Positions 1-64,000 of a DNA stretch of 64,000 bases are shown here, piece after piece. The stretch lies in assembly GCA_015295985.1 (NCBI GenBank), contig DVDX01000023.1, positions 1 through 64,000 of the forward strand, given 5' to 3'. Under the pieces are notes generated by a model that did not search any database, had not been told where the DNA came from, and worked only from the letters and a program-made list of their open reading frames with translations. This DNA comes from Synechococcus sp. M44_DOE_062. Its GTDB lineage: Bacteria > Cyanobacteriota > Cyanobacteriia > Thermostichales > Thermostichaceae. Each line of letters opens with the position of its first letter. The stretch's first letter is position 1. Position numbers and translations under genes: made by a program.

Positions 1-55
1 GTTGACAACCTAACCTTAAAACATCCGTTAACTTTCGTCAACTACCTGACACAAA
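1..55 (-). promoter_or_regulatory. psbA-type promoter copy at the left window edge
   Basis: These 55 bases are identical to 57875-57929, the promoter region of the psbA gene in this window. Read on the minus strand they give a -35 box TTGACG (36-41), a 17-base spacer and a -10 box TAAGGT (13-18). Transcription would run leftwards out of the window. I infer that a second psbA copy starts just beyond position 1. Confidence 0.7.
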
Positions 56-76
56 AATGAGAAGGGATCCCTTGCT

Positions 77-2620
77 CTAGCGGCTGCCTCTCGGTAGAAA
101 AAGGGATTCCAAGGCTTGGCTGAGGGTCGGTTCCATCACCACCCGGTCTTCGTAGGCGGCGATCACCCGGGTGAGCTGGGGCAGGCGGCCCTGTTCTGCT
201 TCGATGTAGAGGGGCTGAACATACAGCAAAGAGGTCTCGATGGGGATGACCAGCAGCGTGCCCAGGTTCACCCGCGACCCATGCTGGTTCCAGAGGGAAA
301 TTTGCTCGGAGATCAAGGGATCCTGATTGACCCGCGCTTCCACCTGTTCAGGGCCATAGATGAGGCGTTGCTTGGAAAATTCGTAAACCAGCAGCTTGCC
401 GTAGTTTTCCCCGTCACAGCGGGCCGCCATCCAAGCCACCATGTTCTGCTTGTTAACGGGGGTATAGGGGGAGAGCAGGACGAACTCAGGAGTGTGATTT
501 GTCACCTCTTGGGGATCCCTCGGCAAGGTGAGGATAAGATATTGCGGCTGCATGGGGATGCGCCGCCGGTTGCGGAACTGGCCGGGGATCTGCCATTGAT
601 CCTCGCGGTTGTAGAAAAGACGGGGATCCGTCATGTGGTAGGTGGCAAACTGCTGCGCTTGCAGGCGGAAGAGATCTTGCGGGTAGCGAATGTGCTGGCG
701 CAGCAGCTCGTCCAGCTCCTGCAGGGGTTTGAACAGGGTGGGATAGATGCGAGCGTAGGCTTGGATAAGGGGATCCTGAGGGTCAGCAATGTACCAATCA
801 ATGCTGCCGTTGTAGGCATCCATCACTGCCTTGACGGAGTTGCGGATGTAATTGAAGGGAAAGCCAGGCAGATGCTCGGAGTAGGGGTAGCGGCTGCTGG
901 TGGTATAGGCATCGAAAAACCAGTAGAGCTTGCCATCCCCAATCACCAGGTAGGGATCCCCGTCGTAGAGCAAAAACGGCATCACCCGACGGATGCGCTC
1001 GCGGATTTGGCGGCGATAGAGAAAGCGGGTGGTGGAAGACAGCTCGCGGCTGAGAAGGATACGCAGATCGCCAAAATGCCAGGCGTAGAGAAACCGCTGC
1101 CAGAGGTGGGGAATGGGCACGCCACCGCTGCCCCGATAGCTGCTGTACACATAGCGCTCTGCCGCAGGGTAGTCCAACTCCCGCGCCTCAGCACCCACGA
1201 AAACATCGGTGGTGGTCAGCTCGCCGTAGTAGAGGGCCGGCTGCTCCACCCGCAAGACGGGGGCCACCTCAGGGTAGCGGGGAGAAACCCGCGGCGGGAT
1301 ATCCGACAGGAAAAAGTCCGGCAGGCCTTCGGGGGTCACCACGTTCACCGGGCTGAGGGTGAGGCCGTAGCCGTGGGTGTAGAAAAACCGCCGGTTGACC
1401 CAGGTTTGAGCGGCAGGGGGCACCTGGGCAAAGTCCAGCTCGCGGGCGGCATGCATGACTTGGCGCAATTCTCCCCCGATGCGGTAGCGATCCACATTCA
1501 CATAGGGAAATTGATAGTAGGGGCGGATTTCTTGCAGTTGCCGATAAGTGGCCAATAGGGGATCCGCATCCCAAAGGCGCACGTTGCTCAGGGTGGATTG
1601 ATTTTGCTGCAGGATCTCCCAGGTCAGGGATCCCTCTTCTGGGAAAGGTTGCACTTCCACCTGGCTAAGGCCAAAACCGGCACGGGTAAAACGGATGTTG
1701 TGCTCGATGTAGGGGCGCTCCAGCTCCAGTTCGTTGGGGGCCACCAAGAAGGTTTGCACCAGTTGGGGGTAAAGTTGGGTGGTCAGCAGCCCAAACCCCA
1801 GGTAAGCTCCCCAGAGGATGGCTGGCGCCAAGAGAGAGCTGGCCCAGGGGGGGCACCAGGACTTGAGAAAGGGAAGGTTGAGGCGGATCCCTTGGCGGGC
1901 CAAAACCCAGAATCCCACTGCCGTTAAGCCCGCCACCCCGCTCATCAAGGTCGTGGCCGGCAAAGTTGCATGTACATCGGCAAAACCGGCCCCAAACACA
2001 ACGCCGCGGGTGGAATAGAGCAGCTCGTAGCGATCCAGCCAATGGCCCCAAGCCCGAATGAGAAACAGGGATCCCCCCAAGATCAGCAGGTGCCGCTGGG
2101 CATAGAGAGAAAGGGCCAAGGTCAGCCGTTGCTCGGAAAGCCCCAGCTCCACCAAGTAGATGAGGACAACGGCAATCAAGGTGAGCAACACCAGGTTGAA
2201 GCACCACTGCTGCAGCGTCTCCCAAAAAGGCAGGCTGAAGAGAAAGAAGCTGAGATCGCGGTTGAAAATCGGATCCGACTCCCCAACGGGCCCCTGGTTC
2301 AGCCAGAGCAACAGCGTGAACCAGTGATTAGAAAGAGACCCAGCAAAGAAGCCGCTTAAACCTATGGCGATCACCCAGGCTCCGGTCAAGGTTGCCCCCC
2401 GCCAGCAGGAGCAGATGTTGGATCCCGCCACCGCCAGGGCAAAGAGGAAAGCCCCTAGGCCCAGCCCCCAGCGGGCAATCACCCGCGTCCACAGCACCGG
2501 CAAGGCATTCAGCTCGGCAAACCAGGCCAGATCCACGTAGAAAGCCGCCAAGCCCGTGATGGCCAGGATCCCCAGCCCCACCCAAAGCAGCAGAAGCAAT
2601 CCTCGCCGTAACCTCTGCAT
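77..2620 (-). CDS. UPF0182 family large membrane protein
   Basis: This 847-residue protein matches the UPF0182 (COG1615) family in length and layout. The N-terminal third has about seven hydrophobic membrane segments, beginning with one at residues 8-28. A long soluble domain follows, rich in Tyr, Pro and Arg and containing motifs such as YVNVDRYRI and FLLYDGDPY. The function of the family is unknown; it is widespread in cyanobacteria and actinobacteria and probably exposes its large domain outside the cytoplasm. The ATG at 2620 sits just before the first membrane segment. The gene is 4 bases from the next minus-strand gene and may be co-transcribed with it. A long antisense reading frame inside it is a codon-bias shadow. 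Confidence 0.85.
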   Translation of the reverse strand: MQRLRRGLLLLLWVGLGILAITGLAAFYVDLAWFAELNALPVLWTRVIARWGLGLGAFLFALAVAGSNICSCWRGATLTGAWVIAIGLSGFFAGSLSNHWFTLLLWLNQGPVGESDPIFNRDLSFFLFSLPFWETLQQWCFNLVLLTLIAVVLIYLVELGLSEQRLTLALSLYAQRHLLILGGSLFLIRAWGHWLDRYELLYSTRGVVFGAGFADVHATLPATTLMSGVAGLTAVGFWVLARQGIRLNLPFLKSWCPPWASSLLAPAILWGAYLGFGLLTTQLYPQLVQTFLVAPNELELERPYIEHNIRFTRAGFGLSQVEVQPFPEEGSLTWEILQQNQSTLSNVRLWDADPLLATYRQLQEIRPYYQFPYVNVDRYRIGGELRQVMHAARELDFAQVPPAAQTWVNRRFFYTHGYGLTLSPVNVVTPEGLPDFFLSDIPPRVSPRYPEVAPVLRVEQPALYYGELTTTDVFVGAEARELDYPAAERYVYSSYRGSGGVPIPHLWQRFLYAWHFGDLRILLSRELSSTTRFLYRRQIRERIRRVMPFLLYDGDPYLVIGDGKLYWFFDAYTTSSRYPYSEHLPGFPFNYIRNSVKAVMDAYNGSIDWYIADPQDPLIQAYARIYPTLFKPLQELDELLRQHIRYPQDLFRLQAQQFATYHMTDPRLFYNREDQWQIPGQFRNRRRIPMQPQYLILTLPRDPQEVTNHTPEFVLLSPYTPVNKQNMVAWMAARCDGENYGKLLVYEFSKQRLIYGPEQVEARVNQDPLISEQISLWNQHGSRVNLGTLLVIPIETSLLYVQPLYIEAEQGRLPQLTRVIAAYEDRVVMEPTLSQALESLFLPRGSR

Positions 2621-2624
2621 TGCC

Positions 2625-4067
2625 TCAGGATCCTCGGCTTAAAGCTGTTCTTGGTCGCGCCAGCGGTGCAGTTTCCGTTTGCCTAGGCGTTGCCGAGCAC
2701 CGTAGGGTGCCATAGGCATAGCCCTGTTCTAGCTCTTGCACCGCCTGCACCAAGCCTGCCGGCCCACCGTCCACCCGCACCACTGGGATCCCTACCTGGG
2801 CCTGCAGATCCTGCCAGGTCAGATCGTCCAAAAAGCGCTCCCCGTCCTTGAGGGCAATCTGGGGTAGCAACAGCCCATCGTAGTCTACCAAGTTTTCCAC
2901 AGACTTCAGGGCATCCAAGATATCCTGCCCCGTCAGCAGCCCGGTCACCGTCAGGGTTTGGCCCCAGAATCGGCTGGCGATGGGCAGCAGCGTGAGCTGC
3001 AAATGATGGATGCGATTCAGGCGCTGCACGATGGGCTGAAAGGCTTGCCCCACGGCATTGCCCACCACCCAAAGGGCCTTTACCGGAGATGCCAAGCCGA
3101 CAGGCAAACTCACCTGCTCAAATTGGCTCAAAAATAGGCGCAGGGATCCCACACCATTCCCCAGCTGGGGGTAATCTTCATAGTGCTCTTCCGGGGGCAA
3201 TTCCCACCCCGCCAGCAGATACCACTCATCGGCCAGCCAGGCAAAGGTGGATCCCAATTCTTGCCGAAACCCGACCTGCAAAGTTTCCACCTGCTGGATC
3301 ACTTCTCGGGCCTTGGCTGCATCCACAGGAATCAGCTCATCTCCAGGGGGGCGAAAGCGGGTCAGCCCCACAGGCACCACAGCAGCCGACAGCACCGTAG
3401 GGATCCCGTCCACGGGCCGACGAAAGGCAGCCAGATCCAGTAAGGTGCGGGTGAGGTGTTCCCCGTCATTCCACCCTGGGCAGACCACCACCTGCGCGTG
3501 CAGTTGCAAGCGATGTTGGCGAAACCAGGCCAACTGCTCCAGGATCAGCCCAGCCCGCGGATTCTTTAACAGGCGGCTGCGTAGATCGGGATCGGTGGCA
3601 TGTACCGAGACATAGAGGGGGGAAAGGCGCAGGCGGGCAATGCGCTCCCATTCGGCGGCAGGCAAGTTGGTGAGGGTGAGGTAGCTGCCGTAGAGAAAAC
3701 TGAGGCGGTAGTCGTCGTCCTTGAGGTGCAGCGTCGCCCGCATCTGCGGGGGTTGTTGGTCGATGAAGCAAAAGGGGCAAGCGTTGGCGCACTGGATCAG
3801 GCCATCGAACAGGGCTGTCTCAAACTCCAGCCCCAGATCCTCGTCAATCCCCTTCTCCAGCTCAACTGTGCGCGGGATCCCTTGGCTATCCAAGATCTCC
3901 AGGCTTACATACTCCTCGGCAATGAGGAAGCGGTAGTCGATAAGATCGCGGGGTCGCTCGCCGTTGATGCTGACCAGGGCCTCTCCAGGTTGAATGCCTG
4001 CTTCTGCTGCCAGGGATCCTGGCAAAACAGCACTGATACGGGCAGGCTTGAGGCTAGTACGAGACAT
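2625..4067 (-). CDS. DUF512 / PDZ-radical-SAM FeS protein (cyanobacterial TIGR03279 type)
   Basis: The 480-residue protein starts with a PDZ-like segment (SLAAEAGIQPGEALVSING, about residues 16-34). The cysteine motif CANACPFCFIDQ follows at about residue 93, resembling a radical-SAM iron-sulfur site. The DUF512 region makes up the C-terminal half. This is the cyanobacterial family annotated as a putative FeS-containing oxidoreductase; its reaction is not known. The last ~30 residues (from AYGTLRCSATPRQ onward) look unlike the family core. They are encoded by short dispersed repeats also found at 9436, 46569, 59885 and 63711, so the tail is probably a recent extension by repeat insertion. Confidence 0.8.
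   Translation of the reverse strand: MSRTSLKPARISAVLPGSLAAEAGIQPGEALVSINGERPRDLIDYRFLIAEEYVSLEILDSQGIPRTVELEKGIDEDLGLEFETALFDGLIQCANACPFCFIDQQPPQMRATLHLKDDDYRLSFLYGSYLTLTNLPAAEWERIARLRLSPLYVSVHATDPDLRSRLLKNPRAGLILEQLAWFRQHRLQLHAQVVVCPGWNDGEHLTRTLLDLAAFRRPVDGIPTVLSAAVVPVGLTRFRPPGDELIPVDAAKAREVIQQVETLQVGFRQELGSTFAWLADEWYLLAGWELPPEEHYEDYPQLGNGVGSLRLFLSQFEQVSLPVGLASPVKALWVVGNAVGQAFQPIVQRLNRIHHLQLTLLPIASRFWGQTLTVTGLLTGQDILDALKSVENLVDYDGLLLPQIALKDGERFLDDLTWQDLQAQVGIPVVRVDGGPAGLVQAVQELEQGYAYGTLRCSATPRQTETAPLARPRTALSRGS
2651..2718. repeat. Composite short hairpin repeats inside the 3' end of the DUF512 gene
   Basis: Positions 2651-2670 contain GGTCGCGCCAGCGGTGCA, which matches 46569-46586 in 17 of 18 bases and 9437-9451 closely. 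Positions 2708-2718 form the hairpin TGCC-ATA-GGCA within a block resembling 59885-59924 and 63711-63750. Both lie inside the coding sequence and supply its last codons. Confidence 0.7.
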
Positions 4068-4106
4068 AAGATTGACTCATAATCAGAGGTGCTATTCGCG
4101 TTGGCA

Positions 4107-4147
4107 GGGCGGAGTCCTGGATCGGGACAGCGTTGTGTAGCAAGAAC
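4107..4147. repeat. Degenerate short hairpin repeats in intergenic DNA
   Basis: Between two minus-strand genes lie GGGCGGAGTCCT (4107-4118) and GGGACAGCGTTGTGTAGCAA (from 4124). These are degenerate relatives of the GGAC-GGA-GTCC and GTTGC-GGA-GCAAC elements found intact at 9451, 4837 and 5038. Confidence 0.55.
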
Positions 4148-4174
4148 GAGGCTCGGTTGTGTTGCCAGAAGGGA

Positions 4175-4462
4175 TCACTGCAAACAGCGGAGAATGGCTG
4201 CCTCGAGCTCGGTTTGGCTGAGATCTGTTACCACAAATACCTCTTGCACGCTGCTTCCCTTGCGGGCCACCAGCTTGTACCCGCCCCGGATCGGCACCGA
4301 AACCCGCAACTGCAACTGAGGGATCCGCCCACGGCTGCAGGACAGAGCGCCCGGCGTCACGGTCTTGATGCCGGCCTGCTGGGTCAGACGTTCCAAAACA
4401 GGGATCAACCCTGAGATATGGGTAGAGTGGTTCCAAACCAGACGGCCAGAAGGCTCAGACAT
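4175..4462 (-). CDS. DUF2103 family small protein (predicted metal-binding)
   Basis: This 95-residue protein carries the conserved N-terminal NHSTHISGLIPVLERL and a C-terminal GGYKLVARKGSSVQEVFVV. I recognise these as typical of the cyanobacterial DUF2103 family, which is predicted, but not shown, to bind metal. The ATG at 4462 is consistent with family starts. It is transcribed towards the DUF512 gene, separated from it by 107 bases that hold two degenerate short repeats. No specific role can be assigned. Confidence 0.7.
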   Translation of the reverse strand: MSEPSGRLVWNHSTHISGLIPVLERLTQQAGIKTVTPGALSCSRGRIPQLQLRVSVPIRGGYKLVARKGSSVQEVFVVTDLSQTELEAAILRCLQ

Positions 4463-4556
4463 GGCGACTAGAGTGAGGAGAGGATGGGATCCCTATCCTA
4501 TTCCCCCACCCATGCCTATTGCTCGCTAACCCTGTGGAAAAGCCGGATACTCAGTC

Positions 4557-4580
4557 TCGACAGCGTTGCGAAGCAGCAAA
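4557..4580. repeat. Short hairpin repeat abutting the mobA start codon
   Basis: GACAGCGTTGCGAAGCAGCAA (from 4559) is a variant of the 24-base element at 4837 and 5038. Its last A is the first base of the mobA ATG. The same arrangement is seen at 7777-7790. Confidence 0.7.
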
Positions 4581-5311
4581 TGCCTAAAGATTCTCTACCT
4601 ACCGTTGCGGCCTTGATCCTGGCCGGGGGCAACAGCCGCCGCATGGGATCCGACAAAGCCCTGGTGCTTTGGGAGGGGATCCCCCTGCTGCGACGGGTGG
4701 CTCAGGTGGCAGCAGCCTGTGCCGACGCGGTTTACATCCTCACCCCCTGGCCGGAGCGCTATGCGTCGCTGGTGGATCCCGGTTGGCACCTCTGGCGGGA
4801 AACCCTTCCCCTGCTTGCCGGGCAAGACTCATGGGGTCGCGACAGCGTTGCGGAGCAACACCGAGGCCCGTTGCTGGCCTTTCAAGAGGGGATCCGAAGG
4901 TTGCAAACCTTGGCCGCTCCCCCGGAGTGGATCCTGCTGCTGGCCTGTGATCTGCCCTGCTTGCAGGAGCAGGTTCTTGGGGATTGGCGACGACACCTTG
5001 CCGCCCTGCCCCCTCAGACAGTGGCTGCCCTGCCCAGTCGCGACAGCGTTGCGGAGCAACAAAGTCAGCGGCGCTGGGAACCTCTGTGTGGCTTCTATCG
5101 CTTGGCGCAGCTAGGCTCCCTGGAGAGTTTCTTGCAGGCAGGGGGAAGATCCTTTCAGGTCTGGTTGTCCCAGGTGCCCACAGCTATCCTACCCCTGCCC
5201 GTTTGCGACGGCGGGACGGAGTCCTTAGGGAGGATGCTCACCAATTGCAATACCCCTGCCGATCTGCAGCTTGGGGAAAGACTGGGCAGGGGTGATCCCC
5301 GGGATCGGTGA
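4580..5311 (+). CDS. mobA: Molybdenum cofactor guanylyltransferase MobA
   Basis: MobA transfers GMP from GTP to molybdopterin to form the bis-MGD type of Mo cofactor. The nucleotidyltransferase signature LILAGGNSRRMGSDKAL lies near the N-terminus, and LACDLPCL (the Asp-containing metal site) lies in the middle. With the ATG at 4580 the protein has 243 residues. An upstream ATG at 4484 would add 32 residues unlike the family. The coding sequence contains two exact copies of a 24-base repeat in the same frame (4837-4860, 5038-5061), each encoding RDSVAEQ. A third variant abuts the start codon, and a GGAC-GGA-GTCC hairpin lies near the end. These give peptide inserts not expected in MobA. Confidence 0.85.
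   Translation: MPKDSLPTVAALILAGGNSRRMGSDKALVLWEGIPLLRRVAQVAAACADAVYILTPWPERYASLVDPGWHLWRETLPLLAGQDSWGRDSVAEQHRGPLLAFQEGIRRLQTLAAPPEWILLLACDLPCLQEQVLGDWRRHLAALPPQTVAALPSRDSVAEQQSQRRWEPLCGFYRLAQLGSLESFLQAGGRSFQVWLSQVPTAILPLPVCDGGTESLGRMLTNCNTPADLQLGERLGRGDPRDR
4837..4860. repeat. In-frame short hairpin repeat in mobA, copy 1
   Basis: This 24-base sequence is identical to 5038-5061. Its 3' half is a hairpin with stem GTTGC/GCAAC and loop GGA. It is translated in mobA as RDSVAEQ. Confidence 0.85.
5038..5061. repeat. In-frame short hairpin repeat in mobA, copy 2
   Basis: Exact 24-base duplicate of 4837-4860, lying 201 bases (67 codons) downstream in the same reading frame, so both give the peptide RDSVAEQ. 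Stem GTTGC/GCAAC, loop GGA. Confidence 0.85.
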
Positions 5312-5374
5312 GGGGAAAGGATCCCCTCATGTCACAATGGGTAAAGATTTGCTCCGTTTCTTAATCTCCGCGCC

Positions 5375-7459
5375 GTGCTCACTTCCCTGTACTATCGCGA
5401 GATCCCTTGCCCTGATAGCGCCCAAGTGCTGCGCTGGCTACAGGAGTGCATCCCCCTGCCCCAGGGCAGTCGGAAGGTTCTCACCCCCACGGGCCTGCGC
5501 CTACAGGGATCCGGCGCTGAGCTGGCTCTCTTCTTGTGGTCGGGGCTGAACACCACCTATCTCAAGGTGTTTCAGTGGTCGGAGCAGCCTTTCCCTCGCC
5601 AAGCTCGCTGGCTGAGAGAGCTGGAACAGGCCATCCACAGCCAATTTCCCCACCGCTACCCGCAGTTGCCCCAGATCGATCTGAACCGGGGATCCATCTT
5701 CGATCAGCTTGAGCCTTTCTACCCGCAAACGGTGAAGTATTTTCGCCGGATCCCCAATGGAGAATTTGACCTGCAGCGGGTCTACTGGTGGGAAAAGCGC
5801 TGGCGGGAAGAAGTGCAACATCGCCATGCAGCCCACTGCTCCGCTCAGCCGGTATTGTTTCGCCAGCCTGCCCCTGAGCCGGCCCCGGTGGAGTGGGATC
5901 TGGCCATTGTGGGGGGAGCGCTGGGAGCCCTCTATGGGGCGGCCATGGCCCGCTTGGGCTACCGCGTGGCCTTGGTGGAGCGGCTTCCCTTTGGCCGCAT
6001 GAACCGCGAGTGGAACATCTCCCGGCGGGAGCTGCAAACCCTGGTGGATTTGGGCCTTCTGAGCGCCGAGCAGATGGAGAGCTTGATCCTGCGCGAATAT
6101 ACGGATGGGTTCAACAAGTTTTTTGACGGCAATAGCCCGGTGCGCGCCCCTGTCCTGCACACGCCCACGGTACTCAATCTGGCCATTGATGCCGAAAAAC
6201 TCCTGCAGCTTTGTGGCCAGATCCTCACTTCCTGTGGGGGGGCCATCTACGAGCGCACCGAGTTCCAGCGGGCCTACATTGGCGAACAAGGCGTCACGCT
6301 GGTTTTGAAGGATTTGTCCACCGGCGAGGAGTTTCGGCTGGGATCCCGCCTTGTGGTGGATGCCATGGGAACGGCCTCTCCCATTGCCCAGCAGCTTTAC
6401 CACCATCGAGCTTTTGATAGCGTCTGCCCCACGGTGGGGGCCACCATCCAAGGGGGGTTTGAGCCGGGGGTATGGGATCCCCAATTTGGGGACATTCTGG
6501 CCAGCCATGGAGACATCAGTCGCGGTCGGCAACTCATTTGGGAGCTGTTCCCCGGGCCAGGCGAAGATCTCACCTTCTACCTGTTCCACTACCACCAGGT
6601 GCATCCAGAAAACCCCGGATCCCTGCTGGAACTGTACGAAGATTTTTTCACCATTCTGCCGGAATACCGCCGCTGCGACCCGGAGCGCCTGCAGTGGAAA
6701 AAAGCGACCTTCGGCTATATTCCCGGACGATTTGACCAGCGCCGACATCCCGTTGGCAGCGGGGGGACGGAGTTTGACCGGGTGCTGCTCATTGGGGATG
6801 CGGCAGCCATGCAATCGCCCCTTAGTTTTACCGGGTTTGGATCCCTGGTGCGCAACTGCCCCCGCCTGTGCGATCTTCTGGATACAGCGCTGCGCCACGA
6901 CCTGCTCAGGACTGCGGACTTAGCTCAGATCCGAGCCTACCAGGGCAACTCCGCCGTCACCTGGCTCTTCTCGCGGGGGATGATGGTGCCCACCGGCAAG
7001 GTGCTGCCCCCCGAGCGCATCAATGCCACCCTCAACAGCTTTTTTGGCATTCTCGCCACCGAGCCGCCGGAGGTGGTGGACGATTTCATCAAAGACCGGG
7101 CCGGCTGGCTGGCGTTTAACCGCATGGCCATCAAAGCTGCCCTACAAAACCCACGGCTGCTGCTGTGGATCTGGGAGGCTGTAGGGGCCAAAGGCTTTGC
7201 CCAGTGGCTGCCCACCTACTTCAGCTATACCGGCCTGGTCTTGACTTCTGCTCTCTTGAGGGGCTGGCTTCCAAGGCTGCTGCGCCGCCTGCAGCCCTGG
7301 CTGGAAGCGCGTTATCCCCGCCTGTGGCTGCGCTGTCTGCAGTGGAGCTACACCCTTACCTATGGAGTGGGGCAGCCGCGCCTTCAGTTTCAACTCCCCC
7401 CCACTCAAGAAAAGGCCCAAGACGCAATACCAACTTGGATGGGATCCCTGCAGCAGTGA
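5375..7459 (+). CDS. cruA: CruA/CruP-type lycopene cyclase (FAD-dependent)
   Basis: The 694-residue protein has a Rossmann FAD site, AIVGGALGALYGAAMARLGY, at about residue 173. The motif FGRMNREWNIS that follows is characteristic of the CruA/CruP lycopene cyclases, which convert lycopene to gamma- or beta-carotene in cyanobacteria. GDAAAMQSPLSFTGFGS later in the protein fits the second FAD-contact region. A ~170-residue N-terminal extension and the overall length favour CruA over the shorter CruP, but I cannot separate the two with certainty. The start is a GTG at 5375. It lies 63 bases after mobA on the same strand. Confidence 0.75.
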   Translation: MLTSLYYREIPCPDSAQVLRWLQECIPLPQGSRKVLTPTGLRLQGSGAELALFLWSGLNTTYLKVFQWSEQPFPRQARWLRELEQAIHSQFPHRYPQLPQIDLNRGSIFDQLEPFYPQTVKYFRRIPNGEFDLQRVYWWEKRWREEVQHRHAAHCSAQPVLFRQPAPEPAPVEWDLAIVGGALGALYGAAMARLGYRVALVERLPFGRMNREWNISRRELQTLVDLGLLSAEQMESLILREYTDGFNKFFDGNSPVRAPVLHTPTVLNLAIDAEKLLQLCGQILTSCGGAIYERTEFQRAYIGEQGVTLVLKDLSTGEEFRLGSRLVVDAMGTASPIAQQLYHHRAFDSVCPTVGATIQGGFEPGVWDPQFGDILASHGDISRGRQLIWELFPGPGEDLTFYLFHYHQVHPENPGSLLELYEDFFTILPEYRRCDPERLQWKKATFGYIPGRFDQRRHPVGSGGTEFDRVLLIGDAAAMQSPLSFTGFGSLVRNCPRLCDLLDTALRHDLLRTADLAQIRAYQGNSAVTWLFSRGMMVPTGKVLPPERINATLNSFFGILATEPPEVVDDFIKDRAGWLAFNRMAIKAALQNPRLLLWIWEAVGAKGFAQWLPTYFSYTGLVLTSALLRGWLPRLLRRLQPWLEARYPRLWLRCLQWSYTLTYGVGQPRLQFQLPPTQEKAQDAIPTWMGSLQQ

Positions 7460-7789
7460 CATACTCCCGCACTCACGCTGATGCACAGAGGGGGGGCTCC
7501 CCGGCGGTCTAGCTAAATGCACCGGACACCAAGGCAATAGCGCTGTCGCCGTGATCCCTCAACAAGATCCCTATCTGCCGCTCGCGTCAGCAGGGCAGAG
7601 TTTTTTCCGGCTTGGCAGCTTGCCCAAGTTGGGTATAATCAATGCCTAATCAGAGATCGACAGCAGTTGGGAAGGGATCCCGACTTCAAGCTGGTCAGGG
7701 GACTGCTAAACCCCATTTTTCTAAAACCTTTGTTTTCGCAGGAAAACTCTGTAGGACTCAGCCCAGTCACATCAGTGTTGCGGAGCAAC
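7460..7789 (+). promoter_or_regulatory. 330-bp intergenic region with a sigma70-like promoter and a repeat
   Basis: The region contains TTGGCA (7612-7617), a 16-base spacer and TATAAT (7634-7639), a good housekeeping promoter for the gene starting at 7790. The leader of roughly 145 bases ends in the hairpin GTTGC-GGA-GCAAC (7777-7789), whose following A begins the start codon. I see no RNA gene or coding sequence in the rest. Confidence 0.6.
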
Positions 7790-8128
7790 ATGGTCTATAC
7801 CTTCGAGATCATCGGCATTGCCCCTGCTCTACAGTTCTTTCGTCAGCAACAGAAGCTGGCCCAGCGGCCCTGTGGGGTGGAATACCTGGGTACCAGCCCC
7901 TGCACCCTCGATGCGTTGCTGGGATCCCTGGAGGAAGTGCCGGCCCGGCGCGGCTGGGACTTGGATCAGTTGGTGGATACCGTTATCCGCTTTTGGTGCA
8001 GCAACCCCGATTTGGTCAGTATGTGGCGCTCTCGTTTTCGCGATGCTGGGCGAGATGCGCTGTTGGTCTCGCGGGTGGCGCACATTCAATCCCTGCAACA
8101 GGAATTTGAATGGCTGCTGAAGCAGTAG
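7790..8128 (+). CDS. Conserved hypothetical cyanobacterial protein (112 aa)
   Basis: The 112-residue soluble protein begins MVYTFEIIGIAPALQFF and has no signal peptide or membrane segment. I do not recognise a characterised domain. An upstream in-frame ATG at 7667 exists, but the added residues look like translated leader sequence, and the start at 7790 is directly preceded by the short repeat whose GGAG could act as a ribosome site. The gene precedes hinT-like and cobH genes on the same strand with an 84-base gap. Confidence 0.6.
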   Translation: MVYTFEIIGIAPALQFFRQQQKLAQRPCGVEYLGTSPCTLDALLGSLEEVPARRGWDLDQLVDTVIRFWCSNPDLVSMWRSRFRDAGRDALLVSRVAHIQSLQQEFEWLLKQ

Positions 8129-8206
8129 ATGCCGAGCACCACTCTCACCACCCCAGTGGGAGAATGCACAGTTAGCAGGTAGGCTAAGGGCAGAACTGGT
8201 TTGTGA

Positions 8207-8554
<348 letters not shown>

Positions 8555-8639
8555 GCAACGGCTTTTCCCACCAATTGGGGCCTCTGCAGGTACAATCCTG
8601 TCATCACTGAGGTTAAGTGGCGGGTGGGGTCTGGAACCA

Positions 8640-9290
8640 ATGGAGTGGCATGTAACCGATGCAGAGAGCCTGATGATCATCGACCAGGAGGTGGGCAAGC
8701 ACGAGCTTTCTCCTGCGGAGTATGAGGTGGTTCGTCGGGTTATTTATGCTACTGCCGACTTTGAGTACTTGCACCTCATCCGTTTTGGCAACGAAGCCTT
8801 ACAGGCTGGAGCGGCGGCTCTGGCAGCACGTACCACCATTGTGGTCGATGAGCCGATGGTGCAGGTGGGCATTGCCTGGGCTGTTCAGAACACCTTTTCC
8901 AACCCCATCTACTGCAGCAGCGAAGCCATTACCCGTCCCCAAAGGGACAAGACCCGCTCTGCTTGGGGCTTGGAAACCCTGGCCCAACGCTACCCTGAGG
9001 CGATTTTTGTGATTGGCCAATCCCAGACCGCCCTCTCCACCTTGGTGCGACTGATTACCGAGAAGGAGGTGGCCCCTGCTCTGGTCATTGCCACACCGGC
9101 TGGATTTGTGAATGTGGTGCAAGCCAAGCAAGAGCTGGCCGATTCCATGGTGCCCCACATCCGCACCGAGGGGCGGAAGGGAGGCCCCGCGGTGGCTGCA
9201 GCAGTGTTGGATGGTCTGTTGGACTTGGCTTGGCACGCCTATGTACGAGTCACCAGTGCAGACCATCCTGGCAAATCCGCCGTTTCTTGA
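8640..9290 (+). CDS. cobH: Precorrin-8X methylmutase (CobH/CbiC)
   Basis: The 216-residue protein catalyses methyl migration from C-11 to C-12 in precorrin-8X, giving hydrogenobyrinate or its cobalt form in cobalamin synthesis. Diagnostic stretches are the central DVxMVxxGI-like segment VVDEPMVQVGIAW, IVIATPAGFVNVVQAK and the C-terminal GRKGGPAVAAA. An in-frame ATG at 8481 would add 53 residues overlapping the HIT gene, so the ATG at 8640 is preferred. Another corrin gene, the CbiG-CobJ fusion, lies at 23385. Confidence 0.9.
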   Translation: MEWHVTDAESLMIIDQEVGKHELSPAEYEVVRRVIYATADFEYLHLIRFGNEALQAGAAALAARTTIVVDEPMVQVGIAWAVQNTFSNPIYCSSEAITRPQRDKTRSAWGLETLAQRYPEAIFVIGQSQTALSTLVRLITEKEVAPALVIATPAGFVNVVQAKQELADSMVPHIRTEGRKGGPAVAAAVLDGLLDLAWHAYVRVTSADHPGKSAVS

Positions 9291-9778
9291 CATGCTCCTT
9301 GCCCTTGGGCACCGTTTGCGGAAACAAGCCAAAACCTTGGCACTCAAAGCACATTTTTTAACTACCCTGCCGCTGAAATCTCGCTTTGCACTGCGCTTTA
9401 TGGTCGTTTCAGTTTAGGGTGAGACGACTGAGCTACTGGTCGCGCCAGCGGGACGGAGTCCTTGAAAAGCCTTCTGGCCTCGTGCATTCAATCATTCAAT
9501 GTTTAAGGCGTGGTTTGAGGCGTGGGTGCAGTGTCCTAGTTTGAATCGAAATGACCATACACCCCTATAGCCAGTTGCGCTACCGGTGCGGATGAGCTGG
9601 GGCCCTCACAGCACTTTTGGATCAAGAGTGGGTCTGCTGATCGAGATCACCCAGCCAAGGGGATCCCAATCATCCGGCCTGCAAGTTGGCATGGGCAAGA
9701 TGGGAGCTGCGCTCTCAGTCCTGCCTGTGAAAAATGGCCTGAGAAGCAACTGGGTTGGGCTTATGGAGGGATCTTCCC
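9291..9778. other. 488-bp intergenic region with dispersed repeats
   Basis: This region holds GTCGTTTCAGTTTAGGGTGAGA (9403-9424), which recurs inverted near 59971-59992. Immediately after it lies a composite repeat CTGGTCGCGCCAGCGGGACGGAGTCCTT (9436-9463) made of two hairpins, CTGG-TCGCG-CCAG and GGAC-GGA-GTCC. The remainder contains no convincing gene. Confidence 0.55.
9436..9463. repeat. Two adjacent short hairpin repeats
   Basis: CTGG-TCGCG-CCAG (9436-9448) is followed directly by GGAC-GGA-GTCC (9451-9461). Related copies of the first element occur at 2651, 42269 (inverted) and 46555-46586. Copies of the second occur at 5214 and, inverted, at 62496. Confidence 0.7.
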
Positions 9779-10207
9779 ATGCGGTGTGCCATCTTCTCCT
9801 GCTGGGGTGGCTGCTTTCTTGCCTGGGTTTTTGCAGCGGGGGCTTGGGCACAAGCTGAGCCATGCCCAGTGGTCGCCCTTTCGCCCTCTTCACGGTTGCA
9901 GTTGTCAGAGGCGTCAACACCTGCCTCTACCCTCTCGACAACCCAGATGGACAAAGCAGGGATCCAAATCAGCCCTTACCAGCGCTGGCGGCAGAGGTAT
10001 GCCCCCTCGGATCCCCTCTCTTCAGGTTTGAACAATATCACTCATCGGCCAGCCCAGCAGGGATCCCATCAACAGGGGATAGAGGGGCTGCCCTTAGGGC
10101 CTGCAACCCGCCAAGGGGAACGGCTGGAGCAGGTCGGGATCCGCCTGGGAGAAGACAGCCCTTTTTTCCTACATCCCAGTGGGTTGGTCTATCGGCAGTC
10201 CTATTGA
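9779..10207 (+). CDS. Hypothetical secreted protein (142 aa)
   Basis: The protein begins with a short basic stretch and a hydrophobic core ending AAGAWAQA, a plausible signal peptide with cleavage at about residue 26. The mature part is polar, rich in Ser, Gln, Pro and Arg, and I recognise no domain. GGAGGG lies 9 bases upstream of the ATG at 9779, which supports this start over the upstream in-frame ATG at 9755. It may be a lineage-specific periplasmic or outer-envelope protein. Confidence 0.5.
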   Translation: MRCAIFSCWGGCFLAWVFAAGAWAQAEPCPVVALSPSSRLQLSEASTPASTLSTTQMDKAGIQISPYQRWRQRYAPSDPLSSGLNNITHRPAQQGSHQQGIEGLPLGPATRQGERLEQVGIRLGEDSPFFLHPSGLVYRQSY

Positions 10208-10313
10208 GTCTTTGTGAGTCTGTTCGCCACAGGGATCCCAGCTTCCCCAGGGAGAAGGGCTGAGAGTGAGGGATCATCTCTCACTTCTCTCTTCTCACCG
10301 CTCACTACCAGTA

Positions 10314-12062
10314 TCAGTAATGATTCCCCACCTTGCGGTGGTGGATGGCAGTAAGGCCCTCTGGGCTGGAGACCCGACCAGCTTCCAAGGTGCTGTACAC
10401 CACCCAGTGATCGCTGGTTTCTAGGCGGCTCACCACGCGGCACTCCAGGTACGCCAAAGCATCGGCCAAGATGGGGGATCCGTTGGCAGCAGGGTAGGTC
10501 TTGATCCCGGCAAAGCGGTCGGCCCCTGGGGGAAATCTCTTCAGGAAGTGGCGCATCAAGGGTTGGTAATGGCCTTCTTGCAGCACGTTTAGCACGAAGG
10601 TATCGCCCACCTGCAGGAAGGATTCAATGGCCCGATCCTTAGCTACCGCAATGCTGATCCCCGGCGGATCGCTGCTGGCTTGGGCCACCCAGGAGGCAAG
10701 CATGGCACTGGTGGCTTGCCCTTTGCGGGCAGTGATGATGTAGAGGCCATTGCTGATGCGGCCTAGGGCGCGATCCAAGTCGGCATCCAAGGCTTTCATC
10801 TGCTGAATGTTGCGATCCCGCGTCAGCCACTGCCCCAGATCCGTACCCGCTTCTTCGGCCAGTTGCAGCAAAGCCTCGCCGGCAGGCTGCTTGAGCAGAA
10901 TGGGGGCAAACACCTCTTTGGCACCGATCTCCTGCAGGGTGTTGCGGCAGAGGTACACCGACTCATCATCTTCGCCGCCCGACTCAAACAGACCAAAGCC
11001 TTGCTTGCTGTGGGCAGAGGCCAAAAGGGTTTTCAGCAGCACTTGAGTGGTGGCGGCCTCAGGCCCCGACTGGGGTGGCATGCCTATCACCACACCGGCG
11101 GCCAAGCTCATCAGCTCCCGCACCTCATGGGCATCCACCAGCCGCAAATCTGCCAGCTCCACCTGGATGCCGGTTTTGTGGATCCCACGGGCAATGGCTT
11201 GGGCCAACGCTTCCCCCTGGCCATATCCCGACAGGTAGAACACCGCCACCATCCGTTCGGCTTTGGCCTGCTCCAGGCTCCAGGTACGGTAGTGCTCCAC
11301 CCAGTCGGACAGGTGATGGCGCAGCAGGGGGCCGTGGCCAGTAGCAATGGCAGCGATGGGAGGCAAGGCTTCCATGCGCTTCAGGGCGGACAACACCGAG
11401 CGGGCGTTGGGCCCCATGAGGCAGTCGTAGTAGAGCTTAAAGTCCGCCTGCAGCAGATGGGGATGCTCATCCCAGGCAAGGTCGTCGCAGTAGTGCATCC
11501 CAAACACATCGCAGGTGTAGAGGATCTGGGTGCCGTGGTCGTAGGTGAGGATGGTGTCAGGCCAGTGCAGGTTGGGGGCCGAGATGAACTCCAGAACGTG
11601 TCCTTTGCCCAGATCCAAGCGATCTCCCTGCTTCACCACCAGCTGCCGGAAGGGCCGATGCACCAGATCTTCCAGAAATTGCATGGCCACTTTGGAGGCT
11701 ACCACCGTCATCTGGGGTGCCAACTCCAGCAGATCCCCGACTAGGCCGCTGTGATCTGGCTCGGTGTGACTGACCACCAGGTAGTCGATCGCAGTGGGAT
11801 CCAGGATCCCTTGCAGGCAATCCAGGTACAACTGGCAAAACTTCTCGTGGGAAGTGTCGATCAAGGCCACCTTCTCGCCGCGAATCAAAAAGGAGTTGTA
11901 GGTGGTGCCGTTTTCCAGAGCAAATTCGATGTCAAATCGATCCCGATCCCAATCTTGAGAGCGAATGGCGAGGGTGTCGGCCCCGATGGGCAGAGTTTGC
12001 AGCGTCAGATGGGGCTGGGCCAGGCGAGGTGCGACTTGAGGTGCAACTACAGTGGTGGCCAT
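10314..12062 (-). CDS. flv3: Flavodiiron protein with C-terminal flavin reductase domain (Flv3-like)
   Basis: The 582-residue protein has the cyanobacterial three-domain layout: a metallo-beta-lactamase-like diiron domain, a flavodoxin domain (about 260-400) and a flavin-reductase domain (about 420-582). Class C flavodiiron proteins reduce O2 to water using NAD(P)H or photosystem I electrons. The diiron ligands are intact: H99, E101, D103 and H104 in HTEPDH, then HWPDT, CDVFG and ATGHGP. Intact ligands argue against Flv1, whose site is altered, so Flv3 is favoured, though Flv4 is possible. No partner flv gene is adjacent. Confidence 0.8.
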   Translation of the reverse strand: MATTVVAPQVAPRLAQPHLTLQTLPIGADTLAIRSQDWDRDRFDIEFALENGTTYNSFLIRGEKVALIDTSHEKFCQLYLDCLQGILDPTAIDYLVVSHTEPDHSGLVGDLLELAPQMTVVASKVAMQFLEDLVHRPFRQLVVKQGDRLDLGKGHVLEFISAPNLHWPDTILTYDHGTQILYTCDVFGMHYCDDLAWDEHPHLLQADFKLYYDCLMGPNARSVLSALKRMEALPPIAAIATGHGPLLRHHLSDWVEHYRTWSLEQAKAERMVAVFYLSGYGQGEALAQAIARGIHKTGIQVELADLRLVDAHEVRELMSLAAGVVIGMPPQSGPEAATTQVLLKTLLASAHSKQGFGLFESGGEDDESVYLCRNTLQEIGAKEVFAPILLKQPAGEALLQLAEEAGTDLGQWLTRDRNIQQMKALDADLDRALGRISNGLYIITARKGQATSAMLASWVAQASSDPPGISIAVAKDRAIESFLQVGDTFVLNVLQEGHYQPLMRHFLKRFPPGADRFAGIKTYPAANGSPILADALAYLECRVVSRLETSDHWVVYSTLEAGRVSSPEGLTAIHHRKVGNHY

Positions 12063-12177
12063 GTTCTCTCCCTAACTTTAAGTCGGGTCACAATCCTGAT
12101 CTCAATGTAACTGAATGTTTATGTTGACGGGGGATGAAGATGAGCTATGCAGGTTTGGAAATCCTTATGGAATGCTT

Positions 12178-13944
12178 TTAAGGATCCTTGGGTTCCTGCC
12201 CATCGAAGGGGTTAGGACTTAGGGCTGCAGCAAACTGAGCCAGGGTGCGGCGCAACTGATCCAGGTTTTGGCCGGTGGTGGCGGAAACAAACAGGGCCTT
12301 CGGGTAGAGCAGGCACACGTCTTCTATCCATTCGGGATCTAGGCGGTCGATTTTGTTGAACACCAGTTGTCGGGGGCCCGTGGCCAAGGGCATCTCGTCC
12401 AGCAATGCTTCCACCGCCTCGATTTGCCCCTCCCAGTTGGGGTGGGAGAGATCCACCACATGCAGTAGGGCATCGGCTTCCGTCACCTCTTCCAGGGTGG
12501 CTTGAAAGGCATCCACCAGTTGGTCTGGCAATTCGGTTAAGAATCCCACCGTGTCGGTCAACAGCACCGCCTGCCGGTTGGGCAGATCCAGCCGCCGGGT
12601 AGTGGGATCCAAGGTGGCAAAGAGTTGGTCGGCAGCGTACACCCCAGCATGGGTGAGGGCGTTGAGAAGGCTGGACTTGCCGGCGTTGGTGTAGCCCACC
12701 AGGGCCACCACGGGAATTTGGGATCCCTCACGGCGTTGGCGCAGCCGCTGCCGGTGGTGGCGCAATTCTTCCACCTGTTGCCGTAGCTTGGCAATGCGCC
12801 GCTGAATGGCCCGCCGCTCCATTTCCAGTTGGGTTTCCCCAGGGCCACGGGTGCCAATGCCTCCGCCCAGACGAGACATGGTGCGCCCTCGACCGGCCAA
12901 GCGAGGTAGCAAGTACTGCAGTTGAGCCAGCTCCACCTGCAATTTTCCGGCCCGGGTTCTGGCCCGCTGGGCAAAAATATCCAAGATCACCTCGCTGCGA
13001 TCCACCACCCGCACCCCCACTGCCTCTTCCAGAGTGCGCACCTGGCTAGGGGTGAGTTCCCGGTCGAACACCACCAGGTTAGCCCCTAGATCCTGAACCA
13101 GCAGAGCCAGCTCTTGCACCTTACCGGATCCAATCACCGTGGCCGAGTTGGGGCCCTCCCGTCTTTGCCAGAGGGCTTGCAGCACCTGTCCGCCGGCGCT
13201 CTCCACCAGGCGGCTTAGCTCCGCCAACCCATCCATGAGATCCTCATAGCTCCGTCCGGGCTCCTGCAGCCCCACCAGGATCGCCCGATCCTGATCCAGC
13301 TCCACCTGACGGGCGGTCAATTGGCGCCGAAACCCATCCTCCAGCTCCGCCACCAGCTCCTGTAAATCCTGTTCTGCCAGGATCCCCAAAGGCAAAGGCT
13401 CAGAAACCTGCCAACGGCGCTCTCCCTCCGGCAGCAAATGGGCCAGATAGGCCCAGTGGACAAAGCCTGTGGCCGTTCCTCCCCGGCTTCGGTGCCCCCC
13501 CGACTTGGACACAGAAAGGGTGATGAGGGCATCCAGACGCTGCAAAGCCATGGCCGTCAGCGCTTTTTGACTGGGGCCCCCTTCCCCCACTTGGGTGGTG
13601 ATACAGCGGATCCCAGATAGGCGCTCGGCCCCCTGGCGGGGCAATTCCCAGGCAGGGATTTGGGTTTCAAAAGGGGATCCCACCCCCACACGGATCACCT
13701 GGCCGCGCCGGTTGAGGTAAACGCTGATGGGCCGGCCTTCCAGATCTTGGGTCAGGGATCCCAGCCGTTGGGCAAACTCCACCGTCACCAAGCGGTTGGG
13801 GGGTAGGCGCAGTTGATAGAGCCGTTGCAGTTGCTTTTGTTGGTGGGGCTTTAACCCTTTGGCCTGTTCACGAAAGCGTCGCGTAGCGATGGCAGAACCA
13901 AAGCAGGGGTCGGTCTGATGGCGAGAGGCGCTAGCCCTGGGCAT
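12178..13944 (-). CDS. hflX: GTPase HflX
   Basis: HflX is a ribosome-associated GTPase that helps split stalled or stressed 70S ribosomes. The 588-residue protein has Walker A GYTNAGKSS around residue 415, then DTVGFL (G3) and NKID (G4). The preceding HflX glycine-rich signature is SRLGGGIGTRGPGETQLE. It carries the ~180-residue N-terminal extension seen in cyanobacterial HflX. Near the N-terminus the sequence IATRRFREQ is encoded by a small hairpin repeat TCGC-GTA-GCGA (13879-13889), so part of the N-terminus may be repeat-derived. Confidence 0.9.
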   Translation of the reverse strand: MPRASASRHQTDPCFGSAIATRRFREQAKGLKPHQQKQLQRLYQLRLPPNRLVTVEFAQRLGSLTQDLEGRPISVYLNRRGQVIRVGVGSPFETQIPAWELPRQGAERLSGIRCITTQVGEGGPSQKALTAMALQRLDALITLSVSKSGGHRSRGGTATGFVHWAYLAHLLPEGERRWQVSEPLPLGILAEQDLQELVAELEDGFRRQLTARQVELDQDRAILVGLQEPGRSYEDLMDGLAELSRLVESAGGQVLQALWQRREGPNSATVIGSGKVQELALLVQDLGANLVVFDRELTPSQVRTLEEAVGVRVVDRSEVILDIFAQRARTRAGKLQVELAQLQYLLPRLAGRGRTMSRLGGGIGTRGPGETQLEMERRAIQRRIAKLRQQVEELRHHRQRLRQRREGSQIPVVALVGYTNAGKSSLLNALTHAGVYAADQLFATLDPTTRRLDLPNRQAVLLTDTVGFLTELPDQLVDAFQATLEEVTEADALLHVVDLSHPNWEGQIEAVEALLDEMPLATGPRQLVFNKIDRLDPEWIEDVCLLYPKALFVSATTGQNLDQLRRTLAQFAAALSPNPFDGQEPKDP

Positions 13945-14224
13945 AGGGATGGGGATAGACCCAAAAACAAGCTTTCATCTACCATACACGCTAGCTGCCG
14001 GCGGGAACTTGGGATCCAAAAGCAACGGCGGCAAACCCTGGCCCAGTGTTGGAGCTGCGCAAGCTGGGATCCCTGTATCGAGATTGCTGTCGGTGAGAGA
14101 GTTTCGAAATCGGTTGGGCATCCCTTTCGCTCCGTGTTGCCAGAACCCTGCTGCAACTTGGAGTAGCTGCATAAATCGGAAAAATCCGCAGTGCCAGCTC
14201 TTAGTTATTTAGTTATTTTAGTTA
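13945..14224. other. Intergenic region with an AT-rich tandem repeat
   Basis: This 280-bp gap between hflX and the DUF488 gene ends in about three tandem copies of TTAGTTATT(T) at 14201-14227. They overlap the DUF488 stop codon and mark a sharp drop in GC content. No gene is visible. Confidence 0.5.
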
Positions 14225-14656
14225 TTATAGATGCACGATTTCAACATCACCCCATTTTCTGCGCAAATATTCAGCAACCAGCCTACGATGACAGTGCTCA
14301 GGAGTAGCTTCACTACAAAGCAGACACCCTCCATCGAGAATACTTTTGTCCACTTGATCTTCAATGCGACGCTCTGCCATCAACGACAAAAACTGTCTCT
14401 CATAATTGGACCAGTCACCACTAGCTTTATAAGCGTCAAGAATTTCTTGGGTTGGTGCCAATTCCGGCAAATGAACATATCCAAGCTTACAGATCTCGTG
14501 AAGAAAAAACTCTAGATCACTCTTTTTCGTGAATCCCGCCAGTTGCGATGTATTGTTAAGTCGAGCATCAACAACTCGAACCAGACCAGGCTGTTTTAAG
14601 CGATTAAAAAACTGCTCTGCACTTTTCTTCGTGAACCCTATCGTAAATATCTTCAT
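14225..14656 (-). CDS. DUF488 domain protein
   Basis: The 143-residue protein shows the DUF488 features: an N-terminal IFTIGFTKKSAEQFF, then VVDARLNN, and the C-terminal signature CSEATPEHCHRR. The function of the family is not established; members often sit in small mobile or defence-like neighbourhoods. Its ATG overlaps the stop codon of the upstream small gene (ATGA), indicating translational coupling. The DNA here is clearly richer in A and T than the flanks, and the GGGATCCC palindrome so frequent elsewhere is missing, so acquisition by transfer is plausible. Confidence 0.85.
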   Translation of the reverse strand: MKIFTIGFTKKSAEQFFNRLKQPGLVRVVDARLNNTSQLAGFTKKSDLEFFLHEICKLGYVHLPELAPTQEILDAYKASGDWSNYERQFLSLMAERRIEDQVDKSILDGGCLLCSEATPEHCHRRLVAEYLRRKWGDVEIVHL

Positions 14657-14832
14657 GGCCTCGCGCTCCGCTCATCATTTTTTGACATTTTCTCATCTCG
14701 ATAGGCGACACGTCTGCCTTGAATGAGATAGGCTTCGGCTATACACTCTTCCCGACTTCTAAACAAGTCGCCCGCTGGAAGTTTGCAAAGGGCAAGCAGA
14801 CGAGCTTCTAGGGCCTCATGAGACGCACCCAT
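14653..14832 (-). CDS. Small protein coupled to the DUF488 gene (59 aa)
   Basis: The reading frame ends with a TGA that overlaps the DUF488 ATG. Starting at the ATG at 14832, which has GGAGAG about 8 bases upstream, the protein has 59 residues and begins MGASHEALEARLLALCKLP. Other starts at 14856 (ATG) or 14970 (TTG) are possible. The composition (balanced charge, a short amphipathic helix) looks like a real small protein, but I recognise no domain. Coupling suggests that it works with the DUF488 protein. Confidence 0.5.
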   Translation of the reverse strand: MGASHEALEARLLALCKLPAGDLFRSREECIAEAYLIQGRRVAYRDEKMSKNDERSARP

Positions 14833-14996
14833 TCTCCTGGCTCTCCGTTCTGCCATTCCTTGCCGGCAATACAGCGACCGGCCATTTTTCTGGAGTTGGC
14901 GAAACAGACAATGGTCTTGACGTAAGACATACAGGCTTCTGGGGCAAGGATAAGGGCTTGATAGAAGCAATTTTTGGCTTCTTGAAAACCCGGCAG

Positions 14997-15953
14997 TTAG
15001 ATGCGTTCTTCAGGGCGAAAGGGGATCAAAAGAGCGCGGGGCGCCTTGGTATGGCGAGAGACCAAGATCAACGCCACGATACTAAGCAGATAGGGCAACA
15101 TCAAAAAAAACTGATAGGGGATCCGGCTGCCCCAAAGCTGCTGAAGGCGTAATTGCAAGGCATCAAACCCGGCAAACAACAATGCCCCTCCCAAGGCTCG
15201 CCAGGGATCCCAAGCGGCAAAAACCACCAGGGCAATGCAAATCCACCCCCGCCCATTGACGATATTGAAGAAAAATGCATCAAACGCAGAGAGGGTTAAG
15301 AAAGCGCCGGCCACGGCCATGAGAGCGCTGCCCACCATCACCGCTCCGGTACGAACGGCATAGACCGGGATCCCCTGGGAAGCGGCAGCCTGGGGATTTT
15401 CCCCAACCATGCGCACGGCGAGGCCCAGCGGAGTTCGGTAGAGGATGTAGGCCATGAGAGGCACTAGGAGAAGGCTGAGGTAGGTAAGGGGCGGCTGGGT
15501 AAACAAGGTTTCTCCCAGAAAGGGCAATCTGGAGAGACCGGGGATCGGCCAAGGACTGAAGGGGATAATTTTGGGGGGAGAGGTAACCTGGGGCAGGGCC
15601 ATGCGATAGACAAAATAGGCGGCGTTGATGGTCAAGAGGGTGATGCCGATACCGGTGACGTGCTGGGAAACCCCAAGGCGGACGGTCAACAGGCTGTGAA
15701 CCAAGCCCACACCAGCACCGAGGATGGCCGCAAAGGCTACACCCCACCACAACCCGGATCCCTGATAGACCACCAGCCAACCGGCCATAGCCCCCAGGGT
15801 CATGATCCCTTCGATGCCTAGGTTGAGAACGCCAGCCCGCTCACAGAGCACTTCGCCCAAAGTGCCAAAGAGTAAGGGAGTAGCAATGCGCAGGGTGGCT
15901 ACCCAAAAGCTGGTGGTGCTAATTAAGCTGATTAGACTCAGGAGTGCAGACAT
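14997..15953 (-). CDS. BMP-type ABC transporter permease 2 (nucleoside uptake)
   Basis: The 318-residue membrane protein has about eight to ten hydrophobic segments and the family motif GVLNLGIEGIMTLGA near residue 43, which identifies the YufQ/NupC-like permease of branched-chain-type transporters for nucleosides. It is the last gene of a four-gene operon with a second permease (6 bases upstream), a double ATPase and a Tat-exported binding protein. The nearby cytosine deaminase supports a nucleoside or nucleobase substrate. Confidence 0.85.
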   Translation of the reverse strand: MSALLSLISLISTTSFWVATLRIATPLLFGTLGEVLCERAGVLNLGIEGIMTLGAMAGWLVVYQGSGLWWGVAFAAILGAGVGLVHSLLTVRLGVSQHVTGIGITLLTINAAYFVYRMALPQVTSPPKIIPFSPWPIPGLSRLPFLGETLFTQPPLTYLSLLLVPLMAYILYRTPLGLAVRMVGENPQAAASQGIPVYAVRTGAVMVGSALMAVAGAFLTLSAFDAFFFNIVNGRGWICIALVVFAAWDPWRALGGALLFAGFDALQLRLQQLWGSRIPYQFFLMLPYLLSIVALILVSRHTKAPRALLIPFRPEERI

Positions 15954-15959
15954 GGGTGC

Positions 15960-17009
15960 TCAGTCCCAGCGCAGACGATAACGGGCCAACCCCATGCAGA
16001 CCAGCATCCACAGCAGGGCAGCGGCAACAATGACATCGGCCAGGTAGGTGGGAACGCCCAAGCTACGCCCCATGGTATCGGCTCCTACATAAACCCCGGC
16101 AATGAAAACTGCCGCCCCCACCACCCCCAGGGGATGCAGTTGGGCCAACAGGGCAACGACAATGCCGGTGTAGCCAAAGCCCGGGGATAAATCCAAAGTG
16201 AGATAGCCCTTGAGCCCGAGAAGTTCACAAGCTCCTGCCAAGCCGGCCAGCCCGCCTCCTAGCAATGAGGTATACAGAATAACTCCCTGGACTGGGATGC
16301 CGAGGAATTTAGCGGCTTCCGGGTTCGCGCCTACGGCTCGCATTTCCAGGCCCCAAACGGTGAACTGCTCTATGGCCCACACCCCCAGGGCAGCGAGCAG
16401 GGCAATGATGAAACCGGCGTGGAGACGACTGCGGGGAATCAGCCGCGGCAGAAGAGCACTCTCTACCAGGGCACGACCTTGGGGCCAACCCAGAGCCAGA
16501 GGATCTTTGAGGGGACCTTCCAGGAGATAGCTGATCCCAAGAAGAATGACAAAATTGAGCAGCAAGGTGGTCACCACTTCGTCCACCTGGAACTGGGTCT
16601 TGAGCCAAGCCGGGATCCACAACAGCAGCCCTCCGGCAATCCAGCCCGCCAGCAGCAGCACCAGCACCAACCCCGGGCGCGGCAGCGAAAGCTCACCGGT
16701 GCCCAAGAGGCTGGCAGCCAGAGCCCCACCATAAAACTGGCCTTCTGCACCGATGTTCCACAACTTGGCCCGAAAACACACTGCCACCGCCAATCCCGTC
16801 AGGATCAGAGGAACGGCCCGCGTCAAGGTCTCGCTCAGGGCAAAGGGGGATCCCACCGCTCCCCGCAGCAAAGCTCCATAGGCTGCCAAAACCGGAGATC
16901 CTGTCCACAGGATCAGCAGGCTGCAGGAGAGGAAAGCCAGGGCAATGGCTGCCATCGGCGCACTCAGGATCAGCCAGAGGGGCACGGTGGAGCGAAGTTC
17001 AACACGCAT
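15960..17009 (-). CDS. BMP-type ABC transporter permease 1 (nucleoside uptake)
   Basis: The 349-residue integral membrane protein matches YufP/NupB-like permeases. It contains FRAKLWNIGAEGQFYGGALAA near residue 80, the counterpart of the NLGIEG motif, and about nine membrane segments. Its start overlaps the end of the ATPase gene by 11 bases, so translation is probably coupled. It would form the membrane channel together with the 15953 permease. Confidence 0.85.
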   Translation of the reverse strand: MRVELRSTVPLWLILSAPMAAIALAFLSCSLLILWTGSPVLAAYGALLRGAVGSPFALSETLTRAVPLILTGLAVAVCFRAKLWNIGAEGQFYGGALAASLLGTGELSLPRPGLVLVLLLAGWIAGGLLLWIPAWLKTQFQVDEVVTTLLLNFVILLGISYLLEGPLKDPLALGWPQGRALVESALLPRLIPRSRLHAGFIIALLAALGVWAIEQFTVWGLEMRAVGANPEAAKFLGIPVQGVILYTSLLGGGLAGLAGACELLGLKGYLTLDLSPGFGYTGIVVALLAQLHPLGVVGAAVFIAGVYVGADTMGRSLGVPTYLADVIVAAALLWMLVCMGLARYRLRWD

Positions 17010-18549
17010 CGGCTACCTCCTGCCCGGTCATACGCAACCCCAAGGCGGTCACCGTCGTGGTGTGGGTCGGGGCTGCTGGGGAAAGCCGACCGCGATAGAG
17101 CACCGCCACTCGATCGGCCAAACTCAGCAACTCATCCAAGTCTTCAGAAATGAGCAGGATCCCGGCTCCAGCCCGGGCTGCTGCCAGCAGTTGAGTGTGC
17201 ACGTAAGCCACAGCCCCCAAATCCAGTCCCCGCGTCGGTTGGTGAGCCACAATCACCTGGGGATCCCGACACAGCTCCCGCGAGAGGATCACTTTTTGCA
17301 TATTCCCGCCGGACAGCAGTTGCACCGGCATCTGGAGCGCCCGCCGGGGATCCTCCCCCTGAAGCCCTCGCACATCGTAGGTTTGTAGCCAAGTGTAGGC
17401 CTGCTGATAGATTTGCCGGTGACGCAGGATCCCCCACCGCGAGAATTCGGGATCCCGATAGCGCTCGATGACCCAGTTCTCCCACAGGCTAAGCGAACCG
17501 ATCAGCCCGGTCTTGTGGCGGTCTTCCGGGATCCGAGCCATGCCTTGCCGCACCATCTCAGCAGGAGAGATCAGCCGCAGGACTCGGCCATACAGATGCA
17601 GGTGACCTTGCTGGGGCCGGATCACCCCACAGACCAGATCTGCCAGGACGGATTGCCCATTGCCCGCCACCCCAGCAATACCCACGATTTCGTGACGCCG
17701 CACCGTCAAAGAAACCCGCTCCAGCACCCCACAGGAGACCTGCTGCAACTCTAAGACCGTCTCCCCCGGAGACAAAGGGGCTTTGACCACCGCCGCCAAC
17801 CGCTGCCCCACCATCGCTTCTGCCAGTGCTGCGGGATGGATCTCAGCCGTCTTGCCCGTCATCACCACCCGCCCTGACCGCAGCACCATCACCCGGTCAC
17901 TGATGCGCATCACCTCCTGGAGCTTGTGGGAAATCAGCAGGATCCCCAGCCCGCGACCGGCCATCTGCCGTAGGGTGTGAAAAAACGGCTCGATTTCCGG
18001 TGGGGTCAACACCGCCGTGGGCTCATCCAAAATCAGGATCCGCGCCCCTCGGTACAGCACCTTGAGGATCTCCACCCGCTGCCGCTCCCCTAAGGTCAGG
18101 GATCCCACCAGGGCATCGGGATCCACGGCCAACCCCAATTCCTCGGCCAGCTTTTGGATGCGCCGCCGTCTCTCTCGCCGCCGAGACCACAGGTGCCAGA
18201 GGGGCTGAGTGCCCAGAAGAATGTTGTCCAGCACCGACAGATTATCGGCCAAGACCACATGTTGATGCACCATGCCTATCCCTGCCGCCAAGGCAGCCGC
18301 CGGGGATCCCAGCTTGAGGGGCCGACCCAACACCCACACCTGACCCTGATCGGGAACATAGTGCCCAAACAGGATATTCATCAGCGTCGTTTTGCCCGCC
18401 CCATTTTCCCCCAAGATGGCCAGAATCTCCCCGGCCCGCAGCTCGAGATCGATCTGGTCGTTGGCCAGCAGAGCACCAAAGCGCTTGGTGATGCCCACCA
18501 CCTTCAAGGCCAAAGGCGCTTCAGAGGGTGGACTTGGGTTCGCTGTCAT
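16999..18549 (-). CDS. BMP-type ABC transporter ATPase (two ATP-binding domains)
   Basis: The protein (516 residues from the ATG at 18549, or 521 from 18564) has two ABC domains in tandem. The first has Walker A GENGAGKTT and Walker B LILDEPTAVL. The second has a degenerate Walker A (GVAGNGQS) and the signature LSGGNMQK, as in RbsA/YufO-type sugar and nucleoside importers. The start overlaps the 3' end of the binding-protein gene by about 29 bases. Confidence 0.9.
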   Translation of the reverse strand: MTANPSPPSEAPLALKVVGITKRFGALLANDQIDLELRAGEILAILGENGAGKTTLMNILFGHYVPDQGQVWVLGRPLKLGSPAAALAAGIGMVHQHVVLADNLSVLDNILLGTQPLWHLWSRRRERRRRIQKLAEELGLAVDPDALVGSLTLGERQRVEILKVLYRGARILILDEPTAVLTPPEIEPFFHTLRQMAGRGLGILLISHKLQEVMRISDRVMVLRSGRVVMTGKTAEIHPAALAEAMVGQRLAAVVKAPLSPGETVLELQQVSCGVLERVSLTVRRHEIVGIAGVAGNGQSVLADLVCGVIRPQQGHLHLYGRVLRLISPAEMVRQGMARIPEDRHKTGLIGSLSLWENWVIERYRDPEFSRWGILRHRQIYQQAYTWLQTYDVRGLQGEDPRRALQMPVQLLSGGNMQKVILSRELCRDPQVIVAHQPTRGLDLGAVAYVHTQLLAAARAGAGILLISEDLDELLSLADRVAVLYRGRLSPAAPTHTTTVTALGLRMTGQEVADAC

Positions 18550-19549
18550 CGATGGCCACAACAAAAGACCCCGCCAGAATCTCTGCCTGCCGCTGCATCA
18601 CCTTAGCTTTCAGTTCAGCCGGAACTTTGTCGGCAAAGGTTCCCCAGTCGGAGAGGCTGGATCCCCCATATTTCATCATGCTGTAGATCCCATAATCCTC
18701 TGCCTTAAACTCTCCGGCCTTCACCGCGGCAATGGCTCTGTCGATGGTGGGTTCCATGTGCCACAGGGCGCTGACCACCACCGTTTCCGGGTAGTCCGGC
18801 TGGGTATCAATCACATTGCCGATGGCCAAAACGCCCCTCTCTTTGGCGGCATCAGATACCCCAAACCGCTCTGCATAGAGGATATCTGCACCGGCATCAA
18901 TTTGGGCAAAAGCCGCTTCTTTGGCTTTGGGGGGATCAAACCAACTGCCGATAAAGGTGACCAAAAACTTCGCCTCCGGCTGCAGTTCCCTCGCCCCTGC
19001 CATGAAAGCGTTCATGAGGCGATTCACTTCTGGAATGGGATAGCCCCCCACCATGCCGATGATTTGGGAGCGGGTCAGCCCCCCAGCCACCATTCCCGTC
19101 AAATAGGAAGGCTCGTGGATGTAGTTGTCGAACACGGCAAAATTGCTCAGGGCAGGATCTGGCTTGAGGCTGGATCCCATCAAAAAGCTGACCTTGGGAT
19201 AGTCTTTGGCTACTTCCCGCGCTTCCCGCTCCACCCCGAAGACCTCACCCACCAGCAGTTGGACGCCACTCTCGGCGTACTGACGCAGCACCCGTGGGTA
19301 GTCGGTGTTGGAAACTGACTCCGACCAGGTGTAGTCAATATCCCCCCGCTCCTGAGCAGCCATCAACGCCTTATGGATCCGGCTCACCCACTGCTGCTCA
19401 ATGGGAACCGTATAAACCCCCGCCACCTTCAGCCTGGTTCCTTGAGCCACTGCGGCATCGCGAACCAACCAGCGGCTCCCCATCAGGCCAGCTACAAAAG
19501 CCCCAGAACGCAGGCAGAAGTCTCGCCGGGAGAGTTCTAAACGTGCCAT
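18521..19549 (-). CDS. BMP family ABC transporter substrate-binding protein
   Basis: The 342-residue protein begins with a twin-arginine-like signal (SRRDFCLRSG) and a hydrophobic stretch ending at about residue 36. A Bmp/Med-type periplasmic binding domain follows, with VAGVYTVPIEQQWVSRIH at its start. This family binds nucleosides in several bacteria, although the Med branch is less well defined. It is the first gene of the leftward transporter operon and is divergent from the cytosine deaminase gene across a 154-bp spacer, so the two are probably controlled together. Confidence 0.85.
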   Translation of the reverse strand: MARLELSRRDFCLRSGAFVAGLMGSRWLVRDAAVAQGTRLKVAGVYTVPIEQQWVSRIHKALMAAQERGDIDYTWSESVSNTDYPRVLRQYAESGVQLLVGEVFGVEREAREVAKDYPKVSFLMGSSLKPDPALSNFAVFDNYIHEPSYLTGMVAGGLTRSQIIGMVGGYPIPEVNRLMNAFMAGARELQPEAKFLVTFIGSWFDPPKAKEAAFAQIDAGADILYAERFGVSDAAKERGVLAIGNVIDTQPDYPETVVVSALWHMEPTIDRAIAAVKAGEFKAEDYGIYSMMKYGGSSLSDWGTFADKVPAELKAKVMQRQAEILAGSFVVAIDDSEPKSTL

Positions 19550-19703
19550 AGTCGCTTCTGTTGAGGTTACTTCCAGATCAGGTTACTGCTCGGCTTATCC
19601 TAAGGGGGGGATCCCCAGAAATGTGTATTGTAAAACACGATTTTTCGGGAAGAAGCTTGTTTGTAATGGACAACCTAAGTTGAAATAGCCACAACATCAA
19701 CAT

Positions 19704-20978
19704 ATGGATCTGATTTTGCGCCGGGCCAATTTGCCGGATGGCCGCAAGGGGATCGATATCGGTATCGAGGGGGATCGCATTGTTGCTCTGGAAAACAACC
19801 TACAAGCCACTGCCCCCCAGGAAATTGATGTCAGCAATCGCTTGGTATCGCCCCCCTTTGTGGATGCCCACTTTCACATGGACGCCACCCTCACCTACGG
19901 GATCCCGCGGGTTAACCAATCGGGAACCCTACTGGAAGGGATCGCCCTCTGGGGGGAGTTGAAGCCGCTGTTGACCGCCGAGGCAGTGATGGAGCGGGCC
20001 TTGACCTATTGCGACTGGGCGGTGGCGCGTGGGATCCTGGCCATCCGCACCCATGTGGATGTGTGTGATCCCAACCTGTTGGCGGTGCGGGCGCTGCTGG
20101 AAGTCAAGCAAAAAGTGGCTCCCTACTTGGATTTGCAACTGGTGGCTTTTCCCCAGGATGGCTACTATCGCTCGCCAGGGGCAGTGCAGCTCCTGGAGAA
20201 GGCTCTGGATTTGGGGGTAGAGGTGGTGGGCGGGATCCCCCACTTCGAGCGGACGATGGCCGAAGGGACGGCTTCGGTGCGGGCCCTATGTGAGATTGCA
20301 GCAGCGCGGGGTCTGCGGGTGGATCTGCACTGTGACGAGACCGACGATCCCCTTTCGCGCCATGTGGAAACCTTGGCCTACGAAACGCTGCGGCTGGGCT
20401 TGCAGGGGCGGGTAGCTGGATCCCACCTAACTTCCATGCACTCGATGGACAACTCCTACGTCAGCAAACTGATCCCCCTGATGGCCGAGGCAGAGCTGGG
20501 GGTGATTGCCAACCCGCTGGTCAATATGGTTATCCAAGGTCGCCACGACACCTATCCGAAGCGACGGGGGCTGACGCGGGTGCCCGAGCTGATGGCCGCA
20601 GGCTTGACGGTGGCCTTTGGTCATGACTGTGTGATGGATCCCTGGTACCCTTTGGGCAGCGGCAACATGCTGGAGGCGGCCCACATGGCCATCCACGCCG
20701 CCCACCTGACAGGCTACGAGCAGATGCGCCAGTGTTTCTTGGCGGTTACGGAGAACCCGGCCCGCATTCTGGGGTTGCAAGGCTACGGCCTAGAACCCGG
20801 CTGCTATGCCGATTTGGTGGTGCTCCAGGCTGCTGATGCCGTCGAAGCCATTCGCCTAAAACCGGCTTGCCTGTATGTCTTCCGCCGGGGCCGGCTGATC
20901 GCCCAAACGCCGCCTGTGGTCGCCCAACTCCATTTGCCTGAGCGCCCCACCCAGGTGGAGTTCACCCGCCAGCTTTAG
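19704..20978 (+). CDS. codA: Cytosine deaminase
   Basis: The 424-residue amidohydrolase matches CodA-type cytosine deaminases throughout. Metal and substrate motifs include HFHMDATLTYG, RTHVDVCDP, DLHCDETDD, SHLTSMHSMD and FGHDCVMDPWYPLGSGNML. CodA hydrolyses cytosine to uracil and ammonia for pyrimidine salvage. Its divergent partner is a BMP-type nucleoside ABC transporter, so the locus likely imports and deaminates nucleobases or nucleosides, and the released ammonia may be relevant in a nitrogen-fixing organism. Related enzymes act on isoguanine or ammelide-type compounds, and exact substrate choice cannot be read from the sequence. Confidence 0.85.
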   Translation: MDLILRRANLPDGRKGIDIGIEGDRIVALENNLQATAPQEIDVSNRLVSPPFVDAHFHMDATLTYGIPRVNQSGTLLEGIALWGELKPLLTAEAVMERALTYCDWAVARGILAIRTHVDVCDPNLLAVRALLEVKQKVAPYLDLQLVAFPQDGYYRSPGAVQLLEKALDLGVEVVGGIPHFERTMAEGTASVRALCEIAAARGLRVDLHCDETDDPLSRHVETLAYETLRLGLQGRVAGSHLTSMHSMDNSYVSKLIPLMAEAELGVIANPLVNMVIQGRHDTYPKRRGLTRVPELMAAGLTVAFGHDCVMDPWYPLGSGNMLEAAHMAIHAAHLTGYEQMRQCFLAVTENPARILGLQGYGLEPGCYADLVVLQAADAVEAIRLKPACLYVFRRGRLIAQTPPVVAQLHLPERPTQVEFTRQL

Positions 20979-20981
20979 ACG

Positions 20982-21440
20982 CTAACGACGCACGGTGCCG
21001 CTGAAGCCGCTGGCTTTGAATTGCTCCAGGGTTAGGGGCAGGGGGCTGGTCACCGGCACGGAGATGCGAATGGAAAAGGGGCTCTCGCCGGGAGGAACTT
21101 CTTCAATGGCCCCCAGACGGGTGCGTTCCGGCAAGACATCGTTGCCGTTGGCATCGTAAAGCCGACCGAAGACATCGGCATTGAAAACGGTGTTTTTGGA
21201 GCGGTTGACCACCCTGCCTTCGATAAACAGGCACCTGGCCGCCATGGGGTTGGCGTTGCTGGTAACCAGGTTGGCGTACTCGGGGGTATCGGGGCAGGGA
21301 GTGACGTGGAGATCCTTCAATTGCAATGGGATCGCCCCAAAGCCCATCAAGAGCACCGCCAATGCCACACAGCCCAAGCTCATGCAGACAGGGCGAAGCT
21401 TTCGGGTTAGCCACTGCGCTGGCTTCCAAACTTGGCTCAT
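20982..21440 (-). CDS. Conserved cyanobacterial protein with N-terminal membrane anchor
   Basis: The 152-residue protein has a hydrophobic segment at about residues 20-38, likely a signal anchor. Its soluble domain contains CLFIEGRVVNRSKNTVFNADVFG, resembling the FxxLxG/NxTxxxlxNVxVFxxxYDxxG pattern of extracytoplasmic beta-sandwich proteins. I do not recognise a named family. GGAGG lies 8 bases before the ATG at 21440. It follows the FTHF cyclo-ligase gene on the same strand by 31 bases. Confidence 0.6.
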   Translation of the reverse strand: MSQVWKPAQWLTRKLRPVCMSLGCVALAVLLMGFGAIPLQLKDLHVTPCPDTPEYANLVTSNANPMAARCLFIEGRVVNRSKNTVFNADVFGRLYDANGNDVLPERTRLGAIEEVPPGESPFSIRISVPVTSPLPLTLEQFKASGFSGTVRR

Positions 21441-21471
21441 CGGTTTTCCTCCAAGGCCCACCCTCTTTAGT

Positions 21472-22095
21472 CTAGGGGATCCCCGTCTTGTAAAACCTCT
21501 CCTCGGTTTGGATCCCATCCAGACGCTGATCCCAGGGATCCTGGGGTAGGGGCTGCTCCAACAGGCAGGCTTGGGGAACAATGCCCCACTTGGGCACATT
21601 GGGATCCGGCAAAGCGGCCAAAAAGCGGTCGTAATAGCCGCCGCCGTAGCCCAAACGCCTTCCCCAGCAATCGCAGGCTAGGGCAGGCACCAGGATCAAA
21701 TCTGCTTCGGTGGGATCGAGGGTTTCGCTGTGGGGAGAGGGCTCCAGTAGCCCCCGGCGATTGGGAATCAGCTCAGCCGAACTGTACCGATGCCACTGCA
21801 TTTGCCGCTGCGGCAGACAACGGGGGATCCCCCACTGCTTCTCTGGGAAGAGGACAAACAGGGATCCCAGATCCACCTCGGAGCCAAAAGCTACGTAAGC
21901 CAGGATGGTTTTGGCAGCCAAGAGCTGGGGGCAAGAGGCCAACTGAGCCACTACCTTTTGGCTGATAAGGGATCTGTCCAACTCCTGCCGCACCTGGCGA
22001 AAGTGCTGCCGCAGTTGAGACTTCTCTGAGGCTCTCCCTAGCCGTTGGGATGGGAGACAGGGCTGCAGAGCATTCTCTAAAAGTTCCCCCGCCAT
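21472..22095 (-). CDS. 5-formyltetrahydrofolate cyclo-ligase
   Basis: The 207-residue protein converts 5-formyl-THF to 5,10-methenyl-THF with ATP. It contains the family signature LILVPALACDCWGRRLGYG followed by GGYYDRFLA, and an N-terminal basic helix RQHFRQVRQELDRSL. Length is normal. It is transcribed with the FKBP gene upstream (12 bases) and the anchored protein downstream. Confidence 0.9.
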   Translation of the reverse strand: MAGELLENALQPCLPSQRLGRASEKSQLRQHFRQVRQELDRSLISQKVVAQLASCPQLLAAKTILAYVAFGSEVDLGSLFVLFPEKQWGIPRCLPQRQMQWHRYSSAELIPNRRGLLEPSPHSETLDPTEADLILVPALACDCWGRRLGYGGGYYDRFLAALPDPNVPKWGIVPQACLLEQPLPQDPWDQRLDGIQTEERFYKTGIP

Positions 22096-22107
22096 GAAGA
22101 TGGAAGC

Positions 22108-22572
22108 CTACTGAATGCTCAGGAGTTCCACTTCAAAATCTAGGGTGGCGTTAGGGGGGATCACCCCGCCTGCCCCGCGGCTGCCATAGGCCAACTCTGG
22201 TGGAATGCGCAAGTAGCGCTTGCCTCCCACCCGCATGGTGGCCAGCCCTTCCTCCCAGCCGCGGATCACCTGCCCTACTCCGTAGGTGAAGACAAAAGGC
22301 TGATTGCGCTTGTAGGAGCTATCGAAGATGGTGCCATCCTGTAGCTTGCCCACATAGTTCACCACCACCGTTTGCCCCGGCTGAGGCGAAGGCCCACTGC
22401 CTTGAGCAATGTCGTAGTATTGCAATCCCGACTCGGTGGTGATGAAGTCCTTGATTGGGGATTGCACGCTCACCACCGGATTGTCTTTGGCCCGTGACAG
22501 AGCCATGGCCGGCTGGCCGCCCCACACCCCCAGCCACAGCAAACCCAGCACCAACAGCAGCATCCGTTTCAT
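22108..22572 (-). CDS. Secreted FKBP-type peptidyl-prolyl isomerase
   Basis: The 154-residue protein starts with [19 protein letters not shown], a signal peptide or anchor, and then has a single FKBP domain with [34 protein letters not shown] and [14 protein letters not shown]. The catalytic pocket residues look intact. It probably assists folding in the periplasm or thylakoid lumen. The start at 22572 is supported by GGGGAG about 10 bases upstream; a TTG at 22617 would give a longer N-terminus. Confidence 0.85.
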
Positions 22573-22632
22573 CCGTTGGCGTCTCCCCACCGCCGACTTT
22601 TTGTTTTCCTTTACCAATCTTAGGGGATCCCG

Positions 22633-23316
22633 TTAACCTTTCAGTTCGGCAAATTCGATAATCTGACCCTGGTGATCCCGCACCCAAAAGACAAAAGGCT
22701 TCTCGGAGCGAATGCTGTTGCGGATCCCTTGCTTGTTGATCCGCTTCAGAAGGGCCTTAAGAGACTCCCGCTCGTAGCTGGCATGGCGATAGCGAACGCC
22801 GCTGCTGCGGCCCGCTGCTGGTGCAGCTCCGTAAGCAGCAGATGTGGAGCTGGGTCTAGAGGCACTGCCATAGGGGCCAGAGCCCGCATAGGGATCCGTG
22901 GAGCCAGGGATCACGTGCAATTGCACGTTGTCGGAAAGCTGATACCAAAGGCCGGGGGTATCCAATTGGGTCGGCCCAGAGGTGGGACGGGCTTTGGCAT
23001 CGAAGCGGGGGCTGAGGCCAATATCCCCCGGAAAATAGACGGATCCGAGGCCAGAGCTGATCATGCTTTGCTCGTAGCCATAGTAGTACTGCAGGGGCAG
23101 CTCCGCTTCCGGCAGTTTCAACACCTTCTCATAAAACCCTCTGGCCTGCTCTAAGTCCGGCACGATGATGGTGTGGACACGGGGAGCGCCACTTAGGAAT
23201 GTCCACATGGCCCCCCCATAGGCCGATAGCAGCAAAAACATCAGCCCCTTGGTGGAGAGTAAAACCTCCAGAGGGATCAGGGGCAGCATCAGTCCGAGTG
23301 GGATGACCATCAGCAC
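22633..23316 (-). CDS. Membrane-anchored VOC/glyoxalase-like protein
   Basis: The 227-residue protein has two hydrophobic stretches in its first 42 residues, then a VOC (glyoxalase/dioxygenase) fold beginning RVHTIIVPDLEQARGFYEKVL and ending FWVRDHQGQIIEFAEL. Between them (about residues 140-165) is a low-complexity insert rich in Ser, Ala, Gly, Pro and Tyr. VOC proteins share a fold but not a single reaction, so no substrate is proposed. The membrane attachment and linker are unusual for the fold. Confidence 0.7.
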   Translation of the reverse strand: MLMVIPLGLMLPLIPLEVLLSTKGLMFLLLSAYGGAMWTFLSGAPRVHTIIVPDLEQARGFYEKVLKLPEAELPLQYYYGYEQSMISSGLGSVYFPGDIGLSPRFDAKARPTSGPTQLDTPGLWYQLSDNVQLHVIPGSTDPYAGSGPYGSASRPSSTSAAYGAAPAAGRSSGVRYRHASYERESLKALLKRINKQGIRNSIRSEKPFVFWVRDHQGQIIEFAELKG

Positions 23317-23384
23317 TTGTCCATTCGCGGGTGGCTCTATGTCCAGTATAGGATCCGGGGAAGTTCCAGCCTTGGCCCCCCTCG

Positions 23385-25277
23385 ATGAAGCTTGCTCTGT
23401 TTGCCCCCAGCCCGCGCGCCCGTCGATTGGCGGACTCCCTGATCCCCCTCCTAGGCAAGGAAGCGATCTGCTGGAGCAAAGCGGAACCGCAGGGGCTGCC
23501 TTCCCCCTGGCAAGCCTACGGGGATCCCAGTGATCCCACAGCGCCTAAATCTCTGGCAGAAGCTGTTGCCCAAACTTGGCCCCAGGTGCAGGGCTGTCTT
23601 TTCATCCTGGCTGTCGGCTCGGTGGTGCGGCTCATTGCCCCTCTCCTGCAGGATAAGCATCGGGATCCGGCGGTGGTGGTGGTGGACGAAGCCGGTCGCT
23701 GGGCCATCAGCCTGTGCGGGGGACATGTGGGGGGAGCAGACGCCCTGGCCCGGCAGGTGGCTGCTGCTTTGGGGGCCCAGCCGGTTCTTACCTCTGCTTC
23801 CGCAGGGCTGGGGATCCCGCCTTTGGATTTGCTGGGGGATCCCTACGGCTGGCGACGGGGCCAAGGGGATTGGAACGGGGTGGCCGCTGCCCTGGCTCGC
23901 GGAGAGCCGGTGGCCGTTCACCAGACCTGTGGCACGCAGCTCTGGCGGCGGTCTTGGCCGGCAGATCATCCCTTGGGGATCTCTTCTCCTTCTCAAGCAG
24001 TAGCTCAGATCTGGATCGGGGAATACCTCTCCCCTGCCACGGGGATCCCAACCGTGCACTGGCATCCGCGGGTGCTCTGGGTGGGGGTGGGCTGCGAGCG
24101 GGGCACTACCCGCGCTTGGCTAGAGGGATCCCTGCGCTGCCTGTTGCAAGCCCAGGGGCTGGCTTTCGAGGCCATTGCCGGCCTGGCCACCTTGGAACTC
24201 AAGCAAGACGAGCCAGGTCTTTTGGAGCTGGCCCAAGCCTATGGCTGGCCTATTGAGTTTTTCCCGGCAGAGGCCTTGTCCGGGATCCCGGTTCCCCATC
24301 CTTCGGAGGCTGTTCGGCAGGCGGTGGGCACTCCCTCGGTGGCTGAGGCGGCTGCTCTTCTGGCAGCTCAGAGCTGGGGAAGAGGTGACGGAGCTTTTGA
24401 GATGCCCTCTTGCGTTGCGCTTCTCTGCCCCAAGCAGATCTTTACCTCGGAAACTGAGGGGGCCTGCACCCTGGCCATTGCCCGCGCGGCACAGGAGTAT
24501 TCCCCTCGCAGCGGCCACCTCTGGCTCATCGGCACCGGCCCTGGGGATCTGGGTCAATTGACTTTGGCTGCCCGTATGGCTTTAACCCAGGCCGATGCGG
24601 TTGTTGGCTACCAGCTTTATCTGGATCTGGTGGATCCCCTTTTGCACCCCGGCCAAATCCGGGAGGCCTCTCCCATTACCCAAGAGCTGCAGCGGGCCAA
24701 ACAAGCCATTGCTTGGGCCCAGCAGGGGCTGAAGGTGGCGGTGATTTCTTCGGGGGATGCGGGCATTTACGGCATGGCGGGGCTGGTGTTGGAGTGCTTG
24801 GCCCGCTCTGGCTGGGATGGGATCCGCCCTTCCCTGGAGGTGCTGCCGGGGATCTCTGCCTTCCAGGCGGCTGCCGCCCGACTGGGAGCTCCGCTGATGC
24901 ACGACTTCTGCGCCATTTCCCTCTCGGATTTGCTTACCCCTTGGCCGGTGATTGAAAAACGCCTTCAGGCGGCTGCCCAGGCGGACTTTGTGGTGGCCCT
25001 CTACAACCCCCGCTCGCGGCAGCGGCTGGATCCCTTCTTCAAGGCTCTGCAGATCTTTTTGCAGGCCCGACCCGCCCATACCCCCGTGGCTTTGGCCCGC
25101 AACCTCTACCGCCCCGGCGAAACCCTCCACCTCACCACCCTGGGGGAGCTGGATCCAGAGCAGGTGGACATGCTCACCCTGGTCCTTATCGGCAACTCCC
25201 AGACCTTTCGCCATGGGAACCGGCTGATTACCCCGCGGGGCTATTGCCTGGGCGAGCCCTGCTTCGAAACATCATGA
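23385..25277 (+). CDS. cobJ: CbiG-CobJ fusion (cobalt-precorrin-5A hydrolase / precorrin-3B C17-methyltransferase)
   Basis: The 630-residue protein joins two corrin-ring enzymes. Residues 1 to about 350 resemble CbiG, with VGSVVRLIAPLLQDKHRDPAVVV and CGGHVGGADALA. From about residue 383 it is a CobJ/CbiH SAM-dependent methyltransferase with WLIGTGPGDLGQLTLAA, VVISSGDAGIYGMAG-like glycine-rich sequence and ALYNPRSRQR. CbiG opens the C20 lactone and CobJ methylates C17 with ring contraction. Such fusions are known in cyanobacteria. Together with cobH at 8640 it shows a cobalamin or pseudocobalamin pathway. Confidence 0.9.
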   Translation: MKLALFAPSPRARRLADSLIPLLGKEAICWSKAEPQGLPSPWQAYGDPSDPTAPKSLAEAVAQTWPQVQGCLFILAVGSVVRLIAPLLQDKHRDPAVVVVDEAGRWAISLCGGHVGGADALARQVAAALGAQPVLTSASAGLGIPPLDLLGDPYGWRRGQGDWNGVAAALARGEPVAVHQTCGTQLWRRSWPADHPLGISSPSQAVAQIWIGEYLSPATGIPTVHWHPRVLWVGVGCERGTTRAWLEGSLRCLLQAQGLAFEAIAGLATLELKQDEPGLLELAQAYGWPIEFFPAEALSGIPVPHPSEAVRQAVGTPSVAEAAALLAAQSWGRGDGAFEMPSCVALLCPKQIFTSETEGACTLAIARAAQEYSPRSGHLWLIGTGPGDLGQLTLAARMALTQADAVVGYQLYLDLVDPLLHPGQIREASPITQELQRAKQAIAWAQQGLKVAVISSGDAGIYGMAGLVLECLARSGWDGIRPSLEVLPGISAFQAAAARLGAPLMHDFCAISLSDLLTPWPVIEKRLQAAAQADFVVALYNPRSRQRLDPFFKALQIFLQARPAHTPVALARNLYRPGETLHLTTLGELDPEQVDMLTLVLIGNSQTFRHGNRLITPRGYCLGEPCFETS

Positions 25278-27062
25278 AAACATCATGAGATACTGGGGGT
25301 CCAACTGCAGCCACCACGGAGGCCCCCCAGCCTCTACTTCCCGCCAGCGCTCCCGCCACACCTCGGCTTGCAGGTGATACTCTTGGCTGCGGGCAGGGGG
25401 GCTGCCCAGCTTAAAGAAAAGAGTCAGTCGGTGGGGGGTCTCGCTCCACTTCACCAGCCAAGCGGGAAAAGTGTTGGGCAGTCTCCCGTCTGGCCGGAAG
25501 GTGAGGTGGTGGGCGCGGATGGCGATGTATTCCCCGGCTGGGGATCCCTGTACCTGCAGCTCACAGCCCCAGTCCAAGGCCAGCACCCGTCGGGGGCCCA
25601 GGGGCTTGGCCCGGGAAATGTTTTTGCAGCCCGTCAGTTGTGCCACTCTAAGGCAGGGGGGAGCCTCAAAAAGCTGGCGCTTGTCCCCTTGGGCAATGAT
25701 GCGTCCCTGCTCCATTACAGCCAGATCCCCGCAGAGGCGAAAGGCCTCCTCGATGTTGTGGGTTACCAAAAGCGTGACTCCCTTGTAGTCGGCCAGGATC
25801 TCCCCCATCTCCTGCTCTAGCTGGCTGCGCAGGTGGGCATCCAAAGCAGAAAAAGGCTCATCCAGCAGCAAGATCTTCGGCTCGGAAGCCAACGCTCGCG
25901 CCAGGGCCACCCGCTGCTGCTGTCCTCCGGAAAGCTCAGTGGGGTAGCGGTTTTCCCAGCCCTTCAGCTTGACCAACTGGAGCTGGGCCTGGATCCGCTC
26001 CTGTTTTTCGGCCTCGCTCAAGCCCGCAGGGATCCCGAAAGCAATGTTCTGGGCGACGGTGAGATGGGGAAATAGAGCGTAGTTCTGGAAGATCACCCCC
26101 ACCCGCCGCTGAGCCGGAGGCAGCCGGATTCCCCGGTCGGCGTCGAACAAGGCCCGCTCGTTGAGCAAAATGCGCCCCCCATCTGGGGTTTCAATCCCGG
26201 CAATACAGCGCAAAAGCAGGCTTTTGCCAGACCCAGAGGCCCCCAGCAGTCCTAGTGGCCGCCCGTCGCAGCTCAGTTGTACCTGCAGCTCAAACTGGGG
26301 CAGCTTCTTGTAAATGTCTACCCAGAGGCGAGGGGTGGGGGTTAAGAAATCCGGATCCCTTCTGGTGAGAACCTGTAGAGGACGAGAGGGAGGTCGCTGC
26401 CAAGGCCGCCGCTGAAACCAAAGGTTAACTGCCGTCATCACCCCCAAGGACAACATCAGAACCAAGGCCGAGCTAATGGCTGCCCCCCGCATGTCCCCCG
26501 CCTGAACGGCAAAGAAGATGGCCATGGGCAGGGTCTGCGTGCGGCCTGGGATGTTGCCTGCCAGCATCAAGGTGGCGCCGAACTCCCCCAGAGCGCGAGC
26601 AAAACTAAGGGTAACCCCTGCTAGGATCCCTGGTAAAGCCAGAGGGATCAGCACCTGCGTAAAAATCTTGGCCCTGCTTGCCCCCAGCGTGCGGGCTGCT
26701 GCCACCAGCGTCGGGTCGATCTGCTGGAAAGCTCCCAAGGCCGTGCGGTACATCAGGGGCAGGGCCACCACCGCTGCCGTGATCACCCCGGCATACCAGG
26801 TGAAGATGACCGATAGGTTCAGCGAGGCCAAAAGTTGTCCCAGAAGGGTTCGCCGGCCAAACAGCAGCAGCAACAGGAACCCCACCATGGTGGGCGGCAA
26901 CACCAGCGGCGCCAACAGGAGAGCCTCGAGGAGGGAACGCCAGCGACCTCGGTAGTGCAACATCCCATAAGCCGCCAGCGTCCCCACCCCAAAGGTAATG
27001 GCTGTGGCTAGGCTGGCAACCCGCAACGAGATCCAAAGAGAGGATAAATCGTAGCCGCTCAT
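25272..27062 (-). CDS. modBC: Molybdate ABC transporter permease-ATPase fusion (ModBC)
   Basis: The 596-residue protein fuses a ModB permease (residues 1 to about 215, five or six membrane segments, with the EAA-like loop ARTLGASRAKIF) to a ModC ATPase. The ATPase has Walker A GASGSGKSLL, signature LSGGQQQRVALARAL and Walker B LLLDEPFSALD. A C-terminal TOBE-like region starts about residue 500. It imports molybdate with ModA, encoded 37 bases upstream. Fused ModBC proteins are common in cyanobacteria. Its stop overlaps the end of the convergent cobJ gene by 6 bases. Confidence 0.9.
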   Translation of the reverse strand: MSGYDLSSLWISLRVASLATAITFGVGTLAAYGMLHYRGRWRSLLEALLLAPLVLPPTMVGFLLLLLFGRRTLLGQLLASLNLSVIFTWYAGVITAAVVALPLMYRTALGAFQQIDPTLVAAARTLGASRAKIFTQVLIPLALPGILAGVTLSFARALGEFGATLMLAGNIPGRTQTLPMAIFFAVQAGDMRGAAISSALVLMLSLGVMTAVNLWFQRRPWQRPPSRPLQVLTRRDPDFLTPTPRLWVDIYKKLPQFELQVQLSCDGRPLGLLGASGSGKSLLLRCIAGIETPDGGRILLNERALFDADRGIRLPPAQRRVGVIFQNYALFPHLTVAQNIAFGIPAGLSEAEKQERIQAQLQLVKLKGWENRYPTELSGGQQQRVALARALASEPKILLLDEPFSALDAHLRSQLEQEMGEILADYKGVTLLVTHNIEEAFRLCGDLAVMEQGRIIAQGDKRQLFEAPPCLRVAQLTGCKNISRAKPLGPRRVLALDWGCELQVQGSPAGEYIAIRAHHLTFRPDGRLPNTFPAWLVKWSETPHRLTLFFKLGSPPARSQEYHLQAEVWRERWREVEAGGPPWWLQLDPQYLMMFS

Positions 27063-27099
27063 CGGGGAGAACTTATCCGGCCCGTCCCAGAGGGATCCC

Positions 27100-27867
27100 T
27101 TACAAGCAGATAAAGCCGTACTTCACAAACACCTCTGCCGCTTCCTCTGAGGTCAAAAACTCTAAGTAAGACCGTCCGGCGGGAGTATCGCGCACCAATG
27201 CCACCGGATAGACAATCGGTGTAATGGGATCCGCCGTAGCCACCACCCGCACCCGATCCGAAAGCTGAGCATCCGAGGTAAACAGGATCCCGGCGTCGGC
27301 ATTGCCCTGTTCCACCGCCGTCAAGATTTCCCGCACCGTGCTGGCAAACACCATCTTGGGCCGCAGCGCCTCAAATACCCCTGCTTGGGTGAGAATTTCC
27401 TGGGCATAGCGTCCGGCGGGCATAGCCTGCAGGTCTCCGATGGACAGAACCCGGATCTCTTCCGCCACCAGGTCGGCAAAATCCTGAACCTTGGTTTGAG
27501 CATTGGCAGGCACAATTAAAGCCATGCGGTTGCTGAGAAGATCCCGCCGAGATCCCTCCACCAGCAGGTTTTGCTTGGCAAGGGCGTCCATAAAAGAGGC
27601 AGCTGCGAAAAATACCACGTCCAGAGGAGCCCCCTGCTCCACCTGTTGCTGGAGAGAGCCGGAATTGGCAAAGTTGTACTCAACCTTGATGTCGGGATAG
27701 CGGGCAGCGAACAACCGGTCGATTTCCGTTAAAGCCGGTTGCAGGCTCACCGCAGCCCCTACCAAAATTGACTGAGATCGCGCCAAGCCGGGAGCCGACC
27801 CCCACCTCAAAGCCAGAGCGGCCAGGATTCCCAGGAATAACATTGCAGTTCTTCGTTTCATAGCCAT
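27100..27867 (-). CDS. modA: Molybdate-binding protein ModA
   Basis: The 255-residue (from ATG 27867) periplasmic binding protein has a signal peptide ending near ARSQS, then the ModA start ILVGAAVSLQPALTEI and the ligand-binding NSGSLQQQVEQGAPLDVVFFA. It delivers molybdate to ModBC. An upstream in-frame start at 27963 would add 32 polar residues ahead of the signal peptide and is unlikely. It is divergent from the molbindin gene at 28116. Together they feed the nitrogenase genes that follow. Confidence 0.9.
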   Translation of the reverse strand: MAMKRRTAMLFLGILAALALRWGSAPGLARSQSILVGAAVSLQPALTEIDRLFAARYPDIKVEYNFANSGSLQQQVEQGAPLDVVFFAAASFMDALAKQNLLVEGSRRDLLSNRMALIVPANAQTKVQDFADLVAEEIRVLSIGDLQAMPAGRYAQEILTQAGVFEALRPKMVFASTVREILTAVEQGNADAGILFTSDAQLSDRVRVVATADPITPIVYPVALVRDTPAGRSYLEFLTSEEAAEVFVKYGFICL

Positions 27868-28115
27868 TCTTCTTTGACCCGTGACGACTTTCAGAACAGG
27901 AAAATCCACCAATCGCTCGGTACTTTGACCATTAGAGGTTGTAGTTTGTATCTTTAGATACATAATCTAGACTATCGGCAGCCCTTCCTCCCCAGAAGCA
28001 ACGATAAGCATTTGATAGTATTGAAACTGGTGTTGAATGACCATCCGGCAAGCTCCTCTCTTGTTCAGTTCGTTCAACACCCCTGTTGCTCTGCTTGTTC
28101 AACAAAGGAGAAGCC

Positions 28116-28325
28116 ATGCAAATCAGCACTCGCAACTTTTTTAAAGGAACTGTAAAAAGCGTCCAGGTGGGCATGGTCAATGCCGAAATTGTTCTGGAAG
28201 TTGCACCAGGCATAGAAATAACAGCCATTATTTCTAAGCCCTCTGCCGAACGGTTGGGTATAGCAGTTGGAAAAGAAGCGTATGCTGCCATTAAAGCCTC
28301 AGATGTGGTCATCGCCGTGGATTAG
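28116..28325 (+). CDS. mop: Molbindin (Mop-type molybdate-binding protein)
   Basis: The 69-residue protein is a single TOBE/Mop domain: ISTRNFFKGTVKSVQVG, then GIEITAIISKPSAERLGI and AYAAIKASDVVIAV. Mop proteins form hexamers that store or buffer molybdate in the cytoplasm. AAAGGAG lies just upstream of the ATG at 28116. It is transcribed away from modA and towards cnfR, consistent with Mo supply for nitrogenase. Confidence 0.9.
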   Translation: MQISTRNFFKGTVKSVQVGMVNAEIVLEVAPGIEITAIISKPSAERLGIAVGKEAYAAIKASDVVIAVD

Positions 28326-28353
28326 TGGTGGATTAGTGAATTGAGTGACTGGC

Positions 28354-30006
28354 CTAGACTTGCTGTTGCCTGGGATCCAAATACAGGGCTTTGATAAGGC
28401 GCTGGCGGTCGTTCAGGCTGATCTGAAGCCGACCACTCTCCACATCCCGCACCCAGCTCTGGCTACGCCCCAACCTTTGGGCCAGTTCCCGCTGGCTGAT
28501 TCCCCTTTGTTGGCGTGCTGCCGAGATATCTGCCCCACGCAAAGCTTTGCTTGAGGAGAAGTCTTTCGGGTTTTCGGGATGGCCAGGGGAATCAGAGGCT
28601 GTTGCAACAGGTGCAGACTTTGCCCTGCGCTGCCGCCGGGATCCCGATTCTCGAGTTGGGGATCTGGCCTCTTGAACTGCTTGACGCTGCCAGTCGGAGG
28701 GCAGGTGAAACCGTTGAATGCGGGCTTGCATCAAAAGTCCCCACTTGCCCCGTGGCCCAGCAGCCGTCAGCGGGCCGCCATTGTTGGCATCTTCAATCCA
28801 AAAGTTCAATGCCTCGTCCGCATCCTCAGGCACAGCTTCCAGGCGGGCCCACAGGGGTTGAATGGAAGAAGGATAGGTGAGGGGATCAAACTCCGGCTTG
28901 AGGCCATAGTGGTTGAGAACCTCCAGATCGCTTTCAAAGGTGCGCACCAGCCGCTTGCGTTCCTGGAGATTGAGATAGGCTTCCTGCAGTCGCTCCTCCC
29001 CGTAGGCCACCCGCATCAGGGTGGGCACCGTCAGACGCTGTTGCCGCCCCATCCTCACTTTAAACAGCAGCCACAGCAGCAGACGCATGGCTCCTTCATG
29101 ATGCTGCCAATGGCTCATCACCGCCTGCAACAGGGATAGGGGCAGGCTGCTGTACTGATAAAAGGCTTGCCCCTGGCGGCACCCTTGTCGATTGAGAAAG
29201 TACCGCGTCCATTCGCCGGGCTGGATAGCCCAAGTTAGGCCCACCAGATGGTTGCAGCCCTGATCATCTTTTTGAAAGTGGCGATGCATCTTGAGCAGCC
29301 TCCACAGGGGGCCAGCCGGTACCGAAAACCCCTTCACCCGCCCCTGCTCGGGCCAATCGATGGAGACTTGAATCCGACAGAGCTGCTCTATCCAGGTCAT
29401 GAACAGGTGGAGACGGGTCATCTTGCTCAGATCTTTACGTTTATCCCAGCCCAAATAGGACTCCAATTGTGAGTCGGTGAAAACAAAGGATTCCTTCCAG
29501 GGGCTGTCCAACCCAGCGGCATAGGCAGCAAAAATAAGATGCAAGCAGGCAGTCCGCACATCAATGGGAGCACCCTGGGGGATCCCGTCCAAACATAGAG
29601 TTAGGGTCAGGGATCCCCGGTTGTGGCCAACCGATTTCTGATAGCAAACCTGGTTATCTCCCTGCTTTTGCAGATTGAGAGATTGAAATTGAGATAGGAA
29701 ATTGCAAGCTTCCCAGACCACAATTGACGAAGCAAAAGCGTGGCTATGGCCGTTCAAAAATAGAGGTGGACTGCTGCGAATGCGGGTGGTAACCGTGCGG
29801 TTGCGCCCCTTCATTGCTTCATAGGGTTGAGGGGCGGAACCGGGACACAGGCTAACACACTGAGGTTCTGGGAAGAAACCTTCGCAGTCATTGCACAACA
29901 GAGGATTAATCCAGTATTCCCCATCCTGGACAACAATAGCTTTTGTAGGACAGCTATCCACACAAGCATGGCAACCGATACAATCCCCTGAGATTTGATA
30001 AGCCAT
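28354..30006 (-). CDS. cnfR: Nitrogen-fixation activator CnfR (PatB family)
   Basis: The 550-residue protein begins with a two-cluster ferredoxin-like domain: CIGCHACVDSCP (C9, C12, C15, C19) and CNDCEGFFPEPQCVSLCP. A long middle region follows, and a C-terminal helix-turn-helix with SQRELAQRLGRSQSWVRDVE. This is the architecture of CnfR/PatB, the oxygen-sensing master activator of cyanobacterial nif genes. The start at 30006 places the Cys motif at residue 9; an upstream start at 30108 gives a tail unlike the family. Its position at the edge of the nif cluster, next to mod genes, fits control of the whole island. Confidence 0.88.
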   Translation of the reverse strand: MAYQISGDCIGCHACVDSCPTKAIVVQDGEYWINPLLCNDCEGFFPEPQCVSLCPGSAPQPYEAMKGRNRTVTTRIRSSPPLFLNGHSHAFASSIVVWEACNFLSQFQSLNLQKQGDNQVCYQKSVGHNRGSLTLTLCLDGIPQGAPIDVRTACLHLIFAAYAAGLDSPWKESFVFTDSQLESYLGWDKRKDLSKMTRLHLFMTWIEQLCRIQVSIDWPEQGRVKGFSVPAGPLWRLLKMHRHFQKDDQGCNHLVGLTWAIQPGEWTRYFLNRQGCRQGQAFYQYSSLPLSLLQAVMSHWQHHEGAMRLLLWLLFKVRMGRQQRLTVPTLMRVAYGEERLQEAYLNLQERKRLVRTFESDLEVLNHYGLKPEFDPLTYPSSIQPLWARLEAVPEDADEALNFWIEDANNGGPLTAAGPRGKWGLLMQARIQRFHLPSDWQRQAVQEARSPTRESGSRRQRRAKSAPVATASDSPGHPENPKDFSSSKALRGADISAARQQRGISQRELAQRLGRSQSWVRDVESGRLQISLNDRQRLIKALYLDPRQQQV

Positions 30007-30350
30007 AGCCTTCAAACTCCATAGCGTTTTCCTGGAGCTCTCCTTGTGTTCACGCCCGCTATCGCATCTGCAAAACCCTAAACCCGGCCATGGAGACCTT
30101 CCTCGCAAAGCCGTGGCAGCCCGGCCAGAGACCTTAGTTTAAGGTCTGTTTCCCAAGCTCAATTCGTGAACTGGATTGAACGATACCTCAAAAGATCCCC
30201 GGCAGGCCAGGGAGATTTGGTCTAAGGTGAACCTTCTGGAAAGCTTTGTTTTCTCTTAACTTCTAATGTTTGCAGTGAACTTTTGAGATGGCTTTGCAGG
30301 CTACTCCTCCCCCCTTGAGAGCCTTTTGGGGATCCGAACTGCAACAAGTG
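30007..30350. promoter_or_regulatory. cnfR upstream region with a perfect inverted repeat
   Basis: This 344-bp region holds AGACCTTA-GTT-TAAGGTCT (30129-30147), a perfect 8-bp inverted repeat about 120 bases upstream of the cnfR start. A related half-site, GGTCTAAGGTG, occurs near 30221. No T-run follows on either strand, so it looks more like an operator than a terminator. No gene is visible here. Confidence 0.5.
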
Positions 30351-30608
30351 TCAGGCGAAACGCTCAATAACCAAGCCGACACAAGGCCGTCCCCCCACCC
30401 AATACGCCGATTCATCGGCAAGGTTGTGGCTTGGCTCCAGATGCCAACCCAAGGGATTGGGTTCTAGCTCCAGCGCCCGCACGATTTCTTCTGGGCTGAG
30501 CCCTGTGCAGAGTTGAATGTGTTGCAACTTGGGAAATGGTTTTTCCACAAGGCTAAGCTCTTCAGCAGCTTTAAGGATGGAGCCCAGGTGTAGCAAACAG
30601 GTGTTCAT
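30351..30608 (-). CDS. Hypothetical nif-cluster protein (85 aa)
   Basis: This 85-residue soluble protein begins MNTCLLHLGSILKAAEEL and ends in a region with GGRPCVGLVIERF. I do not recognise a named domain. GGGAGC lies about 7 bases before the ATG. Its place between cnfR and the feoA-like gene on the nif minus arm suggests a nif-associated accessory role, which is inference from position only. Confidence 0.55.
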   Translation of the reverse strand: MNTCLLHLGSILKAAEELSLVEKPFPKLQHIQLCTGLSPEEIVRALELEPNPLGWHLEPSHNLADESAYWVGGRPCVGLVIERFA

Positions 30609-30702
30609 AGCTTTGCTCCCAAATCAAGATAGATTATGAAGAGATGTGCTTACCTTGAGTGTCCCTCATTGCAAGTTAAAAATTGGGTAAATAGACTACA
30701 TT

Positions 30703-31029
30703 TTAGAAGGCTCTTGGCAAATTTAAGATTGTTTTCTTATTCGGTTCTTGGGGAGGCGCTAGTGTGCAACAGGGATCCATGCAAACCCAGATAGGTTTAG
30801 CCAAATAAGCAGGAAGGGAAAGTTGGCCATTGGGTAGGAGTAGGATCCACGCAGGATGACGTTGCACAACCTGGAGATAGGTGCCCACAGTGAGCCCCAT
30901 TTGCTGCAATTGGGCGCAAACAGCTTCGGATCCGCGCAGTCGGTAAATGCGACCTTCTTCTCCAATCTTCATGAGTTGGAGAGGAGATATAGTTATTGAG
31001 ATCTTAGGAACCGTGGACGGGGCCAACAT
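30703..31029 (-). CDS. FeoA-domain protein
   Basis: The 108-residue protein contains a FeoA-like SH3 domain: LQLMKIGEEGRIYRLRG, then LQQMGLTVGTYLQVVQRHP, then an incomplete C-terminal strand. FeoA domains accompany ferrous iron transport, and stand-alone copies occur in cyanobacterial nif clusters next to fdxH. The exact start is uncertain; the ATG at 31029 is the first available. A role in iron supply for FeS cluster or FeMo-co assembly is inferred. Confidence 0.7.
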   Translation of the reverse strand: MLAPSTVPKISITISPLQLMKIGEEGRIYRLRGSEAVCAQLQQMGLTVGTYLQVVQRHPAWILLLPNGQLSLPAYLAKPIWVCMDPCCTLAPPQEPNKKTILNLPRAF

Positions 31030-31111
31030 ACAGGGATCCCCAATTCTAGAAAAAAAGGCTGTTTAAGCCTTACTCCAGACTATCAGCAAGTAACTGAGGA
31101 GCAGCGGTCTA

Positions 31112-31411
31112 TCAAACCAAGTAAGCTTCCTGGTGAGTGCGAATCGTACAGTTGGAGCGAGGTTTAGCCACACAGAGCAGCACAAATCCCCTGGCTATTT
31201 GTTCCTCATCCAGAAAGGTTTGCTCCGATTGATCAACTTCTCCTTCTACCACTTTGGCCACGCAAGAGGAACAACTACCGGAGCGGCAGGAAGAGGGCAA
31301 GTCCACATCTTGATCCTCAGCCGCTGCTAGGATGGTTGAATCTTCATCTACTGAGATATAGGTATCAAGCTGTCGTTTTGGGTTAACCAAGTGAACTGTG
31401 TAGGTAGCCAT
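31112..31411 (-). CDS. fdxH: Nif-specific [2Fe-2S] ferredoxin FdxH
   Basis: The 99-residue plant-type ferredoxin has the cluster ligands in CRSGSCSSC and a final Cys in LLCVAKP. The N-terminal [23 protein letters not shown] matches heterocyst-type FdxH, the electron donor to dinitrogenase reductase. It differs from photosynthetic PetF in this region. It sits next to nifW and the feoA-like gene, as in other cyanobacterial nif clusters. Confidence 0.9.
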
Positions 31412-31453
31412 GATGGAGTCTCCAGAGAGTTAACGAGGAGTCAACAAGGGAGC

Positions 31454-31819
31454 CTAGGCAGGGATCCCAGGGCTGCATTCGCCCCGCTCTCCCAAAGAGC
31501 TGCAGCCAGTGCAGCCGCTGACAGCATCTGGACAACCATAGTCTTGAAAGACTCGGAACAGCTTCTGCTGCTGCGGAGTAGAGGTAAGAAAGGTTTGATA
31601 CGCTTTTTCCAGCGCTTGCCGGGCTTGCTCCAATCGCTCTTCTTCGCTGCCCTGGAAGTACTCCAGAGGGCCCAGATACTGAGCAAATTTGCGTAAGATA
31701 TGCAGACGATTCACGTTGACCACCCGCGGATCGTAGGGGAGCTCGAAAAAAGCGAAATAGTCTTCGGCATTGATCAGGGCTTGGAAGTCTTTCCAAGAGC
31801 GGTTGCGGTTCCAACTCAT
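31454..31819 (-). CDS. nifW: Nitrogenase-stabilizing protein NifW
   Basis: The 121-residue protein matches NifW, with [21 protein letters not shown], then [11 protein letters not shown]. NifW binds the MoFe protein during assembly and protects it from oxygen. A Cys-containing tail ([11 protein letters not shown]) follows the helical core. Its start overlaps the stop of the upstream DUF683 gene by 4 bases, so translation is coupled. Confidence 0.88.
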
Positions 31820-32079
31820 CGGCAGGTCTCCAGGGTTTTCAAGTGTTGTCTGAGGGCGTGCAGCCGGGCAAACAGGGCATAGGTGCGGGCTGCCAAGTCG
31901 GGGAGTCGCTCGAACCCGTCAGGTAGCCCCTCGGCCAGATCGTGCAGATCCATTTTCAGTTGGCCTGCTTTGCTATTCAGCCGTTTAATCTCATTGCGGA
32001 GCTGGTCGGCAGAGAGGTGTTCAAAGGGCTCAAAATCCAAGTTGCTCACAACATTCTCAATGTCACTCTCATTCAACAT
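31816..32079 (-). CDS. NifX-associated DUF683 (Rop-like) small protein
   Basis: From the ATG at 32079 the protein has 87 residues with [27 protein letters not shown], the DUF683/CCE_0567 signature, forming a two-helix coiled coil. It is found almost only in nif clusters next to DUF269 and NifX, and may bind metal or help FeMo-co assembly; its precise role is open. A longer frame reaching 32250 would overlap the DUF269 gene and is rejected. It overlaps nifW by 4 bases. Confidence 0.8.
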
Positions 32080-32137
32080 GGGCAGGACACTCCTGATTGC
32101 TGAAGGAAAAAGGGTTGCCAAGGATAAAGCCGAGCAG

Positions 32138-32593
32138 CTACAGTTGGCCGACCTCAGGGTAGGTTCGGGCCAGTTGGATCCCTTTGTCGATAAGGGCAGT
32201 GGCTTTTTCGCTGAGCTGTTCGAGAGACTCGAAACCAAAGCGATGGGCATTCCGCAGGGTGTTGACTACCAACAACAGCCGACCTGCAAAGACCAGCACC
32301 CAGCCAAAGCCTTCGCTGTTGAGATCCAGCACCACCTGCGCCAGGAGACCCGTTTCCTTTTCAATCAGAGCGGCAATGGCGCGGTAGTAGATGAGAATGC
32401 GGCTCCGCACTGCTGGATCCACCTCCCCTTCCAGGGATATTTGGCGCTTCTGGGCTTTGGTGAGAACAAAGGGCTTGAGCAGCAACTCATCACTCCAGGT
32501 GCGGTAGGTGCCGTAGGGATCCGCCGCCCGCATCTGGCGAACGATCTCCTGCAAGATGGGGCTGGTCGAGGGAGAAAGAGGGGTAACCGCCAT
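32138..32593 (-). CDS. NifX-associated nitrogen fixation protein (DUF269)
   Basis: The 151-residue protein matches the DUF269 family, with QMRAADPYGTYRTWSDELLL near the N-terminus and LNSEGFGWVLVFAGRLLLVV in the C-terminal half. DUF269 proteins occur beside nifX across diazotrophs and are thought to assist FeMo-co maturation. It lies 2 bases after nifX and 58 bases before the DUF683 gene. Confidence 0.9.
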   Translation of the reverse strand: MAVTPLSPSTSPILQEIVRQMRAADPYGTYRTWSDELLLKPFVLTKAQKRQISLEGEVDPAVRSRILIYYRAIAALIEKETGLLAQVVLDLNSEGFGWVLVFAGRLLLVVNTLRNAHRFGFESLEQLSEKATALIDKGIQLARTYPEVGQL

Positions 32594-32595
32594 GG

Positions 32596-33015
32596 CTAAA
32601 CCTCCGCACCAGAAGAAGAGGGATTCGCGGCCTCAGGCTTGCGGGCGCGTTCGGCCAAGAGCACTTTGCGCAGCCAGGGGGGAGGATTGTGCAGGGTGGT
32701 TACCAGGCGCTGCAGCAAGCTCTCGATGGATTCTTCTTCCGACTGCACTTTGATGGGGGTAATGCGGCGGTTGATCAGGCGGGCGGCGGCGCTGCTGCCG
32801 ATGGCGGCAACGTAGATGAGGGTGACATCGGCCAAAGCCTGCAGCTTGGGCACCAGCTTGTCCTCGTTGCCATCTGCCTCTAAGTTGCCCCCAAAGGTGA
32901 GGGTCTTACAGAATCGGTAGCCTTCGGGGGTGACTTCGTAGAGGTCAATCTGGTTGGCCCAACCAAAGTGGGCATTGACGTGCTTGCCGTCGCGGGTTGT
33001 AAAGGCCACTTGCAT
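32596..33015 (-). CDS. nifX: FeMo-co carrier/storage protein NifX
   Basis: The 139-residue protein has the NifX/NifB-C fold pattern: VAFTTRDGKHVNAHFGWANQI near the start and AAIGSSAAARLINRRI in the middle. NifX holds NifB-co or the VK-cluster during FeMo-co synthesis. It is located between nifN (74 bases upstream) and the DUF269 gene, the standard order. Confidence 0.92.
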   Translation of the reverse strand: MQVAFTTRDGKHVNAHFGWANQIDLYEVTPEGYRFCKTLTFGGNLEADGNEDKLVPKLQALADVTLIYVAAIGSSAAARLINRRITPIKVQSEEESIESLLQRLVTTLHNPPPWLRKVLLAERARKPEAANPSSSGAEV

Positions 33016-33089
33016 AGGCGTTCTCCTTAGAACCGTGAACTTGAGGGTTTAGGGGAGCTAGGGAGATCTAGCTCGAAGCTCTGGATCCC

Positions 33090-34430
33090 TTAGAATCCAT
33101 GCCCAGAAACCTGGGATGGGCTGGGATGCCGCTCCTCCTCCTGCTCCATCAGCAGGTTGCCAACAGCAAACAGTTGGGATAAGGTGCCGCGATAGCCCAC
33201 CTGACAGAGGTGGTTGGCCCCCAGCCGGTCGAAGATAGGGATCCCTATCCGATGCACCGGGATCCCCAACCGCTTGCCCAGCCGCGCCACGTGGGAGTTG
33301 CCCACCAGCAGGTCGGCCCCGGACGCTAGCTCCTCCAGATCCCCCAGATCCCCCACCCGCACTGCCTCAATGGGAAGGGTGGTCAAGTGGGGATCCGGTG
33401 TGGGACTGATGGCCGCCTGGATCTGACAGCCCATATCCAGCAGCCAGTCCACCCACCCCCAGAGCAGATCGGCTTCTAGGGCCAAGGCAATCCGCTGGTT
33501 GCCGAAGAAAAAGTGACAATCCAGCAGAGCATCTTGAACTTGGCTACGCTGGCGGCGGTAGCGCGAGGGCACCGACTGTTGGCTGTGCTCAGCCAGGGTT
33601 GCCAAAAAGGGATCCACAGCCTTGAGGCCGGTTAGGTGGGGAAAAACCCGATAGGGGGTGCCAAAGCGCTGGGCCAGGATCTGGGCTGCCGGACGCATGC
33701 TCTCGCCGATGGCCAAGGTGAGGCTGGAGCGTCCTAGCTGGCGCAGTTGCTCAAGGGGAGTGCCGCCGTCTGGGGTTGCCCTGAAGCCAGTACCCAAGTG
33801 GCCATCCAGGGAGCCCGAGGGATCCGGCACCAAGATCGGCTCCAGGCCAAAGGCTTCCACCGTTTCCTTAATCTCTTGGGCGTCGGCGGGAGTGAGGGCA
33901 GGCCCGCACAGCACCGTTACCTGGGCAGGGTGGACGGATCCCGACGGTGATTCCGGCAAGGTACTGACCAAGCTGTGGACAGCGATGGCATAGCCGTCTT
34001 GCAGGGATCCCTTAAAGTCAGGCGTAGAGGCCAACACAATGGGCAGATCCTGCAATTGCGGCTGACGTCGGCGCAGCTCCCGCAGGATGCGCGGCATATC
34101 GTCCCCGCGGGTTTCCGTGAGGCCGGTGGTGAGAAGGCCAATGAGCTCCGGCTGGGCCTTTTCCACCAGGGTGAGGATGGCAGCTTCGACATTCTCCTCC
34201 CCCCCCAAGATGGTGTCCACCTCGGACATGGCAGTGGTGGACATGGGAATGGCCTCGCGGAAGTGGCGTACCAGCAGCGCTTTGGCAAAGGCCGTACAGC
34301 CCTGGGAACCGTGGAAGAGGGGCAGACAGCCCTTGATCCCCAGAAAGGCCAGAGCCGCCCCCAGCGGAGCGCTGAGTTTGAGGGGGTTGACGGTCAAGGG
34401 CTTGCGTTCTTGGATGAGCTGAGCCATCAT
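33090..34430 (-). CDS. nifN: FeMo-co scaffold subunit NifN
   Basis: The 446-residue protein is the NifK-like half of the NifEN scaffold on which FeMo-co is completed. Typical features are LKLSAPLGAALAFLGIKGCLPLFHGSQGC near the N-terminus (quoted here only as a landmark at residues 17 to about 45) and EVDTILGGEENVEAAI. Its ATG overlaps the nifE stop (ATGA), and AAAGGAGGTGAG inside nifE serves as ribosome site. This coupling fits a 1:1 complex. Confidence 0.93.
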   Translation of the reverse strand: MMAQLIQERKPLTVNPLKLSAPLGAALAFLGIKGCLPLFHGSQGCTAFAKALLVRHFREAIPMSTTAMSEVDTILGGEENVEAAILTLVEKAQPELIGLLTTGLTETRGDDMPRILRELRRRQPQLQDLPIVLASTPDFKGSLQDGYAIAVHSLVSTLPESPSGSVHPAQVTVLCGPALTPADAQEIKETVEAFGLEPILVPDPSGSLDGHLGTGFRATPDGGTPLEQLRQLGRSSLTLAIGESMRPAAQILAQRFGTPYRVFPHLTGLKAVDPFLATLAEHSQQSVPSRYRRQRSQVQDALLDCHFFFGNQRIALALEADLLWGWVDWLLDMGCQIQAAISPTPDPHLTTLPIEAVRVGDLGDLEELASGADLLVGNSHVARLGKRLGIPVHRIGIPIFDRLGANHLCQVGYRGTLSQLFAVGNLLMEQEEERHPSPSQVSGHGF

Positions 34431-35821
34431 CTCACCTCCTTTTCTGCTGGGGTCTCCCAGGGGGCAGGCTGCCGCAACTGCTCCCAGATAGGGCTGTAGA
34501 GAGCGGCGTCGATCTCCCGCGCCAAGTTCACCAGGCCGCGATAGCCGGCATAGGCGTGGTGCCGCTCCTGGTTGATGTCCAGGAAGGGGATGCGGGCCTT
34601 GAGGGCGGTGTACTGGTTGCGTCCGCCGGCGATGAGCAAGTCTGCCTTCGTGCGCTTCACCACTTGGAGCAGCTCTTGGGGGCTGCCCTTGTCCAGGAGA
34701 ATGCCCTCTTGGCCAAGCAGTTCGCGAATGCGGGCCTTGTCTTCTTCGGTGCTTTTGCGGGTGCTGGTGGCCGTTACCTGCATCCCCAGATCTCGGGCCG
34801 CTGAGATGATCGACCAGCTCTTCACTCCGCCGGTATAGAGCACAACCCGCTTGCCTGCCAGCCGCTGTCGGTAGGGGGCCAAGGCCGCCTCGGTGGCGCG
34901 AGTTTCCCGCTCGATGAGGGCCTCAGTGCGCTCCTGCAGTTCGGGATCTTTCAGCCGTTGGGCAATGGCCCTTAGGCAGTGGTTCATCTCCTGCAGCCCG
35001 TAAAAGGAAGCCTCGATGTAGGGGATCCCGTAGCGCTCCTGCATCTTGCGGCCCACATTGAGCAGGGCTTTGGCGCAGATGAGGACGTTCAGCTTGGCCC
35101 GGTGGGCGGTACAGATCTCGTGGTAGCAGCCATCGCCGGTGATCTTGGCCAAGATGCGGATCCCCAGCTCGTCAAACAGAGGCAAGACATCCCACAGCTC
35201 GCCGGCAATGTTGTACTCGCCGATGAGGTTAATGTCGCGGGGAGTGGTGTACTCCGGGGAGGCCGTGCCAATGACGTAGTCCAGCAGGGCTTCTCCGGCC
35301 AGACGGTTGCCCAGGTTTTTGCTGCCCACAAAGCCGGGCGCATTTACCGGAATGACCGGGATGCCAAGCTGGCGGCTGGCCCGCTGACACACCGCCTCTA
35401 CATCGTCGCCAATGAGGGCAGTTACACAGGTGAGATAGACGAAAATGGCGGCAGGTTGGTATTTGGCCTGCAAGTTGAGGATGGCCTGAAACAGCTTTTC
35501 TTCCCCCCCAAAGATGATCTCGTTCTCGCTCAGATCGGTGGTGAAGCCCACCTGATAGAGCCGGGATCCAGAAGAGAGGCTGCCCCGTGTCCCCCAAGAG
35601 TTGCCGCTGCAGGCAATGGGCCCATGCACCAGATGGGCAGCATCGGTAATCGGCACCAGCGCAATGGAGGCCCCATCAAAGGCACAGCCTCCCTGCGCTC
35701 CTCCTGGCTTGGCTTGCTCGGCACAGACTTTGTTTTTGCCTTTGCCGTCTTTCTTGTGGTTGTGCTCGCAGGCGGTCTCGTTGAGCAGCTCCGCCACTTT
35801 GGTTCGGCTAATCAAGGGCAT
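34427..35821 (-). CDS. nifE: FeMo-co scaffold subunit NifE
   Basis: The 464-residue protein is the NifD-like half of NifEN. The N-terminus has the cyanobacterial CEHNHKKDGKGKNK segment, followed by GGCAFDGASIALVPITDAAH and GPIACSGNSWGTRGS with cluster-ligating Cys. It lies downstream of the Mo-nitro_C gene with a 10-base overlap, and upstream of nifN with a 4-base overlap. Confidence 0.93.
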   Translation of the reverse strand: MPLISRTKVAELLNETACEHNHKKDGKGKNKVCAEQAKPGGAQGGCAFDGASIALVPITDAAHLVHGPIACSGNSWGTRGSLSSGSRLYQVGFTTDLSENEIIFGGEEKLFQAILNLQAKYQPAAIFVYLTCVTALIGDDVEAVCQRASRQLGIPVIPVNAPGFVGSKNLGNRLAGEALLDYVIGTASPEYTTPRDINLIGEYNIAGELWDVLPLFDELGIRILAKITGDGCYHEICTAHRAKLNVLICAKALLNVGRKMQERYGIPYIEASFYGLQEMNHCLRAIAQRLKDPELQERTEALIERETRATEAALAPYRQRLAGKRVVLYTGGVKSWSIISAARDLGMQVTATSTRKSTEEDKARIRELLGQEGILLDKGSPQELLQVVKRTKADLLIAGGRNQYTALKARIPFLDINQERHHAYAGYRGLVNLAREIDAALYSPIWEQLRQPAPWETPAEKEVR

Positions 35822-36171
35822 GATGGGATCTCCTGAGAAGAGAGGGGCTGGGGTTGAGCCGCAGTTTGGGCCAGATAAGCCGCCGCCCGTAGCCGCAGGG
35901 CGATGAGCTCTTCGTAGAGGGGGTTGATGCGACAGAGGGCCGGAATGTGGACGGTGCGGGATCCCAGTCGGATATCCCGCTCAAAGGGACAGGAAGCCGG
36001 GATCAAACGACAAATCCAACGGGCCTGCCGGGATCCCCGAATTTCAATGCTGTTGAGCCAGCGGCGCGGCCACTGCAGGGCAGATCTGAAAACTGAGTTA
36101 AAAACCAGGCCGAGCCATCCGAAAAGGTTGCCGACTCTGGGATAGGGAAGAGAAGGGTAGGGGTAAGTCAT
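35812..36171 (-). CDS. Mo-dependent nitrogenase-associated protein (Mo-nitro_C domain)
   Basis: The 119-residue protein contains ARWICRLIPASCPFERDI and HIPALCRINPLYEELIALR, the signature of the 'Mo-dependent nitrogenase C-terminus' family common in cyanobacteria. Despite the family name it is not part of the structural enzyme and its function is unknown. It overlaps nifE by 10 bases and follows the DUF2949 gene by 3 bases, so it belongs to the nifEN operon. Confidence 0.8.
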   Translation of the reverse strand: MTYPYPSLPYPRVGNLFGWLGLVFNSVFRSALQWPRRWLNSIEIRGSRQARWICRLIPASCPFERDIRLGSRTVHIPALCRINPLYEELIALRLRAAAYLAQTAAQPQPLSSQEIPSCP

Positions 36172-36174
36172 GGC

Positions 36175-36399
36175 TTAAACCTCCGAATGGGTAGGACTTG
36201 TAACAAGGGAACGTAGAGCGCACCATTCAAAAATCTGCTCCAGTTGCTCCAAAGAAATCAGCCCGTAATGCCAGAGAATCATGGGCAGGGGCCCCTGTTC
36301 ACACCCATGTCGTTTCAGGGCGAAGGTGAGGGCGGATTCTGGGATCCCAAGCTCCGCTTGCAAAAACTGGAGCAGCGGTGACCGATCGGGGGTAAGCAT
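36175..36399 (-). CDS. DUF2949 family small protein
   Basis: From the ATG at 36399 (GGGAGA 7 bases upstream) the protein has 74 residues. It contains LLQFLQAELGIPESAL and GPLPMILWHYGLISLEQLEQI, the DUF2949 pattern of small cyanobacterial proteins of unknown role. Within this nif operon it is an accessory candidate; paralogues occur outside nif clusters. Confidence 0.7.
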   Translation of the reverse strand: MLTPDRSPLLQFLQAELGIPESALTFALKRHGCEQGPLPMILWHYGLISLEQLEQIFEWCALRSLVTSPTHSEV

Positions 36400-36441
36400 G
36401 GCAGAGTCTCCCAAAACGAGGGGTGAGCGTGGAGGGGCAAG

Positions 36442-36987
36442 CTAGGGTGGGGACAAACCCAAAACCAAGCTGTCGGCAGCGAGAAAGTGGGCCAGGTGAA
36501 AGGCCCGTTCCTCTGTCCGCAGCAAAATCTGCTCGTAGAGGTGACGGGTGGCGCGATCCCCAACACTTTCCGCCAGAGCCGCCTGGCGACGCAGCAGATC
36601 GATCAGGCTTTGCTCAGCCCGCAAATCCGCTTCCAGCATGGGCCGCACGGCCAATGCATCGTCCCCTTCTGGGCTGAAGCAGCACAGCTCCGCCAGCTTG
36701 GCAAAGCTAGAGGCCGGGATCCCACCTAGGCCGTTCAGGCGCTCCCCCACCTCATGGGCGTGGTTCTGAACTTCCTGTAAACTTTCGTTGAAAAATTGAT
36801 GAATTGAGTAGAACTCTGCTCCTTCGACAACCAGATGGTGCTTCAGATACTGCAAATACAGCCCCTGAAGACTGGCCCAAGCCAGGTTGAGGCCCTCGCA
36901 AATGGGAACCGTGATCTCCCGTCCCAGATGAACGGGGTTGTCTTGGACTTGTTGGAAGGAGCGAGTTGAGGGGGATGGAGTGGTCAT
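36442..36987 (-). CDS. Dps-like ferritin in the nif cluster
   Basis: The 181-residue protein has the Dps ferroxidase-site pattern LKHHLVVEGAEFYSIHQFF, then NESLQEVQNHAHEVGERLNG, and a helical C-terminal half. Dps proteins oxidise and store iron and protect DNA from peroxide. In this setting it could hold iron for nitrogenase or limit oxidative damage; that is inference. The ATG at 36987 is preferred to a TTG at 36999. No clear Shine-Dalgarno site is visible. Confidence 0.8.
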   Translation of the reverse strand: MTTPSPSTRSFQQVQDNPVHLGREITVPICEGLNLAWASLQGLYLQYLKHHLVVEGAEFYSIHQFFNESLQEVQNHAHEVGERLNGLGGIPASSFAKLAELCCFSPEGDDALAVRPMLEADLRAEQSLIDLLRRQAALAESVGDRATRHLYEQILLRTEERAFHLAHFLAADSLVLGLSPP

Positions 36988-37072
36988 TGGTGCTACCAAA
37001 ACGAGGTGAACAGGAGAAGCAAGAAAGCAAACGGCAGAGGTTTAGGGGCGGTCATCCCATCCCGAATGTCTC

Positions 37073-37330
37073 TCAAGGGGGGGTCTGGAGAGACCAGCAG
37101 CGATCCAACCAACTCAGCCAGCCAGAGCGGTTAAGGGTGAAAAGGCGGAGCACACTGTGGACGAGGAGGGCTTCGGTGGGAGTGTGAATCATCACCCACA
37201 GTTGGTCGGTCGGGGTACAGCCACAGGTCAAATCCAGCTCCTGCAGACGGTAGAGAATCCGCCAGCGATCGCAACGGGGCACCTGCAGCACTTCAGCCGT
37301 TTTCGGTGGGGGAGAAACAAGGGGGGACAT
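37073..37330 (-). CDS. Conserved nif-cluster protein (85 aa)
   Basis: The 85-residue protein contains VLQVPRCDRWRILYRLQELDL, then a Cys pair (CGC) and ALLVHSVLRLFTLNRSGWLSW-like helical sequence. I recognise it as a type often found in cyanobacterial nif clusters, but with no known function and no firm family name. GGTGAG lies 6 bases before the ATG. It is the first gene of the leftward nif arm and faces nifB across 756 bases. Confidence 0.6.
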   Translation of the reverse strand: MSPLVSPPPKTAEVLQVPRCDRWRILYRLQELDLTCGCTPTDQLWVMIHTPTEALLVHSVLRLFTLNRSGWLSWLDRCWSLQTPP

Positions 37331-37757
37331 AAGCTCACCGGTTGGGAAGCAGGGGGGAGTCTCAGCAGAGGGCAGAACCGTTGGGTTTCTGTTCCCCCGC
37401 TTATAGCAAGCGGCTGCAGAGGCTCAGGCTTGGCAGTGGGCGATCAGGATTGATTGAGTTATTGCCGATGTACTCAAACCCTGGAAGCTTGGCCCAGAGG
37501 GCAAAAAAAGTTTTTCCGAGGGTAGGGGGTTGAGTCTTTTGCCCACAGGGATCCGGTATTTTTGGGGAAGGGTATGGGTATTTGAGCGAGTACATCCCCC
37601 CTGTCACAACAAGAAAGTCCGACGGCCTGCCGCCGCAATAGTCTTCACTTCCTCGGCGAGGACTTTGCCCCAGGGGGATCTTTCCTCAAACTCAAATGGC
37701 TATTTTCAATACACTTTTGGGCTGATACGATATTAAATCGTAGCGATTGATGCAAAA

Positions 37758-37801
37758 CGCAGCCGAGGCTGCGGTGCTTGAGTGCATCTGCGCAGATTTT
37801 T
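37758..37801 (+). terminator. Candidate intrinsic terminator or attenuator upstream of nifB
   Basis: The perfect 7-bp hairpin at 37758-37773 is followed by a 12-base perfect palindrome ATCTGCGCAGAT that merges into a run of T (37797-37801). On the plus strand this fits an intrinsic terminator of a short leader or small RNA. Confidence 0.45.
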
Positions 37802-38036
37802 AGTATTTCTTAAGCATTGCCCCAAGCCCTTGTCGAATAAGGGATTCCGGGATCCTTCCCCCAGCCGGATCCCCCGCCCCTCTGGGTCAAAATACGGCAT
37901 CCCCGGCCTTGAAAAGCCAGACCCCTGACCCCTAAAAAAGTTGGATTTGGCCTGCCATCGGGCTTTGCAGGTCTTGAGTACAAAGCCAATAAACTCGATC
38001 AGTTCTACCGGGCTGAGTGCAACGGAGCGGGCAGAG

Positions 38037-38055
38037 GGCGGTTGATATAACCGCC
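38037..38055. promoter_or_regulatory. Inverted repeat upstream of nifB
   Basis: GGCGGTT-GATAT-AACCGCC is a perfect 7-bp inverted repeat whose centre (GATATAAC) could overlap a -10 box. Its last base is 31 bases before the nifB ATG. It is a candidate operator or start-proximal hairpin. Confidence 0.45.
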
Positions 38056-38086
38056 AGTAACGTTCTATCCCCTGGTTGACCCCACT

Positions 38087-39523
38087 ATGCCGCCCCTTTC
38101 AACTCCGCCCCGCCAGGGATCCCCTTCCCCATCGGCCTGCGCTTGCAGCAGCAGCCCCCGCCAGGCCCTCCCCCCTCATCTGCAGCAGCGCATCGCCACC
38201 CATCCCTGCTACAGCGAAGCAGCTCACCATCACTACGCCCGCATGCACGTGGCGGTAGCCCCTGCTTGTAACATCCAGTGCAACTACTGCAACCGCAAGT
38301 TCGACTGTGCCAACGAGAGCCGGCCCGGTGTGGTCAGTGAGCTGCTGACTCCAGCAGAAGCCGCCCACAAAGTGTTGGTGATTGCCGGCAAGATCCCGCA
38401 ACTGACGGTGGTGGGCATTGCTGGGCCTGGGGATCCCTTGGCCAACCCCAAGCAAACCTTCGAGACCTTTGCCCGCATTGCCGAGAAAGCCCCGGATCTC
38501 AAGCTCTGCCTTTCCACCAACGGCCTGATGTTGCCGGACTACATCGACGAGATCAAACGGCTGAACATCGACCACGTCACCCTGACCATCAACATGGTGG
38601 ATCCAGAGATCGGGGCCAAGATCTACCCCTGGATCCGCTGGCGGCGCAAGCGCATTCGGGGGGTGGAGGCAGCCCGCATCTTGCACGAGCGGCAGATGGA
38701 AAGTCTGGATCTGTTGCGGGAGGCAGACATCCTCTGCAAAGTCAACTCCGTCCTCATTCCCGGCATCAACGACACCCACCTCCTGGAAGTGAACCGGGTG
38801 ATCCAGGCCAAAGGGGCCTTCTTGCACAACATCATGCCCCTCATCTCAGCGCCTGAACACGGCACCTACTTCGGCCTTATCGGCCAGCGGGGCCCCACCC
38901 CTCAGGAGTTGAAAGCCCTGCAAGATCGGTGCTCCGGCAACATGCGGATGATGCGCCACTGTCGCCAGTGTCGGGCGGACGCGGTGGGCCTGCTGGGGGA
39001 AGACCGCAGCCAAGAGTTTACCAAGGAGCGCTTTATGCAGATGACCCCCGAATACGACCCCGAAAAACGCCGCCAGATCCAGGCGAGCATTGCCCAACTG
39101 CAAGCTCAGCAGCAGTCAACCCCGACCCACTGGACAGCCGACCTACCTCCCGACAGCCCCTCCATCCTGGTGGCCGTGGCCAGCAAAGGAGGCGGCTTGG
39201 TCAATCGCCACTTCGGCCATGCACGGGAATTTTTAATCTACGAGGTCAACGCCCGCGGGGCTCAGTTTGTCGGCCACCGCAAGGTTCCGCAGTACTGCCA
39301 CGGAGGATCCGGCGAGGACAACAACCTGGAGCAAATTCTGGATCTCATCAGGGATTGCCGAGCCGTGCTGGTCTCCAAGATTGGCGATTGCCCCATGAAG
39401 CGCATTCGCGAGGCCGGCATCGAAGTGGTGGAAGACTACGACCTCATCGAAACGGTGGCCCTCAAGTTTTACCGCACCTGGTTGGTCAACCAGGCCCTGG
39501 ACAGCAAATCTCCCCGATCTTGA
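38087..39523 (+). CDS. nifB: FeMo-co biosynthesis radical SAM protein NifB
   Basis: NifB joins two [4Fe-4S] clusters and inserts carbide to make NifB-co. The 478-residue protein has the radical-SAM motif CNIQCNYC (C61, C65, C68), then [19 protein letters not shown] in the SAM region. A C-terminal NifX-like domain has [19 protein letters not shown]. The first ~45 residues are low in complexity, as usual. It starts the rightward operon nifB-fdx-nifS-nifU. Confidence 0.95.
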
Positions 39524-39548
39524 GACCTCATCTTTTGGAGACGCGGCT

Positions 39549-39842
39549 ATGGCTACTGTAACTGCTCTCACCAAAGGCGGACTGCCCTGGATCCCACAGT
39601 TTATCGAAAGCCTGGATATCACCCGCTGCCTCGGCTGTAGCCGTTGCCTCAAAGTCTGTGGCCGTGGTGTGTTTGCCCTCAGAGCCCTCAACGAAGACGG
39701 CGAGTTTGTCGACAACGAAGAGGAAGAAGAAAGTGAGCGCAAGGTAATGACCATCCTCAATGCCGCCCTCTGCATCGGCTGTCAGGCTTGCGCCCGCATT
39801 TGCCCAAAGCAGTGCCATTCCCACGCTCCGCAAGCCGTTTAA
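39549..39842 (+). CDS. Nif-type ferredoxin III (FdxB-like, 2[4Fe-4S])
   Basis: The 97-residue ferredoxin carries two cluster motifs, [12 protein letters not shown] and [15 protein letters not shown], separated by an acidic stretch (EEEEES). The pattern [15 protein letters not shown] matches nif-specific ferredoxin III (FdxB). It occupies the place between nifB and nifS that fdxN has in Anabaena, but its sequence is of the FdxB type. It probably supplies electrons or clusters to NifB. GGAG lies about 10 bases upstream of the ATG. Confidence 0.85.
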
Positions 39843-39876
39843 CTTTGCCCAACCCCTATCTTGTACCGGAGCCTGT

Positions 39877-41076
39877 ATGAACCCTGTGATCTACCTGGAC
39901 AACAACGCCACCACCGCCGTGGATCCCCTGGTTCTGGAGGCGATGCTGCCCTATTTGCAGACCTTCTACGGCAACCCCTCCTCCATGCACAGTTTTGGCG
40001 GCCAGGTGGGGCGCGCCCTCAACCAAGCCCGCGAACAGGTGGCAGCCCTTCTGGGAGCGGATCCGACCGAGATCATCTTCACCAGTGGCGGCACCGAAGG
40101 CAATACCACGGCTATTTATGCAGCCTTGGCAGCCCAACCTCAGAAGCGCCACATCATCACCACCCAGGTGGAGCACGCCTCGGTGCTCAACGTCTGCAAG
40201 CACTTGGAAAAACAGGGCTACCGCGTCACCTACCTCTCGGTGGATGAGCAAGGCTGCCTGGACTTGCTGGAGTTGGAAGCAGCCCTGACCGGTGATACTG
40301 CCCTAGTGAGTTGCATGGCCGCCAACAACGAGACAGGGGTACTTTTCCCCATCGAGGCAGTGGGATCCCTGGCCCGCGGCTATGGGGCTGTTGTCCATGT
40401 GGACGCAGTACAGGCGGTGGGCAAGATCCCCCTCGATCTGCAGCGCCTGCCGGTGGATCTCCTCACCCTTTCTGGACACAAACTGCATGCCCCCAAGGGG
40501 ATCGGCGCCTTGTATGTGCGGCGGGGCTTTCGCTTCCGTCCGTTGCTGCTGGGAGGGCATCAAGAGCGGGGCCGTCGCGCCGGGACGGAAAATGTGCCGG
40601 GAATTGTTGGCCTGGGCAAGGCAGCGGAGCTGGCCCAAGCCCACCTCGGGGATCCCCACGAGCGGCTGCTGCGGGATCGCCTGGAGCAGGGTTTGCTGCA
40701 GCGGATCCCGGACATCCAGGTTAACGGCCACCCCACCCGGCGGCTGCCCAACACCACCAACCTGGGCTTCAAGTTCGTGGAAGGGGAGGCGATCCTCTTC
40801 TGGCTGAACAAATACGGCATCTGCGCCTCCTCCGGTTCCGCCTGCACTTCCGGATCCCTGGAACCCTCCCATGTGCTGCGGGCCATGCGCTTGCCCTACA
40901 CCGTTTTGCACGGCTCGATCCGCTTCAGCCTCTCCCGCTTTACCCAGCCGGCAGAGGTGGAGCGGGTGCTGGAGGTTTTGCCGGGGATCATCGAGCATTT
41001 GCGGGCCATCTCCCCCTTCAGCCACGAGGCGGAAGACTGGCTGCAACAGCAGGAACGGGAACTGGCTCGCCGCTGA
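39877..41076 (+). CDS. nifS: Cysteine desulfurase NifS
   Basis: NifS releases sulfur from cysteine for nitrogenase FeS clusters. The 399-residue PLP enzyme begins VIYLDNNATTAVDPLV. It has the PLP lysine in SGHKLHAPKGIGALY and the active-site Cys in SSGSACTSGSLEPSHVL. The ATG at 39877 fits the family start; an ATG at 39760 inside the ferredoxin gene would add 39 unrelated residues. Confidence 0.95.
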   Translation: MNPVIYLDNNATTAVDPLVLEAMLPYLQTFYGNPSSMHSFGGQVGRALNQAREQVAALLGADPTEIIFTSGGTEGNTTAIYAALAAQPQKRHIITTQVEHASVLNVCKHLEKQGYRVTYLSVDEQGCLDLLELEAALTGDTALVSCMAANNETGVLFPIEAVGSLARGYGAVVHVDAVQAVGKIPLDLQRLPVDLLTLSGHKLHAPKGIGALYVRRGFRFRPLLLGGHQERGRRAGTENVPGIVGLGKAAELAQAHLGDPHERLLRDRLEQGLLQRIPDIQVNGHPTRRLPNTTNLGFKFVEGEAILFWLNKYGICASSGSACTSGSLEPSHVLRAMRLPYTVLHGSIRFSLSRFTQPAEVERVLEVLPGIIEHLRAISPFSHEAEDWLQQQERELARR

Positions 41077-41133
41077 CCCCTCCTCAAACTCATCTTCGCT
41101 CGACCGTTAGCATCCTCAACTCAGGATCCAGCC

Positions 41134-42072
41134 ATGTGGGACTACAGCGAAAAAGTCTTGGAACTCTTCTACCACCCCAAAAACCAAGGGGCAATGGATC
41201 CCAGCTCCGAGCCCGGTGTTCGGGTGGTGGTTGGAGAAGTGGGCAGCATCACCTGTGGCGATGCCCTGCGGCTCTACTTAAAGGTGGACGAGGCCAGCGA
41301 GCGCATCTTGGCTGCCAGCTTCCAAACCTTTGGTTGCACCAGCGCCATTGCCTCTTCCTCGGCCCTAACGGAGCTGATCACCGGCCTCACCCTGGATGAA
41401 GCCCTGCAGATCGACAACCGCCAGATTGCCGATTACCTGGGCGGCCTGCCCCCCGCCAAGATGCACTGCTCGGTGATGGGGCAAGAGGCTCTGGAGGCAG
41501 CCATCTACAGCTATCGCGGCCTTCCCTTGCCTGACCACACGGAGGATGACAGCACCTTGGTCTGCTCCTGCTTTGGCGTCAGCGAGCAGAAGATCCGCCG
41601 TCTGATCCGGGAAAACCACCTCACTTCTGTTGAAGAAGTAACAGCCTACAGCAAAGCAGGCGGCGGTTGTGGCTCTTGCCTGGCCCAGATTGAAGACTTG
41701 ATTGCCGCCGTTCTGGCTGAGACTGACGCGATCCCTTCAGAAGATTCAAGAAATTCAAAAGAGGATGCGAAAACCCAGACAAAGCCCTCTCCTGCTGCTT
41801 CCCCTGCTGGCTCGGCAACAGCGACACCCTCTCCCCTCACCACCTTGCAGAAGATTGCCCGCATTCAGGCCGTCCTGGAGGAGGAAGTTCGCCCGCTGCT
41901 GTTGGCCGATGGCGGCGATGTGGAGCTGTACGACCTGGAAGGGGATCAGGTGTGGGTACGCCTCAAGGGATCCTGCGCCACCTGCCCCAGCCAGCAAAAC
42001 ACCCTGCGGTTGCTCATCGAAACCCGCCTGCAAGAACAGGTGTGGCCCACGTTAACTGTGCATGCCCTCTAG
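41134..42072 (+). CDS. nifU: FeS cluster scaffold NifU
   Basis: The 312-residue protein has all three NifU domains. An IscU-like domain has ligands in TCGDALRLYLKV, FGCTSAIASS and KMHCSVMG. A Bfd-like [2Fe-2S] domain has CSCFGVSEQKIRR and GGGCGSC (about 140-190). A low-complexity linker of Ser, Pro, Ala and Thr leads to an Nfu domain with GSCATCPSQQ. NifU builds clusters with NifS and passes them to NifH and NifB. It follows nifS by 57 bases. Confidence 0.95.
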   Translation: MWDYSEKVLELFYHPKNQGAMDPSSEPGVRVVVGEVGSITCGDALRLYLKVDEASERILAASFQTFGCTSAIASSSALTELITGLTLDEALQIDNRQIADYLGGLPPAKMHCSVMGQEALEAAIYSYRGLPLPDHTEDDSTLVCSCFGVSEQKIRRLIRENHLTSVEEVTAYSKAGGGCGSCLAQIEDLIAAVLAETDAIPSEDSRNSKEDAKTQTKPSPAASPAGSATATPSPLTTLQKIARIQAVLEEEVRPLLLADGGDVELYDLEGDQVWVRLKGSCATCPSQQNTLRLLIETRLQEQVWPTLTVHAL

Positions 42073-42268
42073 TTCCCCTCCCTTTGTTCCTTCTCGACAA
42101 ACCCAGGATTTCCATGATCCGCCCTGATCCTACCCCCCGTCGCTTCCCCCATCTCCTGCCTCGATTCGGGAGGGCCCCACCGCTCGACGGTTTGCTTCCA
42201 GATCCTGCCAAGGGTTCGAGGCTGCTTTCCCCTGAGCTGAAACCCTTTGCAGTAAGAACCCCGCCCCG

Positions 42269-42282
42269 CTGACGCGACCAGT
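42269..42282. repeat. Inverted copy of the CTGGTCGCG short repeat
   Basis: GCTGACGCGACCAG, in the nifU-nifH spacer, is the reverse complement of CTGGTCGCGTCAGC, a variant of the hairpin element at 9436. The rest of the 289-bp spacer should contain the nifH promoter, which I cannot place confidently. Confidence 0.5.
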
Positions 42283-42358
42283 TGCGCCCATTGGCAAGAG
42301 ATTTCTAATCCTTGAGTCGTCCTCAAGTCTTTCCTCAAGTCTTCATTAGGAGAACTGA

Positions 42359-43240
<882 letters not shown>

Positions 43241-43341
43241 ACTCAAAGATGGGCTGGGGGAGGGGGCAAGTCACCCCCAGCCCTTACCTCTCCTTTTTGC
43301 TCAAGAAGCGTCCAAGAAACTCCAGAGATGAGGCTCTTCCC

Positions 43342-44805
43342 ATGACTACTCCCAAAAGTGCTCTCAAAGAGGAAACTCGAAAAGTTGTTGCAGAGGTTCT
43401 AGAAACCTACCCCGAAAAAGCCCGGCAGAAGAGAGCCAAGCACCTCAACGTTTATGACGAGGGCAAAACAGATTGCGGAGTAAAATCCAACATCAAATCC
43501 ATTCCCGGCGTTATGACCACCCGTGGCTGTGCCTATGCTGGCTCTAAGGGGGTGGTGTGGGGGCCGGTCAAGGACATGATTCACCTCAGCCATGGCCCCG
43601 TGGGCTGCGGCTACTACTCCTGGTCCGGAAGGCGCAATTACTACGTGGGCACAACCGGGGTAGATACCTTCGTTACCATGCAGTTCACCTCCGATTTTCA
43701 GGAGCGGGATGTGGTGTTTGGGGGGGATAAAAAACTGGCCAAACTCTTGGTGGAAGCCAGCGAACTCTTCCCCTTGGCTAAAGGCATTACCATCCAGTCC
43801 GAATGCCCCATTGGTCTAATTGGAGATGACATCGAGGCAGTGGCCAAAAAAGCCACCAAAGAGATTGGCAAAGCGGTGGTGCCGGTGCGCTGCGAGGGCT
43901 TTCGGGGGGTTTCCCAGTCCCTAGGCCACCACATCGCCAACGATACGGTGCGGGACTGGGTTTTGCCCATTGCCGACAAGAGAGCGAAGGAGGGATCCCT
44001 CAACTTTGAGCCCGGCCCTTATGATGTGGCCCTGATTGGAGACTACAACATCGGCGGCGACGCTTGGTCTTCCCGGATTTTGCTGGAGGAGATGGGCCTG
44101 CGGGTAGTGACCCAGTTCTCTGGGGATGGCACCTGGAACGAGATGCTGCTTGCCCCCCGGGTGAAGCTGAATCTCATCCACTGCTACCGATCCATGAACT
44201 ACATCTGCCGCCACATGGAGGAAGCCTACGGGATCCCCTGGCTGGAGTTCAATTTCTTTGGCCCCACCCAAATTGCCAAATCCCTGCGGGCCATTGCCCA
44301 GCGGTTTGACGAGACCATCCAGGCCAAAGCGGAGCAGGTGATCGCCAAGTACCAGCCCCAGAGCGAGGCTGTCATTGCCAAGTATCGCCCCCGTCTGGAG
44401 GGCAAACGGGTAATGCTGATGGTGGGCGGACTGCGGCCCCGCCACGTCATCCCGGCCTTCCGGGAGCTGGGCATGGAGGTGATTGCCACCGGCTACGAAT
44501 TCGGCCACGGCGACGACTACAAGCGCACCACCCAGTACATCGACGATGGCACCCTCATCTACGATGACGTGTCCGGCTACGAGTTTGAAGAATTTGCCAA
44601 GAGGTTGAAGCCAGATCTCATCGCCTCCGGCATCAAGGAGAAGTACGTCTTTCAAAAGATGGCTTTGCCCTTCCGCCAGATGCACTCTTGGGACTACTCC
44701 GGCCCCTACCACGGCTACGACGGCTTTGCCGTGTTCGCCCGCGATATGGATTTGGCTTTGAATAGCCCCACCTGGACTTTGGTCAAAGCCCCCTGGAAAT
44801 CCTAG
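43342..44805 (+). CDS. nifD: Nitrogenase MoFe protein alpha chain NifD
   Basis: The 487-residue subunit carries P-cluster ligands in [25 protein letters not shown] and [11 protein letters not shown], and the FeMo-co ligands Cys and His in the middle and C-terminal parts ([30 protein letters not shown]). The ATG at 43342 is preferred, because an in-frame ATG at 43237 overlaps the nifH stop and adds an atypical tail. The gene is intact, without the excision element found in some heterocystous strains. Confidence 0.97.
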
Positions 44806-44870
44806 CTTGCCGCTGGGATCCCAGACGCCAACGGCCCTTCCTTCCCCTGCCCCTCATTAGGAGACCGACC

Positions 44871-46406
44871 ATGCCGCAAGATATCCAAGGCATCAAAGAC
44901 CACGCTCGCCTGTTTCAAGATCCGGAATATCAGGCACTTCTGCAGTGCAAACAAACCTTTGAAGATCGCCCTCCCCTGGAAGAAGTGGCCCGGGTGGCCG
45001 AATGGACAAAATCTTGGGAATACCGGGAAAAGAACTTTCAGCGGGAAGCTTTGACGATAAACCCTGCCAAGGCTTGCCAGCCCTTAGGGGCCATCTTTGC
45101 CGCTGCCGGCTTTGAGGGAACTCTGCCCTTTGTCCATGGATCCCAGGGGTGTGTGGCCTATTTTCGCACCCATCTCACCCGCCACTTCAAGGAGCCGTTT
45201 TCAGCGGTCTCCACCTCGATGACGGAAGATGCGGCGGTGTTTGGCGGCCTCAAAAACCTGATTGAGGGACTGGAAAACGCCTACACCCTCTACAAGCCCA
45301 AGATGATCGCCGTGTGCACCACCTGCATGGCAGAGGTGATCGGGGATGACCTGGGGGCCTTTATCACCACGGCCAGAAACGAGGGGGCCATTCCCCGCGA
45401 CTTCCCGGTGCCCTACGCCCACACGCCAAGCTTTGTGGGATCCCACATCACCGGCTATGACAACATGCTCAAGGCCATTCTCAGCACCCTCACCGAGCCG
45501 GTGGGCCGCACAGGCAGCAATGGCCACATCAACGTCATCCCTGGCTTCGATACCTACATGGGCAATTTGCGGGAGATCAAGCGCATTTTTGGCTTATTTG
45601 GGATCCCACTGACCCTGCTAGCCGACAACTCCGACTATTTGGATTCGCCCAACGACGGCACCTTCCGCATGTATCCCGGCGGAACCCCTCTGGAGGTGGC
45701 CGCCCAATGCTTGAACGCCGAGGCCACTTTTTCCTTCCAGCGCTACACCACGCCCAAGACCCTGGAGTTTCTGGCAGAAGCTTCTGGTCGGCCCACCCTG
45801 ACGGCGCGGCCAGTGGGCATTCGGGGCACGGATGAGTTTTTGATGCAGCTATCTCGGCTAACCGGCAGGCCCATTCCCCCGGAGCTGGAGATCGAGCGGG
45901 GCCGGGCGGTGGATGCTTTCACCGACTCCCAAGCCTGGATCCACGGCAAGCGGGTAGCCCTGTATGGGGATCCGGATCTGGCGATGGGCTTGCTCAGCCT
46001 ATTGCTGGAGCTGGGGGCCGAGCCGGTGCATGTGGTGGTAACCAACAGCAACGAGGAGTTTGAGACTGAGGCGCGGGCGCTGCTGGCCTCTAGCCCCTAT
46101 GGGCAGGGGGCAACCGTCTGGGGAGGCAAGGATCTCTGGCATCTGCGCTCCCTGATGTTCACCGAGCCAGTGGATCTGCTGATTGGCAATTCCTACGGCA
46201 AATACCTATGGCGGGATACAGGCACGCCTTTGGTGCGCATCGGCTACCCCATCTTCGACCGCCACCACCTGCATCGCTACCCCACCTACGGCTACGTGGG
46301 GGCCCTCAACCTCCTTAACTGGCTGGTCAACACCCTTCTAGATGAGGCCGATCGGCGCAGCATCACTCCCAGCAAAACCGATTTTTCCTTCGACCTAATT
46401 CGTTAG
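44871..46406 (+). CDS. nifK: Nitrogenase MoFe protein beta chain NifK
   Basis: The 511-residue subunit has P-cluster ligands in NPAKACQPLGAIFAAAGFEG, FVHGSQGCVAYFRTHLTRH and CTTCMAEVIGDDLGAF. The C-terminus RYPTYGYVGALNLLNWLVN is typical. It pairs with NifD in the alpha2beta2 enzyme. It follows nifD by 65 bases, with AGGAGACC just upstream of the ATG. Confidence 0.97.
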   Translation: MPQDIQGIKDHARLFQDPEYQALLQCKQTFEDRPPLEEVARVAEWTKSWEYREKNFQREALTINPAKACQPLGAIFAAAGFEGTLPFVHGSQGCVAYFRTHLTRHFKEPFSAVSTSMTEDAAVFGGLKNLIEGLENAYTLYKPKMIAVCTTCMAEVIGDDLGAFITTARNEGAIPRDFPVPYAHTPSFVGSHITGYDNMLKAILSTLTEPVGRTGSNGHINVIPGFDTYMGNLREIKRIFGLFGIPLTLLADNSDYLDSPNDGTFRMYPGGTPLEVAAQCLNAEATFSFQRYTTPKTLEFLAEASGRPTLTARPVGIRGTDEFLMQLSRLTGRPIPPELEIERGRAVDAFTDSQAWIHGKRVALYGDPDLAMGLLSLLLELGAEPVHVVVTNSNEEFETEARALLASSPYGQGATVWGGKDLWHLRSLMFTEPVDLLIGNSYGKYLWRDTGTPLVRIGYPIFDRHHLHRYPTYGYVGALNLLNWLVNTLLDEADRRSITPSKTDFSFDLIR

Positions 46407-46554
46407 CTTCCGGAGTAGGGGGATCCCAGAGGCTGGATGGATCTTGTCTAAGGATCCCCTGCTCCAAAGCCGCTAGGAGGAACAGCCAAGCCTTACGGAA
46501 TCTGATGAATTTTGCCAGAGCTGCGGCTGAGCTTCCTATCCTGGACGTTATTCC

Positions 46555-46586
46555 CCTGACGCAACCAGGGTCGCGCTAGCGGTGCA
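46555..46586. repeat. Short repeats upstream of nifV
   Basis: CCTGACGCAACCAGG (46555-46569) is followed by GGTCGCGCTAGCGGTGCA (46569-46586). The latter matches 2653-2670 in 17 of 18 bases. They lie in the 240-bp nifK-nifV spacer, which otherwise shows no gene. Confidence 0.65.
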
Positions 46587-46646
46587 CAGCATATTGACGG
46601 CCACCCGGTTGCCTCGGCGGGCCGTAGGCCTTGGAGGATGGATCCC

Positions 46647-47834
46647 ATGAATTCTTCTCTCACCATCAACGACACCACCCTGCGCGATGGGGAGCAGGCG
46701 GCAGGGGTAGCCTTCCAAATCCCCGAGAAGATCTCCATTGCCGCCCTCTTGGATGCCATTGGCGTGCCCGAGATTGAAGTGGGGATCCCGGCCATGGGCG
46801 CCGTGGAAACGGAGGCCATCCGCGCCATGCTGGGCTTGGGGCTGCGGGCTCAGATGCTGGGGTGGAACCGGGCTGTGCCCAGCGATATCCTCGCCTCCAT
46901 CCGCTGTGGCCTCAAACGGATCCACATCTCCGTGCCGGTCTCGAATCGGCAAATCGCTGCCAAGTTCCAAGGGGATCGGCCTCGGCTGCTACGACAGTTG
47001 CGCCAATGCGTGGAGATGGCCTTAGAACAAGGGCTGTGGGTCTCGGTGGGGGCAGAAGATGCCAGCCGCACCCCTCTGGAGCAGGTTATTGAGCTGGCCC
47101 AAATGGCCCAGAGCTGGGGCTGTCGGCGCTTCCGCTACTGCGATACGGTGGGCATTTTGGATCCTTTTAGCACCTACAAGCAGATTCGCCGTCTGGTGCG
47201 GGCCATCGACATCCCCGTGGAGATGCATACCCACGACGACCTGGGTATGGCCACCGCCAATGCCCTAGCTGGGATCCGCGCCGGCGCCCAGTCGGTGAAC
47301 ACCACCGTCAACGGCTTGGGGGAACGGGCCGGCAACGCCCCCCTAGAAGAGGTGGTGATGGCTCTGCGCTACACCTTGGGGATTGACGTTGGGGTGGATA
47401 CCCGCCGCCTGCGGGAGCTGTCTCAACAGGTGGCGCGGGCCAGCGGCGCTCCCCTGCCCCCCTGGAAGGCCATTGTTGGCGATAACGCCTTTGCCCATGA
47501 GTCGGGCATTCACGCGGCAGGGGTGTTGCGGGATCCCCAGACCTACGAGCCTTTCCCACCGGAAGCCGTGGGCAGCCAGCGGCGGCTGGTGTTGGGCAAA
47601 CACTCCGGTAGGCGTTTGCTGCTCCAGGTTCTGAAGGAACAGGGGATCCCTGTCGAGCAGATCCCGCCTGGCCAACTGGAAAAGCTCCTAGAACAGGTGC
47701 GGCAGCACGTCACCCACTGCAAACATCCGATCCCACCGGCGGAACTGGCCCGCTATTGCCGCGCAACGCTGACGCAATGGGCACAACAGTCTCTAGAACC
47801 CATCCCAGAGGAGAGCCATCCCGATGTTGTCTAA
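46647..47834 (+). CDS. nifV: Homocitrate synthase NifV
   Basis: NifV condenses acetyl-CoA and 2-oxoglutarate to homocitrate, the organic ligand of FeMo-co. The 395-residue protein begins with INDTTLRDGEQAAGVAF and has the metal site HTHDDLGMATANALAG and GLGERAGNAPLEEVVMAL, diagnostic for the HMG-CoA-lyase-like superfamily. The ATG at 46647 lies 9 bases after GGAGG; the ATG at 46638 would be too close to it. Its end overlaps a 49-aa ORF. Confidence 0.93.
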   Translation: MNSSLTINDTTLRDGEQAAGVAFQIPEKISIAALLDAIGVPEIEVGIPAMGAVETEAIRAMLGLGLRAQMLGWNRAVPSDILASIRCGLKRIHISVPVSNRQIAAKFQGDRPRLLRQLRQCVEMALEQGLWVSVGAEDASRTPLEQVIELAQMAQSWGCRRFRYCDTVGILDPFSTYKQIRRLVRAIDIPVEMHTHDDLGMATANALAGIRAGAQSVNTTVNGLGERAGNAPLEEVVMALRYTLGIDVGVDTRRLRELSQQVARASGAPLPPWKAIVGDNAFAHESGIHAAGVLRDPQTYEPFPPEAVGSQRRLVLGKHSGRRLLLQVLKEQGIPVEQIPPGQLEKLLEQVRQHVTHCKHPIPPAELARYCRATLTQWAQQSLEPIPEESHPDVV

Positions 47835-47973
47835 CCGCTTGTCTGGAAAGGAATCTTCCAAATCTCAGGCCATTTTGGCAGCCGTGTCCCGACGGGCACG
47901 CCAAGTGGGCCGCAGCCTAACCCGCCAAGAGGTTTGTCAGGTGTTGGCGGAGATCACAGGAGGTAACCCATGA
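47824..47973 (+). CDS. 49-aa ORF between nifV and nifZ
   Basis: This short frame starts with ATG at 47824, overlapping the last 11 bases of nifV, and ends in a TGA that overlaps the nifZ ATG (ATGA). The peptide begins MLSNRLSGKESSKSQAIL and ends RQEVCQVLAEITGGNP, with a basic middle (SRRARQVGRSL). The exact overlaps at both ends argue that it is translated and couples nifV to nifZ. I recognise no domain. It may be a genuine microprotein or a coupling leader. Confidence 0.5.
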   Translation: MLSNRLSGKESSKSQAILAAVSRRARQVGRSLTRQEVCQVLAEITGGNP

Positions 47974-48233
47974 GCAACGAATTGGAGCTGGATCGCCCCC
48001 CCCAATTTGAGCTGGGCGACAAAGTTCGCATCCGTAAGGTCATCCGCAACGATGGCACCTTTTTCGGCCAGCCGGTGGGGAAAATCTTGGCCGTTCCCGG
48101 CGACGAAGGCTACGTCATTTCCATTGGCACCTTTCTACAACGGTTTTACGTCTACGCCGTCCACTGCTTGGCCAAAGGCTTGGTGGTGGGGTGCCGCACC
48201 CAAGAGCTGGAACTTGTGGAGAAAGGGCAATGA
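47970..48233 (+). CDS. nifZ: Nitrogenase maturation protein NifZ
   Basis: The 87-residue protein has the NifZ pattern FELGDKVRIRKVIRNDGTF, then GDEGYVISIGTFLQRFYVYAV. NifZ helps form the second P-cluster in NifDK. AGGAGG lies 7 bases before the ATG. It overlaps both the 49-aa ORF and nifT by 4 bases. Confidence 0.9.
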   Translation: MSNELELDRPPQFELGDKVRIRKVIRNDGTFFGQPVGKILAVPGDEGYVISIGTFLQRFYVYAVHCLAKGLVVGCRTQELELVEKGQ

Positions 48234-48430
48234 AAGTTATCCTGCACGAAAGTGCCTATGGGCATTTGATGGTCTACGTTCCCAAAAAAGATCTGGAAGA
48301 ATCGGTTGTCGCCACCCGTTCAGAGGCCGGAGAAACCATTTTCACCCTGAGCAACGGTTGGGAATTGTCCGTCCCAGAGCTGCCAGAGCCTTTGTCTTTG
48401 CCCAAGACGGTAGAGGCCAAACGCCTCTAG
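48230..48430 (+). CDS. nifT: NifT/FixU family protein
   Basis: The 66-residue protein matches NifT: KVILHESAYGHLMVYVPKKDLEE, then GWELSVPELP. It is widespread in nif operons, with no essential function known. It starts within the nifZ stop (ATGA) and is the last intact gene of the rightward nif operon. Confidence 0.9.
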   Translation: MKVILHESAYGHLMVYVPKKDLEESVVATRSEAGETIFTLSNGWELSVPELPEPLSLPKTVEAKRL

Positions 48431-48519
48431 CCAACGGTTGGCTAGACAATTCTGTTGGCCCATCCTCGAAAGGGCTGAGAGAATCGGTTGAATTCAGCTC
48501 TAACAAGCTCCAAATACCC

Positions 48520-49769
48520 ATGAAAAGGGTTGGATCCCCCGTCATTTTGTTTGAACAACCGGCCCACAGAGGGAGATGGCTTTTCATCCTCCTGGGGCTC
48601 CTGGTTCTTCTTTGCCGGGGAACCGTCTATTCCTGGAGCATTTTCCGCAAGCCCCTGGAAACAGAGCTGGGGATCGGGGCCGGTGAGAGCCTGCTGCCCT
48701 ACACCGTTGCCCTCGTGTTCTACGCCACCCTCATGCCCATTACGGGGTTTGTCATCCCCCGCTGGGGATCCCGCCGAGTACTGGCTCTGGGGGGCAGCTT
48801 GGTGGGCCTGGGCTATGGGTTGGCCAGCTTTGCCCCCTCTATTGGGTGGATTGCCCTCTGCTACGGAGTCATTGCCGGCAGCGGTGTGGGAATAGCCTAT
48901 GGGGTGCCAATGGTCGTGGCAGCCCGTTGGTTTCCGGATCGCAAGGGACTGGCCGTGGGATCCACCATTGTTGGCTTTGGCCTCTCCCCTCTGCTCACCG
49001 CTCCCTTGGTCAACCGCTTGATCGAGGCACTGGGGGTTCGACCTACGTTGCTGATTTTGGGGATCCTCTTTGCGGCAGTGATCCTGGGGATCGCAACCCA
49101 ACTGAGATTTCCTCCCCCCGATTGGATCCCTTCCCCCCCTCTTCTAGGAAGAGCCACGGATAGCCCAGATCACGCTCTGTTGACTTCTCGGCGCGCTCTC
49201 CCTCTCCTGAAAAACCCCTCCTTCTATGGCTTGTGGATCTGCTATGCCATTGGCACCTTGATTGGTTTAAGCACCATTGGGATTTCCGGTCCTGTGGGGG
49301 AAGAGCTGATCGGCCTGGATCCCACTGCGGCTGCCAACAGCGTGGCTCTCTTCGCTCTTTTCAACGGGATCAGCCGTCCTCTGGTGGGCTGGCTGGCCGA
49401 CCGCTTACATCCCCATCAGGTAACTACGGGCTCCTACGGGCTCATCCTGCTGGCCTGTGGGCTGATGCTCCTGCCTCCCCAGGGATCCCTTCTGGCCTAC
49501 TGGATAGCCTTTTCCTTGCTTTGGTTTTGCCTGGGGGGGTGGCTGGCCATGGCTCCTACCCTGACTTACGCCTGTTTGATCCCGAACGCTACGCCCAGAA
49601 CTACGGCATTGTGTTTACCGCCTATGGAGTTGGCGCCCTGACAGGAACGATGATCACAGGCCAAATCCGCGATAGGCTGGGCAGCTATAGCTACACCTTT
49701 TATGGGATGGCCGCCTTGGCGGTGGTAGGGATCTGGGTGGCCAACGTTTTTTTGAAGGAGAAGCTGTAG
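48520..49769 (+). pseudogene. Frameshifted MFS transporter (oxalate/formate antiporter-like)
   Basis: The first part (48520 to about 49565) encodes an MFS protein of the OFA type with GTVYSWSIFRKPLETELG and about ten membrane segments. Near WLAMAPTLT the frame is lost and runs to a stop at 49641. The expected continuation, LFDPERYAQNYGIVFTAYGVG and the last two membrane segments, is found in another frame ending at 49769. Inserting one base near 49566 would restore a ~417-residue protein. I see no obvious slippery site, so a real mutation or a sequencing error is more likely than programmed frameshifting. Substrate unknown. Confidence 0.75.
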
Positions 49770-49929
49770 GAGCTTCAAAGCAGTAGGCACGATAGGGATC
49801 CCATCAGCAAAAGCAGCAACCTGGCGCAAGCAGCAACTTCATACCCTGCAGGGCTGGGTGAACCAACTTAAAGACATGCCCCCCCAAGGCGAGCAGTTTG
49901 ATAGAGTAGTACGGCTGTTGCCGACAGAT

Positions 49930-50013
49930 GGGATCGTGGCGGAATGGTAGACGCTACGGACTTAAAATCCGTTGTTCCTAAAGAACGTGAGGGTTCGAGT
50001 CCCTCCGATCCCA
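49930..50013 (+). tRNA. tRNA-Leu(UAA), no intron
   Basis: The acceptor stem GGGATCG (49930-49936) pairs with CGATCCC (50006-50012), followed by discriminator A at 50013. The anticodon stem ACGGA/TCCGT encloses CTTAAAA with anticodon TAA. A long variable arm and the T-loop GGTTCGAGTCC complete an 84-base class II tRNA. CCA is not fully encoded. The anticodon loop is uninterrupted, whereas many cyanobacteria carry a group I intron in this gene. Confidence 0.95.
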
Positions 50014-52170
50014 TCATCCCCTGATCCCTGTCCGTTCCAACACATCCAGCAAGTCCGGGATCCGAACCCAGGCATCTTCTCGATCCAAATCGGGGCTGGA
50101 AAGAAGAGCCACCAAAGCCGGATCACAAACAGGCGCCACCAAGGGGAAATACCTTAACCCTGTCACCTGAGCAATGCTCCAAAAATAGGGGAGCACCGCA
50201 TTGCTGGGCAAGATCTCGATGACGGTGGTGCCGGGTGGACAAAAGGCGAGGTTGGTCAGGCCCGCCCCGTGGATCCCGATCACCGCCTCTGCCCCTTGCA
50301 TCAGGGCTATTTGCTCGGGGAGAGAGAGGGTTTCCATTTGCACCGATACAAATCCCCAAGGGCGCAAACAGGCCAGCACCTCCGCTTCGTTGATCACCCG
50401 CCGCCAGCGGGCAGAGCGACGGCTGATGTAAATCCGCCGCGGCTGCAAGGGGTCAATGGACAAACTCGGCTGGGCCAGTTGCCGCAGCACTGCCAATCCC
50501 CTAGGCGTCAAGCACCCCACCGGTGCCCCTGCTGAGGGCACGATCAGGTTTTGGGCTTGCAGATGGGATCCCCCCAACTGCTCAAAGCTGAGGATACGCT
50601 CGGCTGGGATCCCCAAAGCAGCCAAGCTCTGCACCTGAAAGGGTTTTCTTTGATACCCGTGGATCAAGATGGGAATGTCCTTTTCCAGGGCACCCGACCG
50701 CCGCAGAATATCGAGGGCAGGCAAAATATCCACCATCCAGTGAAAGTAATTAACTGCTCCCAAGGGCAAGAGGGCAACGGGGCCATGCAGCGGGATCGGT
50801 GGGGGGAGATGGGGCAAGCCCAGTAGAGGGTGGTGCTGCAGGTGATCCGGCTTGTAGTCCCAGTCGAGGAACTCCGGTGGTGGCAAGCTCAGCGACAGAT
50901 CGGCGAGCAATTCTCCCCGGCGGGTGAGCACCCCACTGGCAAAGCTGGCGTAAAGATGGCGGGGATAATGGCCCACCTGCACGGATCCTCTGGGGATCTG
51001 GGCCACAAAGGTCTCTGCCAAGGGGATCCGCTGCGGGCGCAGCTTTTGCAAAATGGCGGGATCAGCCGCAGGGGGCGCTTTTAGACAGAGAACCCCCCCT
51101 GGATCCAGGGGTTGGTAGTCCCCTTCGCCCGTAGCCTGATGCCACTGTCGGGTGGTGAGGTAGCCTTGGGTTGGCACCGGCCAGAAGTCGGTCGTAGAAG
51201 GAGTGTTCTGGGAAAAAGAGTCTGCCTGAAGGGCAACGCCTTCTGGAGCCCAACGCTGCCGCCAAGCCGAATACAGGAAATCGGGGATCCCCAGGGATCC
51301 CTCTCCCCTGCACGCCTGCTCCAATCCCGACCGCAGAGGGCTTTCTCTCCCACTGCCCTGGCACCACGCCTGCACCCAACTCCGTTCCGCCGCCACCGCT
51401 CGGCAAACCTTCTCCCAAGCGGCCTCAGGGTGAGCCAACCGCACTTCCGCTTCCGCCCAGTAGCTGTAGAGCTGCGCCGTCCCAGTGCCCCGCGCTTCAG
51501 CCGTCTGAAAGCACCGCACAGCCTGAACTGGATCCTGCAGATCCAACCACGCCAAGCCCATCTGTACCCAGGGATCCCCCCACTCAGGGCGCAGCCGCGC
51601 AGCCTCCTGCAGAGGGGAAATCGCCTCTCGCAGCCGACCCAGCTTCATCAGAGCCAGGCCCCAGCGCCAAAAACTCTCTGCCGCTGTTGGATCCCGTTGG
51701 CAAGCCTGCTCAAACCACTCCGCTGCCGAGCTCCACAGCCGACTCCGCTCTTGGGTCAGGCCAATGCGGTGGGCAGCCAAGGCCTGGTCAGAAGACAGCT
51801 CCAGCCGCCCATCCCCCACCTCCAGCAGCTGCCGGTACAGAGCTGCTGCCTGTGGCCAATGGCCCTTCTCCCACAGCCTTTCCGCCAAAGCCTGCAGGCC
51901 CCTCAGCAGGTGGTAGACGGCCTCGGATTCGGCCACCTCCTCTGCTTGCAGCATCGCCAACCCCTCTTGCCAGGCAAGCTGTGCCTCCAGTTCCCGACCC
52001 AGCAGGAGATAGGCAGCTCCCAGATCCCAATACAGCTCTGGAGACGGGGATCCCTGCTCAAGCTGCTGCTGCAAGGCCTGGATAACCTGCTCGTAATGCC
52101 CCTGCTCCCAATCCTCGAGGAGAAAAGCAGAAGACAACAGATGGGGGGGTAGAGTTGGGTTAAGAGCCAT
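50014..52170 (-). CDS. TPR protein with C-terminal GT61-type glycosyltransferase domain
   Basis: The 718-residue protein (ATG 52170) has several tetratricopeptide-like repeats in residues 20 to about 270, for example YWDLGAAYLLLGRELEAQLAW and WGLALMKLGRLREAISPL. A Glyco_transf_61 (DUF563) domain occupies about 440-718, with NYFHWMVDILPALDIL, RRIYISRRSARWRRVINE and GAEAVIGIHGAGLTNLAF. GT61 enzymes transfer pentoses or amino sugars, so an envelope polysaccharide role is inferred. Its stop codon directly abuts the 3' end of the tRNA gene on the opposite strand. Confidence 0.8.
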   Translation of the reverse strand: MALNPTLPPHLLSSAFLLEDWEQGHYEQVIQALQQQLEQGSPSPELYWDLGAAYLLLGRELEAQLAWQEGLAMLQAEEVAESEAVYHLLRGLQALAERLWEKGHWPQAAALYRQLLEVGDGRLELSSDQALAAHRIGLTQERSRLWSSAAEWFEQACQRDPTAAESFWRWGLALMKLGRLREAISPLQEAARLRPEWGDPWVQMGLAWLDLQDPVQAVRCFQTAEARGTGTAQLYSYWAEAEVRLAHPEAAWEKVCRAVAAERSWVQAWCQGSGRESPLRSGLEQACRGEGSLGIPDFLYSAWRQRWAPEGVALQADSFSQNTPSTTDFWPVPTQGYLTTRQWHQATGEGDYQPLDPGGVLCLKAPPAADPAILQKLRPQRIPLAETFVAQIPRGSVQVGHYPRHLYASFASGVLTRRGELLADLSLSLPPPEFLDWDYKPDHLQHHPLLGLPHLPPPIPLHGPVALLPLGAVNYFHWMVDILPALDILRRSGALEKDIPILIHGYQRKPFQVQSLAALGIPAERILSFEQLGGSHLQAQNLIVPSAGAPVGCLTPRGLAVLRQLAQPSLSIDPLQPRRIYISRRSARWRRVINEAEVLACLRPWGFVSVQMETLSLPEQIALMQGAEAVIGIHGAGLTNLAFCPPGTTVIEILPSNAVLPYFWSIAQVTGLRYFPLVAPVCDPALVALLSSPDLDREDAWVRIPDLLDVLERTGIRG

Positions 52171-52239
52171 GTCTTCGTGGATGAGAAACAGTGTTACCAA
52201 GAAAACTGGGCTTAAAGCCCCGCCTTTCCAGAGCGGCTT

Positions 52240-52544
52240 TGTGCTACTTTGTTAGCAGCGGTGGGGTAGTCAACCGCTGTATTCGCGCAAGCGAGCCGTA
52301 GGCTCTGAACCTAACAGTCTAACGACTGAACCCAACCTACTAGCTAGATAGGTTTTGTGGTTGTCGGCAACGGTACCTAAGGGCATTAGGGAACCGCCCC
52401 GCACTCGCGTCAGCGGCGTGTAGTGCTCGGGGGAACGCCTGGGGAGACAGGCACCACTGCTTTGGAAGGGTAACCGGACAGAGTAAGTGCTGTCGCAGAA
52501 CCAGGAACCAGAATCCTCACCCTCTAGGGTGGGGAGTATGTCAA
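52240..52544 (+). mobile_element. Solitary IS200/IS605-type right end with omega-RNA-like structure
   Basis: This gene-free segment ends in AGAATCCTCACCCTCTAGGG, whose 9-bp hairpin (52515-52523 with 52526-52534, loop CT) leads to GAGTATGTCAA. That arrangement is typical of right ends of cyanobacterial IS605/IS1341 elements. Upstream lie further stems: AGCGGT/ACCGCT (52257-52278), GAGCC-GTA-GGCTC (52293-52305) and AACCTA/TAGGTT (52334-52354). In complete elements this region encodes the omega RNA that guides TnpB. No tnpB or tnpA frame is present beside it, so it is a remnant or a stand-alone RNA. Confidence 0.55.
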
Positions 52545-55439
<2,895 letters not shown>

Positions 55440-55455
55440 ATGGAGTTCTCGACCC

Positions 55456-55476
55456 CCTCTTTCTGGTTCAGAGAGG
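55456..55476. terminator. Candidate hairpin between convergent apcE and ruvB
   Basis: CCTCT (55456-55460) pairs with AGAGG (55472-55476), just after the apcE stop. There is no strong T-run, so it is at best a weak terminator shared by the convergent genes. Confidence 0.3.
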
Positions 55477-55501
55477 AGCTGCGGATGAGGGGAAAGACAA
55501 A

Positions 55502-56638
55502 TTAGCTCCACAGGGGCAGGGGAGGTTCGGCTTTATAACCCAAGTGTCGTAGCGCAGCAGGAGTGACCACTCGGCCACGGGGTGTACGCTGTAGGTAGCC
55601 AATCTGCAGCAGGTAAGGCTCATACACTTCTTCGATGGTTTGGGGATCCTCACCCGTCACGGCAGCCATTGTCTCCAGGCCTACTGGCCCTCCACCGAAC
55701 TGCTCCACCAGTACCGTCAGAAGCTTGCGATCTGTCCAATCCAGACCCATGGGATCCACCTGGAACAGCTCCAGAGCGGCTGCTGCCACTTCTCGACTGA
55801 TGTGGCCATCCCCTCGTACCTGAGCGTAATCTCGCACCCGCTTGAACAGGCGGTTGGCAATGCGGGGCGTGCCCCGAGAGCGGCGGGCGATCTCTGCAGC
55901 CCCTTCTGGATCGGTGGAGACATCCAAGAGGCGAGCCGTGCGCAGCACGATCTGCACCAGCTCCTGAGGCTCGTAAAAGCGCAGCCGTTGCACATGGCCA
56001 AAGCGATCCCGCAGCGGAGAAGTAAGGGCGCCAATGCGGGTTGTGGCTCCGATGAGGGTAAAGCGTTCCAAGGGCAGAGAGGTGATGCGGGCAGAGCGAC
56101 CTTTGCCGATGGTGATGTCGAGGCGAAAATCCTCCATTGCCGGGTAAAGCAATTCTTCCGTAACCTTGGGCAGGCGGTGGATCTCGTCAATAAACAGCAC
56201 ATCCCCCCGTTTCAAGCGCACCAGATACCCCGCAATATCGCGGGGGCTTTCCAAAGCCGGTGCAGTGGTCATGTAGAACTGGGATCCCACTTCTGCCGCC
56301 AGCACTGCTGCCACCGTGGTTTTGCCTAGGCCGGGCGGGCCGTAGAACAGCAGGTGATCCAAAGGCTCTTGGCGAGCGCGGGCCGCGGCAATGGCAATGG
56401 AAAGCACTTCCTTAAGTTCCGTCTGGCCGATGTATTCCGCCAGAGTACGCGGGCGAAGGGATTCTTCCTGAGCTTCACCAGGGTGGGCTTGCGGCTGCAA
56501 CAGGGCAGAGGGATCCGCTCCCCTTTCCCCAGCAAGGCTCAACTCCCCGCTTTCTTTTCTCCAGGCTGAAGACTTTTGCTGCCGCCGCTTGGGGCTCTCA
56601 GCGTTCTGGCCTGCATCTCGAGAAGAAATGATTGCCAT
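55502..56638 (-). CDS. ruvB: Holliday junction DNA helicase RuvB
   Basis: RuvB drives branch migration with RuvA. The 378-residue AAA+ protein has [19 protein letters not shown], Walker [10 protein letters not shown], Walker [10 protein letters not shown] and the sensor region [17 protein letters not shown]. The C-terminal winged helix contains [25 protein letters not shown]-type sequence. A ~65-residue N-terminal extension is normal for cyanobacteria. It is convergent with apcE and downstream of psbA on the same strand. Confidence 0.95.
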
Positions 56639-56780
56639 GTCCCTAAGTCACAGAGGCAATGGCCCCAATTTAACTCTAGAAAAGCTCCGGGAAAGATCCC
56701 CGCAGCAGAGAGGACAGAAAAAGACCCCCCAGCTTGCACTGAGGGATCTTGTGGGGTTGTGGAACTGTCAGGTTAAACCC

Positions 56781-57929
<1,149 letters not shown>

Positions 57930-57944
57930 GAAGCAAAGAAGATC

Positions 57945-58607
57945 ATGCCAACTCCCCAGTGGATTTTAGGGATCCACACCACCACACCCGTTTTGGGCCT
58001 GGCCCTGCTGCCCTTGGAGCCGGGGCTAGGAGAAACCCGCAGTCAGAGCTGGTGGCTGGATCGAGAGATGGCAGCGCAGTTGCACCCCTGCTTGAAAGAC
58101 TTCTTGGCTGGTCAGGCCTGGTCGCAGATAGCCGGGATCGCCGTGGCTTTGGGGCCGGGCAGCTTTACGGGCAGCCGTTTGGGGGTGAGCGTAGCCCGCC
58201 TGCTGGGCCAGCAACTGCGCCTCCCTGTGTTCGGCTACTCGGCTTTGGCCGTCCTAGCCCGCCATGTGTGGATCTGGCAGGGATCCCCGACGCAGCCCTT
58301 GACGGTGGCAGTGCAAATGGATGCCAAACGGGGAGAGTGGTACGGCGGTGTGTATCAGGTGGGCCCAGAACATCTGGTTGCGGCAGTGGCCGATCAGCTT
58401 TGGGAGGAAGAGGCTTGGCAGGCGACTCTCCGAGCGTGGTCGCCAGCTTTATCCGTGGATGCCGCCGATTTTGTGGATCCTGCACCTGTGGTGGCGTTGG
58501 CGGAATTGGCCTGCGCCGATTTCCAGGCCGGGTTGCGTCCTCAGTGGCAGGAGGTGCTGCCCCTCTACGGTCGCCAGCCCCCGATTGATCTCCGCGGGCT
58601 GAATTGA
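57945..58607 (+). CDS. tsaB: tRNA threonylcarbamoyladenosine biosynthesis protein TsaB
   Basis: The 220-residue protein has the TsaB/YeaZ ASKHA fold: ILGIHTTTPVLGLALL at the start and IAVALGPGSFTGSRLGVSVAR in the middle. TsaB works with TsaD and TsaE to make t6A37 in tRNAs decoding ANN codons. It is divergent from psbA, with only about 30 bases between the psbA promoter block and its ATG. Confidence 0.9.
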   Translation: MPTPQWILGIHTTTPVLGLALLPLEPGLGETRSQSWWLDREMAAQLHPCLKDFLAGQAWSQIAGIAVALGPGSFTGSRLGVSVARLLGQQLRLPVFGYSALAVLARHVWIWQGSPTQPLTVAVQMDAKRGEWYGGVYQVGPEHLVAAVADQLWEEEAWQATLRAWSPALSVDAADFVDPAPVVALAELACADFQAGLRPQWQEVLPLYGRQPPIDLRGLN

Positions 58608-58688
58608 ACTCCGTCTCCCTGGCGGGAACCGAGTGTCCCATTGTCACGGTAAGATTGGGAAGTCTAAGCAACGGATCCCTCTGCTGAC

Positions 58689-59246
58689 ATGATCTCAAGC
58701 AACGATTTGCGCCCTGGCGTTTCTGTGGAAATTGACGGAGCTCCCTACAAGGTCATTGAATTCCTACACGTGAAACCTGGCAAAGGGGCAGCCTTTGTGC
58801 GCACTAAGCTCAAAAACATGCAGACCGGCAACGTTGTGGAGAAAACCTTCCGCGCCGGTGAGACCCTGCCCGCAGCCACCATTGAAAAAGTCGAGATGCA
58901 GTATCTCTACGCGGAGGGGGATAACCTGGTATTCATGGACATGGAGACCTATGAGCAGGCTCCAATTACCGCTGCCCAAATTGGCTCCGCCGTGAAATAT
59001 CTGAAAGAAAACATGCAAGTGTCAATCCTGCGCTGGAATGGGCAGGTGATTGATGTGGAGTTGCCCAACACCGTTGTTCTGGAAGTGGTGGAAACAGATC
59101 CAGGGGTGAAGGGAGATACCGCAACCGGGGGAACCAAGCCGGCCAAGTTGGAGACTGGTGCCGAGATCCAGGTGCCTTTGTTCATCAAGGTTGGGGAACG
59201 AATTCGGGTCGATACCCGTACCGACACCTATCTGGGCCGGGAGTGA
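58689..59246 (+). CDS. efp: Elongation factor P
   Basis: EF-P relieves ribosome stalling at polyproline sequences. The 185-residue protein has the typical start [21 protein letters not shown], the loop [15 protein letters not shown] with Lys at the modification site, and the C-terminal signature [17 protein letters not shown]. It is followed 34 bases later by accB, the usual cyanobacterial efp-accB pair. Confidence 0.97.
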
Positions 59247-59280
59247 GTTCTCCTAATCCCTATCTGGCTATGGATTTCCG

Positions 59281-59793
59281 TTGTGGACAGGTGATGCATC
59301 AGGAGTGAACCTTCCCTTGGATGTCGTCAATTGGCAGGAAATTCGTCTTCTCCTGGCCGCTCTGCAAGAGAGCGATGTTACCGAGCTAACCCTGGAGTTC
59401 AAAGATTTTCGCCTCACCTTGCGCAAAGGGATCCCGGCTGAGCTTTCCCCCACCCCCACCAGTCCGGCTGCTGTCTCTCCCGCACCTCCCCCTCCTGCTC
59501 CTGTAGAAGCCCCCCCTCCTCCCGCTGCTCCCAAATCCACCCCTAGCCATTGGATAAACGTGACCGCACCGATGGTAGGCACCTTCTACAGTGCCCCCGC
59601 TCCAGGTGAACCTGACTTTGTGCGGGTTGGCCAACGGGTGAACAAGGGCCAAACCCTGTGCATCATCGAAGCCATGAAGCTGATGAACGAGATTGAGGCT
59701 GAAACGGCAGGCGTAGTGACGGAAATTTTGGTGAGCAATGGGCAATCGGTGGAGTTTGGGCAGGTATTAATGCGGTTGGATCCCACAGGTTAA
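59281..59793 (+). CDS. accB: Acetyl-CoA carboxylase biotin carboxyl carrier protein
   Basis: The protein (up to 170 residues) has an N-terminal domain with DVTELTLEFKDFRLTLRKG, a Pro/Ala-rich linker and a C-terminal biotinyl domain with the lysine in IIEAMKLMNEIEAE. It carries the carboxyl group for malonyl-CoA synthesis. The start is uncertain: a TTG at 59281 or a GTG at 59305 with GGAG overlapping it. It follows efp closely. Confidence 0.92.
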   Translation: MWTGDASGVNLPLDVVNWQEIRLLLAALQESDVTELTLEFKDFRLTLRKGIPAELSPTPTSPAAVSPAPPPPAPVEAPPPPAAPKSTPSHWINVTAPMVGTFYSAPAPGEPDFVRVGQRVNKGQTLCIIEAMKLMNEIEAETAGVVTEILVSNGQSVEFGQVLMRLDPTG

Positions 59794-60096
59794 TGGCTGA
59801 GGGAGAAGCCTGATTTTGGCGACCCAATCTCCTTTCAAACCAGGACACTGCGCCCACACCCAAAACGTCGGTCGCGTCGTCGCGTCAGCGTTGCGGTTCC
59901 CGTCAGGGTGCCGTAGGCATAGCAATAGCGTTGCGGAGCAATAAGGCCAAAGGCTTTTCTCAATGGCCCAGGCATCTCACCCTAACCTGAAACGACTATG
60001 ATGCCAATGTGGCGTCGTCATCTCTTTGTGTTCTATCCTGGGGAGCAATAAGATAAAGCACCGCAACAATATAGTCCTAAACTGGGAACCTTCCTG
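59794..60096. other. 303-bp intergenic region with composite repeats
   Basis: This gap contains a run of short elements from about 59877 to 59945: CGCGTCAGCG, a TGCC-GTA-GGCA hairpin (59909-59919) and GTTGC-GGA-GCAAT (59930-59942). After it, TCTCACCCTAACCTGAAACGAC (about 59974-59995) is an inverted copy of 9403-9424. No gene is visible. Confidence 0.6.
59885..59924. repeat. 40-base dispersed repeat, intergenic copy
   Basis: This 40-base block matches 63711-63750 inside hisZ in 36 of 40 positions, and resembles 2688-2721 inside the DUF512 gene. It contains the hairpin TGCC-GTA-GGCA. Confidence 0.8.
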
Positions 60097-62466
60097 ATGC
60101 CTCCGCGCTCCTCTTTCTCCCAGAGCGGTTCTACCCCATTCCCCTTTCTGGAAGGGAAGGGTGCTGCTGCCGACGGGGTTGAGTCGAGCTTACCGCTGGG
60201 ACAGCGTTTGCTGCGGGCGGGTCTGATCTCCCAATCCCAGCTGGCTCAGGCCCTGCGAGAGCAACAGCAAAACCACCTCAAGTTGGGAGAAGTGTGCCTC
60301 GAGCGCGGCTGGCTCACTCTGGCTGATCTCTACCGCTTCCTGCCCAGCCAGTCTCTTTCGCTGGGCGAGATTTTGGTGGCGCTGGGCCATCTAGACTTCG
60401 AGCAGTTGCGGGTTGCTTTGGCCCAGCAGCGCCGTTACGGGCGGAAATTGGGGGAGATTCTCACCTGGAAAGGTTGGGTGCAGCCGGCCATTTTGGATCG
60501 CGCTTTAGATATCCAGGTGCAGCTGCAACGGATGGCTTCCCCCAATGCGTGGGAAGCACTGCAGCCTTTTGTGGCCAGGAATCCCAAACCTATGGCGTCT
60601 ACTCCCCAAAGGTCGGCAACTGAGGATCCTCGCCGGGCAATCCAGATGGAATCGGCAACTCCTGGCCAAGAAGATCCAGGACGGAATTTGCCGGTACCCG
60701 GAGAGGCCAGGATCCCTTGGGAGGGAACAATTCAGCCATCGAGCCTCGAATCTGCGGTAGCCGCGGCGGCCTCAGATCCCTTTGCCGATGAACCTCAACC
60801 GGCCACCTTAGCTGACTACCGCAAGCAAGTGGAAGCCTTGCGGCTACAAATCGAGCTCCAGGAACAGGAATGGGATCGGATCCTGGCCAGCATGAACCAG
60901 CAGATTGCCGATTTTCAAAGCCAGTATCAGCAGCGCATTCAGAAACTGGAAGCCACCATCCGCCTCCAGCAGGCGGAGCTCCAGCACCAGGCTACGCTGC
61001 AGCAGGATTTGCGGGTTTGGCGGGAACAACTGCAACGGCTGGAAACGGAGCTGGCTCTTGCCCGCGCTGCCGAGCAAAAGGCGCAGCGGCAGTTGCAAAC
61101 CCAGCGAGATTGCTATCAGTCGGAATTGGAGCAGTTGCAAGAGCAAATCCAGATTCTGCAAAAACGCCAGTTGGACTCGGTGCCCAGCAGCGTTGTGGCC
61201 GACCTACGGGCCCAATTGCAGGCAGCGCTTCTTCAAATCCAGCAGCTCCGGTCGGAGCGGGATCAGTTGCAGGCCCAACTTGCTCAGCAAGCTGCAGAGT
61301 CAGAGGCTGCCCTATCCCAACAGCGGGACTCCCTCTGGCCAGAGCAGGTTGCCGCCTTGGAGCAGCAGATTGCGGAGCTGAGGGCCGCTTTGCAGATGTG
61401 GCAAGAGCGCTACGCCCAGTTACAGCAAGAGCACGAGGCCCAAATGGCGCGGCTTTCCGGCTATGTTCCCCCAGAGCAGGTGGAAAGCTTACAGGTGCAG
61501 CTACAACAACTGCAAGCGGAAATGGCGCGGCTAATGGCAACCAACCGTGACTACGAAGCGCACATTGCTCAATTGGAAGAGCAACTGCAGCAGAGCCAAG
61601 CCCTGATCCTTCAGCTCAGGACAGAACAGGCTGAAGCCGACCAGCGCATTGTCCAACTGGAGGGATCCCTGCAAACCCGCCAAGAAGCCTTGGAGCAAGC
61701 TCAACAACAACTGAAAACCATGGGATCCCGCCTCAGCGCCCTTCAACAGCAGCAGGCCAGCTTGACGGTGGAGCTGCGAGACGCGCGAGAGCTGCTGGCA
61801 GCTTATCGGCAGAGCCTGGAGTCCTTGCAGGAGAACCTCAAGATTGAGCAGAATCGCAACCGTCTGCTGCAGGTGAGTTACGAACAGCAAAAGCTGATCG
61901 CCGAGGCGGCGCAGGCTCAGTTGAGAGCAGCCAACTTCTCTGGCTCAACCGCCGAAGATGGGCCAGCACGCTTGCGTGAGCGAAACGCAGTCCTTACGGG
62001 GAGACCGGAGGAGCTCGAGGCCGAAGCCAGGGAGCTTCCCACCAATCCTGAGGACACGCCGACGGATCCCTTGTTGGCGGAGCTTACCCCGTGGGCCAGG
62101 CATTTGTTCCAAAACTTGCAGGCGGCGGGCCTGCTGGATCGGCCCCAGATCCAAGATATTCTCAGCCGCTGGCAACAATCAGGGGGCAAGCTGACTGCGG
62201 TCATCAGCGAGCGCACCGGCCTGAAGGCAACCACGATCAAGTTCTTTGCTGATGGGGGATATTCTGCCCGTTTGTCGGGGTGCCGTACGGTGGGAGAGTT
62301 CCTCAAGGCTGCCGACTTATTGGCTGCTGATGCGCTGGAGTCCTTGCCACCAATGGATGAATCTTCGCCCCACTGGGGGGATCCCTTGGTGGAGCGGGGG
62401 TTGTTGCGATCGGAGACACTGCAGTATTTTCGCAAACATTTTCTGCCGGCTTCTGCCAACGGATGA
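60097..62466 (+). CDS. Coiled-coil protein with N-terminal MshEN-like repeats
   Basis: The 789-residue protein has two related ~50-residue segments at about residues 30-145: LLRAGLISQSQLAQALREQQ and LVALGHLDFEQLRVALAQQRR, each followed by LGE(I/V). These resemble the MshEN domain of type II/IV secretion ATPases, known in some cases to bind c-di-GMP. Residues 240 to about 630 form a long Gln/Glu-rich coiled coil. The C-terminal ~120 residues form a conserved-looking globular domain I cannot name. A pilus or motility-related scaffold is possible. A hairpin repeat (61967-61978) lies in the coding sequence. It overlaps holB by 4 bases. Confidence 0.6.
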   Translation: MPPRSSFSQSGSTPFPFLEGKGAAADGVESSLPLGQRLLRAGLISQSQLAQALREQQQNHLKLGEVCLERGWLTLADLYRFLPSQSLSLGEILVALGHLDFEQLRVALAQQRRYGRKLGEILTWKGWVQPAILDRALDIQVQLQRMASPNAWEALQPFVARNPKPMASTPQRSATEDPRRAIQMESATPGQEDPGRNLPVPGEARIPWEGTIQPSSLESAVAAAASDPFADEPQPATLADYRKQVEALRLQIELQEQEWDRILASMNQQIADFQSQYQQRIQKLEATIRLQQAELQHQATLQQDLRVWREQLQRLETELALARAAEQKAQRQLQTQRDCYQSELEQLQEQIQILQKRQLDSVPSSVVADLRAQLQAALLQIQQLRSERDQLQAQLAQQAAESEAALSQQRDSLWPEQVAALEQQIAELRAALQMWQERYAQLQQEHEAQMARLSGYVPPEQVESLQVQLQQLQAEMARLMATNRDYEAHIAQLEEQLQQSQALILQLRTEQAEADQRIVQLEGSLQTRQEALEQAQQQLKTMGSRLSALQQQQASLTVELRDARELLAAYRQSLESLQENLKIEQNRNRLLQVSYEQQKLIAEAAQAQLRAANFSGSTAEDGPARLRERNAVLTGRPEELEAEARELPTNPEDTPTDPLLAELTPWARHLFQNLQAAGLLDRPQIQDILSRWQQSGGKLTAVISERTGLKATTIKFFADGGYSARLSGCRTVGEFLKAADLLAADALESLPPMDESSPHWGDPLVERGLLRSETLQYFRKHFLPASANG

Positions 62467-63590
62467 ACTTGTCCTTTCCCGCTGAGATGATGCAAGGACT
62501 CCGTCCGAGTAGCGCGAATGGAGTTGCAGCCGCCGAGACTGTTGACCGGGTGAAGGTCTTGCCTCCGCAGCACATTGTCGGGCAAGAGATGGCGGTACGG
62601 CTGCTCGTGGCGGCCCTGGAGAAGGAGCGGGTGACTTCCAGCTACTGCTTCTTGGGTCCCCAAGGGGTGGGGCGGAAGCTGATGGCCCGTTGGTTTGCCC
62701 AGGCCCTCTTGTGCGAAGCCAGCTCCGGGATCCCTTGCGGCAAGTGCTCCAACTGCCATTGGCTGCTGGCGGGCAACCATCCCGATCTCCATTGGGTCAG
62801 TCCCACCTACCTGCACCAAGGTCGCCTCATCGCGGCAGACTCCCCGGAGGCGCAAACCCTGCAGCGGCGCTTGCCGCCCCAAATTCGCCTGGAGCAGGTG
62901 CAGAGGGTATCCCGCTTCTGTGCCCGCAAGCCGATTTGCGCCCAGCGAAAGGGCTCTACCCCGCTATCTCGAGCAGTGGTGGTGCTGGAGGGAGCCGAAA
63001 CTTTGGCGGAGAGCGCTGCCAATGCTTTGTTGAAAACCCTGGAAGAGCCTGGCCCGGCCCACATTCTACTCATCGCCCCCCAGGCAGCCTCCCTGTTGCC
63101 GACGCTGTTGTCCCGCTGCCAGATGGTGCCTTTTCGCCGCCTCAGCCCAGAAGAGGTCGACCGGGTGTTGAGTGGGTTGGGTTGCCCAGATCTGGCAGGG
63201 ATCCCTCGCTCCGAGCTGATTGCCTTAGCCCAGGGCAGCCCCGGCTTGGCGTTGCTGGCCCACCAGCACCTGCAGCAAATCCCGCCGTCGCTCCTTGAGG
63301 AACTCAAACGTTGGCCTTGGCACTCTTCTCTCCAGCAGGCATTGGAATTGGGCAGAGCGGTGGCTGGCTTGGAGCTGCCGGCCCAACTGTGGCTGATCGA
63401 TTATTTGCAGCAGCATTTCTGGCTGCAGGGATCCCGTCAGCCATTCCCGTCAGGGGTGCGGAGCGCCATCCAGCAATTGGAACGCATTCGCCAACAACTG
63501 TTGCAATCGGTGCAGCCACGCCTCTGTTGGGAAGTCAACCTTGCCCACAGAGGACTCTGTCCCGCTAGCACGAACAGCCTGGGTGAGTGA
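62463..63590 (+). CDS. holB: DNA polymerase III delta' subunit
   Basis: The 375-residue clamp-loader subunit has IVGQEMAVRLLVAALEKERV, GPQGVGRKLMARWFA (a modified Walker A), the zinc-binding CGKCSNC and NALLKTLEEPGPAHILLIA with the SRC-like LLSRCQ. It belongs to the complex that loads the beta clamp. The start overlaps the stop of the previous gene (ATGA). Near the N-terminus, the hairpin GGAC-TCC-GTCC (62496-62506) encodes GLRPSS, a possible repeat insertion before the conserved core. Confidence 0.9.
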   Translation: MNLSFPAEMMQGLRPSSANGVAAAETVDRVKVLPPQHIVGQEMAVRLLVAALEKERVTSSYCFLGPQGVGRKLMARWFAQALLCEASSGIPCGKCSNCHWLLAGNHPDLHWVSPTYLHQGRLIAADSPEAQTLQRRLPPQIRLEQVQRVSRFCARKPICAQRKGSTPLSRAVVVLEGAETLAESAANALLKTLEEPGPAHILLIAPQAASLLPTLLSRCQMVPFRRLSPEEVDRVLSGLGCPDLAGIPRSELIALAQGSPGLALLAHQHLQQIPPSLLEELKRWPWHSSLQQALELGRAVAGLELPAQLWLIDYLQQHFWLQGSRQPFPSGVRSAIQQLERIRQQLLQSVQPRLCWEVNLAHRGLCPASTNSLGE

Positions 63591-64000
63591 TGTGGTAGCT
63601 GCCATCGGCCTGTACCCAGGCGATCTCCGGAATGCGGCATTGGCGGGCATAGGCTTCTATCTCTTCAGGGGCCCGATCCAGCAATTCCAGCTCCACCGCC
63701 TCCATTCCCGTCAGCGATGCGGTTCCTGTTAGGGTGCCGTAGGCATGGCACTCTTCTCGCCAGCGGGCGGCCAAAGCCAGTGCCGCCGGGATCCCTGCTG
63801 GCACCAAGGGCACCACCAACCGTTTACAGCCCATCTCCTCGGTTTTGGGGTCAGGGGGCAAGAGCCGGAGCAGCGTATCCGGCAGGAGGGTAAAGCCGAT
63901 CCCCGGCTGTTCAGCCTGCTGAGGGCTGTAGAGGGCATGCAACCGGTCGTAGCGTCCCCCCAACGCAATGACCTCCCCGCCCGCCACTGCCTGAAAAACG
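63565..64000 (-). CDS. hisZ: ATP phosphoribosyltransferase regulatory subunit HisZ (3' part)
   Basis: The gene runs off the right edge; its last ~145 codons are present. The sequence GGEVIALGGRYDRLHALYS and GIGFTLLPDTLL matches HisZ, the HisRS-like regulatory partner of short HisG in histidine synthesis. Within it AYGTLTGTAS is encoded by a dispersed repeat (63711-63750) also found between genes at 59885. The stop overlaps the 3' end of convergent holB by 26 bases. Confidence 0.8.
   Translation of the reverse strand, partial: VFQAVAGGEVIALGGRYDRLHALYSPQQAEQPGIGFTLLPDTLLRLLPPDPKTEEMGCKRLVVPLVPAGIPAALALAARWREECHAYGTLTGTASLTGMEAVELELLDRAPEEIEAYARQCRIPEIAWVQADGSYHITHPGCSC
63711..63750. repeat. 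40-base dispersed repeat inside hisZ
   Basis: Matches 59885-59924 in 36 of 40 bases and contains TGCC-GTA-GGCA (63735-63745). It is read in frame on the minus strand, encoding AYGTLTGTAS. The DUF512 protein carries the same AYGTL peptide from its own copy. Confidence 0.8.

Follow-up and report, generated by a model that had tools for sequence, protein, structure and literature searches.

Frame-keeping copies of a 24-nt small dispersed repeat, probably of the SDR5 type, in and beside mobA of Synechococcus sp. M44_DOE_062

Why does the molybdenum cofactor guanylyltransferase gene of Synechococcus sp. M44_DOE_062 contain identical short hairpin repeats in a single reading frame, and did these arise by insertion into a working gene? 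Within the window, i.e. the whole 64,000-nt stretch of DNA analysed, a sequence-only reading had reported two identical 24-nt copies encoding RDSVAEQ, which we recovered one nucleotide upstream of the 4837-4860 and 5038-5061 originally given, an A following both copies having shifted the register (Table 1). The two copies lie 201 nt (67 codons) apart, and a third unit, 366 nt from the first, shares their frame. Four elements had been assigned to mobA, of which three are indeed located inside the gene; the fourth, thought to touch the start codon, stops just short of it. A GGA loop had been described for each element, which holds for the unit at 5202 but not for the copy at 4554, where the loop is GAA. 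The segment at 5214-5224, formerly read as a second hairpin type, corresponds to the 3' portion of a complete 24-nt unit with the family leader and hairpin layout and a swapped stem, placing all of these elements in one superfamily. None of 100 shuffles of the window gave three matches to the GTCGCGACAGCGTTGCGGAGCAAC-type repeat.

Table 1. Coordinates of mobA and of the 24-nt family copies in the window.
Feature	Position	Strand	Remarks
24-nt element GTCTCGACAGCGTTGCGAAGCAGC	4554-4577	+	ends 2 nt upstream of ATG 4580; 3-mismatch variant of GTCGCGACAGCGTTGCGGAGCAAC
mobA	4580-5311	+	molybdenum cofactor guanylyltransferase, 243 aa from ATG 4580
24-nt element GTCGCGACAGCGTTGCGGAGCAAC	4836-4859	+	in frame, RDSVAEQ; older insertion, common to G004
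24-nt element GTCGCGACAGCGTTGCGGAGCAAC	5037-5060	+	in frame, RDSVAEQ; recent insertion
24-nt element TTTGCGACGGCGGGACGGAGTCCT	5202-5225	+	GGGAC-GGA-GTCCT stem, in frame (CDGGTESL), common to G004
family copy	7766-7789	+	inside called gene; 31-nt gap covers site in G001
family copy	47755-47778	-	antisense in called gene; G004 without gap at site
family copy	59919-59942	+	intergenic

Comparison with five further genomes of the genus (G001-G005) indicated that mobA received at least four insertions, two common to the sister genome G004 and two newer. At the 5037 site, the DNA alignment reveals an empty site in G004 (CTGCCCA^AAAGTC) with exactly 24 nt missing and no target duplication, and the 4554 site is likewise empty in G004 by exactly 24 nt without duplication (TCCA^AAATGCC, a register worked out by hand from the G004 alignment). 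The 4836 copy is present in G004 at CACA^ACCG and absent from G002, G003 and G005; given that the G004 flanks minus the element match G003 in length, this copy represents an older insertion. When 109 homologues of MobA from cyanobacteria were aligned, practically all showed a clean gap of 8 residues opposite the second RDSVAEQ (residues 153-160). The segment encoded by the 5202 unit faces an 8-residue gap in G002, G003, G005 and nearly all others, being present in G004 and rare others, much as the sequence-only reading had anticipated for inserted segments. In G001 no MobA match was found, and synteny with the window (4466-5321) ends at mobA. Also observed was another 24-nt difference from G004 at 4809-4835 (+ strand), adjoining the 4836 copy, which comprises a CTTGC-CGG-GCAAG hairpin without the family leader.

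The open reading frame matches NCBIfam NF002741 over its cut-off in a profile search (E = 7.9e-78), and its product also matches Pfam NTP_transf_3; a search of solved structures with MobA gave no match at the cut-off. Relatives encode a MobA of ~204 aa, versus 243 aa in the window. The invariant residues LAGG, DK, CDLP, WEPL and NCN are all intact, and dN/dS between the mobA genes of this genome (G000) and G004 is 0.23, with outgroup comparisons yielding the same value; judged by these substitution rates, mobA remains under purifying selection despite its insertions. Given the retained motifs and the dN/dS, together with the empty sites, we find support for the earlier proposal that a working gene took up frame-keeping insertions, and MobA is presumably still working. 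An AF2 model of the protein (mean pLDDT 86) predicts the inserts as low-confidence connections (block means 54, 71 and 72-80) separating well-predicted core elements.

The exact GTCGCGACAGCGTTGCGGAGCAAC 24-mer occurs only three times in its own genome, yet genome-wide counting identified many further members of the family, whose unit consists of a conserved leader, TCGCGNYAGC (DTCGCGNYAGC), followed by a 13-nt hairpin with a 5-bp stem and a 3-nt GGA or GTA loop. At least 111 sites match the 20-nt core at up to 3 mismatches, compared with none for the reversed pattern, and conservation among aligned copies spans position 2 to 24-25. When 136 sites were picked by the leader TCGCGNYAGC alone, with the hairpin not used in selection, 99 were followed by a perfect 5-bp/3-nt hairpin, against 26 (maximum 42) with re-dealt 3' arms and 0/8 in a Markov control. 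The stem occurs in at least five compensated versions, i.e. it covaries, with types including GTTGC/GCAAY, GGGAC/GTCCT, GGTGC/GCACT, GGGCC/GGCCT, GGCGC/GCGCY and GTCGC/GCGAY. Single copies fold no more strongly than shuffled sequences, and covariation was used as the evidence of structure instead. Because G-T pairs are common at the stem base, the hairpin is probably recognised on one strand. In the GTTGC and GGTGC types, pairing of the leader (positions 2-8) with the 5' stem arm (positions 12-18) around an AGC loop is an alternative to the GGA hairpin.

Pattern searches of the genus identified at least 146 copies in G000, a count drawn from ~539 kb selected partly for copy richness plus whole-genome pattern searches, as well as 109 in G004, 79 in G005, 22 in G001, 8 in G002 and 7 in G003. 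Exact GGA-loop copies numbered 249 in G004 (control 0), and tandem arrays of copies at 24-nt spacing were also found. Outside the genus the element is sparse, with near-exact copies in 31 of 386 phylum genomes, mostly at 1-13 copies and in one family of large genomes. No exact match to the element was found among viral contigs, and spread by phage was rejected on this ground. Further dispersed repeats, present many times over in G004 and G001, were noted in the window at 9397-9560 and 7456-7516.

Extending the comparison beyond mobA, we sought the joined flanks of 43 sites of this genome in G004 and G001; with mobA included, 39 have a G004 ortholog. An exact 24-nt absence without target duplication was found at 14 sites in G004 and at 2 more in G001, bearing out the prediction of presence or absence among close relatives at 16 sites in all, the mobA 5037 and 4554 copies included. 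Those in G004 comprise C67:51924, C58:26770, C84:19240, C12:15498, C71:40820, C12:7418, C84:21008, C67:54747 and C28:24716, along with the intergenic sites C58:36691, C58:30987 and C58:31915; those in G001 are C81:46850 and C12:98794. A similar number of sites is filled in both relatives, the remaining sites are complex, and a few orthologous sites differ by lengths other than 24 nt. Six insertions are polarised by an empty outgroup (mobA 5037, mobA 4554, C12:7418, C84:19240, C84:21008 and C58:36691), the outgroup flank carrying further small differences at some of them, and five stem types are represented among the mobile copies. These comparisons demonstrate precise, recurrent insertion of a 24-nt unit. 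Since intergenic empty sites also measure 24 nt, the length belongs to the unit and is not imposed by the reading frame; together with the 24-nt tandem spacing, they rule out frame selection as the cause of the size.

Examination of 135 copies with distinct left flanks revealed a preference for C at -3 (60%), C/T at -2 (91%), G/A at -1 (77%), A/T at +1 (82%) and +2 (73%), and G at +4 (56%), such that the preferred target resembles C-Y-R^A-W-N-G. As the same bases are seen at empty sites, they pre-exist the insertion. Several sites with an element ending in CT have T at +1, against A in the empty site; the last T may thus be part of the element, replacing a target base. Based on codon-usage gene calls, 169 structure-defined copies divide into 79 intergenic, 54 sense and 36 antisense, with sense copies distributed 30/14/10 over the three frames and the RDSVAEQ frame the commonest. 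The GTTGC-GGA type is free of stops in all six frames, and some other types (GTA loops, TAG in the leader) have stops in some frames, a pattern that fits selection filtering the copies once they are in place rather than insertion aimed at the frame.

The flanks also bear on identity. PMC4390886 places the SDR5 insertion point between nucleotides 3 and 4 of HIP1. Outside the genus, HIP1 is interrupted at five loci (L150, L245, L246, L247 and L272), which have the form GCG-[24 nt]-ATCGC, and further copies are embedded in a GTTGGGTT...AACCCAAC repeat. In one family of large-genome cyanobacteria (L148, L149 and L249-L264), the element often lies within a GTAGGTTGGGTT...GAAACCCAACA palindrome. Among the 169 copies of G000, none has a HIP1 context, and the 539 kb surveyed contain 739 copies of GGGATCCC, versus ~15 expected, and only 5 of HIP1 (GCGATCGC). 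Such a use of GGGATCCC in place of HIP1 agrees with what PMC4390886 reports for JA-3-3Ab and JA-2-3B. Given that the preferred target YG^AWNG overlaps GCG^ATCG, one specificity could explain both contexts. Membership in the SDR kind is well supported, and identity with SDR5, resting on the HIP1 insertion context, is probable; what we see is probably an SDR5-type element that has expanded, with its target relaxed to CYR^AWNG, in a genus poor in HIP1.

Taken together, the repeats very likely represent a 24-nt small dispersed repeat that is mobile but non-autonomous and that probably belongs to the SDR5 type of cyanobacteria. Copies insert precisely and in either orientation, within and between genes and without target duplication; as 24 nt equal 8 codons and the GTTGC-GGA stem type is stop-free in six frames, genic insertions add eight residues, and selection would retain those landing in tolerant loops. 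That RDSVAEQ might instead be a conserved or selected functional peptide repeated in MobA is hardly credible: it does occur twice in one protein, and its frame is the commonest among sense copies, but it is absent from homologues, the same DNA is found antisense, in other frames and between genes, and the peptides encoded by other stem types at similar sites bear no relation to it, the empty sites and intergenic copies refuting this reading altogether.

With regard to how the repeat moves, a trans-acting single-strand (HUH-like) cut-and-join step is our preferred guess, the most likely candidate but unproven and held tentatively, because the HUH class recognises hairpins and inserts beside a short 5' target without duplicating it. 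The four Y1_Tnp matches in G000 are all interrupted or fragmentary, with none intact, and Y1 transposase counts do not track copies (19 genes and few copies in G001, 2 genes and many copies in G004); this lack of correlation led us to reject an IS200/RAYT mover matched by copy number. An RNA-copy route, whereby the transcribed element, often carried in host mRNAs, folds and inserts by reverse splicing or reverse transcription, was reportedly suggested for SDR elements by Elhai et al. in 2008. The one-strand hairpin, whose stem base has G-T wobble pairs, the strong covariation, the genome-wide spread and the target without duplication would all suit such a route, but we regard it as unlikely: RVT_1, the reverse transcriptase domain that a non-autonomous retroelement would call for in its genome, had no match in the six genus genomes (G000-G005), where copies are most numerous, which rejects the reverse-transcriptase route by gene content, and genomes rich in reverse transcriptases outside the genus (G128, G135 and G353) hold few copies. 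Tandem 24-nt arrays, and stem arms that change together (T-A to G-C, with no wobble intermediate) as in hairpin-templated correction, might point to an enzyme-free route in which a nascent strand or short hairpin fragment primes or is ligated at a break, by template switching or as filler DNA. This appears quite unlikely, however, considering the constant exact length and ends at unrelated sites, the lack of flank carry-over and a target preference that would not be expected of filler DNA.

Returning to a mobile repeat moved in trans, we venture, rather tentatively, that an enzyme distinct from both reverse transcriptases and IS200-type Y1 transposases, with a preference for C-Y-R^A-W-N-G, actively moves this SDR5-type element; HIP1 (GCG^ATCGC) would then simply be the most frequent of these targets in other cyanobacteria. 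If so, the link between SDR5 and HIP1 would be explained as a target effect of this enzyme, and a HIP1 context shared outside the genus and absent here provides a test of that tie. A 24-nt, mostly stop-free unit would also supply proteins, time and again, with insertions of eight residues. At 24 nt, the element approaches the minimum size for mobile elements and is among the smallest mobile DNAs known. Because sister species differ by empty sites that are clean and keep the frame, its movement is directly testable, and these sites show how functional proteins can acquire eight-residue insertions recurrently.

Several known systems share features with this element. Rickettsia palindromic elements, with which the sequence-only reading had drawn a parallel, are likewise short repeats found in frame within working protein genes, and the in-frame placement is seen here; the parallel is nonetheless weak, and membership was rejected, as those elements measure about 100-150 bp (PMC10969869) versus 24 nt here, where copies are found in each of the three frames, on either strand and at many sites between genes. 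REP/REPIN sequences with RAYT are similarly hairpin repeats of ~20 nt moved without a gene of their own, but the present element starts with DTCGCG and has no GTAG/CGTC tag, is not extragenic, occurs as single units rather than doublets, and is accompanied by no intact Y1 gene in G000. The HIP1 octamer is another short cyanobacterial repeat and forms the context of the element outside the genus; unlike the element, it is a methylation-linked octamer rather than an inserted unit, and is replaced by GGGATCCC in this genome. Closest are the cyanobacterial SDRs, especially SDR5 (Elhai et al. 2008, as cited in PMC4390886, PMC3733652 and PMC3116915), which are alike in their size of ~20-27 nt, dispersal and precise insertion. 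The element has the features of the SDR4/5/6 type, i.e. a unit of ~21-27 nt, many dispersed copies and recent mobility, as well as the SDR hairpin, whose stem shows compensatory changes among families that differ in sequence; it differs from SDR5 in its hundreds of copies, its unicellular hot-spring genus, its relaxed, non-HIP1 target and its frequent location in coding sequence.
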